A stretch of 64,000 nucleotides of DNA. Origin: Siccirubricoccus phaeus (lineage in GTDB: Bacteria; Pseudomonadota; Alphaproteobacteria; Acetobacterales; Acetobacteraceae). A program made the position numbers and the translations under genes. Each line of letters opens with the position of its first letter. Position 1 is the stretch's first letter. This document shows positions 1-64,000 of the stretch, piece by piece. Below the pieces are notes generated by a model, which had not been told where the DNA came from, searched no databases, and saw only the letters and a program-made list of their open reading frames with translations. The stretch spans positions 1 through 64,000 of the forward strand of contig NZ_SRXO01000005.1 in NCBI RefSeq assembly GCF_008360935.1. The letters are read 5' to 3'.

Positions 1-229
1 GCTGGAATACGTCGGCCCGCACCCAGTCGCGGAAGCGGACGTAGACCGAGTTCCACTTGCCGAACATCGGCGGCAGGTCACGCCACGGACTGCCGGTCCG
101 CGCGATCCATAGCACCGCCTCGACAAAAAGGCGGTTGTCTGCACCGCTCCGCCCGCGATCACCCAGCTTGCCCAGGCAGTGCGGTTCCATCTTCGCCCAT
201 TGCGCGTCAGTCAGAACGAATCGCTCCAT
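1..229 (-). CDS. IS5-family transposase, N-terminal part (partial)
   Basis: Reading starts at ATG (227-229) and runs off the left edge, giving about 76 residues. The start MERFVLTDAQWAKMEPHC and the later segments WIARTGSPWRDLP and WNSVYVRFRDW are the helical N-terminal domain (DUF4096 type) typical of IS5-family DDE transposases. The DDE catalytic core would lie outside the window. Whether the full transposase is intact cannot be judged. It matters here because the CTAG-bounded repeats of this window could be mobilised by an enzyme of this kind, although nothing in the sequence proves that link. Confidence 0.85.
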   Translation of the reverse strand, partial: MERFVLTDAQWAKMEPHCLGKLGDRGRSGADNRLFVEAVLWIARTGSPWRDLPPMFGKWNSVYVRFRDWVRADVFQ

Positions 230-283
230 CCAGAGCTTGAATCACATCTCGCACAGGTCGCAAATCCCAAATCTCAACAGACC
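1..283 (-). mobile_element. IS5-family insertion sequence, left-edge fragment
   Basis: The minus strand carries the 5' part of a transposase (1-229) followed by about 54 non-coding bases that end at 283. The last 28 bases (256-283), read on the minus strand, start GGGTCTGTTGAGATTTGGG, which looks like an IS5-family terminal inverted repeat. The element then abuts CTAG at 284-287, which is also the first four bases of a 107-bp repeat, so the IS appears to have inserted at that CTAG. The other IS end lies outside the window, so the boundary and any target duplication cannot be confirmed. Confidence 0.65.
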
Positions 284-390
284 CTAGAGCGGGATCGGTT
301 GAGCTGCGCTCACCCGCCCCGCTCTAGCTCATTGTTCGGCCGCGTGATTCACGGTTTCGGTCGATTCGACCTCAACCGATCACGCTCTAG
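284..390. repeat. 107-bp CTAG-bounded repeat, family A copy 1
   Basis: The element begins CTAGAGCGGGATCGGTTGAG and ends with the inverse CTCAACCGATCACGCTCTAG, so it has 20-bp terminal inverted repeats with one mismatch. A second copy at 41125-41231 has the same length and only two differences (at 340 and 355 here). Size, palindromic ends and CTAG at both termini fit a MITE-like element. Its right CTAG contains the TAG stop codon of the flanking minus-strand gene (387-389). Its left CTAG abuts the IS5-family end. Confidence 0.9.
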
Positions 391-941
391 CCCCGCAGCC
401 GCGCCACCGCTTCGACGCAGCGTGCAAAGCCCGTCAGGTCGCGCCAGCGGCGCTCGGCCGGCACCTCCTGCACCGTCAGGAAGCCGCCCGCTGCCTGCAG
501 CCCGCCTTCCAGCATCAGGTTGTCGTGCAGGTCGAAGGCCTCCACCGCCATGCCCTCCGCATCCTCCCATTCCACGCCGCGGCGGCGGGCGGCGGGACCC
601 AGCGCCGCCAGGGTGCGGGCGCCGAACCGGGCCGCCACATTGCTGTAGCCGAAGGCCGGCCGCCCCAGCGCCCGCATGAAGCCCAGCTCGAACACCGTGC
701 CGGGGTCGGCGGAGGGGCCGCGGAAGGGGGTGAGGTTCGCGATGATGGCATCGCAACTCCGCATTTCCGCCTCCAAGCCCTGATAGAGCCGAATCCATTC
801 GGGTGCTTCGAGCAGGGGGGAGGGGGTGTCGGTCGGGAAGATGCCGACCAGCCCATGGACGGTGCAGATTGCCCGCTTCGCCGCGGCGATATCCGCCGAA
901 TCGGCGAGGAAAACCTCTGGCCCTGCGAGATAGATGCGCAT
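387..941 (-). CDS. Nucleoside 2-deoxyribosyltransferase family protein
   Basis: A 184-residue protein of the nucleoside 2-deoxyribosyltransferase fold. This family moves or hydrolyses the deoxyribose/ribose bond of nucleosides or nucleotides in the cytoplasm. Family marks seen: YLAGPEVF (residues 4-11) for the nucleotide-binding first strand, CDAIIANLTPFRG (63-75), and DPGTVFELG (79-87), whose Glu85 fits the catalytic glutamate. I chose ATG at 939-941 because homologues start at this strand; an ATG 15 bases upstream (956) is also possible. The stop TAG lies inside the CTAG terminus of the 107-bp repeat. The gene is divergent from the hydrolase at 1016. The true substrate cannot be told from sequence. 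Confidence 0.8.
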   Translation of the reverse strand: MRIYLAGPEVFLADSADIAAAKRAICTVHGLVGIFPTDTPSPLLEAPEWIRLYQGLEAEMRSCDAIIANLTPFRGPSADPGTVFELGFMRALGRPAFGYSNVAARFGARTLAALGPAARRRGVEWEDAEGMAVEAFDLHDNLMLEGGLQAAGGFLTVQEVPAERRWRDLTGFARCVEAVARLRG

Positions 942-1015
942 GCCGATCCATCCCATGAATGGGGTAAAAAGGGAACGATGAATGCGCCGCGGAACAAAGC
1001 ACGCTAGGTTGCGGC

Positions 1016-1825
1016 ATGGACGCTGAAGCCGAGTACAACAACCGGGCCCGGGTGCCGGAGCACCCCGCCATCCTGGCCGCCTGGGCGGTGGAGGCGGCGA
1101 AATTCCGCGCCACCTGGCCGGAGGCGGAGCTCGACCTCGCCTATGGCCCGGGGGAGCGGGAGCGGCTGGACCTGTTCCGCCCGGGGCCGGGCGAGGGCTG
1201 GCCGGTCGCCCTGTTCTTCCATGGCGGCTACTGGCAGTCCCTGGACCGGCGCTGGTTCAGCCACATGGCGCGCGGGGTGCTGGCGCGGGGCGTGGCGATG
1301 GCCATGCCGTCCTATGATCTCTGCCCCGCCGTGCCGCTCCGCGTCATCGTCACCCAGGCGCGGGCGGCGGCGGCCTATCTGCACCGGCGCAGCGGCCGGC
1401 GGCTGCTGGCCATGGGGCATTCCGCCGGCGGGCAGCTCGCGGCGCTGCTGCTGGCGACGGAATGGCGTGCGCTGGACCCTTTCCTGCCGCCCGACCTCGT
1501 CGCCGCCGCCCTGCCCATCTCCGGCGTCTTCGAACTGGAGCCGCTGCTGCCGACCAGCATGGCAGCGGCGCTGCGGCTGACGCCGGAGGAGGCGCGGGCG
1601 CTTTCCCCCCGTTTCCTGCCGCCCCCAGGCGGTGCGCTGCATGCCGTGGTGGGTGGGGCGGAAAGCACCGAATTCCGCCGCCAGGCCCGGGATTTCGCCG
1701 CCGCCTGGGGCGGCACGGTGGAGGAGCTGCCGGGCTGCAACCACTTCACCGTGCTGGACCCGCTGGCCGAGCCGGAGAGCGGCCTGGCGCAGCGCGCTGC
1801 GGCGATGGCGCTTGCCCTGGGCTGA
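1016..1825 (+). CDS. Alpha/beta hydrolase, kynurenine formamidase-like
   Basis: A 269-residue cytoplasmic alpha/beta hydrolase with no signal peptide. The oxyanion motif HGGYW lies at 69-73 and the nucleophile elbow GHSAGG at 134-139, giving Ser136 as nucleophile. A late Asn-His (about 242-243, in GCNHFTVLD) fits the catalytic histidine. HGGYWQ together with HSAGG is typical of arylformamidase/kynurenine formamidase-like hydrolases, which cleave N-formylkynurenine in tryptophan breakdown. No other kynurenine-pathway gene is adjacent, so this could instead be a carboxylesterase of the same subgroup. It is followed by a 483-base gene-free stretch. Confidence 0.75.
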   Translation: MDAEAEYNNRARVPEHPAILAAWAVEAAKFRATWPEAELDLAYGPGERERLDLFRPGPGEGWPVALFFHGGYWQSLDRRWFSHMARGVLARGVAMAMPSYDLCPAVPLRVIVTQARAAAAYLHRRSGRRLLAMGHSAGGQLAALLLATEWRALDPFLPPDLVAAALPISGVFELEPLLPTSMAAALRLTPEEARALSPRFLPPPGGALHAVVGGAESTEFRRQARDFAAAWGGTVEELPGCNHFTVLDPLAEPESGLAQRAAAMALALG

Positions 1826-1860
1826 GCATTCCAGTTTAACCGGCGCAACGAGGCGCTGCC

Positions 1861-2020
1861 TGGGACCGGGCCCTTGGGGATTGGGTCCCGGGGTTCGGGC
1901 CTCGGGGATCGGATCTCTGGGACCGGAGATCTTGGGGATCCTCCAGGGATCAGGCCCCTTGGGATCGACCCGGGATCAAGCCCTGCTGGGGATCGGGGTC
2001 CCGAGGGATCGGGTCCCCAA
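1861..2020. repeat. Degenerate GGGATC/GGGTCC-rich tandem repeat
   Basis: Within the 483-base gap 1826-2308, this stretch repeats words such as GGGGATC, GGGATCGG and GGGTCCC about ten times at irregular spacing of roughly 12-20 bases. It has no coding character: the frame open through it is a Gly/Arg/Pro-rich shadow joined to livH. The remaining 2021-2308 is GC-rich with nothing recognisable. The repeat lies directly upstream of the liv transporter genes, so its position is that of a leader or promoter region. Confidence 0.7.
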
Positions 2021-2308
2021 GCCGCCCCGGGGGCGCCGGGCAGGGAATGCCGCAGCGAAGGGGAAGGGCGGAATGGCGATGCCGCCGCGCGCAGGGGGTG
2101 TTGGCCCCGGCGGGGCGTCCGGCTGCGGGCACCGGCGCGCCTGGGGAGCGGGTGGCTGCGTTACGGCGCGCGCCCGTGCCAGGGGCCCTGGCCCGGACCG
2201 GCGGGACGGCGCCCGGGGCCGGAGGCCGGCGCGGCCATTCGCGCCGCATGGCGGGGGCGCGGCCGCGCCCCCGGTGCGCCTGGGCGGGGCCGATCCGGGC
2301 CGGCCGGC

Positions 2309-3232
2309 ATGACCGCGCAATTGCTGCTGATCCAGGCGCTGAACGGGCTGCAATACGGCGTGCTGCTGTTTCTCGTCGCGGCCGGCCTCACCCTGGTCTT
2401 CGGGGTGATGGATTTCATCAACCTGGCGCATGGCGTGCAGTACATGCTGGGCGCCTATCTCGGCGCGACATTCGCCGCGCTGGCCGGCAGCTTCTGGGCC
2501 GGGCTGGCGCTCGCCCTGCCGGCCACGCTGCTGGCCGGGCTGGCGCTGGAATTCCTGGTCTTCCGCCACCTCTATGCGCGGGACCATCTGGCGCAGGTGC
2601 TGGCCACCTTCGGGGTGATCCTGGTGCTGAACGAAGGCGCGCGGGCCATTTGGGGCAGCGCGCCCTTGCAGATGCGGCTGCCGGAGGCGCTCTCCGGCGG
2701 CATCCAGCTCATGCCAGGGCTGAATTACCCGGTCTATCGGCTGGCGATCCTGGCCGCCGGGCTCGGTACCGCGGCGCTGCTCTGGCTGCTGGTGGAGCGG
2801 ACCCGGGTGGGGGCGCTGGTGCGGGCGGGGGCCTCCAACGCGCCCATGGTCGCAGCGCTCGGCGTCGATATCCACCGGCTGTTCATGCTGGTCTTCGGCT
2901 GCGGCGCCATGCTGGCGGGCTTCGCGGGGGTGATGGCGGCGCCGATCCTCTCGGTGGAGCCCGGCATGGGCGATGGCGTGCTGATCACCGCCTTCGTCGT
3001 CATCGTCATCGGCGGTATCGGCAGCGTACGCGGCGCCTTTCTGGGCGCCATCCTGGTGGGGCTGGTGGAGACGCTAGGGCGGGCGCTGCTGCCCGACCTG
3101 CTGCGGCTGGTCCTCGCCCCTTCCCCGGCACGGCAGGCGGGGGCGGCGCTCGGCTCCATGCTGGTCTATCTCGCCATGGCGCTGGTGCTGGCGTTCAGGC
3201 CGCGCGGCCTCTTCCCCGCCCGGGCCGGCTGA
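2309..3232 (+). CDS. livH: Branched-chain amino acid-type ABC permease, LivH
   Basis: A 307-residue integral inner-membrane permease. The N-terminus (ALNGLQYGVLLFLVAAGLTL, then FGVMDFINLAHGVQYMLGAY) is the classic LivH signature. The cytoplasmic coupling segment and the GGIGSVRGAFLGA motif near the C-terminus are also present. ATG 2309 is chosen because conservation starts there, although the reading frame is open upstream to 1874. livM starts 5 bases after the stop, and livG and livF overlap in turn. No periplasmic binding protein is adjacent, so the transported solute (branched-chain amino acid, amide, urea or an aromatic acid) is unknown. Confidence 0.9.
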   Translation: MTAQLLLIQALNGLQYGVLLFLVAAGLTLVFGVMDFINLAHGVQYMLGAYLGATFAALAGSFWAGLALALPATLLAGLALEFLVFRHLYARDHLAQVLATFGVILVLNEGARAIWGSAPLQMRLPEALSGGIQLMPGLNYPVYRLAILAAGLGTAALLWLLVERTRVGALVRAGASNAPMVAALGVDIHRLFMLVFGCGAMLAGFAGVMAAPILSVEPGMGDGVLITAFVVIVIGGIGSVRGAFLGAILVGLVETLGRALLPDLLRLVLAPSPARQAGAALGSMLVYLAMALVLAFRPRGLFPARAG

Positions 3233-3237
3233 GCCGC

Positions 3238-4182
3238 ATGCCGCGCTGGCGCGAGGCGGCGCTGCCGCTGCTGCTTTTCGCCCTGCTCGGCGCCGCGCCC
3301 TGGATCGGCTTCGGCGAGGGCTATGTGCTGAGCCTGCTGGCGCGCGCCATGATCCTCGGCATTGCCGCGCTCGGTCTCCATCTGCTGGTGGGCGGGGCGG
3401 GGCTGGTCTCGCTCGGCCATGCCGCGCTGCTCGGCATCGGCGCCTATGCGGTGGTGGTGCTGGACGCGGCGCGCGTCACCGAGGCCGTCTGGGTGGTGCC
3501 GGCGTCGATCCTCGGCGCCGCGCTCTTCGCCCTGCTGACCGGCGCCGTCGCGGTGCGGACCAGCGGGGTGCAGTTCATCATGATCACCCTGGCCTTCGCG
3601 CAGATGGCGTTCTTCATCGCCGGCTCGCTCTCGGTCTATGGCGGGGATGACGGCTACACGCTGTATGGCCGCACGGAGCTGTTCGGCCGGCGCTGGCTGG
3701 AGGACCGGCTGGTCTTCCACTATCTCTGCCTGGCGCTGCTGGCCGGCGCCTGGGCGCTGGTGGGGATGCTGCTCGCTTCCCGCTTCGGCCGGGTGCTGCG
3801 GGCGGCGCGGGAGAATGCGCTGCGGGTCGCGGCGCTCGGCTTCAATCCGGTGCCCTACCGGCTGCTGGCCTATGTCATCGCCGGCGGCATGGCCGGGTTG
3901 GCGGGGGCGCTGCTGGCCAATGCCACCGAGTTCGTCGCGCCCTCCTACCTAGCCTGGCAGCGCTCGGGCGATCTGCTGTTCATGGTCATCCTGGGCGGGC
4001 TCGGGGCGCCGCATGGGGCGGTGCTGGGGGCGCTGGCCATGGTGCTGCTGGAGGAGTGGCTGGGGCATTGGACGGCGCATTGGCGGCTGATCTTCGGGCC
4101 GCTGCTGATCCTCGCCGTGCTGTTCCTGAAGGGCGGGCTGGCCGGGCTGCCGGCGCAGCTCCGGGGGGCGGGGCGTGGCTGA
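3238..4182 (+). CDS. livM: Branched-chain amino acid-type ABC permease, LivM
   Basis: A 314-residue membrane protein and partner of LivH in a heterodimeric ABC importer. It has about eight hydrophobic segments. LVSLGHAALLGIGAYAV near residues 55-75 and GLAGALLANATEFVAPS followed by GGLGAPHGAVLGA near the C-terminus are LivM-type. ATG 3238 lies 5 bases after livH, and the 3' end overlaps livG by 8 bases, so translation is probably coupled. It is at the short end for the family, which often has longer N-terminal extensions. Confidence 0.9.
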   Translation: MPRWREAALPLLLFALLGAAPWIGFGEGYVLSLLARAMILGIAALGLHLLVGGAGLVSLGHAALLGIGAYAVVVLDAARVTEAVWVVPASILGAALFALLTGAVAVRTSGVQFIMITLAFAQMAFFIAGSLSVYGGDDGYTLYGRTELFGRRWLEDRLVFHYLCLALLAGAWALVGMLLASRFGRVLRAARENALRVAALGFNPVPYRLLAYVIAGGMAGLAGALLANATEFVAPSYLAWQRSGDLLFMVILGGLGAPHGAVLGALAMVLLEEWLGHWTAHWRLIFGPLLILAVLFLKGGLAGLPAQLRGAGRG

Positions 4183-4954
4183 CCTGCCACCCGCCCGGCC
4201 GGGGGCCGGAACGCCGATCCTGGCGCTGGAGGGGCTGCGCAAGCGCTTCGGCGGGCTGACGGTGACGGATGACGTCTCGCTGGCGGTGGCGCCGCGCGGC
4301 ATCCATGCCGTCATTGGCCCGAATGGTGCGGGCAAGACGACGCTGATCCATCAGATCAGCGGCACGCTGCGGCCGGATGCCGGCCGCATCCGCTTCGCCG
4401 GGCGGGAGATCACCCATCTGCCGCTGCATCGCCGCGCCCGGCTGGGGCTGGCGCGCAGCTTCCAGATCACCGCCGTGCTGCCCGGCTTCTCCGCGCTGGA
4501 GAATGTGGCGCTGGCGGTGCAGGCGGGGGCGGGGTCCTCCTTCCGCTTCTTCCGCCCCGCCGCCGGCGAGGCACGGCTGAACGAACCGGCCATGGCGGCG
4601 CTGGAGCAGGTGGGGCTGGCGGCGCGCGCGGCGGTGAAGGCCGGCGCGCTTTCGCACGGGGAGAAGCGGCAGCTCGAACTCGCCATTGCGCTCGCGCTGC
4701 GGCCGAAGCTGCTGCTGCTGGACGAGCCCCTGGCGGGCGCCGGGCCGGAGGAGACGGAACGTCTCATCGCCCTCCTCGGGCGGCTGAAAGCCGACTACGC
4801 CATCCTCCTGGTGGAGCACGACATGCAGGCGGTCTTCGCCCTGGCCGATGCCGTCTCCGTCCTGGTCTATGGCCGCCTCATCGCCAGCGGCGCGCCGGCG
4901 GCGATCCGCGCCGATCCCGCGGTGCGCGCCGCCTATCTCGGCGAGGATGCGTGA
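4175..4954 (+). CDS. livG: ABC transporter ATP-binding protein, LivG
   Basis: A 259-residue cytoplasmic ATPase of the liv transporter. Walker A is GPNGAGKTT (48-56), the signature is LSHGEKRQLE (159-168, a His variant of LSGGE), Walker B is LLLLDEP (179-185), and the switch histidine lies in LLVEHDM. The long insertion between Walker A and the signature is typical of LivG as opposed to LivF. It overlaps livM by 8 bases, and its TGA overlaps the start of livF. Confidence 0.9.
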   Translation: MADLPPARPGAGTPILALEGLRKRFGGLTVTDDVSLAVAPRGIHAVIGPNGAGKTTLIHQISGTLRPDAGRIRFAGREITHLPLHRRARLGLARSFQITAVLPGFSALENVALAVQAGAGSSFRFFRPAAGEARLNEPAMAALEQVGLAARAAVKAGALSHGEKRQLELAIALALRPKLLLLDEPLAGAGPEETERLIALLGRLKADYAILLVEHDMQAVFALADAVSVLVYGRLIASGAPAAIRADPAVRAAYLGEDA

Positions 4955-5655
4955 TGCTGGCGGTGAAGCATCTGGCGGCCGGCTATGGCGAAAGCCAGGT
5001 GCTGTTCGATGTCTCGCTGGAGGTGGGGGCGGGGGAGGTGGTGACCCTGCTCGGCCGCAACGGCATGGGCAAGACGACGACGGTACGCGCCGTGATGGGG
5101 TTGCTGCCGAGTCAGGGCGGGCGGCTGCTGGGCGGCAGCGTGGCCTTCCGGGGCCAGGCGGTGGCGGGCTGGCCGGCGCATAAGGTGGCGCGGCTCGGCC
5201 TCGGGCTGGTGCCGGAGGGGCGGCAGATCTTCCCCACCCTGACGGTGGAGGAAAACCTGACCGCCACCGCCCGCCTTGGCCGCTGGACCCTGGCGGAGGT
5301 GGTGCGGCTGTTCCCGCGCCTCGCCGAACGCCGCCGGCATGCCGGGGCCAACCTCTCGGGGGGCGAGCAGCAGATGCTGGCGATCGGCCGGGCGCTGATG
5401 ACCAACCCCGCGCTGCTCATCCTGGACGAGGCGACCGAAGGGCTGGCGCCGCTGATCCGGGCGGAGATCTGGGCGGTGCTGGCGCGGCTGAAGGCGGAAG
5501 GTCAGGCGATCCTGCTGATCGACAAGAACCTGGCCGCGGTGATGCGGCTGGCGAACCGGCATGTGGTGCTGGAGAAGGGGCGCACCGTCTGGCAGGGCGA
5601 CAGCGCCGAACTGGCGAGGAGCCCTGAGGTGCTGGAAGGCTATCTGCACGTGTGA
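4954..5655 (+). CDS. livF: ABC transporter ATP-binding protein, LivF
   Basis: A 233-residue ATPase, the second nucleotide-binding subunit of the liv importer. Walker A is GRNGMGKTT (34-42), the signature is LSGGEQQM, Walker B is LLILDEATEGLAP, and the switch residue is in LIDKNLAAV (Asn replaces the usual His, as in many LivF proteins). ATG 4954 overlaps the livG stop (ATGA); an in-frame GTG three bases earlier (4951) is an alternative. The gene ends at a cluster of strong hairpins and converges on parE. Confidence 0.9.
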   Translation: MLAVKHLAAGYGESQVLFDVSLEVGAGEVVTLLGRNGMGKTTTVRAVMGLLPSQGGRLLGGSVAFRGQAVAGWPAHKVARLGLGLVPEGRQIFPTLTVEENLTATARLGRWTLAEVVRLFPRLAERRRHAGANLSGGEQQMLAIGRALMTNPALLILDEATEGLAPLIRAEIWAVLARLKAEGQAILLIDKNLAAVMRLANRHVVLEKGRTVWQGDSAELARSPEVLEGYLHV

Positions 5656-5811
5656 GGCGGGGCTCCGCCCTGCGCCCCGGCAGAGGGCTCTGCCCTCTGC
5701 ACTCCCGCCGGGGAGGATACTCCTCCCCGGACCCCGGTGTGAGTTTCAGACCCGACGGTCCGATCATCAAACTCAGCCGGGCATCCGGGGCCAGGGGGCA
5801 GCGCCCCCTGC
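5656..5811. terminator. Array of perfect GC hairpins between convergent genes
   Basis: Four perfect inverted repeats stand in a row: GGCGG/CCGCC (5656-5669), GCAGAGGGC/GCCCTCTGC (5680-5700), CCGGGGAGGA/TCCTCCCCGG (5708-5730) and CAGGGGGC/GCCCCCTG (5792-5810). The loops are three or four bases. No T-tract follows, so they are not textbook intrinsic terminators. Lying between the 3' ends of livF (+) and parE (-), they most likely stop or stabilise both transcripts. Confidence 0.65.
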
Positions 5812-7803
5812 TCACACGTCCAGGTCTTCCGTATCCAGCTTCGCCGCCTGTTCCTGGATGAATTTGAACCGCAATTCCGGCCGCCTTCCCATCAGCGCCT
5901 CCATCAGCTCGGAGGTCCGGGCCCGGTCCTCCGGCGGCAGCACCACCTTCAGCAGGGTGCGCTTCCGCGGGTCCATGGTCGTCTCCTTCAGCGAGGCCGG
6001 CGGCATTTCGCCGAGGCCCTTGAAGCGGCTTACCTCCACCTTCTGGTTCGGCTTGAACTCCGTCTTCAGCAGCCTCTCCCGGTCCCGGTCGTCCATGGCG
6101 TAGACCGACTTCCCGCCCGCCTGCAGCCGGTACAGCGGCGGCTGCGCCAGATGCACGCGCCCCTGCCGCACCAGCTCCGGCAGCTCCTTGTAGAAGAAGG
6201 TCATCAGCAGCGCCGCGATATGCGCGCCGTCCACATCCGCATCGGTCATGATGACGACGCGGCCATAGCGCAGCTTGCCGATATCGAAGCGTTCCCCGGC
6301 GCCGCAGCCCAGCGCCTCGATCAGGTCCTTCAGCTCCTGGTTCTGCCGCAATTTATCGGCGCTGGCGGAGGCGACGTTCAGGATCTTCCCGCGCAAGGGC
6401 AGCACCGCCTGGGTCTCGCGGTCCCGGGCCTGCTTGGCGGAGCCGCCGGCGCTGTCGCCCTCCACCAGGAACAGCTCCGTCCCCTCGGCGCTTTCCCGCG
6501 CGCAATCCGCCAGCTTGCCCGGCAGCCGCAGCTTGCGCGTCGCGGATTTGCGCGGCGTGTCCTTCTGTTCCCGCCGCCGGATGCGCTCCTCGGCCCGCTC
6601 GATCGCCCAGGCGAGGAGGTTGTCCGCGGTGTTCGGGTCGCCGGCGAGCCAATGGTCGAAATGGTCGCGCAGCGCCGCCTCCACCAGCCGGCTGGCTTCC
6701 GGCGAGGTCAGCCTGTCCTTGGTCTGGCCCTGGAATTGCGGATCCCGGATGAAGACCGAGAGCATGCCGGCCATGCCGCCGAACAGATCCTCGGCGGTGA
6801 CGCTGGCGGCGCGCTTCTCCTTCTTCAGCTCGCCATAGGCGCGCAGCCCCTTCACCAGGGCGGCGCGGAGCCCGGCCTCATGCGTGCCGCCCTGCGGCGT
6901 CGGGATGGTGTTGGCGTAGGTGGAGAGGAAGCCGTCGCCCTGCTCCAGCCAGGCCAGCGCCCATTCGCAGCGGCCCCATTTTTCCCCTTGGGCGTTCTCG
7001 GCGAAGCTCGCCTCCCCGGTATAGGGGGCCGGCGTCACCTGGCTGCGCCTCTCGATGGCGGTGGCGAGGAAGTCCGCCAACCCGCCCGGGAAGTGCAGCG
7101 TGGCCTGGGCCGGCACCTCCTCCTTCGCCAGCGCGGGGTCGCAGGCCCAGCGAATCTCGACGCCGCGATAGAGATAGGCCTTGGAGCGGCAAAGCCGGTA
7201 GAGCCTGGCGGCCGAGAATTCCTGGCGGCCGAAAATCTCGGGGTCCGGCCGGAAGCGGATGGTGGTGCCGCGGCGATTATGCACCGCGCCGGCATGCTTC
7301 AGCTTGGTTATCGCCTTGCCGCGGGCATAGGCCTGGGTGAAGAGCGTGCGGTCGCGCGCCACCTCCACCTCCAGCCGCTCGCTCAGCGCATTCACGACGG
7401 AGGAGCCGACGCCGTGCAGGCCCCCTGACGTGTCATAGGCCTTGCCGCTGAACTTGCCGCCGGAATGGAGGGTGGTGAAGATCACCTCCAGCGCGGAGAG
7501 CTTGGGGAATTTCGGGTGCGGGTCGGTCGGGATGCCGCGGCCATTGTCGCGCACCGTCAGCCAATTGCCCGGCTCCAGCGTCACCTCGATACGGTCGGCA
7601 TGGCCGGCCACCGCCTCGTCCATGGCGTTGTCGAGGATCTCGGCCGCCAGATGGTGCAGCGCGTTCTCGTCCGTGCCGCCGATATACATGCCGGGGCGCC
7701 GGCGGACCGGCTCCAGCCCCTCCAGCACCTCGATATCGGCCGCGGTGTAGGTGGCGCCGGAGGCGGCACCGCCCTTGGAGAAGAGGTCGTTCATGCGGGC
7801 CAA
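5812..7803 (-). CDS. parE: DNA topoisomerase IV subunit B, ParE
   Basis: A 663-residue ATPase subunit of topoisomerase IV, which decatenates replicated chromosomes. GHKL ATPase motifs: Glu55 with Asn59 (AAEILDNAMDEA), DNGRGIP (86-92) and the GGLHGVGSSVVNALS ATP lid. TOPRIM: VEGDSAGGSAKQARDR and DADVDGAHIAALL. The length and the absence of a GyrB-type insertion favour ParE over GyrB. I take the start as TTG (7801-7803): GGAGGA lies six bases before it, whereas the internal ATG nine bases later would sit too far from this ribosome site. A LexA-type box lies 67 bases upstream. Confidence 0.9.
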   Translation of the reverse strand: MARMNDLFSKGGAASGATYTAADIEVLEGLEPVRRRPGMYIGGTDENALHHLAAEILDNAMDEAVAGHADRIEVTLEPGNWLTVRDNGRGIPTDPHPKFPKLSALEVIFTTLHSGGKFSGKAYDTSGGLHGVGSSVVNALSERLEVEVARDRTLFTQAYARGKAITKLKHAGAVHNRRGTTIRFRPDPEIFGRQEFSAARLYRLCRSKAYLYRGVEIRWACDPALAKEEVPAQATLHFPGGLADFLATAIERRSQVTPAPYTGEASFAENAQGEKWGRCEWALAWLEQGDGFLSTYANTIPTPQGGTHEAGLRAALVKGLRAYGELKKEKRAASVTAEDLFGGMAGMLSVFIRDPQFQGQTKDRLTSPEASRLVEAALRDHFDHWLAGDPNTADNLLAWAIERAEERIRRREQKDTPRKSATRKLRLPGKLADCARESAEGTELFLVEGDSAGGSAKQARDRETQAVLPLRGKILNVASASADKLRQNQELKDLIEALGCGAGERFDIGKLRYGRVVIMTDADVDGAHIAALLMTFFYKELPELVRQGRVHLAQPPLYRLQAGGKSVYAMDDRDRERLLKTEFKPNQKVEVSRFKGLGEMPPASLKETTMDPRKRTLLKVVLPPEDRARTSELMEALMGRRPELRFKFIQEQAAKLDTEDLDV

Positions 7804-7869
7804 CTAGCGTCCTCCGCGAGTCGAGGGCAACAGGCGGCGGCATGGGGCACGCCGCCTGGCCATGACGAT

Positions 7870-7884
7870 GTTCATTATATGTTC
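7870..7884 (-). promoter_or_regulatory. LexA (SOS) box and -10 element upstream of parE
   Basis: GTTCATTATATGTTC is a perfect GTTC-N7-GTTC, the LexA box of Alphaproteobacteria. Read on the minus strand it contains TATAAT, a consensus -10 hexamer, so LexA binding would block the promoter. No convincing -35 was seen. The site is in a locally AT-rich island within very GC-rich DNA. Its position 67 bases upstream of the parE start suggests damage-inducible parE. Confidence 0.6.
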
Positions 7885-8514
7885 TTTTGCGGCAAGGGAA
7901 GGCGGCTGATCACGCGGCGGCCGGCGAGGTGAAAAATCGACCAGGGGACCGGCAGGCAGCATGCGTCGGCGCCGCATTCCCCTGCGCCCGAACGGGGAGG
8001 CGCAGCACTTGCCGCCGCCGGGGGCGAGGGTACGGGGTACGCATGCTGCAGCGCCGCCGCCATCCGGAACCCTCGGCGGATGATCTCTGCCGCGGTATCC
8101 GGGAGTGCCGTCACCGCCGCGGCGCTCTGCCTTTGCGCCACGGGGCTCACCCAGCCTCTCCCGCGCTGCGGAGGCGGAACGGGGCGATCGCCGAGCGCGC
8201 AGCCACCCGGCCGGAGGCTGCGCCGCTCTCCGGCACCGCGGCCGGCGGCTGCGCCGCCTTAAGAAAACTGCGCCGACCAACCTTGGGCCATGGCGGTTGT
8301 TGCGCGGTGGGGCTGTCGGCCGACATGCTTTTCCGTCCCTCCGCCGACCCCGCAACTTCACCTATTAACCAAAATGCGGTTAAGCGTCGTATTGCATTGC
8401 ACAATCACGCTTTTCGCCGCCGTGATGATGCCGAATTTGCAATCTGGCTCGCTTGAAGAAGCCGGGTCTCCCGCGTAAGTCGGAGGCCTCGGAGACCGAT
8501 CGGGGAGGTGGGTG
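7885..8514. other. Gene-free region between parE and pdhA
   Basis: I find no credible gene here: the open frames are Arg/Pro-rich shadows without family resemblance. 7885-8340 is GC-rich with several short hairpins. From about 8355 the sequence turns AT-rich and holds TTAACC-N7-GGTTAA (8365-8383), an inverted repeat that could be an operator, and the short palindrome TGCATTGCA (8393-8401). These lie 130-150 bases upstream of pdhA, so they are candidates for regulation of the pdh operon by an unidentified factor. Confidence 0.5.
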
Positions 8515-9543
8515 ATGGCCCAGGCAGCGGAGACCGCGGGCGCGAAGCGGCGCGGGCGAACGGCCAAGGAACCGGCGCTCGGCCGGGACCAGCTCCTCAA
8601 GGCCTATCGCGACATGCTGCTGATCCGCCGCTTCGAGGAAAAGGCGGGGCAGCTCTACGGCATGGGCCTCATCGGCGGCTTCTGCCATCTCTATATCGGC
8701 CAGGAAGCCGTCGTCGTCGGCATGCAGATGTGCCTGGAGCCGGGCGATCAGGTCATCACCTCCTACCGCGATCACGGCCATATGCTCGCCACCGGCATGG
8801 AGGCGCGCGGCGTGATGTCCGAACTCACCGGGCGCATCGGCGGCTATTCCAAGGGCAAGGGCGGCTCGATGCACATGTTCAGCCGCGAGAAGGGCTTCTA
8901 CGGCGGCCATGGCATCGTCGGCGCGCAGGTCTCGCTCGGCACCGGCCTCGCCTTCGCCAACCGCTACCGGGACAGCAACGCCGTCACCCTGACCTATTTC
9001 GGCGAGGGCGCCTCCAACCAGGGCCAGGTGTTCGAAAGCTTCAATCTGGCCGCGCTGCTGAAGCTGCCCTGCATCTACATCATCGAGAACAACAAATACG
9101 GCATGGGCACCAGCGTGGAGCGCGCCTCCGCCTCCCGCGACCTCTCGAAAAACGGCGCCGCCTGGGGCATTCCGGGCGAGCAGGTGAACGGCATGGATGT
9201 GGTGGCGGTGAAGGAGGCGGGGGAGCGCGCCGTAGCGCATTGCCGCGCCGGCAACGGCCCCTATCTGCTGGAGATGAAGACCTACCGCTATCGCGGCCAT
9301 TCCATGTCCGACCCCGCGAAATACCGCACGCGGGAGGAGGTGCAGAAGATGCGCGAGCAGTCGGACCCGATCGAGACCGCGCGCAAGAAGCTGCTGGAAC
9401 AGGGCGCCGCGGAGGCGGAGCTGAAGGCGATCGACGACGAGGTGAAGGGCATCGTCCAGGACGCCGCCGATTTCTCGCAGTCGAGCCCGGAGCCGGACGA
9501 GGCCGAGCTCTGGACCGATATCCTCATCGAGAAGGCAGGCTGA
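8515..9543 (+). CDS. pdhA: Pyruvate dehydrogenase E1 component, alpha subunit
   Basis: A 342-residue thiamine-diphosphate subunit that decarboxylates pyruvate in the pyruvate dehydrogenase complex. The TPP motif starts at [10 protein letters not shown] and ends at the ENNKYGMGT asparagine. The loop [16 protein letters not shown] corresponds to the phosphorylation loop of mitochondrial E1-alpha. GGGAGG ends six bases before ATG 8515; an in-frame GTG at 8512 is less well placed. It is the first gene of a long operon: pdhB follows after one base, then pdhC, two small genes, lpd and lipA. Confidence 0.95.
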
Positions 9544-9544
9544 G

Positions 9545-10972
9545 ATGGGCGTGCAGATCCTGATGCCCGCGCTGTCGCCCACCATGACGGAGGGCAAGCT
9601 GGCGCGCTGGCTGAAGAAGGAAGGCGATGCGGTGAAATCCGGCGACGTCATCGCCGAGATCGAGACCGACAAGGCGACCATGGAAGTGGAAGCCGTGGAC
9701 GAGGGCACGCTGACGAAGATCCTGGTGCCGGAAGGCACGGAAGGTGTCTCCGTCAACGCCCCGATCGCCGAGCTGGATGGCGGCGGCGGCGCCTCCAACG
9801 GCGCCGCGCCCGGCCAGGCCGGGCCGGTGACGCAGCAGCCGGCGCCGCCCGCGGCGGCGAGCCCCGAGGTAGGGCAGGTGGCGAAGCAGGCCGAGGACCA
9901 TGCCGCCATCGCCGCCCGCGGCCAGCAGCGCGGCGAGGGCGCGGCCCATGCCGGTGAGGCGGCGGCGACGCCGGAGAAGGATTGGGGCCCGACCAAGCCG
10001 ATCACGGTGCGCGAGGCGCTGCGCGACGCCATGCTGTTGGAAATGCGCCGCGACCCGGACGTGTTCCTGATGGGCGAGGAAGTCGCCCAGTATCAGGGCG
10101 CCTACAAGATCAGCCAGGGTCTGCTGGAGGAATTCGGCCCGAAGCGGGTGATCGACACGCCGATCACCGAGCACGGCTTTACGGGTATGGCGGTAGGGGC
10201 GGCCTTTACGGGCCTGAAGCCGATCGTCGAGTTCATGACCTTCAATTTCTCGATGCAGGCGATCGACCAGATCGTCAATTCGGCGGCGAAGACGCTGTAC
10301 ATGAGCGGCGGGCAGCTCGGCTGCCCCATCGTCTTCCGCGGGCCGAACGGCGCGGCGGCGCGCGTCGCGGCGCAGCACAGCCAGTGCTATGCGAGCTGGT
10401 ACGCGCATGTGCCGGGGCTGAAGGTAGTGGCGCCCTGGTCCTCGGCGGACGCGAAGGGGCTGCTGCGCGCCGCCATCCGCGACCCCAACCCGGTGATCGT
10501 GCTGGAGAACGAGATCCTCTACGGCCACACTTTCGAATGCCCGATGGATGACGAGTTCATCCTGCCGATCGGCCAGGCGAAGGTGGAGCGCGCGGGCAAG
10601 GATCTGACGCTGGTGGCCTATTCCATCGCCGTCACCTGGGCGATGCAGGCCGCCGAGGAGCTGGCGAAGGAAGGGATCGAGGCGGAGGTGATCAACCTTC
10701 GCTCCATCCGCCCGCTGGACGCCGCGACCATCGCCGGGAGCGTGAAGAAGACCAACCGGCTGGTGACGGTGGAGGAGGGCTGGCCCTACGCCAATGTCGG
10801 CACGGAAGTGGCGATGCAGGTGATCGAGGCGGCCTTCGACTGGCTGGACGCGCCGCCGGTGCGCGTCACCGGCAAGGACGTGCCCATGCCCTATGCCGCC
10901 AATCTCGAGAAGCTGGCGCTGCCGACGGTGCCCGACATCGTGGCGGCGGCGAAGCGCGTGACCTACAAATAG
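9545..10972 (+). CDS. pdhB: Pyruvate dehydrogenase E1 beta subunit with lipoyl domain
   Basis: A 475-residue protein made of an N-terminal lipoyl domain (about 1-78, lipoyl-lysine Lys43 in [11 protein letters not shown]), an Ala/Gly/Pro-rich linker (about 80-145) and an E1-beta transketolase-like core from about 147 ([18 protein letters not shown]). E1-beta with its own lipoyl domain is known from alphaproteobacteria and supports that placement. It works with PdhA to acetylate lipoyl groups. The lipoyl domain is nearly identical in DNA and protein to that of the next gene, which suggests duplication or gene conversion. Confidence 0.95.
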
Positions 10973-10990
10973 GGCAGGGGGATCCGTCCG

Positions 10991-12340
10991 ATGGCTACCA
11001 ACATCCTGATGCCCGCCCTGTCGCCCACCATGACGGAGGGCACGCTGGCGCGCTGGCTGAAGAAGGAAGGCGACCAGGTCAAGGCCGGCGACGTCCTCGC
11101 CGAGATCGAGACCGACAAGGCGACCATGGAAGTGGAAGCCGTGGATGAGGGCGTGCTGGGCAAGATCCTGGTGGCGGACGGCACGGCCGGCGTGAAGGTG
11201 AACGACCCGATCGCCGTGCTGGTCGAGCCGGGGGAGAGCGCCGAGGCGGCGCCGAAGCCGGCGCCGGCCCCGAAGGCGGAGGCCCCGGCCCCCGCGCCCA
11301 AGGCCGAGGCGCCCGCGGCTGCGCCCGCTGCCGCGCCGAAGACGGAGCAGGTGGCGCTGAACCCGCAGCCTTTGCCGCCGGCGGAGAAGCCCGCCGCCAA
11401 CGGGCATGCGCCGAATGAGCGCGTCTTCGCCTCCCCCCTCGCGCGGCGCATGGCGCTGCAGGCGGGGCTGGACCTTGGCCAGGTGAAGGGCAGCGGCCCG
11501 CAGGGCCGGGTGGTGAAGGCGGATGTCGAGTCGGCGCTGGCCAAGGGCCCCGCGCCTGCCGCGGCCCCGGCAGCGGCGCCTGCCCCGGCGGCCGCGCCAG
11601 CCCCGGCGCCGAAACCCGCCGCGCCGGCGCCCACGGTGACCGCGCCGCATACCCCGGTGCCGAACAGCACCATCCGGAAGGTCATCGCAAGGCGCCTATC
11701 GGAATCCAAGCAGACCATCCCGCATTTCTATGTGACGATGGATTTCCACATCGACGCGCTGCTGAAGCTGCGCGCCGACCTCAACGCGAAGTCGCCGAAG
11801 GACGGTCCCGCTTCCTTCAAGCTCTCGGTGAACGACCTGGTCATCAAGGCCGTCGCCGCCACGCTGCGGCGCTTCCCCAACGTCAACGCGATGTGGACGG
11901 AGGACGCCATCCTGCAATTCCAGGATGTCGACATCTCCGTCGCCGTCTCGACGCCGACCGGCCTCATCACCCCCATCATCCGCAAGGCGGACCAGAAGGG
12001 GCTGAGCACGATCAGCAATGAGATGAAGGACCTCGCCGTCCGCGCCCGCACCGGCAAGCTGAAGCCGGAGGAATTCCAGGGCGGCGGCTTCTCCATCTCC
12101 AACATGGGGATGTATGGCGTGCGGGAGTTCAGCGCCATCATCAACCCGCCCCAGGCCGGCATCCTGGCCGTGGCGGCGGGCGAGCCGCGGCCGGTGGTGA
12201 AGGATGGCCAGCTCGGCATCGCCACGCTGATGACCTGCACGCTTTCGGTCGATCACCGCGTCATCGACGGCGCGCTGGCGGCCGAATTCCTGCAGGCGCT
12301 GAAGGGCGTGGTGGAGGAGCCGCTGAGCCTGATGCTGTGA
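10991..12340 (+). CDS. pdhC: Dihydrolipoamide acetyltransferase, E2 of pyruvate dehydrogenase
   Basis: A 449-residue E2 core protein. Lipoyl domain 1-78 (Lys43), Ala/Pro/Lys linker to about 140, peripheral subunit-binding domain about 145-182 ([18 protein letters not shown]), a second Ala/Pro linker, and the catalytic domain from about 222. The catalytic motif DHRVIDG is at 421-427 (His422). It transfers acetyl groups from lipoyl to CoA and forms the core of the complex. The TGA overlaps the GTG start of the next gene. Confidence 0.95.
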
Positions 12341-12729
12341 TCGACCACGTCTCGATCACGGTGCCCGACCTTGCCGCCGCCGCGCGTTTCTATGATGCGG
12401 TGATGGCGGCGCTCGGCGTGCCGGCGGTCGGGCGCAGCGGGACCTGGCTGGGCTACGGGCTGCGGGCGGATGCGGCGCAGCCCGGGCGCAGCTACCTGGC
12501 AATCTATCTCGGCAATCCGCCGGAGCCGGACTCGCGCCGCCATTGGTGCTTCAAGGCGCCGGACCGCGCGGCGGTGGACGGGTTCTGGCGCGCCGGGCTG
12601 GCTGCGGGCGGGGTGGATGACGGGGCGCCCGGCCTCCGGCCGCGCTACCACCCGCACTACTACGCTGCCTTCCTGCGTGACCCTGCGGGCAACCGCATCG
12701 AGGCCGTCTGCCATGAGGCGGTGCCGTGA
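12337..12729 (+). CDS. VOC-family (glyoxalase/dioxygenase-fold) protein
   Basis: A 130-residue single VOC module. It opens [26 protein letters not shown], carries [13 protein letters not shown] in the middle and ends [12 protein letters not shown]. Metal ligands of the fold can be matched to His3 and Glu123 (approximate). The start is GTG 12337, which overlaps the pdhC stop, so translation is coupled. The family covers glyoxalases, dioxygenases and resistance proteins, so the substrate is open. Its place inside the pdh operon might hint at detoxification of an alpha-keto aldehyde, but this is only inference. Confidence 0.8.
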
Positions 12730-13211
12730 GCCTCGCCCTGCGCGACGCCACCGAGGCCGATCTGCCGCTGGTGCTGCGCTACGTCCGCGCCCTGGCGGAC
12801 TATGAGAAGCTGCTGCACGAGGTCCGCGCGACGGAGGACGACTTTCGCCGCCTGCTCTTCGGCAGCCCGGCGCGGGCGGAGGCGCTGATCGCGCGCTGGG
12901 CGGGCGAGCCCTGCGGCTTCGCCCTGTGGTTCTACTCCGTCTCCACCTTCGACGGTGCGCCGAAGCTCTATGTGGAGGATGTCTTCGTCGATCCCGCCCA
13001 GCGCGGCCGCGGCATCGGCCGCGCCATCTTCGCGGAGCTGGCGCGCCGGGCGCTGAAGGAAGGCTGCTCCCGCATGGAGTGGAACGTGCTGGACTGGAAT
13101 GCGCCCTCCATCGGTTTCTACCGCTCCATCGGTGCCCTCCCGCGCGAGGGCTGGACCCTGCAACGCCTGAGCGGCGACGCCCTGCGCGCGCTGGCCGGCA
13201 AGGAAAACTGA
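12726..13211 (+). CDS. GNAT-family N-acetyltransferase, diamine acetyltransferase-like
   Basis: A 161-residue GNAT enzyme. The acetyl-CoA loop is AQRGRGIGRAIFAELARRA, preceded by the beta4 strand LYVEDVFVD and followed by WNVLDWNAPSIGFYRSIGA. The pattern GFALWFYSVSTFDG...LYVEDVFVDP matches spermidine/spermine acetyltransferase-like GNATs, so a polyamine or other amine is a likely acceptor. GTG 12726 overlaps the upstream stop, and lpd starts three bases after its own stop. The acetyl-CoA made by the complex encoded around it would be its donor. Confidence 0.85.
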   Translation: MSLALRDATEADLPLVLRYVRALADYEKLLHEVRATEDDFRRLLFGSPARAEALIARWAGEPCGFALWFYSVSTFDGAPKLYVEDVFVDPAQRGRGIGRAIFAELARRALKEGCSRMEWNVLDWNAPSIGFYRSIGALPREGWTLQRLSGDALRALAGKEN

Positions 13212-13213
13212 CC

Positions 13214-14611
13214 ATGGCCGACACGCAATTCGACGTCATCATCCTGGGCGGCGGCCCGGGCGGCTATGTGGCGGCCATTCGCGCCGCCCAGCTCGGCCTG
13301 AAGACGGCGGTGGTGGAGCGGGAGCATCTGGGCGGCATCTGCCTGAATTGGGGCTGCATCCCGACCAAGGCCCTGCTGCGCAGCGCCGAGATCAACCACA
13401 TGCTGCACACGCTGGATGCCTATGGCTTCGCTGCGGACAATATCCGCTTCGATCTGGGCAAGATCGTCAAGCGCAGCCGCGCCGTGGCCAAGCAGCTTTC
13501 GGACGGTGTGAAATTCCTGCTGCGCAAGCACAAGGTCACGGTGTTCGACGGCCAGGGCAGGCTGGCCGGCAAGGGCAAGCTCTCGGTCACCAAGGACGGC
13601 AAGCCGGTCGCCGACCTCACCGCGCCGCATATCATCCTGGCCACCGGCGCCCGCGCGCGGGTGCTGTCGGGGCTGGAGCCGGACGGCAAGCTGGTCTGGA
13701 CCTACCGGGAAGCCATGGTGCCGACGGAGATGCCGAAGCGGCTCATCGTCATCGGTTCCGGCGCCATCGGCGCGGAATTCGCCAGCTTCTACCTGAACCT
13801 GGGCGCCGAGGTGACGCTGATCGAAGTGCTGGACCGCATCCTGCCGGTGGAGGATGCGGAGATCAGCGCCTTCGTCCTGAAAGCCTTCCAGAAGCAGGGC
13901 ATGAAGGTGCTGACCGGCGTGAAGGTGCAGGGCCTGCGCAAAGCCGCCGACAGCGTCACCGCCATCGTCGAATCCGGCGGCAAGGTGCAGGAGATCACCG
14001 CGGACCGCGTCATCTCGGCGGTTGGCATCGTCGGCAATGTCGAGGATATCGGCCTCGAGGGCACGGGCGTGAAGGTGGACCGCACCCATGTGGTGGTGGA
14101 TGAGTACAGCCGCACCGACGAGCCCGGCATCTATGCCATCGGCGACCTCACCGGCCCGCCCTGGCTGGCGCATAAGGCGAGCCACGAAGGGGTGATCTGC
14201 GTCGAGGCGATCGCCGGCAGGCATCCGCATCCGCTGGACGTGTCTGTCATCCCCGGCTGCACCTATTGCCGGCCGCAGGTCGCGAGCGTCGGGCTGACGG
14301 AAGAAGCCGCCAAGGCCAAGGGGCATGAGGTGAAAATCGGCCGCTTCCCCTTCATCGGCAATGGCAAGGCGATTGCGATGGGCGAGCCGGAAGGCATCAT
14401 CAAGACCGTCTTCGATGCGAAGACGGGCGAGCTGCTGGGCGCCCATATGGCTGGGGCGGAGGTCACCGAAATGATCCAGGGCTACACCATCGCCAGGACC
14501 ATGGAGACGACGGAGGCGGAGCTGATCGAGACCGTCTTCCCCCACCCGACCATTTCGGAGGCCATGCACGAAGCGGTGCTGGACGCCTATGGGCAGGTTA
14601 TCCATATCTAG
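13214..14611 (+). CDS. lpd: Dihydrolipoamide dehydrogenase (E3)
   Basis: A 465-residue FAD enzyme that reoxidises dihydrolipoyl groups with NAD+. FAD motif GGGPGG (12-17), redox disulfide Cys43/Cys48 in [17 protein letters not shown]-binding [12 protein letters not shown], second FAD motif near YAIGDL, and the C-terminal HPTISE (His444, Glu449) that acts on the neighbouring subunit. It is the E3 of the complex encoded upstream. Its stop codon TAG lies in a CTAG that begins a repeat (14608-14726). Confidence 0.95.
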
Positions 14612-14726
14612 GGGCCTGCCCCCCAAGGCCCCGGCTCCTGCCCGGGGCCGGACGGGACCGGCAGAAGGCTGAAACAAAGTCTGGTGGCCCGAGGTCGAAG
14701 GCCGCAGGGCTTCGGACTCGGGATAC
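14608..14726 (+). repeat. CTAG-starting repeat, family B copy (diverged)
   Basis: It begins at the CTAG holding the lpd stop codon. The second half (about 14660-14726) matches the family B element at 41291-41412: CTGAAACAAAG, then TGGTGGCCCGAGGTCGAAG, then CCGCAGGGCTTCGG and CTCGGGATAC align base for base with few changes. The first half is GC-rich and diverged. It ends seven bases before the lipA start, so it must supply the lipA leader; no clear ribosome site is visible there. Confidence 0.65.
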
Positions 14727-14733
14727 CCGCATA

Positions 14734-15819
14734 ATGGCGACCACCCGCATCGAAATCCGGCACCAGGCGCATCCCCAGGGGGCGCATCCCCAGGGGGCGC
14801 ATCCCCAGGGGGCGCATCCCCGGGGAGGGGAGGGGGCGCAAGCGCCCCTGCGCCACCCGGAGAAGGCCCATCGCCCAGACAACCCCATCCAGCGCAAGCC
14901 CTCCTGGATCCGGGTGAAGGCACCGACCCACCCGATCTATCACGAGACCCGCGCGCTGATGCGGGACAACAAGCTGGTCACGGTCTGCGAGGAAGCGGCC
15001 TGCCCGAATATCGGCGAGTGCTGGTCGCAGCGCCACGCCACCATGATGATCATGGGCGAGACCTGCACCCGCGCCTGCTCCTTCTGCAATGTGGCGACCG
15101 GGCTGCCCAGGCCGCTCGACCAGGACGAGCCGCGCCGCGTCGGCGAGGCGGTGGCGCAGCTCGGCCTGCGCCATGTGGTGGTCACCAGCGTGGACCGGGA
15201 CGATCTGCCCGATGGCGGCGCCGCGCATTTCGCCGCGACCATCCGCGCCATCCGCGCCGCGGCGCCCGGCACCACCGTGGAGGTGCTGACCCCCGACTTC
15301 CTGCGCAAGGACGGCGCTTTGGAGGTGGTGGTGGAAGCGCGGCCGGATGTGTTCAACCACAACCTGGAGACCGTGCCGAAGCTCTACCCCAGCATCCGGC
15401 CGGGGGCGCGCTACTACCATTCGCTGCGGCTGCTGGACCGGGTGAAGCAGCTCGATCCTGCCATCTTCACCAAATCCGGCCTCATGGTCGGCCTCGGCGA
15501 GGAACGGATGGAGGTGCTGCAGGTGATGGACGACATGCGCAGTGCGGAGGTGGATTTCCTCACCATCGGCCAATACCTGCAGCCCAGCGTGAAGCACGCG
15601 GCGGTGGACCGCTTCGTCACGCCGGATGAGTTCGAGGATTATGCCCGGCTGGCCCGCGCCAAGGGTTTCCTGCTGGTCTCCGCCACCCCGCTGACGCGCA
15701 GCAGCTACCATGCGGATCGCGATTTCGTCGCGCTTCGCGACGCGCGGGAGGCACAGCTTCGCGGTGCGCGGGACGAGCAACTGCGCGCGGCGCGCAAGCG
15801 TGAGCCTGCTTCCGCCTGA
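14734..15819 (+). CDS. lipA: Lipoyl synthase
   Basis: A 361-residue radical-SAM enzyme that inserts two sulfurs into protein-bound octanoyl groups, making the lipoyl cofactor used by pdhB and pdhC upstream. Auxiliary cluster cysteines are Cys85, Cys90 and Cys96 ([12 protein letters not shown]); SAM-cluster cysteines are Cys111, Cys115 and Cys118 (CTRACSFC). The conserved LTRSSYHAD near the C-terminus supplies the serine ligand. The N-terminus carries four copies of HPQGA (residues 13-32) from a 15-bp DNA repeat, absent from normal LipA. A charged C-terminal tail of about 25 residues follows the conserved end. Confidence 0.95.
14766..14825 (+). repeat. 15-bp tandem repeat x4 inside lipA
   Basis: Four head-to-tail copies of GGCGCATCCCCAGGG, three exact and the fourth slightly changed. 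Because the unit is 15 bases, copy-number changes would keep the lipA frame and only add or remove HPQGA. The repeated stretch lies before the conserved enzyme domain, so it is probably tolerated rather than functional. Confidence 0.9.
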
Positions 15820-16283
15820 TGCCGACCCATGCTGAGAGGAAAGTGCTCCGCTACACGCCGGAGCAGCTTTTCGACATGGTCGCGGATGTGCGCCGCTACC
15901 CGGAATTCCTGCCCTGGTGCGTCGGCGCCCGCGTCCTTACCGCGACCGAGACGGAGCTGGTGGCGGACCTCACCATCGGCTTCAAGATGTTCCGCGAGAG
16001 CTTCCGTAGCGAGGTGACGCTGGAACGGCCGCAGCACATCCATGTGCGCTACCTGAACGGCCCCTTCCGCTACCTGAACAACCATTGGCGCTTCCACCCC
16101 CACCCGCATGGGACGGAGGTGGAGTTCTTCGTCGATTTCGAATTCCGCTCGCGGCTGCTGCAGGCCGTCATCGGGACGGTGTTCAACGAGGCGGTGCGGC
16201 TGATGGTGCGGGCCTTCGAAAGACGGGCGATGCAGCTTTATGGCAGGCCGCAGGCGCCGCCGGCCGTGGCGCCGGTGGTTTGA
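15819..16283 (+). CDS. RatA/COQ10-like START-domain protein
   Basis: A 154-residue protein of the polyketide cyclase/START superfamily (COQ10/RatA). Signature stretches: YTPEQLFDMVADVRRYPEFLP (about 12-32), RESFRSEVTLERP, FRYLNNHWRFHPHPHGTEVEFFVDFEFRSRLL, and a C-terminal helix with RAFERRAMQLYG. Family members bind ubiquinone and help its use in respiration; E. coli RatA was also linked to ribosome association. The ATG overlaps the lipA stop, so it is probably the last gene of the pdh operon. Confidence 0.85.
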   Translation: MPTHAERKVLRYTPEQLFDMVADVRRYPEFLPWCVGARVLTATETELVADLTIGFKMFRESFRSEVTLERPQHIHVRYLNGPFRYLNNHWRFHPHPHGTEVEFFVDFEFRSRLLQAVIGTVFNEAVRLMVRAFERRAMQLYGRPQAPPAVAPVV

Positions 16284-16473
16284 GGGAGGCGTCGCGCCGC
16301 AAGGCACGCCTTACGGCGCGACTCTCCCTCAAGCTCCCTCCCGCAAAGGGCCGAAAAGACCCTTTGAACCCTTGAGTCTGCGCTTCGGCCGACGGGTCCA
16401 GGACCCATGGTTTCCAAAGGCCTTTCGGCCTTTGGCGGAGGGAGCTTGAGGGAGGCAGAGCCTCCCTCAGCCC
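16284..16473. repeat. Family C hairpin-rich intergenic repeat, copy 1
   Basis: It lies between convergent genes and contains CAAAGGGCCGAAAAGACCC, CCAAAGGCCTTTCGGCCTTTGG and the flanking GAGGGAG/CTCCCTC words. Related sequence occurs at 49864-50040 (largely in inverse orientation) and 58227-58325. The long GGCCTTT/AAAGGCC hairpins make a two-way transcription terminator the simplest role. Confidence 0.7.
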
Positions 16474-17103
16474 TCAGGCCGCCGAGGCGTCGATCCACCC
16501 CACGCACCCATCCGCCCGCCGGTACACCACGTTCAGCGCGCCGGAGGCGATGTTGCGGAACATCATCACCGCCTGGGCGGTGCGGTCCAGCCGCATCACC
16601 GCCTCGCTCACCGTCAGCCGGGCGATGTCGGCCGGCTGCTCGGCGACGATCGGCGGGTGCACGGCCTCCGGCGCCGCCGCGCCGTCCGCCAGCCCGTCCG
16701 GCGCCGCCTCGCCATCGGCCAGGCCGTCCTCCGCCTCCCCGTCCGGCCGCAGCACGGCGTCCGTCGCCGCGTCGCGCGCCTCGGCGAAGCTGCGGGCGTG
16801 TTCGTTCACCCGGCGGCGGTAGCGGCGCAGCCGCTTGGCGACATGGCTGGCGGCTTCCTCGAAGGCACGGTGGGCGTCGGGCCCTTCCCCCTCCCCGCGC
16901 ATGAACAGGTTGCGGCCGGCCTTCAGGTTGATGTCGCACGCGAAGAACGCGGCCAGCTTGCCCTTGGCGTCGCGGCGGAAGGTGACATTGGCCTCCAGCG
17001 CGTGGTCGAAATATTTGCGCGCGATGCCCTCCAGCCCCTCACGGACATGCTGCTGCAGCGCCTCGCCGGTTTCGACCTGCTTGCCTGCGACGGTGATGTG
17101 CAT
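16474..17103 (-). CDS. hpf: Ribosome hibernation-promoting factor, long form
   Basis: A 209-residue long-form HPF. The N-terminal domain (1 to about 100: MHITVAGKQVETGEALQQHV, FDHALEANVTFRRDAKG, HRAFEEAASHVAKRLRRYRRR) binds the 30S decoding region. An acidic Ala/Gly/Asp linker follows, then a C-terminal dimerisation domain (about 155-209: RLTVSEAVMRLDRTAQAVMMFRN and VVYRRADGCVGWIDA). Long HPF dimerises 70S ribosomes into inactive 100S particles in stationary phase. It is downstream of rpoN on the same strand, a common arrangement. Confidence 0.92.
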   Translation of the reverse strand: MHITVAGKQVETGEALQQHVREGLEGIARKYFDHALEANVTFRRDAKGKLAAFFACDINLKAGRNLFMRGEGEGPDAHRAFEEAASHVAKRLRRYRRRVNEHARSFAEARDAATDAVLRPDGEAEDGLADGEAAPDGLADGAAAPEAVHPPIVAEQPADIARLTVSEAVMRLDRTAQAVMMFRNIASGALNVVYRRADGCVGWIDASAA

Positions 17104-17279
17104 ATGGGCTTCGCTCCTTTCCCTGTTGTGACGGGAAAGGCTCCTCCCGGCGCTGCGGCGGCCGGCCCACTACCGAGGGAAAGTGCTACCCAGGGTAGCA
17201 GCGCGCGGCCGAACCGCGTGGATCACGCCTGGCGGCATGCCCGCCTCCGCGGACGGAATCGGGCAGCGCCCGGGCGGGA

Positions 17280-18773
17280 TCAGGCCGGGACGGCCTTCTC
17301 CCGTTTGCGCTGCACCGAGGATGGGATGCGCAGCGCATCCCGGTATTTGGCCACGGTTCGGCGGGCGATGTCCACGCCTTCCTGCCGCAGCCGGTCCACG
17401 ATCGCGTCGTCCGACAGCACCGCTTCGGGATCCTCGGCATCGATCATGGCGCGGATCCGGTGGCGCACCGCTTCCGCCGAATGCGCCTCGCCGCCCAGGG
17501 TCCCGGCGATGGCGGTGGTGAAGAAGTATTTCAGCTCGAAGGTGCCGCGCGGCGTCGCGATATATTTGTTCGCCGTCACGCGCGAGACGGTGCTCTCATG
17601 CATCTCGACCTGCTCCGCCACATCCCGGAGGATGAGGGGGCGAAGGTGCTCGACCCCATGGCGGAAGAAGCCGTCCTGGCGGCGAACGATTTCCTGCGCG
17701 ACCTTGATGATGGTGGTGGCGCGCTGCTCCAGGCTCTTCAGCAGCCAATTGGCGCTCTGCAATTTCTCGGCGAGGAAGGCCTTGTCCTCCCGGTTCCTGG
17801 CGCCGACCTGGCAGCGGGCGTGGAAGCCGCGATTGACCAGCACGCGGGGCAGCGTCTCCGGGTTCAGCTCCAGGATCCAGGCGCCGCTCTCGGCGAAATC
17901 CGGGGCGCGGCGCATCAGCACGTCCGGCACCACGGCCGGCGCCGGAGCGGCGTCGAAGCTGGCGCCGGGCTTCGGGTCCAGCCGCTTCAGCTCGGCGATC
18001 ATGTCCGCCAGATCCTCGGCATCCACGCCGCACACCTGCATCAGCGCCAGCCGGTCCCGCCGCGCCAATAAGTCCAGATGGTCCAGCAGCGCCTGCATGG
18101 CGGGGTCCAGCCGGTTGCGCTCGGCAAGCTGCACGGCGAGGCATTCCCGCAGATCGCGGCAGAACATGCCCGCCGGGTCGAAAAGCTGCATCCGGGACCG
18201 CACGCCGGCGACGCGCTCCACCTCGCAGCCCAGGGCCTGGGCCAGCGCCTCATCCGGCACCGCCAGCCGGCCGGCGGGATCCACCAGGGCGACGAGCTGC
18301 GCCGCGATCAGCCGGTCCTTCGGGTCGGTGAAGGTCAGCCGCACCTGCTCGCCGAGATGCTCGCGCAGCGTCTTGCCGCTGCCGGCCAGATCCTCGACGC
18401 CGGAGAGGTCGTCGGCGAAATCGGCGCGGCCGCCGCGGCCATAGGGGCTTTCATAGCCGCCGCTGTCATAGACATTGTCCCACTCGGCATCGAGCGGCCC
18501 GGCAGCGGCCGCCGGCAGCGCCTCCGAGGTGGCGGCGGCGTGGCTGTCCGGCGCTTCCGGCTGGGCCGGCAGCGGGTCCACCCGGTGGCCGGCATCGGGG
18601 CCGGGCAAGGGGCGCTCATCGCGCTCCAGCAGCGGGTTGCGCTCCAGCTCCTCCTCGACGAAGGCGGCGACTTCCAGGTTGCTGGATTGCAGCAGCTTGA
18701 TGGCCTGCCGCAATTGCGGCGTCATCACCAGCGATTGCGACTGGCGGAGGTCGAGGCGCGGCGCGAGGCTCAT
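17280..18773 (-). CDS. rpoN: RNA polymerase sigma-54 factor
   Basis: A 497-residue sigma-54 with all regions: the glutamine-rich activator-binding region I at the start (RLDLRQSQSLVMTPQLRQAI), an acidic region II, the core-binding domain, and the C-terminal RpoN box ARRTVAKYR (470-478) that reads the -24 element. It directs transcription of nitrogen and other genes with bacterial enhancer-binding proteins. Order lptC-lptA-lptB-rpoN-hpf on the minus strand is the usual proteobacterial linkage. Confidence 0.95.
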   Translation of the reverse strand: MSLAPRLDLRQSQSLVMTPQLRQAIKLLQSSNLEVAAFVEEELERNPLLERDERPLPGPDAGHRVDPLPAQPEAPDSHAAATSEALPAAAAGPLDAEWDNVYDSGGYESPYGRGGRADFADDLSGVEDLAGSGKTLREHLGEQVRLTFTDPKDRLIAAQLVALVDPAGRLAVPDEALAQALGCEVERVAGVRSRMQLFDPAGMFCRDLRECLAVQLAERNRLDPAMQALLDHLDLLARRDRLALMQVCGVDAEDLADMIAELKRLDPKPGASFDAAPAPAVVPDVLMRRAPDFAESGAWILELNPETLPRVLVNRGFHARCQVGARNREDKAFLAEKLQSANWLLKSLEQRATTIIKVAQEIVRRQDGFFRHGVEHLRPLILRDVAEQVEMHESTVSRVTANKYIATPRGTFELKYFFTTAIAGTLGGEAHSAEAVRHRIRAMIDAEDPEAVLSDDAIVDRLRQEGVDIARRTVAKYRDALRIPSSVQRKREKAVPA

Positions 18774-18854
18774 GCCCGGCCTCCGGGCAAGCGGGCGCGG
18801 TGCGCCCTTCGGCGGCAGGGCTGGGATATGTCGCCGGCGCTGTGGGCCATCGCG

Positions 18855-19624
<770 letters not shown>

Positions 19625-19628
<4 letters not shown>

Positions 19629-20635
19629 GGCCGGCGCTCCCCGGCCGGGGATTCGGCGGGCTGGGGCTGCGCCCCGGGCGCGGCGCCGCCCTGCTCGCTG
19701 TTCGGTACCACAAGGCCCTGCACCCGGGCGCCGGGGGCGGAGACCAGCCGGGCCACGCCCGTCCGCATGTTCACGATGGCTTCCCGGCCGTTCAATTGGT
19801 TCTCGCCGCGGGTGATCCGCACCTCCCCCAGCAGCCGCGCCATGCCGGTGGCGGCGGAATAGACGCCGCGGGTGCCGCGCACCACCTCCGTCGGGGTGCG
19901 GATCTCGACATTGCCGAAGGCCTCCACCCGGTCCAGCCGGCCGGAGCCGGGCACCTCCCGCTCTCCGGGCGCCACGACGGGGCGCGGGGCAGGGGAGGAA
20001 CCAGGGGCGTCGAGGAAATAGGCGACGAGGGTATCGGCGGTGATGCGGCGATCCTCCACGGTGTCCACCACCACGGCATTGCCGCGGGCGACGGCCATCT
20101 TGCGCTGGGACCAGTATTCCAGGCTGTCCCGCGCGGTGATGCGCTGCTGCGGGGTGTCGAGGCCGAGGTCGCGGCCGGTCAGCACCAGCACCGCCTGGTC
20201 GATGTCATAGACGGCGCGGTCGCCGCGGGCGGTATCGGTCTGGGTGGCGATGCGGACACGGCCTTCCGCTTCCAGCCGCCAGATCTCGCTGGCGCCGCCG
20301 GTGCCTTCCGCTCCTGGCGGCCGGGCGGCGGCCTGGGTCGCGCTGCCGGGCGCCCCAGGCCGTGGCGCGCCGGATTGGGCGCCGCCGCCGCGCGGGCGGT
20401 AGCGGGCCAGCAGCCTGTCGCTGGTGACGACGACATCGGCGCGGGCGGCGCGGGCATTGCCGCGGGCGATCACGACCTGCTCCGCCTGCCGCCATTCGAT
20501 GCCGTCCGAGGCGGTGACGTCGATCGGCCCGCCCTGGCTGAGATCGATTCCCTGGGCCAGGGCGGGGCCGGCCGCCCAAGGGCCGGCCAAGGGCGCGGCC
20601 AGCAGCAGGGCGGCGAGGAGCAGCGGGCGCCTCAT
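19625..20635 (-). CDS. lptA: LptA-like LPS transport periplasmic protein
   Basis: A 336-residue secreted protein with a clear signal peptide (1 to about 27, ending ALA-Q). The OstA-like repeats (IDVTASDGIEWRQAEQVVIARGNARAARAD and later VRITRGENQLNGREAIVNMRTGVARLVS) form the beta-jellyroll bridge that carries LPS across the periplasm. It is about twice the length of E. coli LptA, with a Pro/Gly-rich insertion near residues 85-115. It overlaps lptC upstream and lptB downstream by four bases each. Confidence 0.88.
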
Positions 20636-21327
20636 TCCCCGCCCTCCAGCACCGCATGGGACTGGCCGGTGAAGAGGATGACGGCGCCACGCTCGGTCAG
20701 GCGGAAGCCCTCGGCGGTCAGGGTGCCGAAGCCGCCCTGGGCCGCCACCGGGCTATCGCCGCTGGCGCTGCCGGCCTCGATCTCCACCGCGGCGGTCTCG
20801 GTGACGAGCTGGGTGCCGTCATCGTGGTTGATGGTGACCTCGCCGGCGAGATCCAGATGCTGGGCCGGGCGGTCGAAGCGGCCGCGCCGGGCGCTGAGAT
20901 GCACCCAGGCGCCGTCGGTCAGGGTGATGTCGGCGCGCGGTGCCTCCAGCTCCAGGATCTCGGCGCTACCGGGCTGCTGGCCGACCAGGGCGGTGACGGT
21001 GAAGGGGCGGTTCTGGTCGTCGATGCCCTGGTAGCGGGGGTTGACGACGCGCAGCGCCTCGGCCCGCGGCTGGACGGTGCGGCGGAAGGAGACGCGGGAA
21101 CGGTCCTCATTGCCTTCCAGCTCCGGCCAGAAGGCGATGGCGGCCAGCAGCAGCAGGGCGAGGACGGGCAGCAGCCGCTTGGCCCAGCGCACCGCGAAGC
21201 GGCGGCGGGCGAGCTGGCCGGAGGTGGGGGGCCGGCGTTGCCGCGACGGGGCGAGAAGCTGGCGGCCCGACAGCACGATGGCGCGGGCGGCGGGGCCCGG
21301 CGAGGGGCGGTTGCGGTGCGGGATCAT
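20632..21327 (-). CDS. lptC: LptC-like LPS export membrane anchor
   Basis: A 231-residue protein with one transmembrane helix (about 52-68) and a periplasmic LptC jellyroll (RYQGIDDQNRPFTVTA; LEAPRADITLTDGAWVHLSARRG). It would link the inner-membrane LptBFG complex to LptA. Placement directly before lptA with a four-base overlap supports the call. The 50-residue basic cytoplasmic N-terminus is longer than in E. coli; a later start cannot be excluded. Confidence 0.85.
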   Translation of the reverse strand: MIPHRNRPSPGPAARAIVLSGRQLLAPSRQRRPPTSGQLARRRFAVRWAKRLLPVLALLLLAAIAFWPELEGNEDRSRVSFRRTVQPRAEALRVVNPRYQGIDDQNRPFTVTALVGQQPGSAEILELEAPRADITLTDGAWVHLSARRGRFDRPAQHLDLAGEVTINHDDGTQLVTETAAVEIEAGSASGDSPVAAQGGFGTLTAEGFRLTERGAVILFTGQSHAVLEGGE

Positions 21328-21508
21328 CCCACCCCCGCCAAAGGGGCCAGGCCAGGGCGCCGCGAAAGGGCCTGGCAGGGCGTACCGGGAAAGGTTGGGG
21401 AAGCGATCACGCCCGATGTATGGGGCCCGCCGCGCGACGGGTCAACGCTCCTGGACATCGCGGGACAAGAATCATGCCAAAGCGAGGCAGGCGGGGCTTG
21501 ACCACGCC

Positions 21509-22180
21509 TCAATGCGCGAAGATGTCGGGGTCTTCATAGCCCAGAAGGTCCAGCGCGCCGCGGGTTGGCAGGAAGCGGAAGCAGGCCTCCGCCAGCTCCA
21601 GCCGGCCTTCCCGCCGCAGCAGCGCTTCGAGCTTCGCCCAGAGCGCATGCAGGTGGAGCACATCCGAGGCAGCATAGGCAAGTTGTTCCGCGCTCAGATC
21701 TGGCGCGCCCCAATCGCTGCTCTGCTGCTGCTTGGAGATCTCCACCCCCAGCAGCTCCTTGCAGAGATCCTTCAGCCCGTGCCGGTCGGTGAAGGTGCGG
21801 ATGAGCTTGGCGGCGACCTTGGTGCAGATCACCGGCTGGACGGCGATGCCGAGATGCTGCTGCAGGGCGGCGCAGTCGAAGCGGGCGAAATGAAAGAGCT
21901 TGGTGGTGGCCGGGTCGGTCAGCAGGCGCTTGAGGTTGGGGCAGTCCGCGCCGCGGCCGCCGAGCGCGGGCGGGATGATCTGCACCAGATGCGCATCGCC
22001 GTCCCCGGCCGAGAGCTGCACCAGGCAGAGCCGGTCGCGATGGGGGTTGAGGCCCATGGTCTCGGTATCCACGGCCACCACCGGGCCCAAAGCGAGGTCC
22101 TCGGGCAGGTCATGCCGGTGGAGACGGATCACGGCGGGGCTCCTCGAGCGGGGGGCGGGGGCGAAGAGGGTGACCGCCAT
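21509..22180 (-). CDS. RNase D-like 3'-5' exonuclease
   Basis: A 223-residue DEDDy exonuclease without the HRDC domains of full RNase D. ExoI: VVAVDTETMGL (Asp38, Glu40). ExoII: LFHFARFDCAALQ. ExoIII: YAASDVLHLHALW, with Tyr and Asp. Short RNase D proteins of this kind are common in alphaproteobacteria and trim tRNA or other RNA 3' ends. ATG 22180 is chosen because GGAAAG precedes it and the upstream extension is low-complexity. A tRNA gene lies 380 bases upstream on the same strand. Confidence 0.88.
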   Translation of the reverse strand: MAVTLFAPAPRSRSPAVIRLHRHDLPEDLALGPVVAVDTETMGLNPHRDRLCLVQLSAGDGDAHLVQIIPPALGGRGADCPNLKRLLTDPATTKLFHFARFDCAALQQHLGIAVQPVICTKVAAKLIRTFTDRHGLKDLCKELLGVEISKQQQSSDWGAPDLSAEQLAYAASDVLHLHALWAKLEALLRREGRLELAEACFRFLPTRGALDLLGYEDPDIFAH

Positions 22181-22388
22181 GGGGTCTTTCCAAGGGCTGG
22201 CCAAGGGCTGCAAGGCGGCGGGCGGCCCCGGCCATCTAGAGGCCGGGCCGAGGCAACGCAAGCGGGACCATCGCCGGGCCCCGGCCGTCCCGGCGCGCTC
22301 CGCGTATCGAGGATATCCGCCGCCGGCCCGGCCGCGTCCTACCATCCCCGATTACGAAAGCCGGCCCCCGACAACGGAACCGGAGGAG

Positions 22389-22489
22389 ATGGTACGGTTG
22401 AGCGGAGCGAAATCGCACCAGCGCGATGGGTTGGTGGGCGGCATCGCGCGAAAGAAAATGGTGCGGTTGGGCGGAGCGAAATCGCACCA
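22389..22489. repeat. Two 32-bp direct repeats flanking a hairpin
   Basis: Copies at 22389-22420 and 22458-22489 share ATGGT(A/G)CGGTTG followed by (A/G)GCGGAGCGAAATCGCACCA, differing at two positions. The second copy folds by GGTGCG/CGCACC at its ends. Between them stands GCGCGATG (22421-22428) with its inverse CATCGCGC (22442-22449). The set lies downstream of the tRNA-Leu gene on its strand. No coding sense is evident. Confidence 0.75.
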
Positions 22490-22506
22490 AACTCCCCGTT
22501 TCCGCT

Positions 22507-22536
22507 GACGTTTGCACCAAGCGCGTGCCAAACGTC
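22507..22536 (-). terminator. Candidate terminator after tRNA-Leu
   Basis: Perfect 8-bp inverted repeat GACGTTTG/CAAACGTC with a 14-base loop, starting 27 bases past the encoded CCA end of the tRNA. There is no T-tract, so termination is inferred from position and stem only. Confidence 0.4.
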
Positions 22537-22562
22537 CCGAAAGCCGCAGAAACCTAGGGAAA

Positions 22563-22649
<87 letters not shown>

Positions 22650-22783
22650 AGTCACGGCGCCGGAGCACCGTGGGCGGAGCGGCGAGATAGAGGGCGCGGG
22701 GCGGGACGTCAAGCACCTGCTTGGCGGCTTCGCGCACGCGCCATATGGTCCGCGCCGCCGGGAGAACGGAGGCCCGCTGGACC

Positions 22784-23743
22784 ATGACCGGACTGACGAT
22801 TGGGAAAACCGCCACGGTATTCGGGGGCTCCGGCTTCATCGGCCGCTACGTGGTGCAGCGCCTGGCGCATCAGGGCTGGCTGGTGCGCGTCGCGGTGCGG
22901 GACCCGGCGGGGGCGCGCTTCCTGCAGACCCAGGGGCGGGTCGGGCAGATCGTGCCGCTGGCCGCCAGCCTGGCCGATGCCGGCGCGGTGGCGCGGGCGG
23001 TGGCAGGCGCCACGCTGGTGGTGAACCTGGTCGGCATCCTGGCGGAGAAGAAGCCCGGGCAATTCGAGAAGGTGCATGCGGAGGGCGCCGGCACGGCGGC
23101 GCGGGAAGCCGCGGCGGCGGGGGTGGAGCGGCTGGTGCATGTCTCGGCGCTGGGGGCCGACCCGGCCAGCCCCTCCGCCTATGGCCGCAGCAAGGCGGCA
23201 GGGGAGGCGGCGGTGAAGGCGGCGTTCCCGGCGGCGACCATCCTGCGCCCCTCCATCGTCTTCGGGCCGGAAGACCAGTTCTTCAACCGTTTCGCTGCGC
23301 TGGCCGGGCTGCTGCCGGTGATGCCGGTGGTGGCGGGGGCCACGCGCTTCCAGCCGGTCTATGTCGGGGATGTGGCGGATGCCGTGCTGGCGGCGGCGGA
23401 GCGGCCGGAGGCGGTGGGCCAGACCTATGAGCTGGGCGGGCCGCGGGTGATGAGCATGCGGGAGCTGCTGGCCTATGTGCTGGAGGTGACCGGGCACCGG
23501 CGCCGGCTGGTGACGCTGCCTGCCGCGCTGGTGAAGCTGCAGGTGGCGCTGGGGCGGTTCCTGCCCAACCCGCCGCTGACCGCGGATCAGTTGCTGATGC
23601 TACAGCGGGACAATGTGGTGACGGAGGGGGCGCCTGGGCTGGCGGCGCTCGGGATTCAGGCCAAGGCGGTGGAGGCGGTGGTGCCCGGCTATCTCTCGCG
23701 GTTCCGGGCCGGCGGTGGCCGCCGGCCGGTATTTGCGGCGTAA
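22784..23743 (+). CDS. NDUFA9-like NAD(P)-binding Rossmann protein
   Basis: A 319-residue atypical short-chain dehydrogenase/epimerase. The Rossmann motif is TVFGGSGFIGRYVVQRL (residues 10-26), then LVVNLVGILAEKKPGQFEKVHAEGAG, LVHVSALGADPASPSAYGRSKAAGE (Tyr-x3-Lys: YGRSK) and LRPSIVFGPEDQFFNRFA. This pattern is that of complex I subunit NDUFA9 and its bacterial homologues, which sit near respiratory genes and may assist complex I or quinone metabolism. The start ATG 22784 follows GGAGG at 11 bases. It is a single gene divergent from the tRNA. Confidence 0.85.
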   Translation: MTGLTIGKTATVFGGSGFIGRYVVQRLAHQGWLVRVAVRDPAGARFLQTQGRVGQIVPLAASLADAGAVARAVAGATLVVNLVGILAEKKPGQFEKVHAEGAGTAAREAAAAGVERLVHVSALGADPASPSAYGRSKAAGEAAVKAAFPAATILRPSIVFGPEDQFFNRFAALAGLLPVMPVVAGATRFQPVYVGDVADAVLAAAERPEAVGQTYELGGPRVMSMRELLAYVLEVTGHRRRLVTLPAALVKLQVALGRFLPNPPLTADQLLMLQRDNVVTEGAPGLAALGIQAKAVEAVVPGYLSRFRAGGGRRPVFAA

Positions 23744-23746
23744 AAG

Positions 23747-23835
23747 GTCCGTATCGGACATTTATGGCAGGCCACAATGGCGAGCCTGGCCACTTCTTGC
23801 GAGGCGCTAGGGAAATTGGGACAGAAGAACTGTCC
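23747..23835 (+). promoter_or_regulatory. Two palindromes upstream of gltD
   Basis: GTCCG-TAT-CGGAC (23747-23759) and GGACAG-AAGAA-CTGTCC (23819-23835) share the half-site GGAC/GTCC and lie 155-243 bases before the gltD start, in an AT-richer stretch. They could be operator sites for a nitrogen or redox regulator of gltDB. I cannot name the factor; the sites do not fit the NtrC consensus. Confidence 0.4.
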
Positions 23836-23989
23836 TAACAGGCAAAAAGGACTCGCATTCCCGTCTTCCGGCCCCTAAAGCTGCGGTGTACCCGCCGGCA
23901 ACGGTCGGGGGATGTCGCTCGGCTCTGTTGCAGCCGCGGCGCTATCCCCCGGACCCCAGAGCATGCCGGCTGCCCAGGGGATTCCGCCT

Positions 23990-25426
23990 ATGGCCGAGCG
24001 CATGCTGCAATTCGTCCGCCTCCAGCAGGCCCAGCCGGAGAAACGCGACATCGCGGCGCGCCGTTCGGATTTCGGCGAGATCTACCGCGAATTCGCCGCC
24101 GAGGCGGCCAGCCAGCAGGCCAGCCGCTGCAGCCAGTGCGGGGTGCCCTTCTGCTCCGTCCACTGCCCGCTGAACAACAACATTCCGGACTGGCTGAAGC
24201 TGACCGCGGAGGGGCGGCTGGAGGAGGCCTATGAGGTCTCCTCGGCGACCAATACCTTCCCCGAGATCTGCGGCCGCATCTGCCCGCAGGACCGGCTCTG
24301 CGAGGGCAATTGCGTCATCGAGAAGGGGTTCGAGAGCGTCACCATCGGCGCGGTCGAGAAGTACATCACGGACACCGCCTGGGACCGCGGCTGGGTGACG
24401 CCGCCGAAGCCGCGGGCGGAGCTGCCTTATTCCGTCGGCATCATCGGCGCCGGCCCGGCCGGGCTGGCGGCGGCCGAGCGGCTGCGGCTGCGCGGCTACC
24501 AGGTGCATGTCTATGACCGCTACGACCGCGTCGGCGGGCTGATGATCTACGGCATCCCGAACTTCAAGCTGGAGAAGGAGGTGGTGCTGCGCCGCTGGCA
24601 GCAATTCGAGGCGGCGGGAATCCAGTTCCACCTCAACACCGCCATCGGCCAGGAGGTGACCCTGGCGGCGCTGCGGGAGCGGCACGACGCGGTCTTCATC
24701 GCCACCGGCGTGTACAAGGCGCGCGACATCGAATGCGTCGGCAGCGGGCTGGCGGGCATCGTCCCGGCACTCGACTACCTCACCGCCTCCAACCGCGACA
24801 ATCTCGGCGACACGGTCGCCGCCTTCGCCTCCGGCGCGCTGAACGCCAAGGGCAAGCGGGTGGTGGTGGTGGGCGGCGGCGACACCGCCATGGATTGCGT
24901 CCGCACCGCGGTGCGCCAGGGCGCGGCCTCCGTGACCTGCCTCTACCGGCGGGACAAGGCGAACATGCCGGGCTCCCTGCGCGAGGTGAAGAATGCCGAG
25001 GAGGAGGGGGTGGAATTCACCTGGCTCGCGGCGCCGGAGGCGTTCCTCGGGGACGATACGGTGACCGGGGTGCGGGCGGTGCGCATGCATCTCGGCCTGC
25101 CGGATGCGACGGGGCGGCAGCAGGTGGCGCCGATCGCCGGTTCCGCCTTCACCATCCCCTGCGACCTCGCCATCAAGGCGCTGGGCTTCGATCCGGAGGA
25201 CCTGCCCACGGCCTTCGGCGAGCCGGGCCTGCCGGTGACGCGCTGGGGCACGCTGAAGGTGCATCACCGCACCATGATGACGGAGCTGCCCGGCGTGTTC
25301 GCCGGCGGCGATATCGTGCGGGGCGCGAGCCTCGTGGTCTGGGCGATCCGCGACGGCCGCGACGCGGCGGAACAGATCGACGCCTATGTGAAGGCGAAGG
25401 CGCAGCAGGCGCTGGCGGCGGAGTGA
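23990..25426 (+). CDS. gltD: Glutamate synthase small subunit
   Basis: A 478-residue FAD/iron-sulfur subunit that passes NADPH electrons to GltB. Two cysteine groups near the N-terminus (Cys47, Cys50, Cys55, Cys59 in CSQCGVPFCSVHCP; then ICGRICPQDRLCEGNC) bind 4Fe-4S clusters. FAD motif IIGAGPAGLAAAE, NADPH motif VVVGGGDTAMDC, and a final FAD motif VFAGGDIVRGASLVVWAI. I start at ATG 23990 (MAERMLQFV), as in homologues; ATG 23963 is also in frame. gltB follows after five bases. The order gltD-gltB is reversed from enteric gltBD. Confidence 0.93.
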   Translation: MAERMLQFVRLQQAQPEKRDIAARRSDFGEIYREFAAEAASQQASRCSQCGVPFCSVHCPLNNNIPDWLKLTAEGRLEEAYEVSSATNTFPEICGRICPQDRLCEGNCVIEKGFESVTIGAVEKYITDTAWDRGWVTPPKPRAELPYSVGIIGAGPAGLAAAERLRLRGYQVHVYDRYDRVGGLMIYGIPNFKLEKEVVLRRWQQFEAAGIQFHLNTAIGQEVTLAALRERHDAVFIATGVYKARDIECVGSGLAGIVPALDYLTASNRDNLGDTVAAFASGALNAKGKRVVVVGGGDTAMDCVRTAVRQGAASVTCLYRRDKANMPGSLREVKNAEEEGVEFTWLAAPEAFLGDDTVTGVRAVRMHLGLPDATGRQQVAPIAGSAFTIPCDLAIKALGFDPEDLPTAFGEPGLPVTRWGTLKVHHRTMMTELPGVFAGGDIVRGASLVVWAIRDGRDAAEQIDAYVKAKAQQALAAE

Positions 25427-25431
25427 GAGCC

Positions 25432-29967
<4,536 letters not shown>

Positions 29968-30056
29968 GGCAGGGGGCGGCGGGCGGGGAGGTATTTCCCC
30001 GCCCGCCGCCCCGCCGCTGCTTTTCGCACCCGCGGCATGGTGGCATAAGCGGCAGC

Positions 30057-30725
30057 GTGCGTATTCTTCATCACCTTCCGCTCTCCCCCTTCTGCCGCAA
30101 GGTCCGCCTCGCGCTCGCCGAGAAGCGCATCCCCTTCGAGCTCCGGATCGAGCGCGTCTGGGACCGGCGGCCGGAATTCCTCGATCTCAACCCCGCCTGT
30201 GCCGTGCCGGTGCTGGTGGAGGAGACCGGCCTCGCCATCGCCGACAGCGCCGCCATCTGCGAATATCTGGATGAGGCCTATCCCGACCTCAGCCTCTATG
30301 GCCGGACGCTGGCGGAGCGGGCGGAGGCAAGGCGGCTGACCGCCTGGTTCGACGGCAAGTTCAATGCCGAGGTCACCCAGAACCTGTACTATGAGAAGCA
30401 GCTCAAGCGCCTGCTCGGCCGCGGCAATCCCGATGCGGGGGCGATCCGCGCCGGCTACGCCAACCTCAAGCCGCATCTCGAATATCTCGGCTGGCTGGCG
30501 GAAACCCGCGCCTGGCTGGCCGGCAACCAGGTGAGCCTCGCCGATTTCGCCGCCGCCGCGCATCTCTCGACGCTCGACTATATGGGGGAGGTGGATTGGT
30601 CGCTGAACGACGCGGCGAAGGAGTGGTATGCGCGGGTCAAGTCCCGCCCCGCCTTCCGCCCGCTGCTGGCGGACCGCGTCAGCGGCATGACGCCGCCGGC
30701 GCATTACGCCGATCCGGATTTCTGA
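30057..30725 (+). CDS. Glutathione S-transferase-fold protein, FzlA-like
   Basis: A 222-residue GST fold: thioredoxin-like domain 1-80 (LPLSPFCRKVRLALAEKRIPFEL; VPVLVEETGLAIADSAAICEYLDE) and an all-helical domain. The C-terminus, KSRPAFRPLLADRVSGMTPPAHYADPDF, matches my memory of FzlA, the FtsZ-binding GST-like protein of alphaproteobacteria that curves FtsZ filaments and is needed for division in Caulobacter. If so it acts at the septum rather than in detoxification. The start is GTG 30057. It sits 89 bases after gltB and converges on the MFS gene. Confidence 0.75.
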   Translation: MRILHHLPLSPFCRKVRLALAEKRIPFELRIERVWDRRPEFLDLNPACAVPVLVEETGLAIADSAAICEYLDEAYPDLSLYGRTLAERAEARRLTAWFDGKFNAEVTQNLYYEKQLKRLLGRGNPDAGAIRAGYANLKPHLEYLGWLAETRAWLAGNQVSLADFAAAAHLSTLDYMGEVDWSLNDAAKEWYARVKSRPAFRPLLADRVSGMTPPAHYADPDF

Positions 30726-30839
30726 CACTCCCCATGACCTTGCTGCGCAGCGCCATGGGGGCCCCGGGTTTTGCCCCAGGCGGGCGCTGCGCGCCGCCAT
30801 GGCGCCCTTTCAGGCCGGACGACCGGCGCCTCGCACAGC

Positions 30840-30862
30840 CTGCCGCGGCAAAGCCGCGGCAG
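30840..30862. terminator. Perfect hairpin between convergent genes
   Basis: CTGCCGCGGC-AAA-GCCGCGGCAG is a perfect 10-bp stem with a 3-base loop, just beyond the 3' end of the MFS gene and 115 bases after the FzlA-like gene. No T-tract follows. Position favours a two-way terminator. Confidence 0.5.
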
Positions 30863-30870
30863 GGCAGGGG

Positions 30871-32142
30871 TCAGGGGCTGGCGCGGACGCGGCGGGGCAT
30901 CACCGGCCGCCGCAGCCTCACCCCCATCAGCCCCGCCGCCAGCGCCAATTGCGCCGCCACCAGCAGGAAGGGCCAGTCCCAGCCGCCGCTCGCCCGCACC
31001 AGGGCGAAGAACCCCGCCGGCCCCGCGACATAGCCGCAGAAGACCAGCAGGGTGGAGCCGCTGGTCGCGTCCGAGATGTGGTCGGGCGGCGCCAGCCGGG
31101 CGATCTCCGCCATGACGATGCCGTTCCAGCTCGCGCAGAGCCCGCCATTCAGCACCGCCAGCAGCATCAGCCAGGGCAGGCCCGCCCCCACCGGCAGCGC
31201 CACCAGCGCCACGACGCAGAGCGACGCGGCGTAGCCCTGCCACACCAGGTTGCGCGTCGCCTGGCCCGTGCGGTCGGCCAGCCAGCCCAGCAGGATGCGG
31301 GCGAAGATGCCGGTGCCCTGCAGCACCGCGAAGACGCTGCCGGCGGCCACCAGCCCCAGCCCATGCACCTCCACCAGCCAGGAGACGCAGAAGGTGAAGA
31401 GGCAGCCCTGCGTCACCGCGAAGGCGAGGCCGAGCAGGCTGAGCGGCAGCAGCATCCGGTCCACCCGCAGCGCCCGGAAGGGTGCCGCGAGATTGCCGCG
31501 GCCGAGCAGCGCCGTGAGCGAGACGGCGCGGCTCCGCTCCCGCGCCGCATCCAGCCTGGCGCGGAGTGGCTGGATGGCGAGCAGCGCCACCGCCGCCCCG
31601 GCGGAGACCAGCAGCACCGCCGTGAACCAGCCCCAGGCCGCGGCGATCGGCGCCGCCAGCAGCCCGGCCAGCGAGCCACCCAGCGGCGCCCCCGCCTGCT
31701 TCACGGAAAAGATCAGCGTGCGGTGCCGCGGCGGCGCGGTGGCGGCCAGGATGCGGCTGCCCGCCGGCGGCGTCGGCCCATAGCCGATACCGAGCAGCAG
31801 CGAGGCGGCGATCAGCGCGAAGGGCGTGCCGAACCCGGTCAGCAGCAGCCCCGCCAGGGCGATCGCGATGCCGATCTGCAGCGCCCGCACCGGCCCGAAC
31901 CGCGCCAGGATGGCGCCGCCGAACAGCAGGAACAGCACCGTCCCCGCCGCGGTGACGGCGGTGAGCGGCCCGATGCTCTCCGGCGCCAGCCCGGCCTCCG
32001 CCGTCAGCAGTGGCGCGATCACCGGCAGGGTCTGGCACAGGGCGGAGGCCACGGCCTGCATCAGCAGCGTGGCGGCGAGCGGCGCCACCCAGGCCGGCAT
32101 GGCAGAGGGCGGCGTGACGGAGCTGGGCGACGCTTCGGCCAT
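30871..32142 (-). CDS. MFS transporter
   Basis: A protein of about 423 residues with 12 hydrophobic segments and MFS marks: FGGAILARFGPVRALQIG between helices 2 and 3, GIGYGPTPPAGSRIL, and GWLADRTGQATRNLVWQG between helices 8 and 9. The substrate is unknown; it resembles the Cyanate/Nitrate-like and 3-hydroxyphenylpropionate-like branches only loosely. ATG 32142 is chosen; starts at 32205 or further in at MPAWVAPLAA are possible, and no clear ribosome site decides it. It is divergent from the dehydrogenase at 32235. Confidence 0.82.
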   Translation of the reverse strand: MAEASPSSVTPPSAMPAWVAPLAATLLMQAVASALCQTLPVIAPLLTAEAGLAPESIGPLTAVTAAGTVLFLLFGGAILARFGPVRALQIGIAIALAGLLLTGFGTPFALIAASLLLGIGYGPTPPAGSRILAATAPPRHRTLIFSVKQAGAPLGGSLAGLLAAPIAAAWGWFTAVLLVSAGAAVALLAIQPLRARLDAARERSRAVSLTALLGRGNLAAPFRALRVDRMLLPLSLLGLAFAVTQGCLFTFCVSWLVEVHGLGLVAAGSVFAVLQGTGIFARILLGWLADRTGQATRNLVWQGYAASLCVVALVALPVGAGLPWLMLLAVLNGGLCASWNGIVMAEIARLAPPDHISDATSGSTLLVFCGYVAGPAGFFALVRASGGWDWPFLLVAAQLALAAGLMGVRLRRPVMPRRVRASP

Positions 32143-32234
32143 CACTGCCACGGTAGCATTCCCATGCTGCACCGCAATCTTGCCAGCGCGCGCCACCGGC
32201 GCCAAAACCGCCGCGACGTTCGAGGAGGGTTGGG

Positions 32235-33131
32235 ATGCCGCAGGGCAGCGGACCGGTAGGGTTCATCGGCTTGGGGATGATGGGCTTGCCCATGGCGCGC
32301 AGCCTGCTGCGCCAGGGCTTCGGCCTGGTGGTCTGCGACGCGAACCCGGCGGCGCGCGAGGCGGTGGCGGAGGGCGGCGCGCCCGGCGCCGTGGCCGCGG
32401 CGGCGACGCCGGCGGCGGTGGCGGATGGCGCCGACATCATCGTGCTGATGCTGCCGGACAGCAACGTGGTCGCCGCGGTGACGGAAGGGAAGGACGGGCT
32501 GCTCGCCGCGCTCCGCCCCGGCCAGGTGGTGATCGATATGGGCTCCTCCCGCCCCGGCGAGACGCGGCGGCTGGCGGCCCTGGCCGCGGCGCGCGGCGCC
32601 GCGCTGATCGACGCGCCGGTCTCCGGCAGCGTGGTGAAGGCGAAGGCCGGGACGCTCGCCATCATGGTGGGCGGCGAGGATGCCGCCTATGCCAAGGCGG
32701 AGCCCGTGCTGCGCGGCATGGGCGAGACGCTGATCCGCACCGGCGCGGTGGGCAGCGCGCATGCCATGAAGGCGCTGAACAACTACGTCTATGCCGCCGG
32801 CCTGCTGGCGACGGCCGAGGCGCTGCGCCTGGCGGAGGCCTCCGGCCTCGACCTCGCCATCTTCGCCGATGTGCTGAACGCTTCCTCCGGCCGCAACATC
32901 GCAACCGAGACCAAGGTGAAGCAGGAAATCCTGCCCGGCCGCTACCAGGGCGGCTTCCAGCTCGGCCTGATGCGGAAGGATCTGGAGACCGCCGGCAGCA
33001 TCGCCGAGGAGACCGGCGTGGCGGCCGGCGCCCTGGCGCATTGCCGCGCCTTCTGGACCGACGCCCTGGCCGCGCTGGGGCCGAAGGCCGACAACACCGA
33101 AATCCATCGCTTCCTTGGAGAGCGCCGTTGA
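32235..33131 (+). CDS. 3-hydroxyisobutyrate dehydrogenase-family oxidoreductase
   Basis: A 298-residue beta-hydroxyacid dehydrogenase. NAD(P) motif GFIGLGMMGLPMARSL (about 9-24), substrate loop DAPVSGSVVKAKAGTLAIMVGG, and the catalytic lysine in GSAHAMKALNNYVYAA. The family oxidises 3-hydroxyisobutyrate or reduces tartronate semialdehyde; the sequence does not decide which. Its stop overlaps the start of a Bug-type receptor, so both are probably one operon that takes up and oxidises an organic acid. Confidence 0.87.
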   Translation: MPQGSGPVGFIGLGMMGLPMARSLLRQGFGLVVCDANPAAREAVAEGGAPGAVAAAATPAAVADGADIIVLMLPDSNVVAAVTEGKDGLLAALRPGQVVIDMGSSRPGETRRLAALAAARGAALIDAPVSGSVVKAKAGTLAIMVGGEDAAYAKAEPVLRGMGETLIRTGAVGSAHAMKALNNYVYAAGLLATAEALRLAEASGLDLAIFADVLNASSGRNIATETKVKQEILPGRYQGGFQLGLMRKDLETAGSIAEETGVAAGALAHCRAFWTDALAALGPKADNTEIHRFLGERR

Positions 33132-34084
33132 TGCTGACCCGTCGCGTGGCGCTCGCCACCCCGCTGTTCCTGCCTGCCCTCGCTCGCGCCCAGAATTGGC
33201 CGGACCGGCCGATCCGCCTGGTCGTCGCCTTCCCCGCCGGCAGCGTGACGGACACGCTGATGCGCCACCTCTCGGAGCCGCTGACGCGCGAGCTCGGCCA
33301 GCCGGTCATCATCGACAACCGGCCCGGCGGCAACGGCGTGGTGGGGACGGAAAGCGCTGCCCGCAGCCCGGCGGATGGCCATACCTGGTGCGTGCTGAGC
33401 GTGACCAATGGCGCGCTGAACACCTACACCGTGCCGCGCCTCTCCTACGACCCGGTGAAGGATTTCACCCCGATCGGCTATGTGGCGGAGACCGCCTATA
33501 TCCTGGTGGTGCCGGCGAATTCCCCGGCGCAGGACCTGGCCGGGCTGATCGCCCTGGCGAAGCAGCGGCCCGGGCAGCTCACCTTCAGCCACGGCAATTC
33601 CAGCGCGCTCATCGCCTCCGCCACCCTCGCCCGGATGGGCGGGGTGGAGATGACGGCCGTGCCCTATCGCGGCGGGCCGGAGGCGCTGACGGATGTCATC
33701 GCCGGGCGGATCGACAGCACCTGGACGGATATCCCGGCCGGGGCCCCGCAGATCCGCGAGGGCAAGGTGCGGGCGCTGGCCGTCACCTCGCCGCAGCGCT
33801 TCGCCTTGCTGCCGGACGTGCCGGCGGCGGCGGAGACGCTGCCGGGCTATGGCTTCACCTTCTGGTTCGGCATGTCCGCCCCGGCGGGGACGCCGGCGCC
33901 GGTGGTGGCGAAGGCCAACGCGGCGCTGAACAAGGTGCTGCGCCAGGGGGAATTCGCCGAGAAGGTGGCGCGCCTCGGCTATGTGCCGCGGGCGGAGGAG
34001 CCCGAGTGGTTCCGGACCTTCCTCCAGGCCCAGATCGGCGAGCTGACCAGCCGCGCCAAGGAAGCCGGGATCGAGCCAGGCTGA
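33131..34084 (+). CDS. Bug/TctC-family solute-binding protein
   Basis: A 317-residue periplasmic receptor of the tripartite tricarboxylate transporter (TctC/Bug) family. Signal peptide 1 to about 20 (RRVALATPLFLPALARA), then NWPDRPIRLVVAFPAGSVTDTLMRHLSEPL, PVIIDNRPGGNGVVGTESAARSPADGHT and VPYRGGPEALTDVIAGRID. Such receptors are numerous in Acetobacteraceae and often lack adjacent TctA/TctB, as here. The ligand is likely a small carboxylate handled by the overlapping dehydrogenase gene. Confidence 0.9.
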   Translation: MLTRRVALATPLFLPALARAQNWPDRPIRLVVAFPAGSVTDTLMRHLSEPLTRELGQPVIIDNRPGGNGVVGTESAARSPADGHTWCVLSVTNGALNTYTVPRLSYDPVKDFTPIGYVAETAYILVVPANSPAQDLAGLIALAKQRPGQLTFSHGNSSALIASATLARMGGVEMTAVPYRGGPEALTDVIAGRIDSTWTDIPAGAPQIREGKVRALAVTSPQRFALLPDVPAAAETLPGYGFTFWFGMSAPAGTPAPVVAKANAALNKVLRQGEFAEKVARLGYVPRAEEPEWFRTFLQAQIGELTSRAKEAGIEPG

Positions 34085-34300
34085 ACGGCGCGGCCTCGCC
34101 TTGCGGGGGCCGGCCGTGCCGCTTTCTTCCCGGCCCGCGACGCGGCTGCAAGGAAAGGCGGCACGGCCGGGCGCCGGCCATCCCCGCCTGGGAGACGATG
34201 CTCAGGCCCTGCCCATCCCCGGCCAGGTGTAAAATTTTCTGACAGGCCAGGGGCGGGCTGCGCCCCATGCACAAGGATTCACCTTCTACCGCCGCACATG

Positions 34301-34329
34301 AAAAAGGCCGCTGCGTCGCGGCAGCGGCC
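34301..34329 (-). terminator. Intrinsic terminator of the PEP-CTERM gene
   Basis: On the minus strand GGCCGCTGC pairs with GCAGCGGCC across a 6-base loop and is followed by TTTTT, 23 bases after the stop codon of the gene at 34352. This is the clearest rho-independent terminator in the window. Confidence 0.8.
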
Positions 34330-34351
34330 CCGGTCGGCGGGTCGGAAGGCG

Positions 34352-34993
34352 TCAGTGGCGGCGGCGGGAGACGCCGATGCCCAGCAGGGCGGCGCCGAGC
34401 AGCATCAGCGAGGCGGGCTCCGGCACCGCGACCGCCTCGGCGAGGCTCAGATCGTCGACCACGGAGAGCAGCGAGTCGAAGCCGGCGATGGTGATGGAGG
34501 TGAAGGGCGTGTCCGAGAGGAAGCCCTGGAAGGCCAGGCCACCATTATCCGAGGTGGGCACCAGGAAGGTGTCGCCGTTGATCGTCACCAGGACGAAGCT
34601 GCCCGCGTCGAAGATGGTGCCGAACCGGGCGCTCAAGCCGTAGGTCGGGGCGAAGTTCAGCGTCACCGCCTCGCCCAGGAAGCTGAGCGCGAGCACCGCG
34701 CCGGTCCCGAAATCGTAGATCTGCAGCCCGTCATCCGCCACGTAGCGGGCGACTTCCGCCGACTGGCCGGCGGTGCCGTAGGTCACCCCGGCAAGGATGG
34801 AGCCGGCGACATTGGTGATGCTGTCGGGCGGGGTGATGCCGTCATAGCTCTGCGTCGGGCCGCTGGAGAAGCCGGCCGTGGCGAGGTCCGCGAGATAGGC
34901 GCCCTGATTGTCGTAAACCACCGTGGCCGCCTGGGCCACCTGCAGCGCGGCGCCGGTCAGCAGAGCGAGTGAGGCCAGAAAGACGCGACGCAT
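34352..34993 (-). CDS. PEP-CTERM sorting-domain protein
   Basis: A 213-residue exported protein. Signal peptide 1 to about 22 (MRRVFLASLALLTGAALQVAQA), then a beta-rich, Asp/Gly/Thr-rich domain without recognised enzyme motifs, and a C-terminal PEP-CTERM signal: VPEPASLMLLGAALLGIGVSRRRH, that is the VPEP motif, a hydrophobic helix and a basic tail. PEP-CTERM proteins are processed by exosortase (EpsH/XrtA type), which is not in the window, and are tied to exopolysaccharide or biofilm matrices. Monocistronic with its own terminator. Confidence 0.9.
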   Translation of the reverse strand: MRRVFLASLALLTGAALQVAQAATVVYDNQGAYLADLATAGFSSGPTQSYDGITPPDSITNVAGSILAGVTYGTAGQSAEVARYVADDGLQIYDFGTGAVLALSFLGEAVTLNFAPTYGLSARFGTIFDAGSFVLVTINGDTFLVPTSDNGGLAFQGFLSDTPFTSITIAGFDSLLSVVDDLSLAEAVAVPEPASLMLLGAALLGIGVSRRRH

Positions 34994-35144
34994 TACGGTA
35001 CCTCCGACGATACCGGCTCGGAAGCAATGGCTGTGCCAGCGCCTAGGGCCTTGAATCGACTTATGGAAACCATTCCAGGTCCCGTAGGTGTAAATTTCTC
35101 CGACGGTCCCGCACCGCCCCCGCGCCGCCCGGCTGGCGAGGGGT

Positions 35145-35177
35145 TTGCGGCCGCCGGCCTGTACGTTATAAAATAAC
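35145..35177 (+). promoter_or_regulatory. Promoter with Zur-type box
   Basis: GTTAT-AAA-ATAAC (35165-35177) is a perfect palindrome fitting the Zur (zinc uptake regulator) box. It overlaps a -10 element TATAAA (35167-35172), with -35 TTGCGG (35145-35150) 16 bases upstream. Zinc-loaded Zur binding here would block transcription of the downstream zinc ABC transporter genes. The expected start of transcription falls at about 35179-35180, that is on the ATG of the mini-ORF. Confidence 0.75.
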
Positions 35178-35179
35178 TG

Positions 35180-35299
35180 ATGATGCGCCAGCTTCAGGAT
35201 CCACTCGCCCTCGCCTCGGGGGCCTTCGCGCGGCTCGGCCTGGCGGCGGCGCTGCTGGCGCTGCTCTGGCTCGCCACCGCCTGGGCGCTCGGCGCATGA
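35180..35299 (+). CDS. 39-residue single-helix membrane mini-protein
   Basis: Starts ATG-ATG at 35180 and encodes 39 residues: a short polar N-terminus, then one Ala/Leu-rich hydrophobic helix (about 18-37). Its TGA overlaps the ATG of the ATPase gene (ATGA), as in coupled operons. The start lies three bases beyond the Zur box, so the mRNA is probably leaderless. Could be a small subunit or regulator of the zinc transporter, or only a leader frame that couples translation. No homologue is recognised. Confidence 0.55.
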   Translation: MMRQLQDPLALASGAFARLGLAAALLALLWLATAWALGA

Positions 35300-36078
35300 G
35301 CGCGCCGGGCAGCCAGGGGGCGGAGGCGCGGGCGGGCCTGGCGGTGCCGGAGATCCGGCTGCGCGACCTGACCTGTTCCTATCAGCGCCATCCGGCGGTG
35401 CACCATCTCAGCGGGCGCTTCACCCCGGGCAGCCTCACCGCCGTGGTCGGCCCGAACGGCGCGGGGAAAAGCACCCTGCTGCGCGCCCTGGCCGGGCTGC
35501 ACCGCCCGGATGCCGGCCGCATCGAGGGCGCCGCCGGCCAGGTGGCGCTGCTGCCCCAGGCCTCGGCGCTGGACCGCCACTTCCCCATCGCCTGCCTGGA
35601 TGTGGTGATGTTCGGCCTCTGGGCCGGGACCGGCAGCTTCCGCGCCATCGGCGCCGCCGGAAGGCGGAAGGCGCGGGCGGCGCTGGCCGCCACCGGCCTC
35701 GCCGGCTTCGAGACCCGGCCGGTCGGCAGCCTCTCCGCCGGCCAGTTCCAGCGCCTGCTCTTCGCCCGGCTGCTGCTGCAGGATGCGCCCGTCATCCTGC
35801 TGGACGAACCCTTCAACGCGCTGGATGCCCGGACCGCGGCCGATCTCCTGGCCATGCTGCATCGCTGGCATGGCGAAGGCCGCACCATCATCGCCGTGCT
35901 GCATGACCTGGAGCTGGTCCGGCGGGATTTCCCCGAGACCCTGCTGCTGGCGCGGGATTGCCTGGGCTGGGGCCCGACGACCGAGGTGCTGACCGCCGCC
36001 AACCGGCTGCGCGCCCGGATGATGCCGGAGGCCTGGGACCCCGAGGCCGCCCCCTGCACCCGGCCGGACGCCGCCTGA
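35296..36078 (+). CDS. aztA: Zinc ABC transporter ATP-binding protein, AztA-like
   Basis: A 260-residue cytoplasmic ATPase. Walker A GPNGAGKST (52-60), signature SLSAGQFQRLLFARLLLQDA, Walker B VILLDEPFNALD, and switch His in AVLHDLELVRRDFPETLLLAR. The phrases RHPAVHHLSGRF and RHFPIACLDVVMFGLW are those of AztA, the ATPase of the AztABC zinc importer described in Paracoccus. The Zur box upstream supports zinc. No solute-binding protein (AztC) or chaperone (AztD) gene is adjacent. ZnuC is the alternative name. Confidence 0.82.
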   Translation: MSAPGSQGAEARAGLAVPEIRLRDLTCSYQRHPAVHHLSGRFTPGSLTAVVGPNGAGKSTLLRALAGLHRPDAGRIEGAAGQVALLPQASALDRHFPIACLDVVMFGLWAGTGSFRAIGAAGRRKARAALAATGLAGFETRPVGSLSAGQFQRLLFARLLLQDAPVILLDEPFNALDARTAADLLAMLHRWHGEGRTIIAVLHDLELVRRDFPETLLLARDCLGWGPTTEVLTAANRLRARMMPEAWDPEAAPCTRPDAA

Positions 36079-36932
36079 TCCTGCTCGACCCTTTCCTCGA
36101 TTACGGCTTTCTCCGCCGCGCCTTGGTGGGCTGCCTCGCCTTGTCCCTGGCGGCGCCGCCGCTCGGCGTCTTCCTGGTGCTGCGGCGCATGTCGCTGACC
36201 GCCGATGTGCTGGCGCATGGCATCCTGCCGGGCGTCGCGGTCGGCTTCCTGGTGGCGGGGCTTTCCGTGCCGGCCATGGCGGCGGGGGGGCTGGTGGCGG
36301 GGCTGGCCGTCGCCGTGGGGGCGGGGGCGCTGTCCCGCGTCACCGGGGGGCGGGAGGATGCGTCGCTCGCCGCGCTCTATCTGGTGGCGCTGGCGGCCGG
36401 GGTGGCGCTGATCTCCTGGCGGGGCGGGGCGGTGGAGCTGACCAGCCTGCTCTTCGGCAGCGTGCTGGGGGTGGATGATGCCGCGCTGCTGCTGATGGCG
36501 GGCAGCGCCACGGTCACGCTGCCGGCGCTCGCCCTGGCCTGGCGGCCGCTGGTGCTGGAATGCTTCGACCCCGGCTTCGCCCAGGCGGTGGGGGCGCGGG
36601 GTGCCGCCTGGCATCTCGGCTTCCTGGCGCTGGTGGTGCTGAACCTGCTGGCCGCCTTCCAGGCGCTGGGCACGCTGATGGCGGTGGGGCTGATGATGCT
36701 GCCGGCCATCGCGGCGCGGCACTGGGCACGGCAGGTGGGGGGCATGGTCTATGCTGCCGTCGGGCTGGCGGTGCTGGCCTCGGTGGGCGGGCTGCTGCTC
36801 TCCTTCCATGAAGATCTGCCGGCCGGGCCGGCGGTGGTGCTGGTGGCGGGGGGGCTTTGGGCGCTCTCCGTCGTGCTTGGGCCGGTGGAGGGCTTTGTCG
36901 CGAAGCTGCGGCGGCGGCATCTGGAAGGGTAG
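36075..36932 (+). CDS. aztB: Zinc ABC transporter permease, AztB-like
   Basis: A permease of about 285 residues of the ABC-3 (ZnuB/MntB) family with about eight membrane segments: APPLGVFLVLRRMSLTADVLAHGILPGVAVGF near the start, then LTSLLFGSVLGVDDAALL and FQALGTLMAVGLMMLPAIAARHWARQ. The frame overlaps the end of aztA and offers no ATG, GTG or well-placed TTG before the conserved region. The likely start is CTG at 36075 (overlapping the TGA of aztA) or CTG 36081, so initiation is probably by translational coupling. Function is paired with AztA. Confidence 0.75.
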   Translation: MILLDPFLDYGFLRRALVGCLALSLAAPPLGVFLVLRRMSLTADVLAHGILPGVAVGFLVAGLSVPAMAAGGLVAGLAVAVGAGALSRVTGGREDASLAALYLVALAAGVALISWRGGAVELTSLLFGSVLGVDDAALLLMAGSATVTLPALALAWRPLVLECFDPGFAQAVGARGAAWHLGFLALVVLNLLAAFQALGTLMAVGLMMLPAIAARHWARQVGGMVYAAVGLAVLASVGGLLLSFHEDLPAGPAVVLVAGGLWALSVVLGPVEGFVAKLRRRHLEG

Positions 36933-37460
36933 GAAGGGGCTCGGCCCCCGGTTCGCCTGGCTGGCGGCGCGCTCCGGTGACCTTGTGCCGCCGCCGCCGC
37001 CGCTCGGCGCGCCGGAGCAGGGCTTCCCGGTGCCGGCGGAGGCGCCGGGGGACCTGTCTGCATGGGGCGTGACGCGCGATGCCGGAAGAGGAGAGACCAG
37101 AAGCGGCCCCGGCCGGGGCGGGCAGGGCAACCCCCAGGCCGCCCCGGGCGCGCTGGCACCGGCCGCCGCCCCGCCCCTGGCGGTGCCGGGCGGGCTGCTG
37201 CCGCCCCGCCCTGGCGGCGGCGCGCGTCGCGCTGTGCGGCACGGTGCTGACCGCGCCAGCGACGCGGCAGTGCCCGGCGGCGGAGCGGCGCACGCCGGCA
37301 TCGTCAGCATGACAGTCCTGAACCACGAACTCCGATCAGGCGCTTCCACCTGATCGGATACGGCCCTGTCCTGGGGTATCGGACCCCCGGGCAGAGGCCC
37401 TGCCGCCATTGGCGGCAGCGTCACCCGCGCATCCTGGCCGGGGCGAGCTGCCGGCTGCGG
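36933..37460. other. Gene-free region after aztB
   Basis: No credible gene. The frames here are Arg/Pro/Ala-rich shadows. One clear structure is CCGATCAGG-N8-CCTGATCGG (37332-37357), a perfect 9-bp inverted repeat that may terminate or mark an operator. Otherwise only GC-rich sequence is seen. Confidence 0.5.
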
Positions 37461-37793
37461 TTACCAGCGATAGGCCACCGGCGGGGGCGGCGCATAGTAG
37501 TAGGCCGGAGGCGGCGCATAGACGACCGGGGGCGGGGCGTAGACCACGGGCGGCGGCGGCGCATAGACCACCGGCGGAGGCGGCGGCGGGGCGATAAGGC
37601 TGCCGGCCACGGCGCCCAGCGCCAGCCCGCCCAGCACCCCGGCCACCACGGCGCCGCCATTCCCGCCATGGTGATGGTGGTAATGGCCAGGCGGACCCCA
37701 GCCCCGGCCACGATGCCAGCCCTCCGCCTGCGCGGCCGGGGCCAGGGTGGCGATGGAAACCGCCGCGGCGGCGGCCAGAAGGATAGGTTTCAT
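37461..37793 (-). CDS. Exported His-cluster and VVYAPPP-repeat protein
   Basis: A 110-residue secreted protein. Signal peptide 1 to about 23 (MKPILLAAAAAVSIATLAPAAQA). Next GWHRGRGWGPPGHYHHHHGG, a His/Gly patch able to bind metal, then a glycine-zipper-like helix (AVVAGVLGGLALGAVAGSLIA), and a Pro/Tyr tail with repeated VVYAPPP. Proteins of this layout are common and uncharacterised in Acetobacteraceae and Rhizobiales. A role at the cell surface or outer membrane is plausible. Nearness to the zinc transporter may be chance. Confidence 0.75.
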   Translation of the reverse strand: MKPILLAAAAAVSIATLAPAAQAEGWHRGRGWGPPGHYHHHHGGNGGAVVAGVLGGLALGAVAGSLIAPPPPPPVVYAPPPPVVYAPPPVVYAPPPAYYYAPPPPVAYRW

Positions 37794-38127
37794 ATCAGGA
37801 CCCTCCTATGGGTCTTGCCGCTGACATAAGGCGCCGAAACCGGCCGGATTATGGCGGGATGCCGGCGGATCGGAGCCGGGCGGTGACGATGGCGTGAGGC
37901 GAACGATCCCCGGCCGGCTGCCGCAGCGCCTGGGCAGTCCGCGGAGGCGCAGCAGGTCTCCCGCTCCGGCCCGGCGGCAGCGCGCGATCTCCGCCGCAAG
38001 GCCCGGTTCCAGGCTCGATGGCCCAGCCTGCCGACTCAGGGCCGGGTCGGGGGGGGAGCTTTTCGTCCGTGCGGGGTGCAGGGAGCAGCGCCCCCTGCCG
38101 GGGGCATTGGCGGCGGAGCCCCCGTCT
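37794..38127. other. Gene-free region
   Basis: Contains the divergent or terminal non-coding sequence between two minus-strand genes. No RNA gene, repeat copy or credible coding frame was recognised; a GC-rich palindromic tract lies around 38075-38125 just past the 3' end of the dehydrogenase gene. Confidence 0.4.
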
Positions 38128-38961
38128 TCACTTCCGCCCCAGGAAGGCGTCGAGAGCCGCCGCCTCCAGCCCCGTCCCCGCCCGGTCGGCGGCCATCCCG
38201 CGGTAGAATTCGGCGATCGCCTGATAGATCCCGGCCGCCTGCGGGCCGGTGAAATCGGCGATCTCCTCCATCTCTCCCACCCAGCGATAGGCTTTGTCGT
38301 ACATCGGCGGCACCATGCGCTGGAACCAGGCGAGGAGCTGGGGCTGGCTGCGTTCCAGCTCCGCCCGCAGCCCTTCCGCCGCGCCGCCCCGCGTCGCCGC
38401 CAGCAGCATGGCGGAGGAGAGCGCCACCAGCCCCTTGGTGATGCCGGCATAGGACATCTTGAGCGCCGAGGCGGCGCCGATGCCCCCCGGCGTCACGCGC
38501 ACATCGAGGCCGCATTCGTTCAGCGCCAGCAGAAGCGGCGCCGCCTCACCGGAGACGTAGAGCACCGGCGTGTAGCCATCCGCCCGGGGCGGGCCGCCGA
38601 TGATGCCGCCATCGACGAAGGCCGCGCCGGTGGGGGCGATGACCGCCGCCACCTCCCGCGCCGTTTCCGGGCTGATGGCGTTGCAGTCGGCGAACACCGC
38701 CTTGCGCGGCGCGGCCGCCAGCGCCGGGGCCAGGAATGCCGCCGTGGCGCGCGCCTCGGCCGGGGGCAGGATGCTGAGGAAGATGTCCGCACCGGCCAGC
38801 GCGGCCGGCATGGCGTCCCGCATCCCGGCCTCGGCGGCGCGGCGGGCGCTGGCGGCGCTGCGGCCGGCGAGGCTGGTCAGCACCGTGGCGCCGCGCTCCG
38901 TCAGCCGGCGGGCGATGCCGGCGCCCATGGCGCCCTGGGCGAGGATGGCAATGCTCGGCAT
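38128..38961 (-). CDS. NAD(P)-binding dehydrogenase with DUF1932 domain
   Basis: A 277-residue protein. N-terminal Rossmann motif AILAQGAMGAGIARRL (about 5-20), LPPAEARATAAFLAPAL, then FVDGGIIGGPPRADGYTPVLYVSGE. The C-terminal half, SALKMSYAGITKGLVALSSAMLLAATRGG, is the DUF1932 (phosphogluconate dehydrogenase-like) domain with the catalytic-type Lys in ALKMSYAG. Such proteins are NADP-dependent hydroxyacid dehydrogenases of unknown substrate. ATG 38961 is the first residue of the Rossmann strand. Divergent from the aminotransferase at 39016, with only 54 bases between, so they likely share control. Confidence 0.83.
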   Translation of the reverse strand: MPSIAILAQGAMGAGIARRLTERGATVLTSLAGRSAASARRAAEAGMRDAMPAALAGADIFLSILPPAEARATAAFLAPALAAAPRKAVFADCNAISPETAREVAAVIAPTGAAFVDGGIIGGPPRADGYTPVLYVSGEAAPLLLALNECGLDVRVTPGGIGAASALKMSYAGITKGLVALSSAMLLAATRGGAAEGLRAELERSQPQLLAWFQRMVPPMYDKAYRWVGEMEEIADFTGPQAAGIYQAIAEFYRGMAADRAGTGLEAAALDAFLGRK

Positions 38962-39015
38962 GCTGGGGCCTCCTCCACTTGCCCCCCGATTGTAGCGCCC
39001 TTCGGAGACACCGCC

Positions 39016-40137
39016 ATGACGGCCGAGACGCCGCTCTTCGATCCCGCCGCCTTCCGCATCCCCGCCGGCATCGTGCATGTCTGCGCCGGGGGCGAGACGG
39101 CCTTCCTGCACCGCCACGATGCCGCCCTGCTGCGCTACGCCGCGGACAAGTCCAACGGCCCGCCCGGCCGCGACGCGCAGGATGCGGTGGTGCGGCGGGC
39201 GCGGGAGAAGCTGGCCGCCGCCTGGGGGGTGGCGGCGGCGGATATCGGCTTCTGCGCCCATGTGGCGGAAGGGGCGTCCATGGTGGTGGAGAGCCTCGAC
39301 TGGCGGGCGGGGGACAATGCCGTACTGGACCCGGATGAATACCCCTCCCTGGTCGGGCCGCTGGCGCTGCAGCGCCACCCGAAGGTGGAGGTGCGGCCGG
39401 CACGAATGAACGACCCGGCGGCGGTGGCAGCGGCGGTGGATGGGCGGACGCGGCTGATCGCCGTCTCCCACGTTTCCTACCTGACCGGGGAGCGGTACGC
39501 GCTGGCGCCGCTGCGGGCCCTGGCCGATGGCGTGGGGGCGCTGCTGCTGGTGGATCACACCCAGGCCGCCGGCTACCTGCCGATCGACCCGCGCCTGGCG
39601 GATTTCGCCTTCGCCGCGACCTATAAATGGCAGCTCGGCATGACCGGGACGGCGGTGGCCTATTGGAACCGGGCGCGGCAGCCGGGCTGGGCACCGAGCA
39701 CGGCCGGGTGGCATTCCCTCGCCTCCATGGCGCGGCCGGACTATGCGGCGGGGCTGAAGCTGGTGCCGGATGCGATGCGGTTCTGCCGCGGCAATCCGGC
39801 GCATGCCGCGGTCTATGTGCTGGAGAGCGCGCTGGACTATCTGGCGGGGTTCCCGCCCGGGGTGGTGGCGGCGCATGTGCAGGCGCTGACCACGTCGCTG
39901 CTGGCCGGGCTGGCGGAGCTCGGCATCCCGAGCACCACCCCGGCGGCGCCGGCGCGGCATGGCGCCAGCGTCTGCATCGCCATCCCCGATGCGGCGCGGC
40001 TGGCGGAGGCGCTGCATGGGCGCGGCATCTGGGCCTGGAATGGGCGCGGGCGGGTGCGCTTCAGCTTCCATGGCTACAACGCGCTGGGCGAGGTGGGCCG
40101 CATCCTCGACGCGCTGCGGGCAGAATGGCGGGGGTGA
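39016..40137 (+). CDS. Class V aminotransferase, kynureninase-like PLP enzyme
   Basis: A 373-residue PLP enzyme of fold type I. Lys204 in FAATYKWQLGMTG is the Schiff-base lysine, Asp180 (LLLVDHTQAAGYLPID) pairs with the PLP nitrogen, and SHVSYLTGERYALAPL is typical of the class V/kynureninase group. It lacks the full kynureninase signature, so cysteine desulfurase-like or isopenicillin epimerase-like activity is also possible. ATG 39016 follows the divergent promoter shared with the DUF1932 gene. Confidence 0.83.
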   Translation: MTAETPLFDPAAFRIPAGIVHVCAGGETAFLHRHDAALLRYAADKSNGPPGRDAQDAVVRRAREKLAAAWGVAAADIGFCAHVAEGASMVVESLDWRAGDNAVLDPDEYPSLVGPLALQRHPKVEVRPARMNDPAAVAAAVDGRTRLIAVSHVSYLTGERYALAPLRALADGVGALLLVDHTQAAGYLPIDPRLADFAFAATYKWQLGMTGTAVAYWNRARQPGWAPSTAGWHSLASMARPDYAAGLKLVPDAMRFCRGNPAHAAVYVLESALDYLAGFPPGVVAAHVQALTTSLLAGLAELGIPSTTPAAPARHGASVCIAIPDAARLAEALHGRGIWAWNGRGRVRFSFHGYNALGEVGRILDALRAEWRG

Positions 40138-40325
40138 CGGGGAGCCGCGGCAGCGATGCCCTCCCCGGCGGGCAGGGGAGGGTCGGGGTGGCAGTGCCGC
40201 AGGCCCGCGCAATGCCGGACTGCCCAGCCCGGGCTGCGCCCGCTGCGTGCGGGGCTGGCGCGCAGTGCCCTCGGCCTCGGGTAGTGCCGGACCCTCCCCC
40301 CGGCCCTGCCCGCCAGGGGGGAGGC

Positions 40326-40622
40326 TCAGAACGGGTATCTCGGCCGCCGCAGCCTGCGGTCGCGATCCGCCTCCCAGCGCTCGATCTGGTCCCGCGTCAG
40401 GTTGCGCCGCGCCTCGCGCGGCCCGTTCCAGAAGCGGTCCGCCGCTTCCTTCTCCCGCTGGCGGTCCCACCAGCGGTCCAGCCGGTTCTGCCACTCCTCC
40501 GGCGGCGGTGCCCGCGGCGGCGTCTCCGCCCCCGCCGGCTTGGCCCACAGCCATAGTGCCAGCAGGGCACCGCGGCGGCCGAAGCGCGCTATAGGGAAGG
40601 CTGAAGGGAGACGCCGTCGCAT
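40326..40622 (-). CDS. Small exported protein, Arg/Trp-rich, unknown
   Basis: A 98-residue frame. The N-terminus (RRRLPSAFPIARFGRRGALLALWLWAKPAGA) looks like a signal peptide, even of twin-arginine style. The mature part is highly charged and Trp/Arg-rich (EEWQNRLDRWWDRQREKEAADRFW). Not recognised. The only ATG overlaps the ATG of the divergent VOC gene by two bases, which is unusual and lowers confidence in one of the two starts. Confidence 0.5.
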   Translation of the reverse strand: MRRRLPSAFPIARFGRRGALLALWLWAKPAGAETPPRAPPPEEWQNRLDRWWDRQREKEAADRFWNGPREARRNLTRDQIERWEADRDRRLRRPRYPF

Positions 40623-41058
40623 GGATGCAGAAGCCCCGCCGCTGGCAGGCGTGCTGGAGACCGCCCTCTACGTCGCGGATATGGCGCGCGCCCGGGCCTT
40701 CTACGAGGGGAAGCTGGGCCTCACGCCGATGTTCACGGATGAGCGGCTGACCGCCTATCCGGTCGGCGGCCGCAGCGCCCTGCTGGTCTTCCTGCGCGGC
40801 AGCACCACGGAGACGGTGCACCTGCCCGGCGGCACCATCCCGCCGCATGACGGGCATGGCCCGCTGCATTGCGCCCTCTCCGTGGCGGCGGCCGATCTGC
40901 CCGCCTGGCAGGCGCGGCTGGAAGCGGCGGGCATCGCCATCGAGGGCCGCACCGATTGGCCGCCCAGGGGAGGAAAGGCCAGCATCAGCCTCTATTTCCG
41001 CGACCCGGACGGACATTTGCTGGAATTGGCGACGCCGGGGCTCTGGCCGGTCTGGTAG
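40621..41058 (+). CDS. VOC-family protein, glyoxalase/bleomycin-resistance-like
   Basis: A 145-residue single VOC module: LETALYVADMARARAFYEGKLGL (11-33), HGPLHCALSVAAADLPAWQARLEAAGI in the middle and SLYFRDPDGHLLELATPGLW at the end. Metal positions would be His in PLHCAL and Glu in HLLELATPG. The substrate is unknown. The start ATG 40621 is preceded by GGGAG at 11 bases; GTG at 40651 is a possible later start. A cluster of CTAG repeats begins 66 bases after its end. Confidence 0.82.
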   Translation: MDAEAPPLAGVLETALYVADMARARAFYEGKLGLTPMFTDERLTAYPVGGRSALLVFLRGSTTETVHLPGGTIPPHDGHGPLHCALSVAAADLPAWQARLEAAGIAIEGRTDWPPRGGKASISLYFRDPDGHLLELATPGLWPVW

Positions 41059-41124
41059 CCGGCGGCGCGTTTCGTTCGGGCGGGAACGGCGGCATCCGCC
41101 ATTCCAACCGGCAGGCGAGATGCC

Positions 41125-41231
41125 CTAGAGCGGGATCGGTTGAGCTGCGCTCACCCGCCCCGCTCTAGCTCATTGTTCGGTCGCGTGATTCACGGCTTCG
41201 GTCGATTCGACCTCAACCGATCACGCTCTAG
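41125..41231. repeat. 107-bp CTAG-bounded repeat, family A copy 2
   Basis: Nearly identical (two differences) to the element at 284-390, with 20-bp imperfect terminal inverted repeats. The right terminal CTAG (41228-41231) is shared with the next palindrome. Confidence 0.9.
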
Positions 41232-41280
41232 AGCAGATCGCCGGGGGGCGGCATCGCCCGGAGGCGTGACTCTGCTCTAC
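41228..41280. repeat. CTAG-starting palindrome, 53 bp
   Basis: Begins CTAGAGCAGA and ends TCTGCTCTAC: the 9-bp arms TAGAGCAGA (41229-41237) and TCTGCTCTA (41271-41279) are perfect inverse copies. It shares its first CTAG with the family A element. It looks like a short, non-autonomous repeat of the same general type. Confidence 0.7.
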
Positions 41281-41290
41281 AATCCATAAG

Positions 41291-41412
41291 CTAGTGTCCT
41301 GCCCGCGAAGTTCGCTGGATTTCCAGCGAACGGAGCGGACAAGCAGGCCACTGAAAACAAAAGCCAGTGGCCCGAGACCGAAGTCCGCAGGACTTCGGAA
41401 TCGGGACACTAG
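41291..41412. repeat. 122-bp CTAG-bounded repeat, family B copy 1
   Basis: Perfect 9-bp terminal inverted repeats CTAGTGTCC/GGACACTAG. Inside are two hairpins, TTCGCTGGA-TT-TCCAGCGAA and CGAAGTCC-GCA-GGACTTCG. A near full-length relative lies at 62668-62789; partial relatives lie at 14608-14726, 61305-61353 and 62481-62550. It shares its last CTAG with the next element. Confidence 0.88.
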
Positions 41413-41452
41413 AGCGGTTTCGCGCTGCACAGTCAGCGTGAAACTGCTCTAG
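41409..41452. repeat. 44-bp CTAG-bounded palindrome
   Basis: CTAGAGCGGTTTCGCGCTG pairs with CAGCGTGAAACTGCTCTAG with two mismatches and a short loop. Both ends are CTAG; the left one is shared with the family B element. It sits 29 bases before the Bug-receptor gene and could fold in its leader. Confidence 0.8.
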
Positions 41453-41480
41453 CCTGCCGGAAAACCCGGAGGAAACGCGA

Positions 41481-42443
41481 ATGCCGACCCTCGCGCGGCG
41501 CGCGCTGCTGGCGGCGCCCCTGGCGTTGCCTGCCCTGACGCAAGCTCAGGCTCGCAGCATCACCTGGATCGTGCCCTTCGCCGCCGGCGGCATCACCGAC
41601 ACGGCGGCCCGCATCACCGGCCAGCGCATGGCCCAAAGCCTCGGCCAGCAGATTGTGGTGGAAAACCGGCCGGGGGCCGGCGGCACCATCGGGGCGGAGG
41701 CGGTGGCGCGGTCGGCGCCGGACGGGCTGACCCTGCTCTATGGCAGCCAGGGGCCGATTGCCGCGGCGCCTGCCCTCTACCCCAATCTCCGTTATCAGCC
41801 GCTACGGGACCTGGCGCCGGTGCATGGGCTGGGCGCCTCGCCGCATCTCATCGTCAGCGCGCCGGGCAAGCCTTGGCCCGATCTGGCCGGGCTGGTGGCG
41901 GCGGCGAAGGCGGCGCCGGAGACGCTGACCTATGCCTCCTCCGGCGTCGGCACCTCGCCGCACCTCGCCGGCGAGGCGCTGCAGCAGGCGACCGGGGCGA
42001 AGCTGACGCATATTCCCTACGCCAACGGCACCCAGGCGCTGAACGACGTCATCGCCGGGCGGGTGGATGTCATTTGGGACTATCCGCTCACCGCCCTGCC
42101 GCATGTGCGGGAGGGGCGGCTGCGCGCCCTGGCGGTGACCGACCATGGCCGCGTCCCTCTGGCGGGCGAGGTGCCGACGGTGGCCGAGGCCGGGCTGCCC
42201 GGCGCCGAGCTGGTGCCCTGGGCGGCCCTCTTCACCGCCCCGCGCACGCCGCCCGAGACCGTCGCCCGGCTGGCGGCGGCGCTGCGGGAGGCGATGCAGG
42301 ACCCGAAGGTGCAGGAATTCTTCGAAGGCACCGGCACCGTGCTCTGGCCGCAGATGGGCACGGCGGAGCTTGCCGGCTTCCTGCAGGAGGAGCTGCCGCG
42401 CATCGCCGGCCTCATCGCTCGCGCCGGGGCGAAGCCCGGCTGA
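41481..42443 (+). CDS. Bug/TctC-family solute-binding protein
   Basis: A 320-residue periplasmic receptor. Signal peptide 1 to about 24 (RRALLAAPLALPALTQAQA), ITWIVPFAAGGITDTAARITGQRMA, IVVENRPGAGGTIGAEAVARSAPDG and IPYANGTQALNDVIAGRVDVIWD are family hallmarks. No TctA/TctB partner is adjacent. The leader contains the CTAG repeat cluster, and GGAGGAAA precedes ATG 41481. The ligand is unknown. Confidence 0.9.
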   Translation: MPTLARRALLAAPLALPALTQAQARSITWIVPFAAGGITDTAARITGQRMAQSLGQQIVVENRPGAGGTIGAEAVARSAPDGLTLLYGSQGPIAAAPALYPNLRYQPLRDLAPVHGLGASPHLIVSAPGKPWPDLAGLVAAAKAAPETLTYASSGVGTSPHLAGEALQQATGAKLTHIPYANGTQALNDVIAGRVDVIWDYPLTALPHVREGRLRALAVTDHGRVPLAGEVPTVAEAGLPGAELVPWAALFTAPRTPPETVARLAAALREAMQDPKVQEFFEGTGTVLWPQMGTAELAGFLQEELPRIAGLIARAGAKPG

Positions 42444-43084
42444 TCAGCCCTCCAGCGCGTCCCAGGGCTTGCCCCATTCATCGAGGAAGACGAATTCCGA
42501 AAGCTTGCCCCGCCCGACCGGGCCGAAATTCCCCATCGGCCAGCCGATCGGCAGGATGGCGTAGCTGTGCACCCCTGGCGGCAGGCCGAGCGCGGCTTCC
42601 GCCTCCGCCTCGAACAGCAAATGCCGCGTCGTCAGCGTGCTGCCGAGGCCGAGCGCCCGCGCCGCCAGCAGCATGTTCTGCACCGCGGGGTAGATGGAGG
42701 CGCCGGACATCCGGCTCGGCTTCGGCTCCTCCAGGCAGGCGACGATCCAGACCGGCGCCTCGGCGTAATGCTCCGTCAGGTATTCCACGGCGGCGTACTG
42801 GCGCTGGTAGCGCTCCTTGCTGACGCCGGGGGCGGGGCGCTGCTGGCGTAGCGGGGGCCGATGACCTCGTCGAAGGCCTTCTTGTACCAGCGCTGCACCG
42901 CTTCCTTCTTCGCCTTGTCCTTCACCACCAGGAAGCGCCAGCGCTGGGTGTTGCCGCCATTGGCGGCGGCGGTGCCGGCTTCCAGGATCTTCACGATCAG
43001 CGCGTCCGGCACCGGGTCCGGCTTCAGCCGGCGCATGGCGCGGGTGGTGTGAAGGATGTGGAAGATGTCCTGGGCCTCGGCCAT
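42444..43084 (-). pseudogene. Nitroreductase-family gene split by a frameshift
   Basis: Two frames together spell one FMN nitroreductase. The 5' part (from ATG 43084: HTTRAMRRLKPDPVPDALIVKILEAGTAAANGGNTQRWRFLVVKD) runs to VIGPRYASSAPPP and then reads out to a stop near 42776. The 3' part, in another frame, continues VSKERYQRQYAAVEYLTEHYAEAPVWIV and ends normally at 42444. The switch falls about 42815-42850, in a C/G-rich tract (CCCCGCCCCCGG on the minus strand). Either a real one-base indel has inactivated the gene or it is a sequencing error. Intact, it would reduce nitro compounds or quinones with NAD(P)H. Confidence 0.8.
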
Positions 43085-43260
43085 GGCGGGTGCCTCCCTT
43101 TGCGTCGCGGGCGGCATGCCGAACGGGGCGTGCCCCGGGCGCTGCCGCCCTGCGGCGACCCGTGCCAGCCTCTCACGCCCCGGCGGCGGCGGCCAGACGG
43201 TTCCGGCGGTGGCCGATTCGGGCTACAGGGCGCGGCCTGACGAGCACGGGACCGGCGGGG

Positions 43261-44505
43261 ATGAGCGGCACCAACCAGCGGATCGACGGCAAAAGGCTGT
43301 GGGACAGCCTGATGGCCATGGCGGAGATCGGCGCCACGCCGAAGGGCGGGGTGAGGCGCCTGACCCTGACCGAGGTGGACAAGGAAGGCCGCGACCGCTT
43401 CCGGGGCTGGTGCGAGGCGCTGGGGCTGACCGTCCGGGTCGATGCCATCGGCAACATGTTCGCCCGGCGGGAGGGGCGCGACCCGAAGCGGCTGCCGGTG
43501 CTGCTGGGCTCGCATCTCGACAGCCAGCCCTCGGGCGGGAAGTTCGACGGCGCGCTCGGTGTCATCGCCGGGCTCGAGGTGATGCGGACGCTGCATGACC
43601 TGAACATCCAGACCGAGGCGCCGATCGAGCTGGTGAACTGGACCGATGAGGAAGGCAGCCGCTTCGGCCATTCCCTGATGGGCAGCGGCGCCTGGGCCGG
43701 CATTTATCCGCTGGAGAAGGTCTATGCGCTGCAGGATGTGGAGGGCGTCTCGGCCGAGCAGGCGCTGACCGGGATCGGCTACAAGGGCGAGCATCCGGCG
43801 AAGCCCTTCCCCGCGGATGCCTATTTCGAGCTGCATATCGAGCAGGGCCCGATCCTGGAGAAGGAGGGCAAGCAGATCGGCATCGTCACCGGCGCCCAGG
43901 CGCAAATCTGGTACGACGCGGTGGTGACGGGGCAGGACGCGCATGCCGGCACCACCCCGCCTTCGGCGCGGCGCGATGCGCTGGTCTGCGCCGCCCGCGT
44001 CATCGACCTGGTGGACCGCATGATGCGCGCCCGCGGCGAGGATGGCCGCGGCACGGTGGGGCAGCTCCATGTGCTGCCGAACAGCCGCAACGTGGTGCCG
44101 GGCGAGGTGCGGTTCAGCGTCGAATTCCGCCACCCGGATTTTGCCGAGATCGAGAAGCTGGCGGCGCAATTCCCGCGCGAGGCCGGCTTCATCGCCCGCG
44201 ATTGCGGCACGAAGCTGAAGCTGGAGGAGCTGTTCCGCATCCCCGCCCAGCCCTTCGACCCGAGCTGTGTGGACCTCGTGCGCCAGGCGGCGGCGAAGCT
44301 CGGCTTCCCGGCGCGGGAGATCATCTCCGGCGCCGGGCATGACGCGGTGTATGTCGCGCGCAGCGTGCCGACGGCGATGATCTTCACGCCCTGCAAGGAC
44401 GGGCTCTCGCACAACGAGGCGGAGAGCATCGAGCCGGGCGAGGCGGAGGCCGGCTGCCAGGTGCTGTTCGAGGCGGTGCTGGCGCGGGCGAACCGCACGC
44501 TGTGA
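43261..44505 (+). CDS. M20-family Zn hydrolase: allantoate/N-carbamoyl-amino-acid amidohydrolase
   Basis: A 414-residue hydrolase of the allantoate amidohydrolase/beta-ureidopropionase branch of M20. Metal and catalytic sites: GSHLDSQPSGGKFDGALGV (His85, Asp96), WTDEEGSRFG (Glu130/131), HIEQGP (His192) and the C-terminal SHNEAE His. The family opens N-carbamoyl or ureido groups in purine, pyrimidine or hydantoin breakdown. An amidase gene lies 350 bases downstream. Which substrate applies is not decided by sequence. ATG 43261 is chosen because family similarity starts there. Confidence 0.88.
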   Translation: MSGTNQRIDGKRLWDSLMAMAEIGATPKGGVRRLTLTEVDKEGRDRFRGWCEALGLTVRVDAIGNMFARREGRDPKRLPVLLGSHLDSQPSGGKFDGALGVIAGLEVMRTLHDLNIQTEAPIELVNWTDEEGSRFGHSLMGSGAWAGIYPLEKVYALQDVEGVSAEQALTGIGYKGEHPAKPFPADAYFELHIEQGPILEKEGKQIGIVTGAQAQIWYDAVVTGQDAHAGTTPPSARRDALVCAARVIDLVDRMMRARGEDGRGTVGQLHVLPNSRNVVPGEVRFSVEFRHPDFAEIEKLAAQFPREAGFIARDCGTKLKLEELFRIPAQPFDPSCVDLVRQAAAKLGFPAREIISGAGHDAVYVARSVPTAMIFTPCKDGLSHNEAESIEPGEAEAGCQVLFEAVLARANRTL

Positions 44506-44857
44506 CCGGCACGGCCTGACGCGGCGGCGAGCACCGCGCAGCCGGCGGGGCATGCCTGGCCCCTCGGGATGGTCGGCCGCGGGGCCGGCGCGGCGCCTTC
44601 TGCGCCCGGCGCTGCGATCGTCCCCGAGGATGCCGGGGCGGAGCGGCTGACGGAGCGGCACAAGCCATCGACTGCCCCGCTCAGGGCCGGGTCCTGCCCG
44701 CCGCAACGCCGGGCAGGTCTGGCTTGACGCCGCCCCGCATGCCGGGAAGAAACTCCCGCACCGCCGACCGCAGCAGACATGCCCATCGGGCTCGCGCGGC
44801 CCATGCCGCCCGTCGGATGAGTCTCGGCTGCCCCACAGTAGGAGTGTCCGGCCCGCC
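44506..44857. other. Gene-free region before the amidase
   Basis: 352 bases with no credible coding frame, RNA gene or repeat copy. It must contain the promoter of the amidase gene if that gene is not transcribed from upstream; I see no clear -35/-10 pair. Confidence 0.4.
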
Positions 44858-46294
44858 ATGACGTCCCGCCCGCTTTGGCAGTTCTCCGCGACGGAACTCG
44901 GCGCCCTGATCCAATCCGGCGAGGTCAGCGCCTCGGAAGCCGTCCAGGCCGCGGTCGACCGCATGCAGGCGGTCGACCCGGCCCTCAACGCCGTGGTGAC
45001 CGATCTGTCGGCGTCGGCGCTGGCGCGCGCCCGGGCACTCGATGCCGCGCCCGGCCCGAAAGGCCCGCTGCACGGCATCCCGGTGACGATCAAGATCAAT
45101 ATCGACCAGAAGGGAGAGGCCAGCTCGAACGGCGTCGCGGCATTCAAGGACCTCATCGCCCCGGATGACGCGCCGCTGGTGAAGAACCTGCTGGATGCCG
45201 GCGCCGTGGTGATCGGGCGGACCAACGTGCCGGAATTCTCGCGCCGCTGCGAGACCAGCAACCCGCTCTTCGGCGCCACCTGGAACCCGTGGGGCAGGCA
45301 TGTCAGCGCCGGTGGGTCGTCAGGCGGCGCCGGTGCGGCGGTGGCGGCCGGGATCGGCGCGCTGGCGCATGGCAACGACATCGGCGGCTCCCTGCGCTTT
45401 CCGGCGGCGGGGAATGGCGTTGCGACCATCAAGCCCGGGGTCGGCAGGGTTCCCGTCTACAACCCCTCGCAAACCGCCGAACGCGGCATCCTGGCCCAGC
45501 AGATGTCGGCGCAGGGGCTTCTCGTCCGTTCGGCCCGCGACCTGCATCTCGCCATGCCGGCGATGATCGCGCCCGATGCGCGCGACCCCTTCCACGTCCC
45601 GCTCCCCTGGCGGGGCGCCGCGCTGGCAGCGCCGATCAAGGTCGGCTTCAGCCTGGAGGTGCTCGACCTGCCGCTGCACCCGGAGGTGGAGAAGGCGCTG
45701 CTGGAGGCCAGGGCGGCGCTGGTGGAGGCGGGCTATGTCGTCGAGGAGGTCGCGCCGCCCTCGCTGCGCGAGATCGCCTTCGAGGGCAGGACCGCGCTGA
45801 TGACCGAGAGCTATCATCTGATGGCGGAGGACATCGAAAAATACGGCTCGCCCGAGATCGTCAACGTGTTCGAGCAGAATTACCGCCGCACGCCGGCGGT
45901 CGGCATGGCGGAGTTCCTGAAGATCCTCGCCCGCCGGACCTTCTACGCCCGGCAATGGTCGGTGCTCATGGCGGAATACCCGCTCTTCCTGGCGCCGTTC
46001 TTCCCGCAGCCCTTCTATGCCCCGGGCCGCGACGCGGAAGGCGCGGAAGGGCTGCGGGCGACGATGGGGCAGGCCTTCTGGTCGACGCTGGGCAATTATC
46101 TCGGCCTGCCGGCCGGTGTGCTGCCGGTGCGGCTGGGGGAAATCCCCGAAGGCCCGAAGCCGATCGCGGTCCAGCTCTTCGGCCGCCGCTGGCGCGAGGA
46201 TGCGGTGGTGGACGCGATGATCGCCATCGAGGACCGGCTCGGCACCCTGTCGCAGACGCTCTGGCAGCGCATGGGCGAGAGCGTGATCGCTTGA
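44858..46294 (+). CDS. Amidase signature-family protein
   Basis: A 478-residue amidohydrolase with the Ser-cisSer-Lys triad: Lys79 in VTIKIN, Ser155 in AGGSSGGAGAA and nucleophile Ser178 in NDIGGSLRFPA. It lacks a signal peptide. Relatives hydrolyse a wide range of amides (acetamide, indole-3-acetamide, mandelamide) or act in transamidation; the lack of gatB/gatC nearby and a family-typical N-terminus (ELGALIQSGEVSASEAV) favour a catabolic amidase. Confidence 0.88.
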   Translation: MTSRPLWQFSATELGALIQSGEVSASEAVQAAVDRMQAVDPALNAVVTDLSASALARARALDAAPGPKGPLHGIPVTIKINIDQKGEASSNGVAAFKDLIAPDDAPLVKNLLDAGAVVIGRTNVPEFSRRCETSNPLFGATWNPWGRHVSAGGSSGGAGAAVAAGIGALAHGNDIGGSLRFPAAGNGVATIKPGVGRVPVYNPSQTAERGILAQQMSAQGLLVRSARDLHLAMPAMIAPDARDPFHVPLPWRGAALAAPIKVGFSLEVLDLPLHPEVEKALLEARAALVEAGYVVEEVAPPSLREIAFEGRTALMTESYHLMAEDIEKYGSPEIVNVFEQNYRRTPAVGMAEFLKILARRTFYARQWSVLMAEYPLFLAPFFPQPFYAPGRDAEGAEGLRATMGQAFWSTLGNYLGLPAGVLPVRLGEIPEGPKPIAVQLFGRRWREDAVVDAMIAIEDRLGTLSQTLWQRMGESVIA

Positions 46295-46404
46295 GGCTGC
46301 ATCAACCGCAAGCGTGAAGCACGCGACCCAACAAGGCGCCGGAGCTCGACCCATTCCGCATCCCTTGCGCCTGCGCGCCACTCCGGCGCCAACAGCCGCC
46401 GCTG

Positions 46405-46539
46405 CCGATCTTCCGCGACCGGTACGGGCCGGCGCTGCAGGCTGACCTGCTGGCGCTGCTGGCCCGCTTCAACCGGCCGACGAACGGCACGCTGGCGGCG
46501 CCGGCCGACGATCTGGAAGTGGCCGTGACGCGGGCCTGA
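46405..46539 (+). pseudogene. Remnant of a methyltransferase-like C-terminus
   Basis: The frame reading IFRDRYGPALQADLLALLARFNRPTNG and ending in LEVAVTRA before TGA resembles the last 45 residues of class I SAM-dependent methyltransferases (YRPALEAELLALIARHNR type, from memory). No start codon or upstream motif I-III exists between the amidase and here. If correct it is the tail of a decayed gene in the 346-base gap 46295-46640. Confidence 0.35.
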
Positions 46540-46640
46540 CGCACAGCGCCCGGGCGGGGAGGGGGGCAGGGAACCCGCGCCCCGCCCGGGCGGTTCACCT
46601 CCTCCCGGGCAGTGATCCGGGGCAGGCAGGGAATGCCCTC

Positions 46641-46928
46641 ATGGCCAGGACGCAGCAGAAATGGTCGGGCGAGGTCACCGAGCACAGCAATGCGATGGAC
46701 CTCGAGCCGCATGTCTTCGAAAGCCGGGATCCGGCGAAGATCGCCCGCTCGCTGAAGCACTCGGCGGAGGAGAGCGACCGCCGCAAGGCCAGCCCCTTCC
46801 AATCGGCGATGTCGATGCTGAATTTCTACATCAACCGCGCCGGCCGGAACCTGCCGGCGCGGCAGAAGCAGGTGCTGGAGCGGGCGAAGGACAAGCTGCG
46901 CGAAGCCTTCGGGCGCAAGCCGCGCTGA
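46641..46928 (+). CDS. DUF3175-domain protein
   Basis: A 95-residue basic protein. W-S-x-x-V-T at the start, DLEPHVFESRDPAKIARSLKHSAE and SPFQSAMSMLNFYINRAGRNLP fit DUF3175, a small family of unknown function found in many soil proteobacteria, often near stress genes. ATG 46641 is the only suitable start. No partner gene is evident; the next gene is convergent. Confidence 0.85.
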   Translation: MARTQQKWSGEVTEHSNAMDLEPHVFESRDPAKIARSLKHSAEESDRRKASPFQSAMSMLNFYINRAGRNLPARQKQVLERAKDKLREAFGRKPR

Positions 46929-47022
46929 GGCCCGGCGGCGCCAGGGCGGGCTGCCTCCGCCGGCGCGCTGGCCGCCGCCTGCGTCGCGCGGCGGCTGACC
47001 GCGCGGCCCAGGCGGTCACGCC

Positions 47023-47772
47023 CTACCCGCCGACCAGCTTCGCCACCACATAGGCCACCCCCGCCGCCAACCCGCCGATGCCGAGCGTCTGCGCCGCGCC
47101 GCGCAGCGCCGGCAGCCCCGTTGCCCGCGCCTTCAGCCAGCCGAAGCCGAAGAGCGCGACGCCGGTGAGGAGGGAGGAGATGAGGAGCGCCCGCTGCGGC
47201 TCCTCCATCAGCATGTAGGGGGAAAGCGGGATCAGCCCGCCCACCACATAGGCGCCGCCGATGGTCGCCGCGCTCATCGCGGCGCGGCCCGGTGTCGGCT
47301 CGGCCAGCTCCAGCTCGAAGCGCATCATGAAATCCACCCAGCGGCGACGGTCGCTGGCGATCGCCGCCGTGGCGCCCTTCAGCACCTCCCCGCGCAGCCC
47401 GTAGCGGTGGAGGATGGCCGCGACCTCCCATTTCTCCCGGTCTGGCCAGGCGTGGATCTCGGCTTCCTCCCGCAGTTGCTCCGCCCGGTAGTGCTGCGCA
47501 TCGGTGCGCGCCGCCAGGTAGCCGCCGAGGCCCATGGCGACGCAGCCGGCGGCGATTTCGGCGAGGCCGGCGGTGACGATCAGCGGGTTGGCGGCAACGG
47601 CGCCGGAGAGGCCGGCGGCCAGGGCGAAGGGCACCGTCAGCCCGTCCGCCATGCCGATGACGAGGTCCCGCACGGTTTCTGAGGCGGTGAAATGCTGCTC
47701 GCCTTCCGGCGGGCCGGGGGGCGGGGGCGGCAATTCCTCGCGGTTGGGCGGCAGGGTGGCGGTGCTGACCAT
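47023..47772 (-). CDS. VIT1/CCC1-family membrane transporter
   Basis: A 249-residue membrane protein of the vacuolar iron transporter family. TVRDLVIGMADGLTVPFALAAGLSGA and GCVAMGLGGYLAARTDAQHYRAEQLREEAEI hold the conserved first helices and the metal-binding helix with acidic residues; three more hydrophobic helices follow (SAATIGGAYVVGGLIPLSPYM and others). Homologues export Fe2+/Mn2+ from the cytoplasm. The proline-rich N-terminus (PPPPPGPPEGE) is an extension. Convergent with DUF3175 and divergent from the hydrolase at 47873. Confidence 0.88.
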   Translation of the reverse strand: MVSTATLPPNREELPPPPPGPPEGEQHFTASETVRDLVIGMADGLTVPFALAAGLSGAVAANPLIVTAGLAEIAAGCVAMGLGGYLAARTDAQHYRAEQLREEAEIHAWPDREKWEVAAILHRYGLRGEVLKGATAAIASDRRRWVDFMMRFELELAEPTPGRAAMSAATIGGAYVVGGLIPLSPYMLMEEPQRALLISSLLTGVALFGFGWLKARATGLPALRGAAQTLGIGGLAAGVAYVVAKLVGG

Positions 47773-47872
47773 GCGGCTCTCTACGCCATTCCGCCCCCGC
47801 GCCGCCAGCGCGCTTCCCGCCCGGGCCGGGCGGTGGCAGGCTGGGGCCAAACCAAGATGGGGGGAACGCCCG

Positions 47873-48910
47873 ATGATGCGTTGGGTGATGGCGGCGCTGC
47901 TTGCCGCCGCGGTGCCGGCCGCCGTTATGCCCGCCTGGGCCCAGGCGCCGCTGGAGGTGCGGGAGATCGGCAGCCTGCATGTCGGCGGCCGCATCGCCAC
48001 CCTCTCCGGCCTGCCGCAGCAGGAAATGAGTTTCTCCGCCGGGGCGCCGCCGGTGATGCTGGACCCGAATGGCGAGTTCCAGGTGGAGCAGATGTATGCG
48101 CAGTACGTGAAGCTGGCCAATCCGCGCGCCCGCTTCCCGCTGCTGCTCTGGCATGGCGGCGGGCTGACCGGCGTGACCTGGGAGACGACGCCGGATGGCC
48201 GCCCGGGCTGGCAGATGTTCTTCCTGCGCGCCGGGCATGATGTCTATGTCTCGGACGCCATGGAGCGCGGCCGCTCCGGCTGGGCGCGTTTCCCGGAGAT
48301 CCTGCCTGGGCAGCCGGTGTTCCGCACCCTGGGCGAGGGCTGGGGGCTGTTCCGCCTGGGCGAGGCGAATGGCTGGAACCGCGACCCGGCGCGGCGCGTG
48401 GCACATGCGGAAAGCCGCTTTCCGATCGCTGCCTGGGACCAGTTCATGAAGCAGGGGGTGCCGCGCTGGGCGACGACGGACCGGCAGATCCAGGCGGCCT
48501 ATGATGCCTATGTGCAGGCGGTCTGCCCCTGCGTGGTGGTCGTGCACAGCCAGGGCGGCAATTTCGGCTTCAACGCCGTGCTGAACGCCCCGGACAGGAT
48601 CCGCGCGCTGATCGCGGTGGAGCCTTCCGGCGCGCCGGGCGAGGCGGCGGAGGCGGCGCGGGTGAAGGGCGTGCCGCATCTGGTGGTGTGGGGCGATTAC
48701 GTGGCGCAGCATCCCTTCTGGGGGCGGGTGCGGCAGAATATCGAGCGCTGGCAGGCCCGCATCCGCGAGGCCGGTGGCGTGGCCGACACGCTGGACCTGC
48801 CGGCCGAGGGCGTGCGCGGCAATTCCCACATGCTGATGATGGACACGAACAGCGACGAGATCGCCGCGCGCGTCCAGGGCTGGATGGCAGCGAAGGGGCT
48901 GATGCGATGA
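47873..48910 (+). CDS. Exported alpha/beta hydrolase
   Basis: A 345-residue protein with signal peptide 1 to about 24 (MAALLAAAVPAAVMPAWAQA). LLLWHGGGLTGVTWETTPDGRPGWQMFFLRAGHDVYVSDAMERGRSGW carries the oxyanion region, VVVHSQGGNFGF the Ser nucleophile elbow, and GVRGNSHMLMMDTNSDEIA the late His. Esterases of this group are periplasmic and poorly characterised. The next gene overlaps it by four bases and encodes a beta-propeller, so the pair probably works on one substrate. Confidence 0.82.
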   Translation: MMRWVMAALLAAAVPAAVMPAWAQAPLEVREIGSLHVGGRIATLSGLPQQEMSFSAGAPPVMLDPNGEFQVEQMYAQYVKLANPRARFPLLLWHGGGLTGVTWETTPDGRPGWQMFFLRAGHDVYVSDAMERGRSGWARFPEILPGQPVFRTLGEGWGLFRLGEANGWNRDPARRVAHAESRFPIAAWDQFMKQGVPRWATTDRQIQAAYDAYVQAVCPCVVVVHSQGGNFGFNAVLNAPDRIRALIAVEPSGAPGEAAEAARVKGVPHLVVWGDYVAQHPFWGRVRQNIERWQARIREAGGVADTLDLPAEGVRGNSHMLMMDTNSDEIAARVQGWMAAKGLMR

Positions 48911-49863
48911 GCGGCACGGCGACATTGGGCAGCGGCGAATGGCGCTACGAACCCGTTCCCGGCTGGGGCGAATGGCCGGAGGGCTGGGCGCTGCACGACA
49001 CGGCGGCGGTGGCGGTGGACCGGCAGGACCGCGTCTATGCCTTCAACCGCAGCAGCCATCCGATGGTGGTGTTCGACCGGGATGGGAAGTTCCTCACCTC
49101 CTGGGGCGAGGGCGTCTTCACCCGCGCCCATGGCCTGTTCTTCGGCCCGGACGACACGCTGTGGTGCACGGATGACGGCGACCATACGGTGCGGAAATGC
49201 ACGCTGGACGGGCGCGTGCTGCTGACCATCGGGCTGCCGGGCAAGCCCGCCCCCTACATGTCCGGGAAGCCCTTCAACCGCTGCACCCACACCGCGCTCT
49301 CGCCGGAGGGGGACATCTACATCTCCGACGGCTATGGCAATGCGGCGGTGCACAAGTACTCGCCGGAGGGGAAGCACCTGTTCTCCTGGGGCGGCTCCGG
49401 CAGCGAGCCGGGGCAGTTCAACCTGCCGCACAACATCGCCTGCGACGCCGCCGGCTTCGTCTATGTGGCGGACCGGGAGAGCCACCGGGTGCAGGTCTTC
49501 GACGGCAAGGGGAGGTATCAGGGGCAGTGGAACAACCTCCACCGGCCCTGCTCGCTCTTCCTCGGCGGCGGGAAATGCCCCTGCTGCTATGTGGGGGAGC
49601 TGGGGCCGGCGCTGGCGGTGAACATCAAGGCGCCCAATCTCGGGCCGCGCATCTCCGTGCTGGACATGGAGGGGAAGCTGCTGGGGCGGTTCGGGGAGCT
49701 GGGAACGGAGCCGGGGCAATTCCTCTCGCCGCATGGGCTGGCGGTGGATGGCCATGGGGACATCTACGTGGCGGAGGTCTCCCACACTGCCTGGCCGCGC
49801 TACAATGCTGGCGCGGCGCCGCCGGCGCGGCTGCGGAGCCTGCAGAAGCTGCGGAAAGTCTAG
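48907..49863 (+). CDS. NHL-repeat beta-propeller protein
   Basis: A 318-residue six-bladed propeller with NHL-type repeats: DTAAVAVDRQDRVYAFNRSSHPMVVFDRDGKFLTSWG, HGLFFGPDDTLWCTDDGDHTVRKC, NLPHNIACDAAGFVYVADRESHRVQVF and HGLAVDGHGDIYVAEVS. These resemble the lyase domain of peptidylglycine alpha-amidating monooxygenase. A Cys cluster (KCPCC, about residue 225) is unusual. It lacks a signal peptide and overlaps the upstream hydrolase gene (ATGA). Substrate unknown. Confidence 0.85.
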   Translation: MSGTATLGSGEWRYEPVPGWGEWPEGWALHDTAAVAVDRQDRVYAFNRSSHPMVVFDRDGKFLTSWGEGVFTRAHGLFFGPDDTLWCTDDGDHTVRKCTLDGRVLLTIGLPGKPAPYMSGKPFNRCTHTALSPEGDIYISDGYGNAAVHKYSPEGKHLFSWGGSGSEPGQFNLPHNIACDAAGFVYVADRESHRVQVFDGKGRYQGQWNNLHRPCSLFLGGGKCPCCYVGELGPALAVNIKAPNLGPRISVLDMEGKLLGRFGELGTEPGQFLSPHGLAVDGHGDIYVAEVSHTAWPRYNAGAAPPARLRSLQKLRKV

Positions 49864-50040
49864 GTCGAGAGGGGCGCTGCCCCTCTCGAGCTCACCCCGC
49901 CAAAGGCCGAAGGGCCTTTGGAAACCATGAGTTTGGCGTCTCGACCGTCGGTTCCAAAACGCAAGGGTTCCAAGGGCCCTTCGGCCCTTTGCAGGTGGGG
50001 GTTTGGGGGGGTGCGGCACTGCCGCAACCAAAGCCCTCCC
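49864..50040. repeat. Family C hairpin-rich intergenic repeat, copy 2
   Basis: Fills the space between convergent genes. GAGAGGGGC-GCT-GCCCCTCTC (about 49867-49887), CCAAAGGCCGAAGGGCCTTTGG and AAGGGCCCTTCGGCCCTTTG are strong hairpins. Read in reverse it matches the element at 16284-16473. Role as two-way terminator inferred. Confidence 0.7.
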
Positions 50041-50919
50041 TCAACCCGTCTCCATCGGCAGCGAGCTGTCCTTCGCCCACTCACTCATCGAGGCGTCATA
50101 CACCGCGAGGTTCCGGTAGCCGAGCTGGTGCATCAGGAACGCATCCAGCGTCGCCGCGATGCCGCCGCCGCAATAGAGCAGGATGCGCTTCTCCGGCGTC
50201 GCGCCGATGGCGTCGAAGCGCTGCTTCACCTGCTCCGGCGGGAGGAAAGTCAGCGAGGCGGAATCGGTCAGCGCCGCCGCCGGCAGGTTCACGCTGCCGG
50301 GGATGCGGCCCGGCCGGCCGTAGCGGTCATTCTCCCCGCGATGCAGATCCGGCGCCAGGGCGTTGATGGAGCAGGCAGCGGCATCGCCGATCGCCGCCTG
50401 CATCTCCGCCTTGCCGACGAACAGCCCGGGGCGTGGCCGCGCGCTAAGCTGCGCCGGCGCATACCGCGTCTCCGCCGTCTCCATGGGCCGCCCCTCAGCC
50501 GCCCATTTGTCGAAGCCGCCATCCAGCACCGTGGCATTGTCGAAGCCGATGGCGCGCAGCATCCACCAGATGCGCGTCGCCCATTGCGGGCTCTTCCGCG
50601 CATAGAGCACGACGCGCGCGCCATCCCCGATGCCCTTCGACGCGAAGCGCGCGGCGAGTTCCTCCGGCGGCAGCATCATGAAATTGGTCGGCGCGCTGGT
50701 ATCGGACAGCTCCCCTTGCAGGTCGAGGAAGGCGGAGCCGGGGATGTGCCCCGTCAGGTAATCCGCATGCCCGCTTTCCACGCGATAGGGCCGGCCGGTG
50801 CCGGTCTCGTAGCGCAGATAGGTGGTGCAGTCGAAGACACGCAGCGCCGGATCGCCAAGATGCGCGGCGAGCCATTCAGTATCGACGATCGCCTCTGGAT
50901 GCAGGTAATGCGCGGCCAT
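50041..50919 (-). CDS. sseA: Thiosulfate/3-mercaptopyruvate sulfurtransferase
   Basis: A 292-residue two-rhodanese-domain enzyme. The inactive N-domain holds GHIPGSAFLDLQGELSDTSAP and VVLYARKSPQWATRIWWMLRAIGF. The active C-domain has the catalytic loop Cys250 in LLYCGGGIAAT. A CG(S/G)G loop favours 3-mercaptopyruvate over thiosulfate as donor, with caution. It moves sulfane sulfur to thiols or cyanide. It is the last gene of a minus-strand run: luciferase-like monooxygenase, ModA-like protein, this gene (12 bases after the stop of the former). Confidence 0.9.
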   Translation of the reverse strand: MAAHYLHPEAIVDTEWLAAHLGDPALRVFDCTTYLRYETGTGRPYRVESGHADYLTGHIPGSAFLDLQGELSDTSAPTNFMMLPPEELAARFASKGIGDGARVVLYARKSPQWATRIWWMLRAIGFDNATVLDGGFDKWAAEGRPMETAETRYAPAQLSARPRPGLFVGKAEMQAAIGDAAACSINALAPDLHRGENDRYGRPGRIPGSVNLPAAALTDSASLTFLPPEQVKQRFDAIGATPEKRILLYCGGGIAATLDAFLMHQLGYRNLAVYDASMSEWAKDSSLPMETG

Positions 50920-50931
50920 GGCGTTCCTCCC

Positions 50932-51597
50932 TCAGGCCGGTTCCAGCCCCTTGCTCCGCAGCAGCGCCGGCGTCGCGGCCTCGGCGACGAAGCGCAGCAG
51001 CCCCGCCGCCTCCGGCGCCGCCTCGGCGAACAGCGCGCCGGCGAAGATGACGGAGGTCTGCAGCGCCGGCGGCAGCGGCCCGACGATCTCGACGCCCTCC
51101 ACCGCCATCAGCTCGCTGATCTGCTGCACGGCGATCGCCGTCTCGCCGCGCGCCACGCGCTCCGCGGTGAAGCCCTGGGTGATCGTCGCCTTGGCGTTCA
51201 CCTCCGCCGCCAGGCCCAGCCTTTCCAGCAGGCCGGCGAAATAGATGCCGCTGGCCCCGGCGCGGGAATAGGCCAGCGACGGCACTGCCTTCAGCAGCGC
51301 AACGAATGCTTCCGGCGTCGAGATGTCCGGCTTCGGCGCCCCGGCCTTCACGGCGATGCCGACGCTGGAGGCGGCGAGGTCCACCCGCGTCCCGGCCTCC
51401 AGCACGCCCTCGGCGGTCAGCGCCTCGATCCCCTCTGCGGTCAGGATAGCGACGTCGCCGCGCTCCCCGCCCCGGATGCGCTCCAGCATCCCCGCGGTGG
51501 GGCCGTAGCGGCCATCCACCGCGCCGGAGAAGCGCGGCAGCGCCTCCCGCAGCACGCCGACCACGCCAAGGGTGGAGAGCAGGACCAGATCCGCCAT
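50932..51597 (-). CDS. ModA-like substrate-binding-fold protein without signal peptide
   Basis: A 221-residue protein of the molybdate-binding-protein-like (SBP type II) fold: LLSTLGVVGVLREALPRF at the start, GERGDVAILTAEGIEALTAEGVL, VDLAASSVGIAVKAGAPKPDISTPEAF and IAVQQISELMAVEGVEIVGPLPPALQ. It starts directly at the first beta strand with no export signal, unlike true ModA, so it may act in the cytoplasm as a sensor or carrier. It starts three bases after the stop of the monooxygenase gene. Confidence 0.75.
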   Translation of the reverse strand: MADLVLLSTLGVVGVLREALPRFSGAVDGRYGPTAGMLERIRGGERGDVAILTAEGIEALTAEGVLEAGTRVDLAASSVGIAVKAGAPKPDISTPEAFVALLKAVPSLAYSRAGASGIYFAGLLERLGLAAEVNAKATITQGFTAERVARGETAIAVQQISELMAVEGVEIVGPLPPALQTSVIFAGALFAEAAPEAAGLLRFVAEAATPALLRSKGLEPA

Positions 51598-51599
51598 CG

Positions 51600-52679
51600 C
51601 TACTCCGCCGCCTCCGCCGGTGCCGGCTCCGACATACGCGGAATCACCTCCCCCGCGAAGCGGCGGATGGTCTCGTGCCGCACGGCGCGCGGCACGCCAT
51701 AGGTGGCGTTGCTGATGAGGAAGTAGTTGAAGCCCAGCGCCGCGATCTGCCGCAGCCGCCGCGTGACGGTCTCCGCCGAGCCGACCAGGTTCATCGCCAG
51801 GTAGGGGCCGAGATTGGCCGGATCCGACAGCGAGCGCAGATTGGCGAACATCTTGTTGAATTGCTGGTAGCCCGGGATGTCGCCCCAGGGCGCGTCGTCG
51901 GATTGGTAGTGCCGCACCTGCAGGGCGAAGAATTCCGGCAGGTGCCGCAGCGCCTGCTCCCGCGCTGCCTCGTCGGTCTCCGCCACGAAGCATTTGATGG
52001 AGATGGGGAAGGTGGCGTCGGCATCGCCGCCCGCCTCGGCGGTCTTCGCCTTCCAGGTGTCGAGGATGCGCTTCAGCAGATGGTCGGGGAAGGAGGAGAG
52101 GCAGAGCGGCGGCAGGCCGAGCCCCGCCATGATGCCGGCGCTCTCCAGGCTGCCGATGGCGCCGTAGAAATTCGGCCGGCGGTCGAAGCGCGGCCGCAGG
52201 GTGATGCCCTCGCCCAGCTCGCCGGTTGCCATCGCCCCCCGCAGCATCTCCCAGCAGTCGCGGAAGCGGTCGCGGGCGGTCGCCATCGGGATGCCGAAGG
52301 CGTCGTATTCGGATTTCGCCGTGCCGCGGCCCATGCCGATATGCAGCTCGCCCTCGGTCAGGCTCTGCAGCATCGCCAGGTCCTCGGCGAAGCGCCGCGG
52401 TTCGTACCAGGGCAGCACCATCACCGCGGTGCCGAGGCCGAGCCCGGGGCAGGCGGCAGCGATATGCGACAGGAACAGCAGCGGGTTGGGCTGCGGGTAG
52501 TAGTCGCTGAAATGGTGCTCCACCATCCAGGCCGCGTCATAGCCCTGCTCCTGCAGCAGCACGGCGTCGGCGATGGCTTCGCGGTACAGGGCGCGGTCGC
52601 TGCTCCCCGCCTCGCCCACCGCGCCGATCTGGTAGGCATAGCGCAGGCGCGGGGCGGCCTGCCGTTGCGGATTTGCCAT
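51600..52679 (-). CDS. LLM-class (luciferase-like) flavin-dependent monooxygenase
   Basis: A 359-residue luciferase-family TIM barrel: DAAWMVEHHFSDYYPQPNPLLFLSHIAAACPGLGLGTAVMVLPWYEPRRFAEDLAMLQSLTEGELHIGMGRGTAKSEYDAFGI. The EHHF and GMGRG motifs are those of FMN-using alkanal monooxygenase-like members more than of F420 members. Next to it are a ModA-like protein and a sulfurtransferase, so an organosulfur or related substrate is possible (inference). It is divergent from an F420-type relative across 159 bases. Confidence 0.87.
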   Translation of the reverse strand: MANPQRQAAPRLRYAYQIGAVGEAGSSDRALYREAIADAVLLQEQGYDAAWMVEHHFSDYYPQPNPLLFLSHIAAACPGLGLGTAVMVLPWYEPRRFAEDLAMLQSLTEGELHIGMGRGTAKSEYDAFGIPMATARDRFRDCWEMLRGAMATGELGEGITLRPRFDRRPNFYGAIGSLESAGIMAGLGLPPLCLSSFPDHLLKRILDTWKAKTAEAGGDADATFPISIKCFVAETDEAAREQALRHLPEFFALQVRHYQSDDAPWGDIPGYQQFNKMFANLRSLSDPANLGPYLAMNLVGSAETVTRRLRQIAALGFNYFLISNATYGVPRAVRHETIRRFAGEVIPRMSEPAPAEAAE

Positions 52680-52838
52680 GACGGCCCTCCCAGGGGAATG
52701 TTGTTGGCGACACTGGTTGCGGGCAGGCTGCGGCCGGTCCCGCGGCGAGTCAACGCCCCGGGGGGCATGGCGCGGCGCTTCTTGCGGGAATCGCCCGGCA
52801 TGCCGACATGCCGACGGCTTGGGATGGGAGAGACAGTC

Positions 52839-53753
52839 ATGGCACAGCAGGGCATGGCACAACCAGGCCAGGGGTTGGCAGGTCAGGCGTCGGCAGGTCA
52901 GGCGCTGGGGCGCCTCGGGGTCTGGACCTCGACCGACAGGCTGGACGCGGTGGGGCTGAAATCCCTGCTGCAGACCATCGAGGGGCTGGGCTATTCCGCC
53001 TTCTGGTATCCGGAATCCCGCGGCTATGAATCCATGGCCCTCGGCAGCTTCCTGCTGGCGAATTCCACGAAGCTCATGGTCGGCAGCTCCATCGCCAATA
53101 TCTATGCGCGGGATGCCTTCACCGCGCAGCGGGGCGCCGCCACGCTGAACGCGCTGCATGGCGGGCGCTTCATCCTCGGCCTCGGCGTCAGCCACATCCC
53201 GATGGTGGAGGGGCTGCGCGGCCATCGCTACGACAAGCCCATCCCCGCCATGCGCGCCTATCTGGACGGCATGGACAAGGCGGGGGAGGAGAAGCTGCCG
53301 GTGGTCCTCGCCGCGCTGGGGCCGAAGATGCTGGAGCTGGCCGCCGCCCGCACCCAGGGTGCCGTGCCCTACAACGTGACCCCGGAGCATACCGCCCTGG
53401 CGGCGAAGATCCTCGGCCCGGGCAAGATCCTGGCGGTGGAGCAGAAAATCTGCCTGGAGACGGACAAGGCGAAGGCCCGCGCCCTCGGGAGGGCCGAGCT
53501 GGCGCGCTACATGACCTTGCCGAATTACGTGAACAATTGGCTGCGCCTGGGCTTCACCGAGGCCGATCTGGCCAATGGCGGCAATGACCGCTTCATCGAC
53601 GCCATGGTGCTGTCCGGCGATGCCGAGACGGTGAAGGCAGGCCTCCGCGCCCATTTCGCCGCCGGCGCCACCCATGTGGCGATCCAGCCGGTGGTGGCGG
53701 AAGGCGACCATGCCGGGCGGCAGGCCGCGCTGGCGGCCCTGGCGGATACCTGA
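52839..53753 (+). CDS. LLM-class F420-dependent oxidoreductase
   Basis: A 304-residue luciferase-fold enzyme. [82 protein letters not shown] and the [14 protein letters not shown] segment match the F420-type subfamily annotated in actinobacteria (TIGR03620-like, from memory). GGGAGAG precedes ATG 52839. The first 22 residues are a Gln/Gly/Ala-rich extension built from short repeats. It opens the plus-strand run that continues with the FGD homologue and cofEDC, so F420 is the likely cofactor. Substrate unknown. Confidence 0.82.
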
Positions 53754-53796
53754 CGCCGCGCTAGATTTCCCCCCGCAACGCGGCAAGGAGCCCGCC

Positions 53797-54801
53797 ATGC
53801 TCAAGCTCGGCTACAAGGCCTCGGCCGAACAATTCGCGCCCGGCACGCTGCTGGATTTCGCCGTGCAGGCGGAAGCCGCCGGTTTCGAGTCCTGCTTCAT
53901 CTCGGACCATTTCCAGCCCTGGAAGCATACGGATGGGCATGCGCCGAATTCCCTGGTCTGGCTGGGGGCGCTGGGCGCGCGCACGACGAAGCTGGTGATG
54001 GGCACCTCGGTGCTGACGCCGACCTTCCGCTACCACCCCTCCATCGTCGCCCAGGCCTTCGGGACATTGGGCGCCATGTTCCCCGGCCGCGTCATCCTCG
54101 GCATCGGCACCGGGGAGGGGCTGAACGAGGTGCCCTCCACCGGCGCCCCCTGGCCGGAATTCAAGGAACGCTTCGCCCGGATGCGCGAGGCCGTCACCCT
54201 GATGCGCAAGCTCTGGACCGAGGAGCGGGTGAGCTTCGAGGGCCAGTACTACAGGACCGAGAAGGCGACGATCTATGACCGGCCGGCCGCGCCGCTGCCG
54301 ATCTACGTCGCGGCGGCCGGCGCGCTGGTGGCGAAATATGCCGGCCGGCAGGGCGATGGCTTCGTCTGCACCAGCGGCAAGAAGCCGGAGCTCTATACCG
54401 AGACGCTGCTGCCCAATGTCGCCGCGGGGCTGGACGCCGCGGGCACCCCGAAGCCGGACTATGACCGGATGATCGAGGTGAAGGTCAGCTTCGACACCGA
54501 GAAGCAGCGCGCGCTGGAGGATACCCGCCACTGGGCGGCGCTGGCCCTCTCGCCCGAGGAGAAGATGTCGGTCGAGGACCCGGTGGAGATGGAGAAGCTG
54601 GCGGATTCCCTGCCGCTGGAACGCGCCGCCAGCCGCTGGATCGTCTCCGCCGATCCGGAGGAGATGGTGGAGCGCATCGGCTATTATGTGGGGCTGGGCT
54701 TCAACCACCTGGTCTTCCACGCGCCCGGCCCGGATCAGGGGCGCTTCCTCAAGCTGTTCGGCGAGCAGGTGGCGCCGCTGCTGCGCCGGCGCTTCGGCTA
54801 G
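53797..54801 (+). CDS. fgd: F420-dependent glucose-6-phosphate dehydrogenase homologue (FGD)
   Basis: A 334-residue protein that aligns almost end to end with mycobacterial FGD1: [12 protein letters not shown] (4-15), SDHFQPWKH (36-44), [39 protein letters not shown] and GTGEGLNE (104-111). F420-facing Asp37, His38, Trp42 and Glu107 are kept. The residues that hold the sugar phosphate in FGD1 (Lys198, Lys259, Arg283) have counterparts Lys195, Lys256 and Arg280. It should reduce F420 with glucose 6-phosphate or another sugar phosphate. It lies 43 bases after the LLM gene and 116 before cofE. FGD is best known from actinobacteria, so lateral origin is possible. Confidence 0.85.
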
Positions 54802-54917
54802 CGTGGCCGATGGCGGCCTCCCCCCGCCCGGCGCTGGCCGGGGCATCCGCCCGATGAGTCGGGTGGGCGGGCCCGGCCTTGACGCAGGCACGCCCCGGCG
54901 ATGATGACGGCCTGACC

Positions 54918-55664
54918 ATGCGCCAGCTCGCCCTCCACGCCCTGCCCGGCCTGCCGCCAATCCAGGCCGGCGACGATCTCGCGGCGCTGATCGCGGCCGG
55001 CCTCGCCCGCGCCGGGCTGGCGGTGCAGCCGGGCGATGTGCTGGTCGTCGCGCAGAAGATCGTCAGCAAGGCGGAGGGCCGCGCGGTGCGGCTGGCGGAG
55101 GTGTCGCCCTCCGCTGCCGCCATCGCCCTGGCGGCGGAGACGGGGAAGGACCCCCGGCTGGTCGAGCTGATCCTGCGCGATGCGGTACGCGTCGTCCGCT
55201 CCCGCCCCAACCTCATCATCGTCGAGCACAGGCTCGGCTTCGTCATGGCGAATGGCGGGCTGGACCAGTCGAACGTCGTAGGACCGGAGCAGGAGCCGCA
55301 GGCGCTGCTGCTGCCGGTGGACCCCGACGGTTCCGCGGCTTCGCTCAGCGCCGCGCTCGGCCTGCCCGTCGTCATCAGCGACAGCTTCGGCCGGGCCTGG
55401 CGGCGCGGCACGGTGGGGGTGGCGATCGGCGCCGCCGGCCTGCCTTCGCTGGTCGATCTGCGCGGCCAGCCGGATATGTTCGGCCGCACCCTGCATGTCA
55501 GCCTGACCGGCTTCGCCGACGAGATCGCCGCCGCCGCCGGCCTGCTGATGGGGCAGGGGGCGGAGGCGCAGCCGGTGGTGCTGCTCCGCGGGCTGGAATG
55601 GACGGCGCCGCCCAACCCTGCCGCCACCCTCGTCCGTCCTGCGAGCGAAGACCTGTTCCGATGA
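54918..55664 (+). CDS. cofE: Coenzyme F420-0:L-glutamate ligase
   Basis: A 248-residue enzyme that adds gamma-linked glutamates to F420-0 using GTP. LPGLPPIQAGDDLAALIAAGL, GDVLVVAQKIVSKAEGRAVRL (39-59), LILRDAVRVVRSRPNLIIVEHRLGFVMANGGLDQSNV and ISDSFGRAWRRGTVGVAIGAAGL are the family marks. It is the stand-alone CofE form, without the nitroreductase-like second domain of actinobacterial FbiB. ATG 54918 is chosen; an upstream TTG frame is rejected. Its stop overlaps cofD. Confidence 0.93.
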   Translation: MRQLALHALPGLPPIQAGDDLAALIAAGLARAGLAVQPGDVLVVAQKIVSKAEGRAVRLAEVSPSAAAIALAAETGKDPRLVELILRDAVRVVRSRPNLIIVEHRLGFVMANGGLDQSNVVGPEQEPQALLLPVDPDGSAASLSAALGLPVVISDSFGRAWRRGTVGVAIGAAGLPSLVDLRGQPDMFGRTLHVSLTGFADEIAAAAGLLMGQGAEAQPVVLLRGLEWTAPPNPAATLVRPASEDLFR

Positions 55665-56656
55665 TCGCGTCCGATCGCGGAGGGCCGAAGGCCCAGAGCG
55701 TGAACCGGCCGCGGCCGCCGTCAGGCGGCACGGTGCTTGCACTGTCCGGCGGCATTGGCGGCGCCAAGCTGGCGCTCGGCCTCTCCCATGTCCTGCCGCC
55801 GGAGCAGCTCACCATCCTCGCCAATACCGGCGATGATTTCGAGCATCTCGGCCTCGCCATCTCCCCCGATCTCGACACGCTGATGTACACCCTGGCGGGG
55901 CTCGACAACCCGGAGACCGGCTGGGGCCGCCGCGACGAGAGCTGGGCCTTCATGGAGGCGGTGGGCGCGCTGGGCGGCGCCACCTGGTTCCGCCTCGGCG
56001 ACCGCGACCTGGCTACGCATGTGGAGCGCACGCGGCGGCTGCGCGGCGGCGAGACGCTCTCCGCCATCACCGCGGAGTTCTGCCGCCGCCTCGGCGCCCG
56101 CCCGCGCATCCTGCCGATGAGCGACGATCCGGTGCGGACGCGGGTGCTGACCATCCAGGGCTGGGTGGATTTCCAGGATTGGTTCGTCGGCCAGCAGGCG
56201 CGGCCCGCCATCCGCGCGGTGCAATTCCGTGGCGCCAGGGACGCCGCGCCGCAGCCGGAGGCCATGGCGCTGCTGGCCAGCGGCACGGTGCGCGCCGTGG
56301 TGATCTGCCCCTCCAACCCGCTCATCAGCATCGAGCCGATCCTGGCGGTGCCGGGGCTGCGCGACGCCATCCGGGACTGCGGCGCGCCGGTCATCGCCGT
56401 CTCCCCCATCATCGGCGGGCAGGCGGTGAAGGGGCCGACGGCGAAGATGCTCTCCGAATTGGGCGAGGCGGTCTCTGCCGCTGGCGTCGCGCGGCGCTAT
56501 GGCGAGCTGCTGACCGGCTACGTCATGGAACCGGCGGATGACGCCACCGGCATCGCCGCCCGGGTGTTCCGCGCGCCCACGCTGATGCGCGGCCTGCCGG
56601 ACAAGATCGCCCTGGCCCAGGCGGTGCTGGCGGCCGCCGAGGCCTGCCGCGCATGA
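55661..56656 (+). CDS. cofD: 2-phospho-L-lactate transferase
   Basis: A 331-residue enzyme joining the lactyl (or analogous) phosphate unit to the deazaflavin Fo to make F420-0 (or dehydro-F420-0). VLALSGGIGGAKLALGL (26-41), ANTGDDFEHLGLAISPDLDTLMYTLAGL (54-81), WFRLGDRDLATHVERT and PSNPLISIEPILAVPG followed by SPIIGGQAVKGPTAKM are diagnostic. The first 22 residues are an extension. ATG overlaps the cofE stop, and the end overlaps cofC, so the three are translationally coupled. Confidence 0.95.
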   Translation: MIASDRGGPKAQSVNRPRPPSGGTVLALSGGIGGAKLALGLSHVLPPEQLTILANTGDDFEHLGLAISPDLDTLMYTLAGLDNPETGWGRRDESWAFMEAVGALGGATWFRLGDRDLATHVERTRRLRGGETLSAITAEFCRRLGARPRILPMSDDPVRTRVLTIQGWVDFQDWFVGQQARPAIRAVQFRGARDAAPQPEAMALLASGTVRAVVICPSNPLISIEPILAVPGLRDAIRDCGAPVIAVSPIIGGQAVKGPTAKMLSELGEAVSAAGVARRYGELLTGYVMEPADDATGIAARVFRAPTLMRGLPDKIALAQAVLAAAEACRA

Positions 56657-57303
56657 GCAGCATCTGGGCCGTGCTGCCGGTGAAGGAGTTGGAGGGGGCG
56701 AAGCAGCGCCTCTCCCCCCGCCTGTCCTCCGCGCAGCGTCAGGCGCTGATGCGGCTGATGATCGGGGAGGTGCTGGCGGCCCTCGCCGCCGCCAGGGGCC
56801 TGGCCGGCATCGCCCTGGTCACGCTGGACCCCTGGGCGACGGAGCAGGCGCGGCGAATCGGCGCAAGGGTGATCACCGAGGGCGCGCGGGACGGGCATAC
56901 CGGCAGCGTCACCGCCGCCGCCCGCATCCTGGCGGCGGAAGGGCAGGGGATGCTGACCCTGCCGGGCGACATCCCCGCCATCACCGCCGCGGAGGTCGAG
57001 GCGCTGCTGGCCGCGCATGGCGAAGCGCCCGCCTTCACCATCGCCCCGGCGCATGATCTGCAAGGATCGAACGCCATCATCCTGACGCCGCCTCTGGCCG
57101 TGCCGCTGCGCTTCGGGGAGGACAGCTACACCCCCCACCTCGCCGCGGCCCGGGCGAAGGGGATCGAGCCGCGGATCGTCCCCCTGCCGGGGATCGCCAT
57201 GGATATCGACAACCCGGCGGACCTGGACGCGCTGGCCCGCCTGCCCGAAGCGGCGGGAACGCGGAGCCTGGCCTGGCTGCGGGCGGAAGGGCTGGTGGAA
57301 TAG
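56653..57303 (+). CDS. cofC: 2-phospho-L-lactate guanylyltransferase
   Basis: A 216-residue nucleotidyltransferase-like protein (CofC/FbiD) that activates 2-phospholactate, phosphoenolpyruvate or 3-phosphoglycerate with GTP for CofD. Motifs: PVKELEGAKQRLSP (9-22), LPGDIPAI, and GSNAIILTPPLAVPLRFGEDSYTPHL. In proteobacteria the substrate may differ between lineages; the sequence alone does not decide. Four-base overlap with cofD completes the cofEDC order. Confidence 0.93.
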   Translation: MSSIWAVLPVKELEGAKQRLSPRLSSAQRQALMRLMIGEVLAALAAARGLAGIALVTLDPWATEQARRIGARVITEGARDGHTGSVTAAARILAAEGQGMLTLPGDIPAITAAEVEALLAAHGEAPAFTIAPAHDLQGSNAIILTPPLAVPLRFGEDSYTPHLAAARAKGIEPRIVPLPGIAMDIDNPADLDALARLPEAAGTRSLAWLRAEGLVE

Positions 57304-57656
57304 CGCGCGATCGGCCTGATACCCACGGCCTTGATCGCTGACTCAGGCAGGGCGTTCTCCGCCGCGGCCTGCAAGCCTGGTGCCGGCCAGCGAATCGGCC
57401 CCGTTGGCATGAGCCTGCGCACCGGAGATGGGCACGGCTCGGGCCGTGAATCGCCGACGCAGGAATGGCTGGGGATCGGCCGGCACGGTCGGGCCGATAG
57501 GGGGTCGGCGCAGGAATGGCTGGGCTCCTATCAGCCTGGTACGGTCGGGCCGGTAGGGGGCCGGCGCGCGCGCGCCGGAGGACGGGAACGCCAGGGTGCC
57601 GAAACAGCGCCCGGCGGGGCTTCACGCCGGGCGCCGGCGACCCCACACTTCCGGGC
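57304..57656. repeat. Gap with an imperfect tandem duplication
   Basis: No gene. Two adjacent copies of a 51/56-base unit lie at 57458-57508 and 57509-57564, both starting CGCAGGAATGGCTGGG and ending with ACGGTCGGGCC(G) and TAGGGGG. The second copy has a 5-base insertion. The stretch lies between cofC and the TetR-type gene and could be that gene's operator region. Confidence 0.65.
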
Positions 57657-58226
57657 ATGAGCGACGAGACCGATACCAAGCTGGTCACTGGCCTGTGGCA
57701 GGTGGTGGCGGCCCATGGCTGGCACGGGGTGACGATGCGCCGCATCGCCGAGGCCAGCGGCGTGGCGCCGGCGGAGATCCGGCGCCGCTGCCCGGGGCCG
57801 CTGGCGCTGCTATGCCTGCACGGGCGGGTGGTGGACCAGCTTGTGCTGGAAGGGACGGTGGCGGACCCGACCAGCAGCGCGCGGGACCGCCTCTTCGACG
57901 TCATCATGCGCCGAATCGACGCCATGCAGCCCCACCGGGAGGGCGTGCTGCGGCTGCTGCGGGATGTGCGGCGGGATCCGCTGCTGGGGCTGTTCCTGCT
58001 GACGGCGCTGCCGCGCTCCATGGCCTGGATGCTAGAAGCGGCGGGGATCAGCACGGCCGGGCTGCCGGGGCTGGCGCGGGCCAAGGGGCTGACGGCGGTG
58101 TGGCTGGCGACGATGCGGGCCTGGGAGAAGGATGCCAGCACCGATCTGGGCGCCACCATGGCGGCGCTGGACCGGGCGCTGGACCGGGCGGAGCAGGTGG
58201 CGAAGGCTGTCAGGTTGCCGGAATAG
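57657..58226 (+). CDS. TetR-family transcriptional regulator
   Basis: A 189-residue regulator. The N-terminal helix-turn-helix (LWQVVAAHGWHGVTMRRIAEASGVAPAEIRRRCPGPLALLC, about 13-53) fits TetR although the usual Tyr/Phe after the recognition helix is replaced. The C-terminal helical domain (RDRLFDVIMRRIDAMQPHREGVLRLLRDVRRDP) resembles COQ9-like/TetR C-domains that bind ligand. It follows the F420 genes on the same strand after a gap with duplicated sequence, so it may control them or itself; this is inference. Confidence 0.75.
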   Translation: MSDETDTKLVTGLWQVVAAHGWHGVTMRRIAEASGVAPAEIRRRCPGPLALLCLHGRVVDQLVLEGTVADPTSSARDRLFDVIMRRIDAMQPHREGVLRLLRDVRRDPLLGLFLLTALPRSMAWMLEAAGISTAGLPGLARAKGLTAVWLATMRAWEKDASTDLGATMAALDRALDRAEQVAKAVRLPE

Positions 58227-58325
58227 GTGCCGAGAGGGGGCTCTGCCCCCTCTCGGGCAAAACTCCAGGGTTCAAAGGACCCTTCGGCCCTTTGCGGAGG
58301 GAGTTTGAGGGAGGCGGAGCCTGCC
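58227..58325. repeat. Family C hairpin-rich intergenic repeat, copy 3
   Basis: Between convergent genes. GAGAGGGGG-CTCTG-CCCCCTCTC (about 58231-58253) and CAAAGGACCCTTCGGCCCTTTG are hairpins shared with the elements at 16284-16473 and 49864-50040; it ends GGAGGGAGTTTGAGGGAGG like the first copy. Two-way terminator inferred. Confidence 0.7.
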
Positions 58326-59741
58326 TCAATGCCCGGCGTTGGCCCCCGAGAAATCCGGCACCGCCAGCCCCGAAGCCTGGATCTGCTCCGCAAGCTGCGC
58401 CTTCAGCCGTTCCAGCCCCGCCTCGCTGCTGGCTTCGCACCGCGCCACCAGCACCGCCTGGGTGTTGGAGGCGCGCAGCAGCCACCAGCCATCCTCCGTC
58501 AGCACCCGCACGCCGTCCACGTCCTGCACCTTGGCCCCGGCCGCGGCGAGGCGCTCCTTCACCTCCTGCACCACCGCGAATTTCCGGCTTTCCTCGCAGT
58601 TGAAGCGCAGCTCCGGCGTGTTGATCACCTGCGGCAGCGCCGCCCGCACCGCCGCCAGCGAGGTCGGCAGCCGTGCGACGATGCCCAGCAGCCGCACGGC
58701 GGAATAGGGCGCGTCGTCGAAGCCATACCATTTGTCGGCGAAGAAGATGTGCCCGGACATCTCGCCGGCCAGCGGCGAGCCGGTCTCCGCCATCTTCGCC
58801 TTGATCAGCGAATGCCCGGTCTTCCACATCAGCGGCTGGCCGCCCGCCTTCGCCACCTCGTCGAACAGCACCTGGCTCGCCTTGACGTCGGCGATGATGG
58901 TGCCGCCCGGCTTGGATTTCAGCACGTCCCGCGCCAGCACCACCAGAAGCTGGTCGCCGAACAGGATATGCCCCTCATTATCCACCACGCCGATGCGGTC
59001 GGCATCGCCGTCGAAGGCAATGCCGAGATCGGCGCCCTGCTTCGCCACCTCGGCGATCAGCGCTTCCAGGTTTTTCGCCACCGTCGGGTCCGGATGATGG
59101 TTCGGGAAGGTCCCGTCCACATCGCCGAAGATGACGGTGTGCTCGCCCGGCAGCTTGCCGGCCAGCGCCTTCGTCACCTCGGAGCCGGAGCCGTTGCCCG
59201 GATCCCACACCACCTTCAGGCGGCGGTCGCCGCCATCGTAATCGCGCAGCACCCGCGCCACGTAATCGTCGAGGATCGACACCTTCTCGTCGCTGCCCTC
59301 GGTGGCGACGGGCACCACGTCGCCCTCCGCCGCCATGCGGCCGATCTCCTGGATCTGCTTGCCGTAGAACGGCTTCTTCCCCAGCATCATCTTGAAGCCG
59401 TTGTAGTTGGGCGGGTTGTGGCTGCCGGTCACCATGACGGCGCCATCGGTGCCGAGCTGATAGGCGGCGAAGTAGAGCATCGGCGTCGCCACCAGCCCGA
59501 CGCGCAGCACCTGCAGCCCGCAGGCGCGCAGCCCGGCGACGAGCTGCGGCTCCAGATCCGGGGAGGACAGCCGGCCATCATAGCCGACGGCCACCTTGCT
59601 GCCGCCGGCGCGCGCCACAAGCGTGCCGAAGCAGCGGCCGATGGCGAAGGCATCCTCCGGCCGCAAGGTCTCGCCGATGATGCCGCGGATATCGTATTCG
59701 CGCAGCACCGTCGGGTCGAAGCGATGGCTGAAGACGGTCAT
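58326..59741 (-). CDS. Phosphomannomutase/phosphoglucomutase
   Basis: A 471-residue alpha-D-phosphohexomutase. Phosphoserine loop [11 protein letters not shown] (Ser107), metal loop [10 protein letters not shown], sugar-binding GEMSGH and the C-terminal phosphate loop ([15 protein letters not shown]). EYDIRG at the start fits the AlgC/ManB bifunctional group. It interconverts mannose or glucose 6- and 1-phosphates, feeding GalU and thus UDP-glucose and UDP-glucuronate made by the two genes upstream on this strand. Glucose 6-phosphate is also the presumed FGD substrate. Confidence 0.92.
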
Positions 59742-59764
59742 TCTGTGTCTCCCCGGCGGCGCCC

Positions 59765-61081
59765 TCAGGGACGCCCGATCGATTGGTAGCGGAAGCCGGC
59801 GGCGCGCATCGCCTCCGGGTCATAGACATTGCGCAGGTCCAGCAGCACGTCCCCCGCCATCGCCGCCTTCAGCTTCTCCGGCGAGAGGGCGCGGAACTCG
59901 TTCCATTCGGTCAGCAGCACCAGCGCATCGGCACCCTTCGCCGCATCCAGGGCGGAGGCGCAGAAGGCGACGGCGCCCGGCAGCAACTGCCGGGCATGGG
60001 CCGGCTGCGGGTCGAAGGCGCGGATCACGGCGCCCGCTTCCAGCAGCCGCGGGACGACGACGAGGGAGGGCGCATCCCGCATGTCGTCCGTCTCCGGCTT
60101 GAAGGTCAGGCCGAGCACGGCGATGGTCTTGCCGGCCACCGCGCCGCCGCAGGCGGCGACGACGCGCTCCGCCATCTCGCCCTTGCGTGCCTCGTTCACC
60201 GCGATGGTGGTCTCCACCAGCCGCACCGGCGCGCCGTAATCCTGCGCGGTGCGGGCCAGCGCCAGCGTGTCCTTCGGGAAGCAGGAGCCGCCATAACCCG
60301 GCCCGGCATGCAGGAATTTCCGGCCGATCCGGCCATCGAGTCCCATGCCGCGGGCCACGTCATGCACATCGGCGCCGACCTTCTCGCAGAGATTGGCGAT
60401 CTCGTTGATGAAGGTGATCTTGGTCGCCAGGAAGGCGTTGGCGGCGTATTTGATCAGCTCCGCGGTCTCCAGCCGCGTCGCCAGGATCGGCACCTCGATG
60501 AGGTTCAGCGGCCGGTAGAGCCGGCGCAGCACGGCGGCGGCGCGCTCGCCGGACGGCCCGTCCTCCACCCCGATCACCACCCGGTCCGGCCGCATGAAAT
60601 CGCCGATGGCGCTGCCTTCCCGCAGGAATTCCGGGTTGGAGGCGACGCTGATGGCGAGGTCCGGCCGCGCCCGGCGGACGATCTGCAGCACCTCCTGCCC
60701 GGTGCCGACCGGCACGGTGGATTTCGTCACCAGCACCAGCGGGCCGGAAGCGGCCTTCGCCACCTGCTCCGCCGCGGCATAGACATAGGTGAGGTCGGCA
60801 TGGCCGTCGCCGCGCCTGGTCGGCGTGCCGACGGCGAGGAAGACGGCATCGGCGCCACGCACCGCCTCCGCCAGCTCGGTGGTGAAGGAGAGGCGGCCAT
60901 CCCGCGCATTCTCCTCCACCAGCTTGTCGAGTCCCGGCTCATAGATCGGGATCCGACCGGCGCGCAGCGCCTCGATCTTGCCGGCATCGGTGTCCACGAT
61001 GCAGACATCGGTGCCGAATTCGGCAAAGCAGGCGCCGGAGACCAGGCCGACGTAACCGGCCCCGACCATGGCAATGCGCAT
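59765..61081 (-). CDS. ugd: UDP-glucose 6-dehydrogenase
   Basis: A 438-residue enzyme oxidising UDP-glucose twice to UDP-glucuronate. NAD motif [19 protein letters not shown] (5-23), [12 protein letters not shown], the catalytic cysteine in [15 protein letters not shown] (about 260) and [19 protein letters not shown] are all present. The product feeds exopolysaccharide, capsule or modified lipid A. It precedes the phosphohexomutase gene by 23 bases on the minus strand. Confidence 0.95.
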
Positions 61082-61101
61082 AAACCCTGTCCTCAGCCTA
61101 G

Positions 61102-61159
61102 TGGCCTGCCGCCTGACGCCCCCGGGCTTTGCCCAGGGACGAAAGGAACCGGCAGGCCA
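61102..61159. repeat. Inverted repeat upstream of ugd
   Basis: TGGCCTGCCG (61102-61111) and CGGCAGGCCA (61150-61159) are perfect inverse copies; a CTAG stands just left (61099-61102). An inner CCCGGGCTTTGCCCAGGG hairpin lies between them. It may be another member of the CTAG repeats, and it lies in the leader of ugd. Confidence 0.55.
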
Positions 61160-61304
61160 GGGAGAATAGCGGCAGGCGGCCCTGGAACGAAGGCCCGGCG
61201 CGCTGCCGCCCCGGACCGCCGGCGCGGGCCTGGGCCGGGCCGCGGCGCCCGGCCTTTTCCGCGGATCCCCCCTGCCCGGGGCCGCTGCATGGCGCCGCCG
61301 CCGG

Positions 61305-61353
61305 CTAATATCCCGATGCCGAAGTCCTGCGGACTTCGTTCTCGGGCCACTAG
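61305..61353 (-). repeat. Half-size family B repeat at the galU stop codon
   Basis: On the minus strand it starts with the CTAG that holds the galU stop, then TGGCCCGAGAACGAAGTCC-GCA-GGACTTCGG and CATCGGGATATTAG. This equals the second half of the 122-bp family B element. The rest of the 268-base gap 61082-61349 is GC-rich. Confidence 0.8.
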
Positions 61354-62222
61354 GCGTAGCGCTTCAGGAATTCCCGCACCGCCGGCGCCATGTCCGGCCG
61401 GCCGAGGGCGAAGGCGATCTGCGCTTCCAGGAAGCCGGCCTTGTCGCCGCAATCGAAGCGGCGGCCGGTATAGCGCAGCCCGTGGAAGGGCTGGGTGCCG
61501 ATCAGCTTGGCCATGCCGTCGGTGAGCTGCACCTCGCCGCCGGCGCCGCGCTCCATCTTGGAGAGGTAGCCGATCACCTCCGGCATCAGCACGTAGCGGC
61601 CGATGATGGTGAGGTTGGAGGGCGCCTTGTCCACCGGCGGCTTCTCCACCAGCCCCTTCACCGAGACCAGCCGTCCCTTGTCCTCCGCCACGTCCAGCAC
61701 GCCGTAGCGGTTCACCCGCTCCCGCGGCACTTCCTCGATGGCGACGACATTGCCGCCGGTCTCCTGATAGGCCTCGGCGAGCTGGGCCATGCAGGGCGGG
61801 TCGCACTGCATCAGGTCATCCGGCAGCAGGATGGCGAAGGGGTCGTCGCCAACGAAGGCGCGGGCGCACCAGATGGCGTGGCCGAGCCCCATCGGCACCT
61901 GCTGGCGCACCGTCATCATGGCGCCAGGCTCGATGGAGAGGCTGCGCAGCTCCTCCAGGATGTCGGTCTTGCCGCGTTCGGCGAGCGTCCGTTCCAGCTC
62001 GTAGGCGACGTCGAAATGCTCGACGATCGCGGTCTTGCCGCGGCCGGTGATGAGGCAGAATTGCTCGATGCCGGCGGCGCGGGCCTCGTCGATCGCGTAC
62101 TGGATCAGGGGGCGGTCGACGACCGGCAGCATCTCCTTGGCCATCGCCTTGGTGGCGGGCAGGAAGCGGGTGCCGAGACCGGCGACGGGGAGGACAGCCT
62201 TCTTGAGCGGCTTGATGGGCAA
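61350..62222 (-). CDS. galU: UTP-glucose-1-phosphate uridylyltransferase
   Basis: A 290-residue nucleotidyltransferase making UDP-glucose. The N-terminal LPVAGLGTRFLPATKAMAKEML, LPDDLM metal site, VEKPPVDKAPSNLTIIGRYVLMPEV, EVQLTDGMAKL and GRRFDCGDKAGFLEAQI are full GalU hallmarks. The start is TTG 62220-62222: GGAGG stands six bases before it and the protein then reads PIKPLKKAVLPVAG as in homologues; no ATG fits. It supplies Ugd next to it. The stop TAG lies in a CTAG that begins a repeat. Confidence 0.95.
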   Translation of the reverse strand: MPIKPLKKAVLPVAGLGTRFLPATKAMAKEMLPVVDRPLIQYAIDEARAAGIEQFCLITGRGKTAIVEHFDVAYELERTLAERGKTDILEELRSLSIEPGAMMTVRQQVPMGLGHAIWCARAFVGDDPFAILLPDDLMQCDPPCMAQLAEAYQETGGNVVAIEEVPRERVNRYGVLDVAEDKGRLVSVKGLVEKPPVDKAPSNLTIIGRYVLMPEVIGYLSKMERGAGGEVQLTDGMAKLIGTQPFHGLRYTGRRFDCGDKAGFLEAQIAFALGRPDMAPAVREFLKRYA

Positions 62223-62785
62223 GCAAAACCTCCTCGTTCTGGTGGCCGACCCTGGTCGGCGGGCAGCCCCCGGGCGGTGGATGCGGGGCAGAAGTGCCAC
62301 GCAGCCGCAGCCCGGGACAAGCTGCCCGGCGCCACGGCCGCCGCGACCAACCAATAAGCGCTATCCAGCCCGGAAAAACGTCAAATTTCGGGTAAGCCGC
62401 TCACCTTGGAGCCCGATCGCCGGTGGCGGCCTCGCCGCGGGAGCGTGAATCCCGCGGCCGAAGAGGGCGCCGGCGGCCTGAGTCGGGAGGCCCGTGGACC
62501 TCGTTCTCAGGCCACTGGCCTTTGTTTTCAGTGGCCTGCTTGTCCGCTCCGGGCGCAGGAGCCTGGACTTGTTTCACCTCGCCTGTGCCCGGTGAGCCCG
62601 TCCTGGCTTTTCGGTCTGTCGCAAATTTTCCGGGTCGTCCGGCGATTCCGCCGAAATTAAAAATGCCTCAGTGCCCTGCCCGCGAAGTTCGCTGGATGTC
62701 CAGCGAAGGCAGCGGACAAGCAGGCCGCTGAAACCAAAAGCTGGTGGCCCGAGAACGAAGCCCGCAGGACTGCGGAATCGCGACG
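62223..62785. other. Gene-free region with CTAG-family repeats
   Basis: No gene seen. 62360-62400 and 62590-62670 are AT-richer and could hold promoters. Two repeat copies are placed here and listed separately: a reverse-oriented partial copy (62481-62550) and a 122-bp copy (62668-62789). Confidence 0.5.
62481..62550 (-). repeat. Family B repeat, partial, reverse orientation
   Basis: Reverse complement runs CGGACAAGCAGGCCACTGAA, then AACAAAGGCCAGTGGCC, matching 41336-41400 of the full element with scattered changes. Both termini are lost. It lies 118 bases left of the next copy, in opposite orientation. Confidence 0.75.
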
Positions 62786-62789
62786 CTAG
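62668..62789. repeat. 122-bp family B repeat, copy 2
   Basis: Same length as 41291-41412 and about 85 percent alike by eye. The right end is an intact CTAG (62786-62789) that contains the stop codon of the minus-strand gene at 62786; the left CTAG has decayed to CTCAG. Confidence 0.85.
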
Positions 62790-63061
62790 CCGGAATGGCC
62801 GTCGGTGACCGTGCCAGCCGGGCCGGGGGCATCGGCCAGGCCGGGGGTGCCGCCATCGGACGGGGCGGCGATCTTCGGGCGGAGGAAGCGGTCGGAGGTC
62901 ACCTGCCAGCCTTCGGCGCGGAGGCGGGCCAGCGCCTCGGCATGGTGGTCCGTGCCGTGCCGTTCCACCAGCGCGCCGTCGGGGGCCAGCAGGCTGGTGC
63001 CGTAATCATCGGTCTCGATCACCCGGCGGTCCGGGCCCTGGGCGAGGATGGTCTGACGCAT
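62786..63061 (-). CDS. Small hypothetical protein, 91 residues
   Basis: A 91-residue soluble protein, not recognised. It reads as a compact alpha/beta piece (QGPDRRVIETDDYGTSLLAPDGALVERHGTDHHAEALARLRAEGWQVTSDRF) followed by a Gly/Pro tail. GGGAGG stands eight bases before ATG 63061, which supports a real gene. The stop TAG coincides with the CTAG terminus of a repeat, so the last residues may have been altered by the insertion. Confidence 0.6.
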   Translation of the reverse strand: MRQTILAQGPDRRVIETDDYGTSLLAPDGALVERHGTDHHAEALARLRAEGWQVTSDRFLRPKIAAPSDGGTPGLADAPGPAGTVTDGHSG

Positions 63062-63302
63062 GCGAGGCGCCTCCCTTCGAGGTGTCGGCAGGCAACGCGC
63101 GGCGGGCGGCCGGGTGGCAGGGCAAGGGGGCGAATGGCCGGTGCCCTGCCCGGTGGGGAAGCCCGGCGCTGGCCCTTGGCGGCAACGTCCTGGCCCCTGT
63201 CCGGAGGCCGCGGGAGCGCAGGTCCACCCGCGGACCCGGCGTGCCTCTCATGGCCTATGGGCATGGCGTAGGGGCCGGCGCTCCCGTTCCCGGGCGGCGG
63301 GC

Positions 63303-64000
63303 TCACTCCAGCCGGATGCCCTCCGCCCGGATCACCTCCGCCAGCTTCACCCGCTGCTCCGCGACGAAGGCGCCGAGCGCCGCCGGGCCCGCCGCCGCCG
63401 CCGCCATGCCCAGCAATTCCAGCCGCGCCTGCACCGCTGGCTCGGCCAGCCCGGCCTTGGCCGCTTCGGCCAGCTTGTCGATGACCGGCGCCGGCGTCCC
63501 GGCGGGCACGAACAGCGCCAGCCATTCGGTGACGGCGTAGCCGGGGAAGCCCTGCTCGGCCACGGTCGGCACCTCGGGGAAGGCGGGCAGGCGCCGGGCG
63601 GAGGAGACGGCCAGCGCCCGCAGCCGGCCATCCCGCACCAGCCCGGCGGCGGCAGGGACGGTGCAGAAGGTGGTCAGCACCTCGCCGGCCAGCACCGCCT
63701 GCACCTGCTGCGGGCTGCCGCGATAGGGCACATGCGTCGCCGCCACCCCCGCCTGGCGCAGCAGCGCCGCCATCGCCAGGTGCACCGCGGCGCCGATGCC
63801 GGAGGAGGAATAGGTGCCGCCCCCTTGGCGCATCCGCGCCAGCAGCGCCGCCAGGTCGGGCGGCCCGTCCTCCGCCCGCACCAGCAGCAGGGCCGGCGCC
63901 ACGCAAAGCTGCGTCACCGGGGCGAAGGCGGTGGCGTAGTCGAAGGCGAGGCCCTTCAGCAGCGAGGGGTTGGCGGCCTGGGAGCTGGCATCGCCCAGCA
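63303..64000 (-). CDS. Bug/TctC-family solute-binding protein (partial)
   Basis: The 3' part of a periplasmic receptor that continues past the right edge; about 232 residues are visible. DASSQAANPSLLKGLAFDYATAFAPVTQLCVAPALLLV, GGTYSSSGIGAAVHLAMAAL, VPYRGSPQQVQAVLAGEV and PAFPEVPTVAEQGFPGYAVTEWLALFVPAGTPAPV are family-typical. It is the third such receptor in 64 kb. The ligand is unknown. Confidence 0.88.
   Translation of the reverse strand, partial: LGDASSQAANPSLLKGLAFDYATAFAPVTQLCVAPALLLVRAEDGPPDLAALLARMRQGGGTYSSSGIGAAVHLAMAALLRQAGVAATHVPYRGSPQQVQAVLAGEVLTTFCTVPAAAGLVRDGRLRALAVSSARRLPAFPEVPTVAEQGFPGYAVTEWLALFVPAGTPAPVIDKLAEAAKAGLAEPAVQARLELLGMAAAAAGPAALGAFVAEQRVKLAEVIRAEGIRLE

Follow-up and report, generated by a model that had tools for sequence, protein, structure and literature searches.

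The gene on which we focus most likely encodes an enzyme that would move electrons from a sugar phosphate to the rare cofactor F420. It lies in a 64,000-nucleotide stretch of Siccirubricoccus phaeus DNA (the window), and by curated model, residues, and tree its product is a predicted F420-dependent glucose-6-phosphate dehydrogenase (FGD), in agreement with the original prediction, which had called it an FGD homologue. We put the probability at roughly 85% that this predicted FGD works with F420 whose synthesis is encoded on the same contig and feeds F420H2 to oxidoreductases. The product scores 483.3 bits against NCBIfam model TIGR03554 (glucose-6-phosphate dehydrogenase, coenzyme F420; cut-off 420) and also passes the cut-off of the broader subfamily TIGR03557; among the 25 families listed of the 31 matched, these are the only two models whose cut-offs it exceeds. 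The nearest solved sequences in a phmmer comparison are 5lxe, the R. jostii FGD (3.3e-137), and 3b4y, FGD1 (1.2e-136), and identity to the characterized FGDs is about 60% (58.9% to the R. jostii pRHL3 copy, 59–60% to FGD1). The AlphaFold2 model, built with 21 sequences, has a pLDDT of 84.6, falling below 50 at residues 43–47 and 108–114, which adjoin active-site residues. With this model as the Foldseek query, the top matches are the FGD1 structures 3c8n and 3b4y, at TM 0.89–0.91 by query length and 59–60% identity.

The residues that line the pocket tell the same story. Aligning the query by MAFFT to the part of the 3b4y chain that it matches places its Asp37, His38, Trp42, and Glu107 against FGD1 Asp39, His40, Trp44, and Glu109, and Lys195, Lys256, and Arg280 against Lys198, Lys259, and Arg283; each of the seven residues that had been predicted to match FGD1 is found at the position given for it. 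We take the first four to be the active site of FGD1, and we presumed an offset between the 3b4y chain and FGD1 numbering that yields Lys198, Lys259, and Arg283 for the other three. The same three are named as phosphate-pocket residues in a passage of PMC5352752. All seven are present in 80 of the 80 relatives (L009–L088), taken as the top 80 among 576 confirmed and thus close, at 74–94% identity. The 8 additional alphaproteobacterial rows above the TIGR03554 cut-off (L096 among them is identical to L052) also have all seven, for a total of 88/88 alphaproteobacterial rows, and so do 8/8 actinobacterial rows, where 5lxe and L115 represent the same R. jostii enzyme. None of the 25 other LLM rows of the alignment has the complete Lys-Lys-Arg clamp. 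The corresponding positions read Ala-Lys-Asn in Adf, Asp-gap-Asn in fHMAD, Lys-Met-Gln in the TIGR03557 paralog of the source genome, and Asn-Lys-Arg in a Thermomicrobium TIGR03557 protein. Within the aligned sample the clamp marks the FGD group, and the earlier statement that most LLM-fold proteins are without it holds true there.

As a system the query is closest to FGD1 (Rv0407, M. tuberculosis, 3b4y/3c8n) and Rh-FGD1 (R. jostii, 5lxe), to which it is 57–60% identical over the full length (Foldseek, chain A) and whose catalytic residues, phosphate-binding residues, and fold match those of the query and its model. It differs from FGD1 by a one-residue change in length near position 113 and by Ala174 in place of Gly177, and 13 near-fixed differences in the alignment, counting gap columns, separate the 88 alphaproteobacterial from the 8 actinobacterial rows. 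The Thermomicrobium roseum FGD (9hav–9hay) shares the fold at 38% identity (Foldseek) but has no Lys at query Lys195 in the phmmer alignment.

The substitution at Gly177 bears on what the enzyme may oxidize. In the discussion of PMC6279831, Gly177 of FGD1 is tied to a preference for glucose 6-phosphate (G6P), Ser occupies the position in FSD, and the phosphate clamp is common to FGD and FSD, so it does not tell them apart. Across the 88 alphaproteobacterial rows the position is Ala in 84, Gly in 2, and Ser in 2. The query therefore carries neither the Gly of FGD1, which is not among the TIGR03554 criteria, nor the Ser that marks FSD, and with Ala174 and a clamp common to both enzyme kinds these residues do not fix its substrate range. 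An FSD-like enzyme of broader specificity, oxidizing several hexose 6-phosphates (G6P, F6P, and M6P) and not a strict FGD, is accordingly a possible reading of the query but a doubtful one. It would suit the Ala found at the discriminating residue in the query and in most of its relatives, as well as the shared clamp; the FSD known from Nocardioidaceae and Cryptosporangium, according to PMC6279831, belongs to the same family and differs at this position, the comparison being made via the published residue. Against it, the query passes TIGR03554, an FGD equivalog model, and its closest solved structures belong to enzymes that PMC6279831 reports as G6P-specific, F6P and M6P turnover by the R. 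jostii FGD being given there as under 2% of that with G6P.

The assignment as an FGD is joined by its surroundings, as Table 1 shows. The run reads LLM oxidoreductase, fgd, cofE, cofD, cofC. The first gene ends 43 bases before fgd, and its putative start has ATG alternatives at 52824 and 52839. The cofE start is taken as the ATG at 54918, with a TTG at 54879 possible, and its product is too short to include the FbiB C-terminal domain; cofE/cofD and cofD/cofC each overlap by ATGA. A further F420 biosynthesis gene, fbiC (FbiC being a CofGH fusion, 1129.9 bits), is found elsewhere on the same contig at 282,847–285,084.

Table 1. Predicted genes of the fgd run in the window
Feature	Position	Strand	Details
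TIGR03620-family LLM oxidoreductase, possible F420H2 user	52854..53753	+	287.1 bits, cut-off 219.8
fgd	53797..54801	+	ATG start, 334 aa, no internal stop
cofE, F420-0:L-glutamate ligase	54918..55664	+	TIGR01916 248.5 bits, cut-off 180.65
cofD, 2-phospho-L-lactate transferase	55661..56656	+	TIGR01819 285.3 bits, cut-off 257.45
cofC/fbiD guanylyltransferase	56653..57303	+	TIGR03552 129.7 bits, cut-off 105

This arrangement recurs among the relatives. Counted over up to 8 kb on each side, with many loci ending at contig ends so that the figures are lower bounds, the fgd loci carry cofE in 78/80, cofD in 70/80, cofC in 64/80, and a TIGR03620 protein (at least 45% identity) in 39/80; L080 and L088, on short contigs, have none of these neighbors. 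FbiC is encoded on the relative's own fgd locus in 39 of the 80, or 34 of the 50 for which at least 7 kb downstream is present. A second LLM protein (e.g., L036:14977–15960) accompanies fgd and fbiC in 35/80 relatives and is a recurrent companion of the F420 cluster. The glucose 6-phosphate link that had been drawn to the adjoining phosphohexomutase gene did not survive: PGM, UGD (the UDP-glucose dehydrogenase), and GalU occur together with fgd on 1/80 loci, which belongs to Siccirubricoccus soli of the same genus, although 50 of the 80 extend at least 7 kb downstream, and we regard this adjacency as incidental. Two further genes flank the run in the window. The LLM-class protein at 51600–52700 (minus strand) matches 20 NCBIfam models, each of them below its cut-off (best TIGR04027, 84 bits versus 412.9), and has a relative on 3/80 FGD loci. 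The gene after cofC, at 57516–58226 (plus strand), is a weak TetR-type regulator match (23.1 bits, Pfam cut-off 24) with a relative on 1/80 loci.

As to the form of the cofactor, a Ser in CofC is described as diagnostic for 3PG-F420 in PMC8764529. In an alignment counted by hand, the S. phaeus CofC has Gly at this position, which argues against 3PG-F420, and ordinary F420 would thus be expected. For a DF420 reductase, no FbiB C-terminal reductase is seen above the cut-off, the best score being 30.3 bits against 249.55.

An Fgd has already been predicted for alphaproteobacteria, "in addition to Fno" (Grinter and Greening 2021, PMC8498797). In contrast, a search of the source genome with the Fno model TIGR01915 gave no match at E 0.001, while 7 control genomes match it, 3 of them above the cut-off. 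Of the two F420 reducers examined, FGD and Fno, FGD alone is present. The TIGR03557 paralog with the Lys-Met-Gln triad (L135:8342–9298, minus strand, 424.7 bits) might be another F420-reducing dehydrogenase. A single protein of the source genome exceeds the cut-off of F420H2_quin_red, at 133 bits; this FDOR candidate matches no NCBIfam family at E 1e-10, and together with the LLM relatives it could use F420H2. Concerning substrate, direction, and electron acceptors, we infer that FGD would take a hydride from C1 of glucose 6-phosphate to give 6-phosphogluconolactone and F420H2, that the F420 would be made by the products of the cofE, cofD, and cofC genes directly downstream and of fbiC, and that F420H2 would pass to LLM-class oxidoreductases, perhaps the one encoded upstream, and to the FDOR. 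Judged from the gene content, the suggestion that this Gram-negative may have an F420-reducing system of its own is well founded, with both the pathway genes and a predicted reducer present. Only trace F420 is recorded in the two alphaproteobacteria tested (PMC8498797).

The same review states that, as of 2021, no F420-reducing dehydrogenase had been studied experimentally in bacteria outside the actinobacteria; the Thermomicrobium FGD structures have been deposited since. In PMC6279831, no word starting "proteobacteria" was found in the text available, and none is named in its discussion or section 7. The S. phaeus gene is a further FGD in a group where Fgd was predicted, and the leads that it offers are, first, a missing Zwf, taken up below, and second, Ala174.

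The enzyme is patchily distributed. FGD above the cut-off is present in 9/385 sampled alphaproteobacterial genomes and in 47/200 genomes of the family, with the source genome in both sets; a scan of viral contigs returned one partial relative. We built a quick tree, which includes Adf and longer outgroups, and a careful tree, which leaves out Adf and other long rows. Both bring the alphaproteobacterial and actinobacterial FGDs together and set them off from the TIGR03557 rows (support 99 in the quick tree, 100/100 in the careful one), and in neither is the query placed in an unrelated LLM clade. The careful tree joins 28 alphaproteobacterial rows in a single clade (98/86) and leaves the six actinobacterial rows, which group at 64/48, unresolved at the FGD base. 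In the quick tree, for which the program warned of long branches, an actinobacterial clade is nested inside the alphaproteobacterial rows with L092 as its sister (96). Gain of fgd from actinobacteria, offered originally as one explanation, thus fares unevenly: the careful tree, taken at face value, would suit an actinobacterial source, but the nesting in the quick tree runs the other way, and the gene contexts differ as well. Alphaproteobacterial fgd sits by cofE, cofD, and cofC, within F420 biosynthesis, whereas Rhodococcus fgd sits mostly by gnd, glpX, tkt, or pgi. Such pentose-phosphate genes adjoin fgd in 3 of the 4 annotated Rhodococcus plasmid copies (L114, L115, and L116), and in the fourth (L117) it lies by neither pentose-phosphate-type nor F420 genes. 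We consider such a gain rather unlikely, and because all actinobacterial rows in the trees are Mycobacteriales, they do not show which way any transfer went.

That the query is instead a non-FGD luciferase-like oxidoreductase (an FMN-dependent one, or one akin to alcohol or hydroxymycolate dehydrogenases) whose residue match is incidental is highly improbable: the superfamily is large in the source genome (at E 0.001 or better the query matches 38 places, among them its own), but the query falls well below the cut-offs of TIGR04465, the F420-dependent hydroxymycolic acid dehydrogenase model (219 versus 470 bits), and of TIGR03885 (242 versus 398.7), and the complete clamp is restricted to the FGD rows of the alignment.

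Returning to the predicted FGD, what the rest of the genome holds suggests that it could have a place in central sugar metabolism. The Zwf model TIGR00871 has no match in the source genome, which is 99.17% complete, with 0 candidates at first look, while 9/14 control genomes are positive. Edd likewise has no match there at E 1e-100. The 6-phosphogluconate dehydrogenase gene gnd is present (TIGR00872, 375.9 bits, cut-off 297.2). With no zwf or edd match and gnd retained, FGD may be the only glucose-6-phosphate dehydrogenase of this genome. Among 49 FGD-bearing genomes, reached via 50 of the 80 relatives' loci, with completeness not stated and many MAGs among them, 23 have zwf and 26 are without it. 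Eighteen of them are not titled as MAGs, and 7 of these are zwf-less: Paeniroseomonas aquatica, Belnapia mucosa, Siccirubricoccus deserti, Paracraurococcus ruber, Caldovatus aquaticus, Caldovatus sediminis, and strain SYSU D60007.

A sample of 200 family genomes, requested at 90% completeness, extends this comparison. Zwf was counted at E 0.001 (141/142 above the cut-off) and gnd at E 1e-15 or better, the 10 weaker genomes, all zwf-positive, being scored as lacking it. FGD and zwf occur together in 22 genomes, FGD without zwf in 25, zwf without FGD in 120, and neither in 33, so that FGD is associated with the absence of zwf (Fisher p 8e-5, kinship ignored). Of the 58 genomes without zwf, those with FGD have gnd in 25/25 cases and those without FGD in 17/33 (p 2e-5, kinship ignored), and Edd is present in 0/58. 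By genus, 27 carry FGD: in 9 of them every genome is without zwf, in 14 every genome has it, and the other 4, which include the source genus, are mixed. Separately, 16/200 family genomes have no match to any of the four models (zwf, edd, gnd, and FGD) at the thresholds applied, and no oxidative glucose 6-phosphate route is recognized there.

A strict exchange of Zwf for FGD as a rule can be set aside, since 22 of the 47 FGD genomes keep zwf, including that of the same-genus S. soli, and 33 zwf-less genomes are without FGD. Retention of gnd is also weakened as proof: 17 of the 33 genomes with neither zwf nor FGD keep it, and gluconate kinase could also feed gnd. The pattern is consistent with FGD as the source of 6-phosphogluconate in genomes that lack Zwf, though the fit is not strict and the relatives are not independent. 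We tentatively propose, at clearly less than even odds, that in some Acetobacteraceae, the source organism among them, FGD has replaced the NADP-dependent Zwf and is now the sole glucose-6-phosphate dehydrogenase. The oxidative pentose phosphate branch would then lead via FGD to Gnd, with F420H2 and not NADPH as the product of its opening step. In a full-text literature search, the titles and abstract openings returned contain no report of F420-dependent G6P oxidation replacing Zwf in alphaproteobacteria, a weak absence as subscription papers lie mostly outside its reach.

If the proposal is true, F420 would serve as a cofactor in the central carbon metabolism of Gram-negatives without a standard glucose-6-phosphate dehydrogenase, and the sugar pocket would perhaps be altered by the Gly-to-Ala change across the alphaproteobacterial FGDs. 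The zwf-less isolates that carry fgd would offer a direct test bed for whether F420 carries central sugar oxidation.
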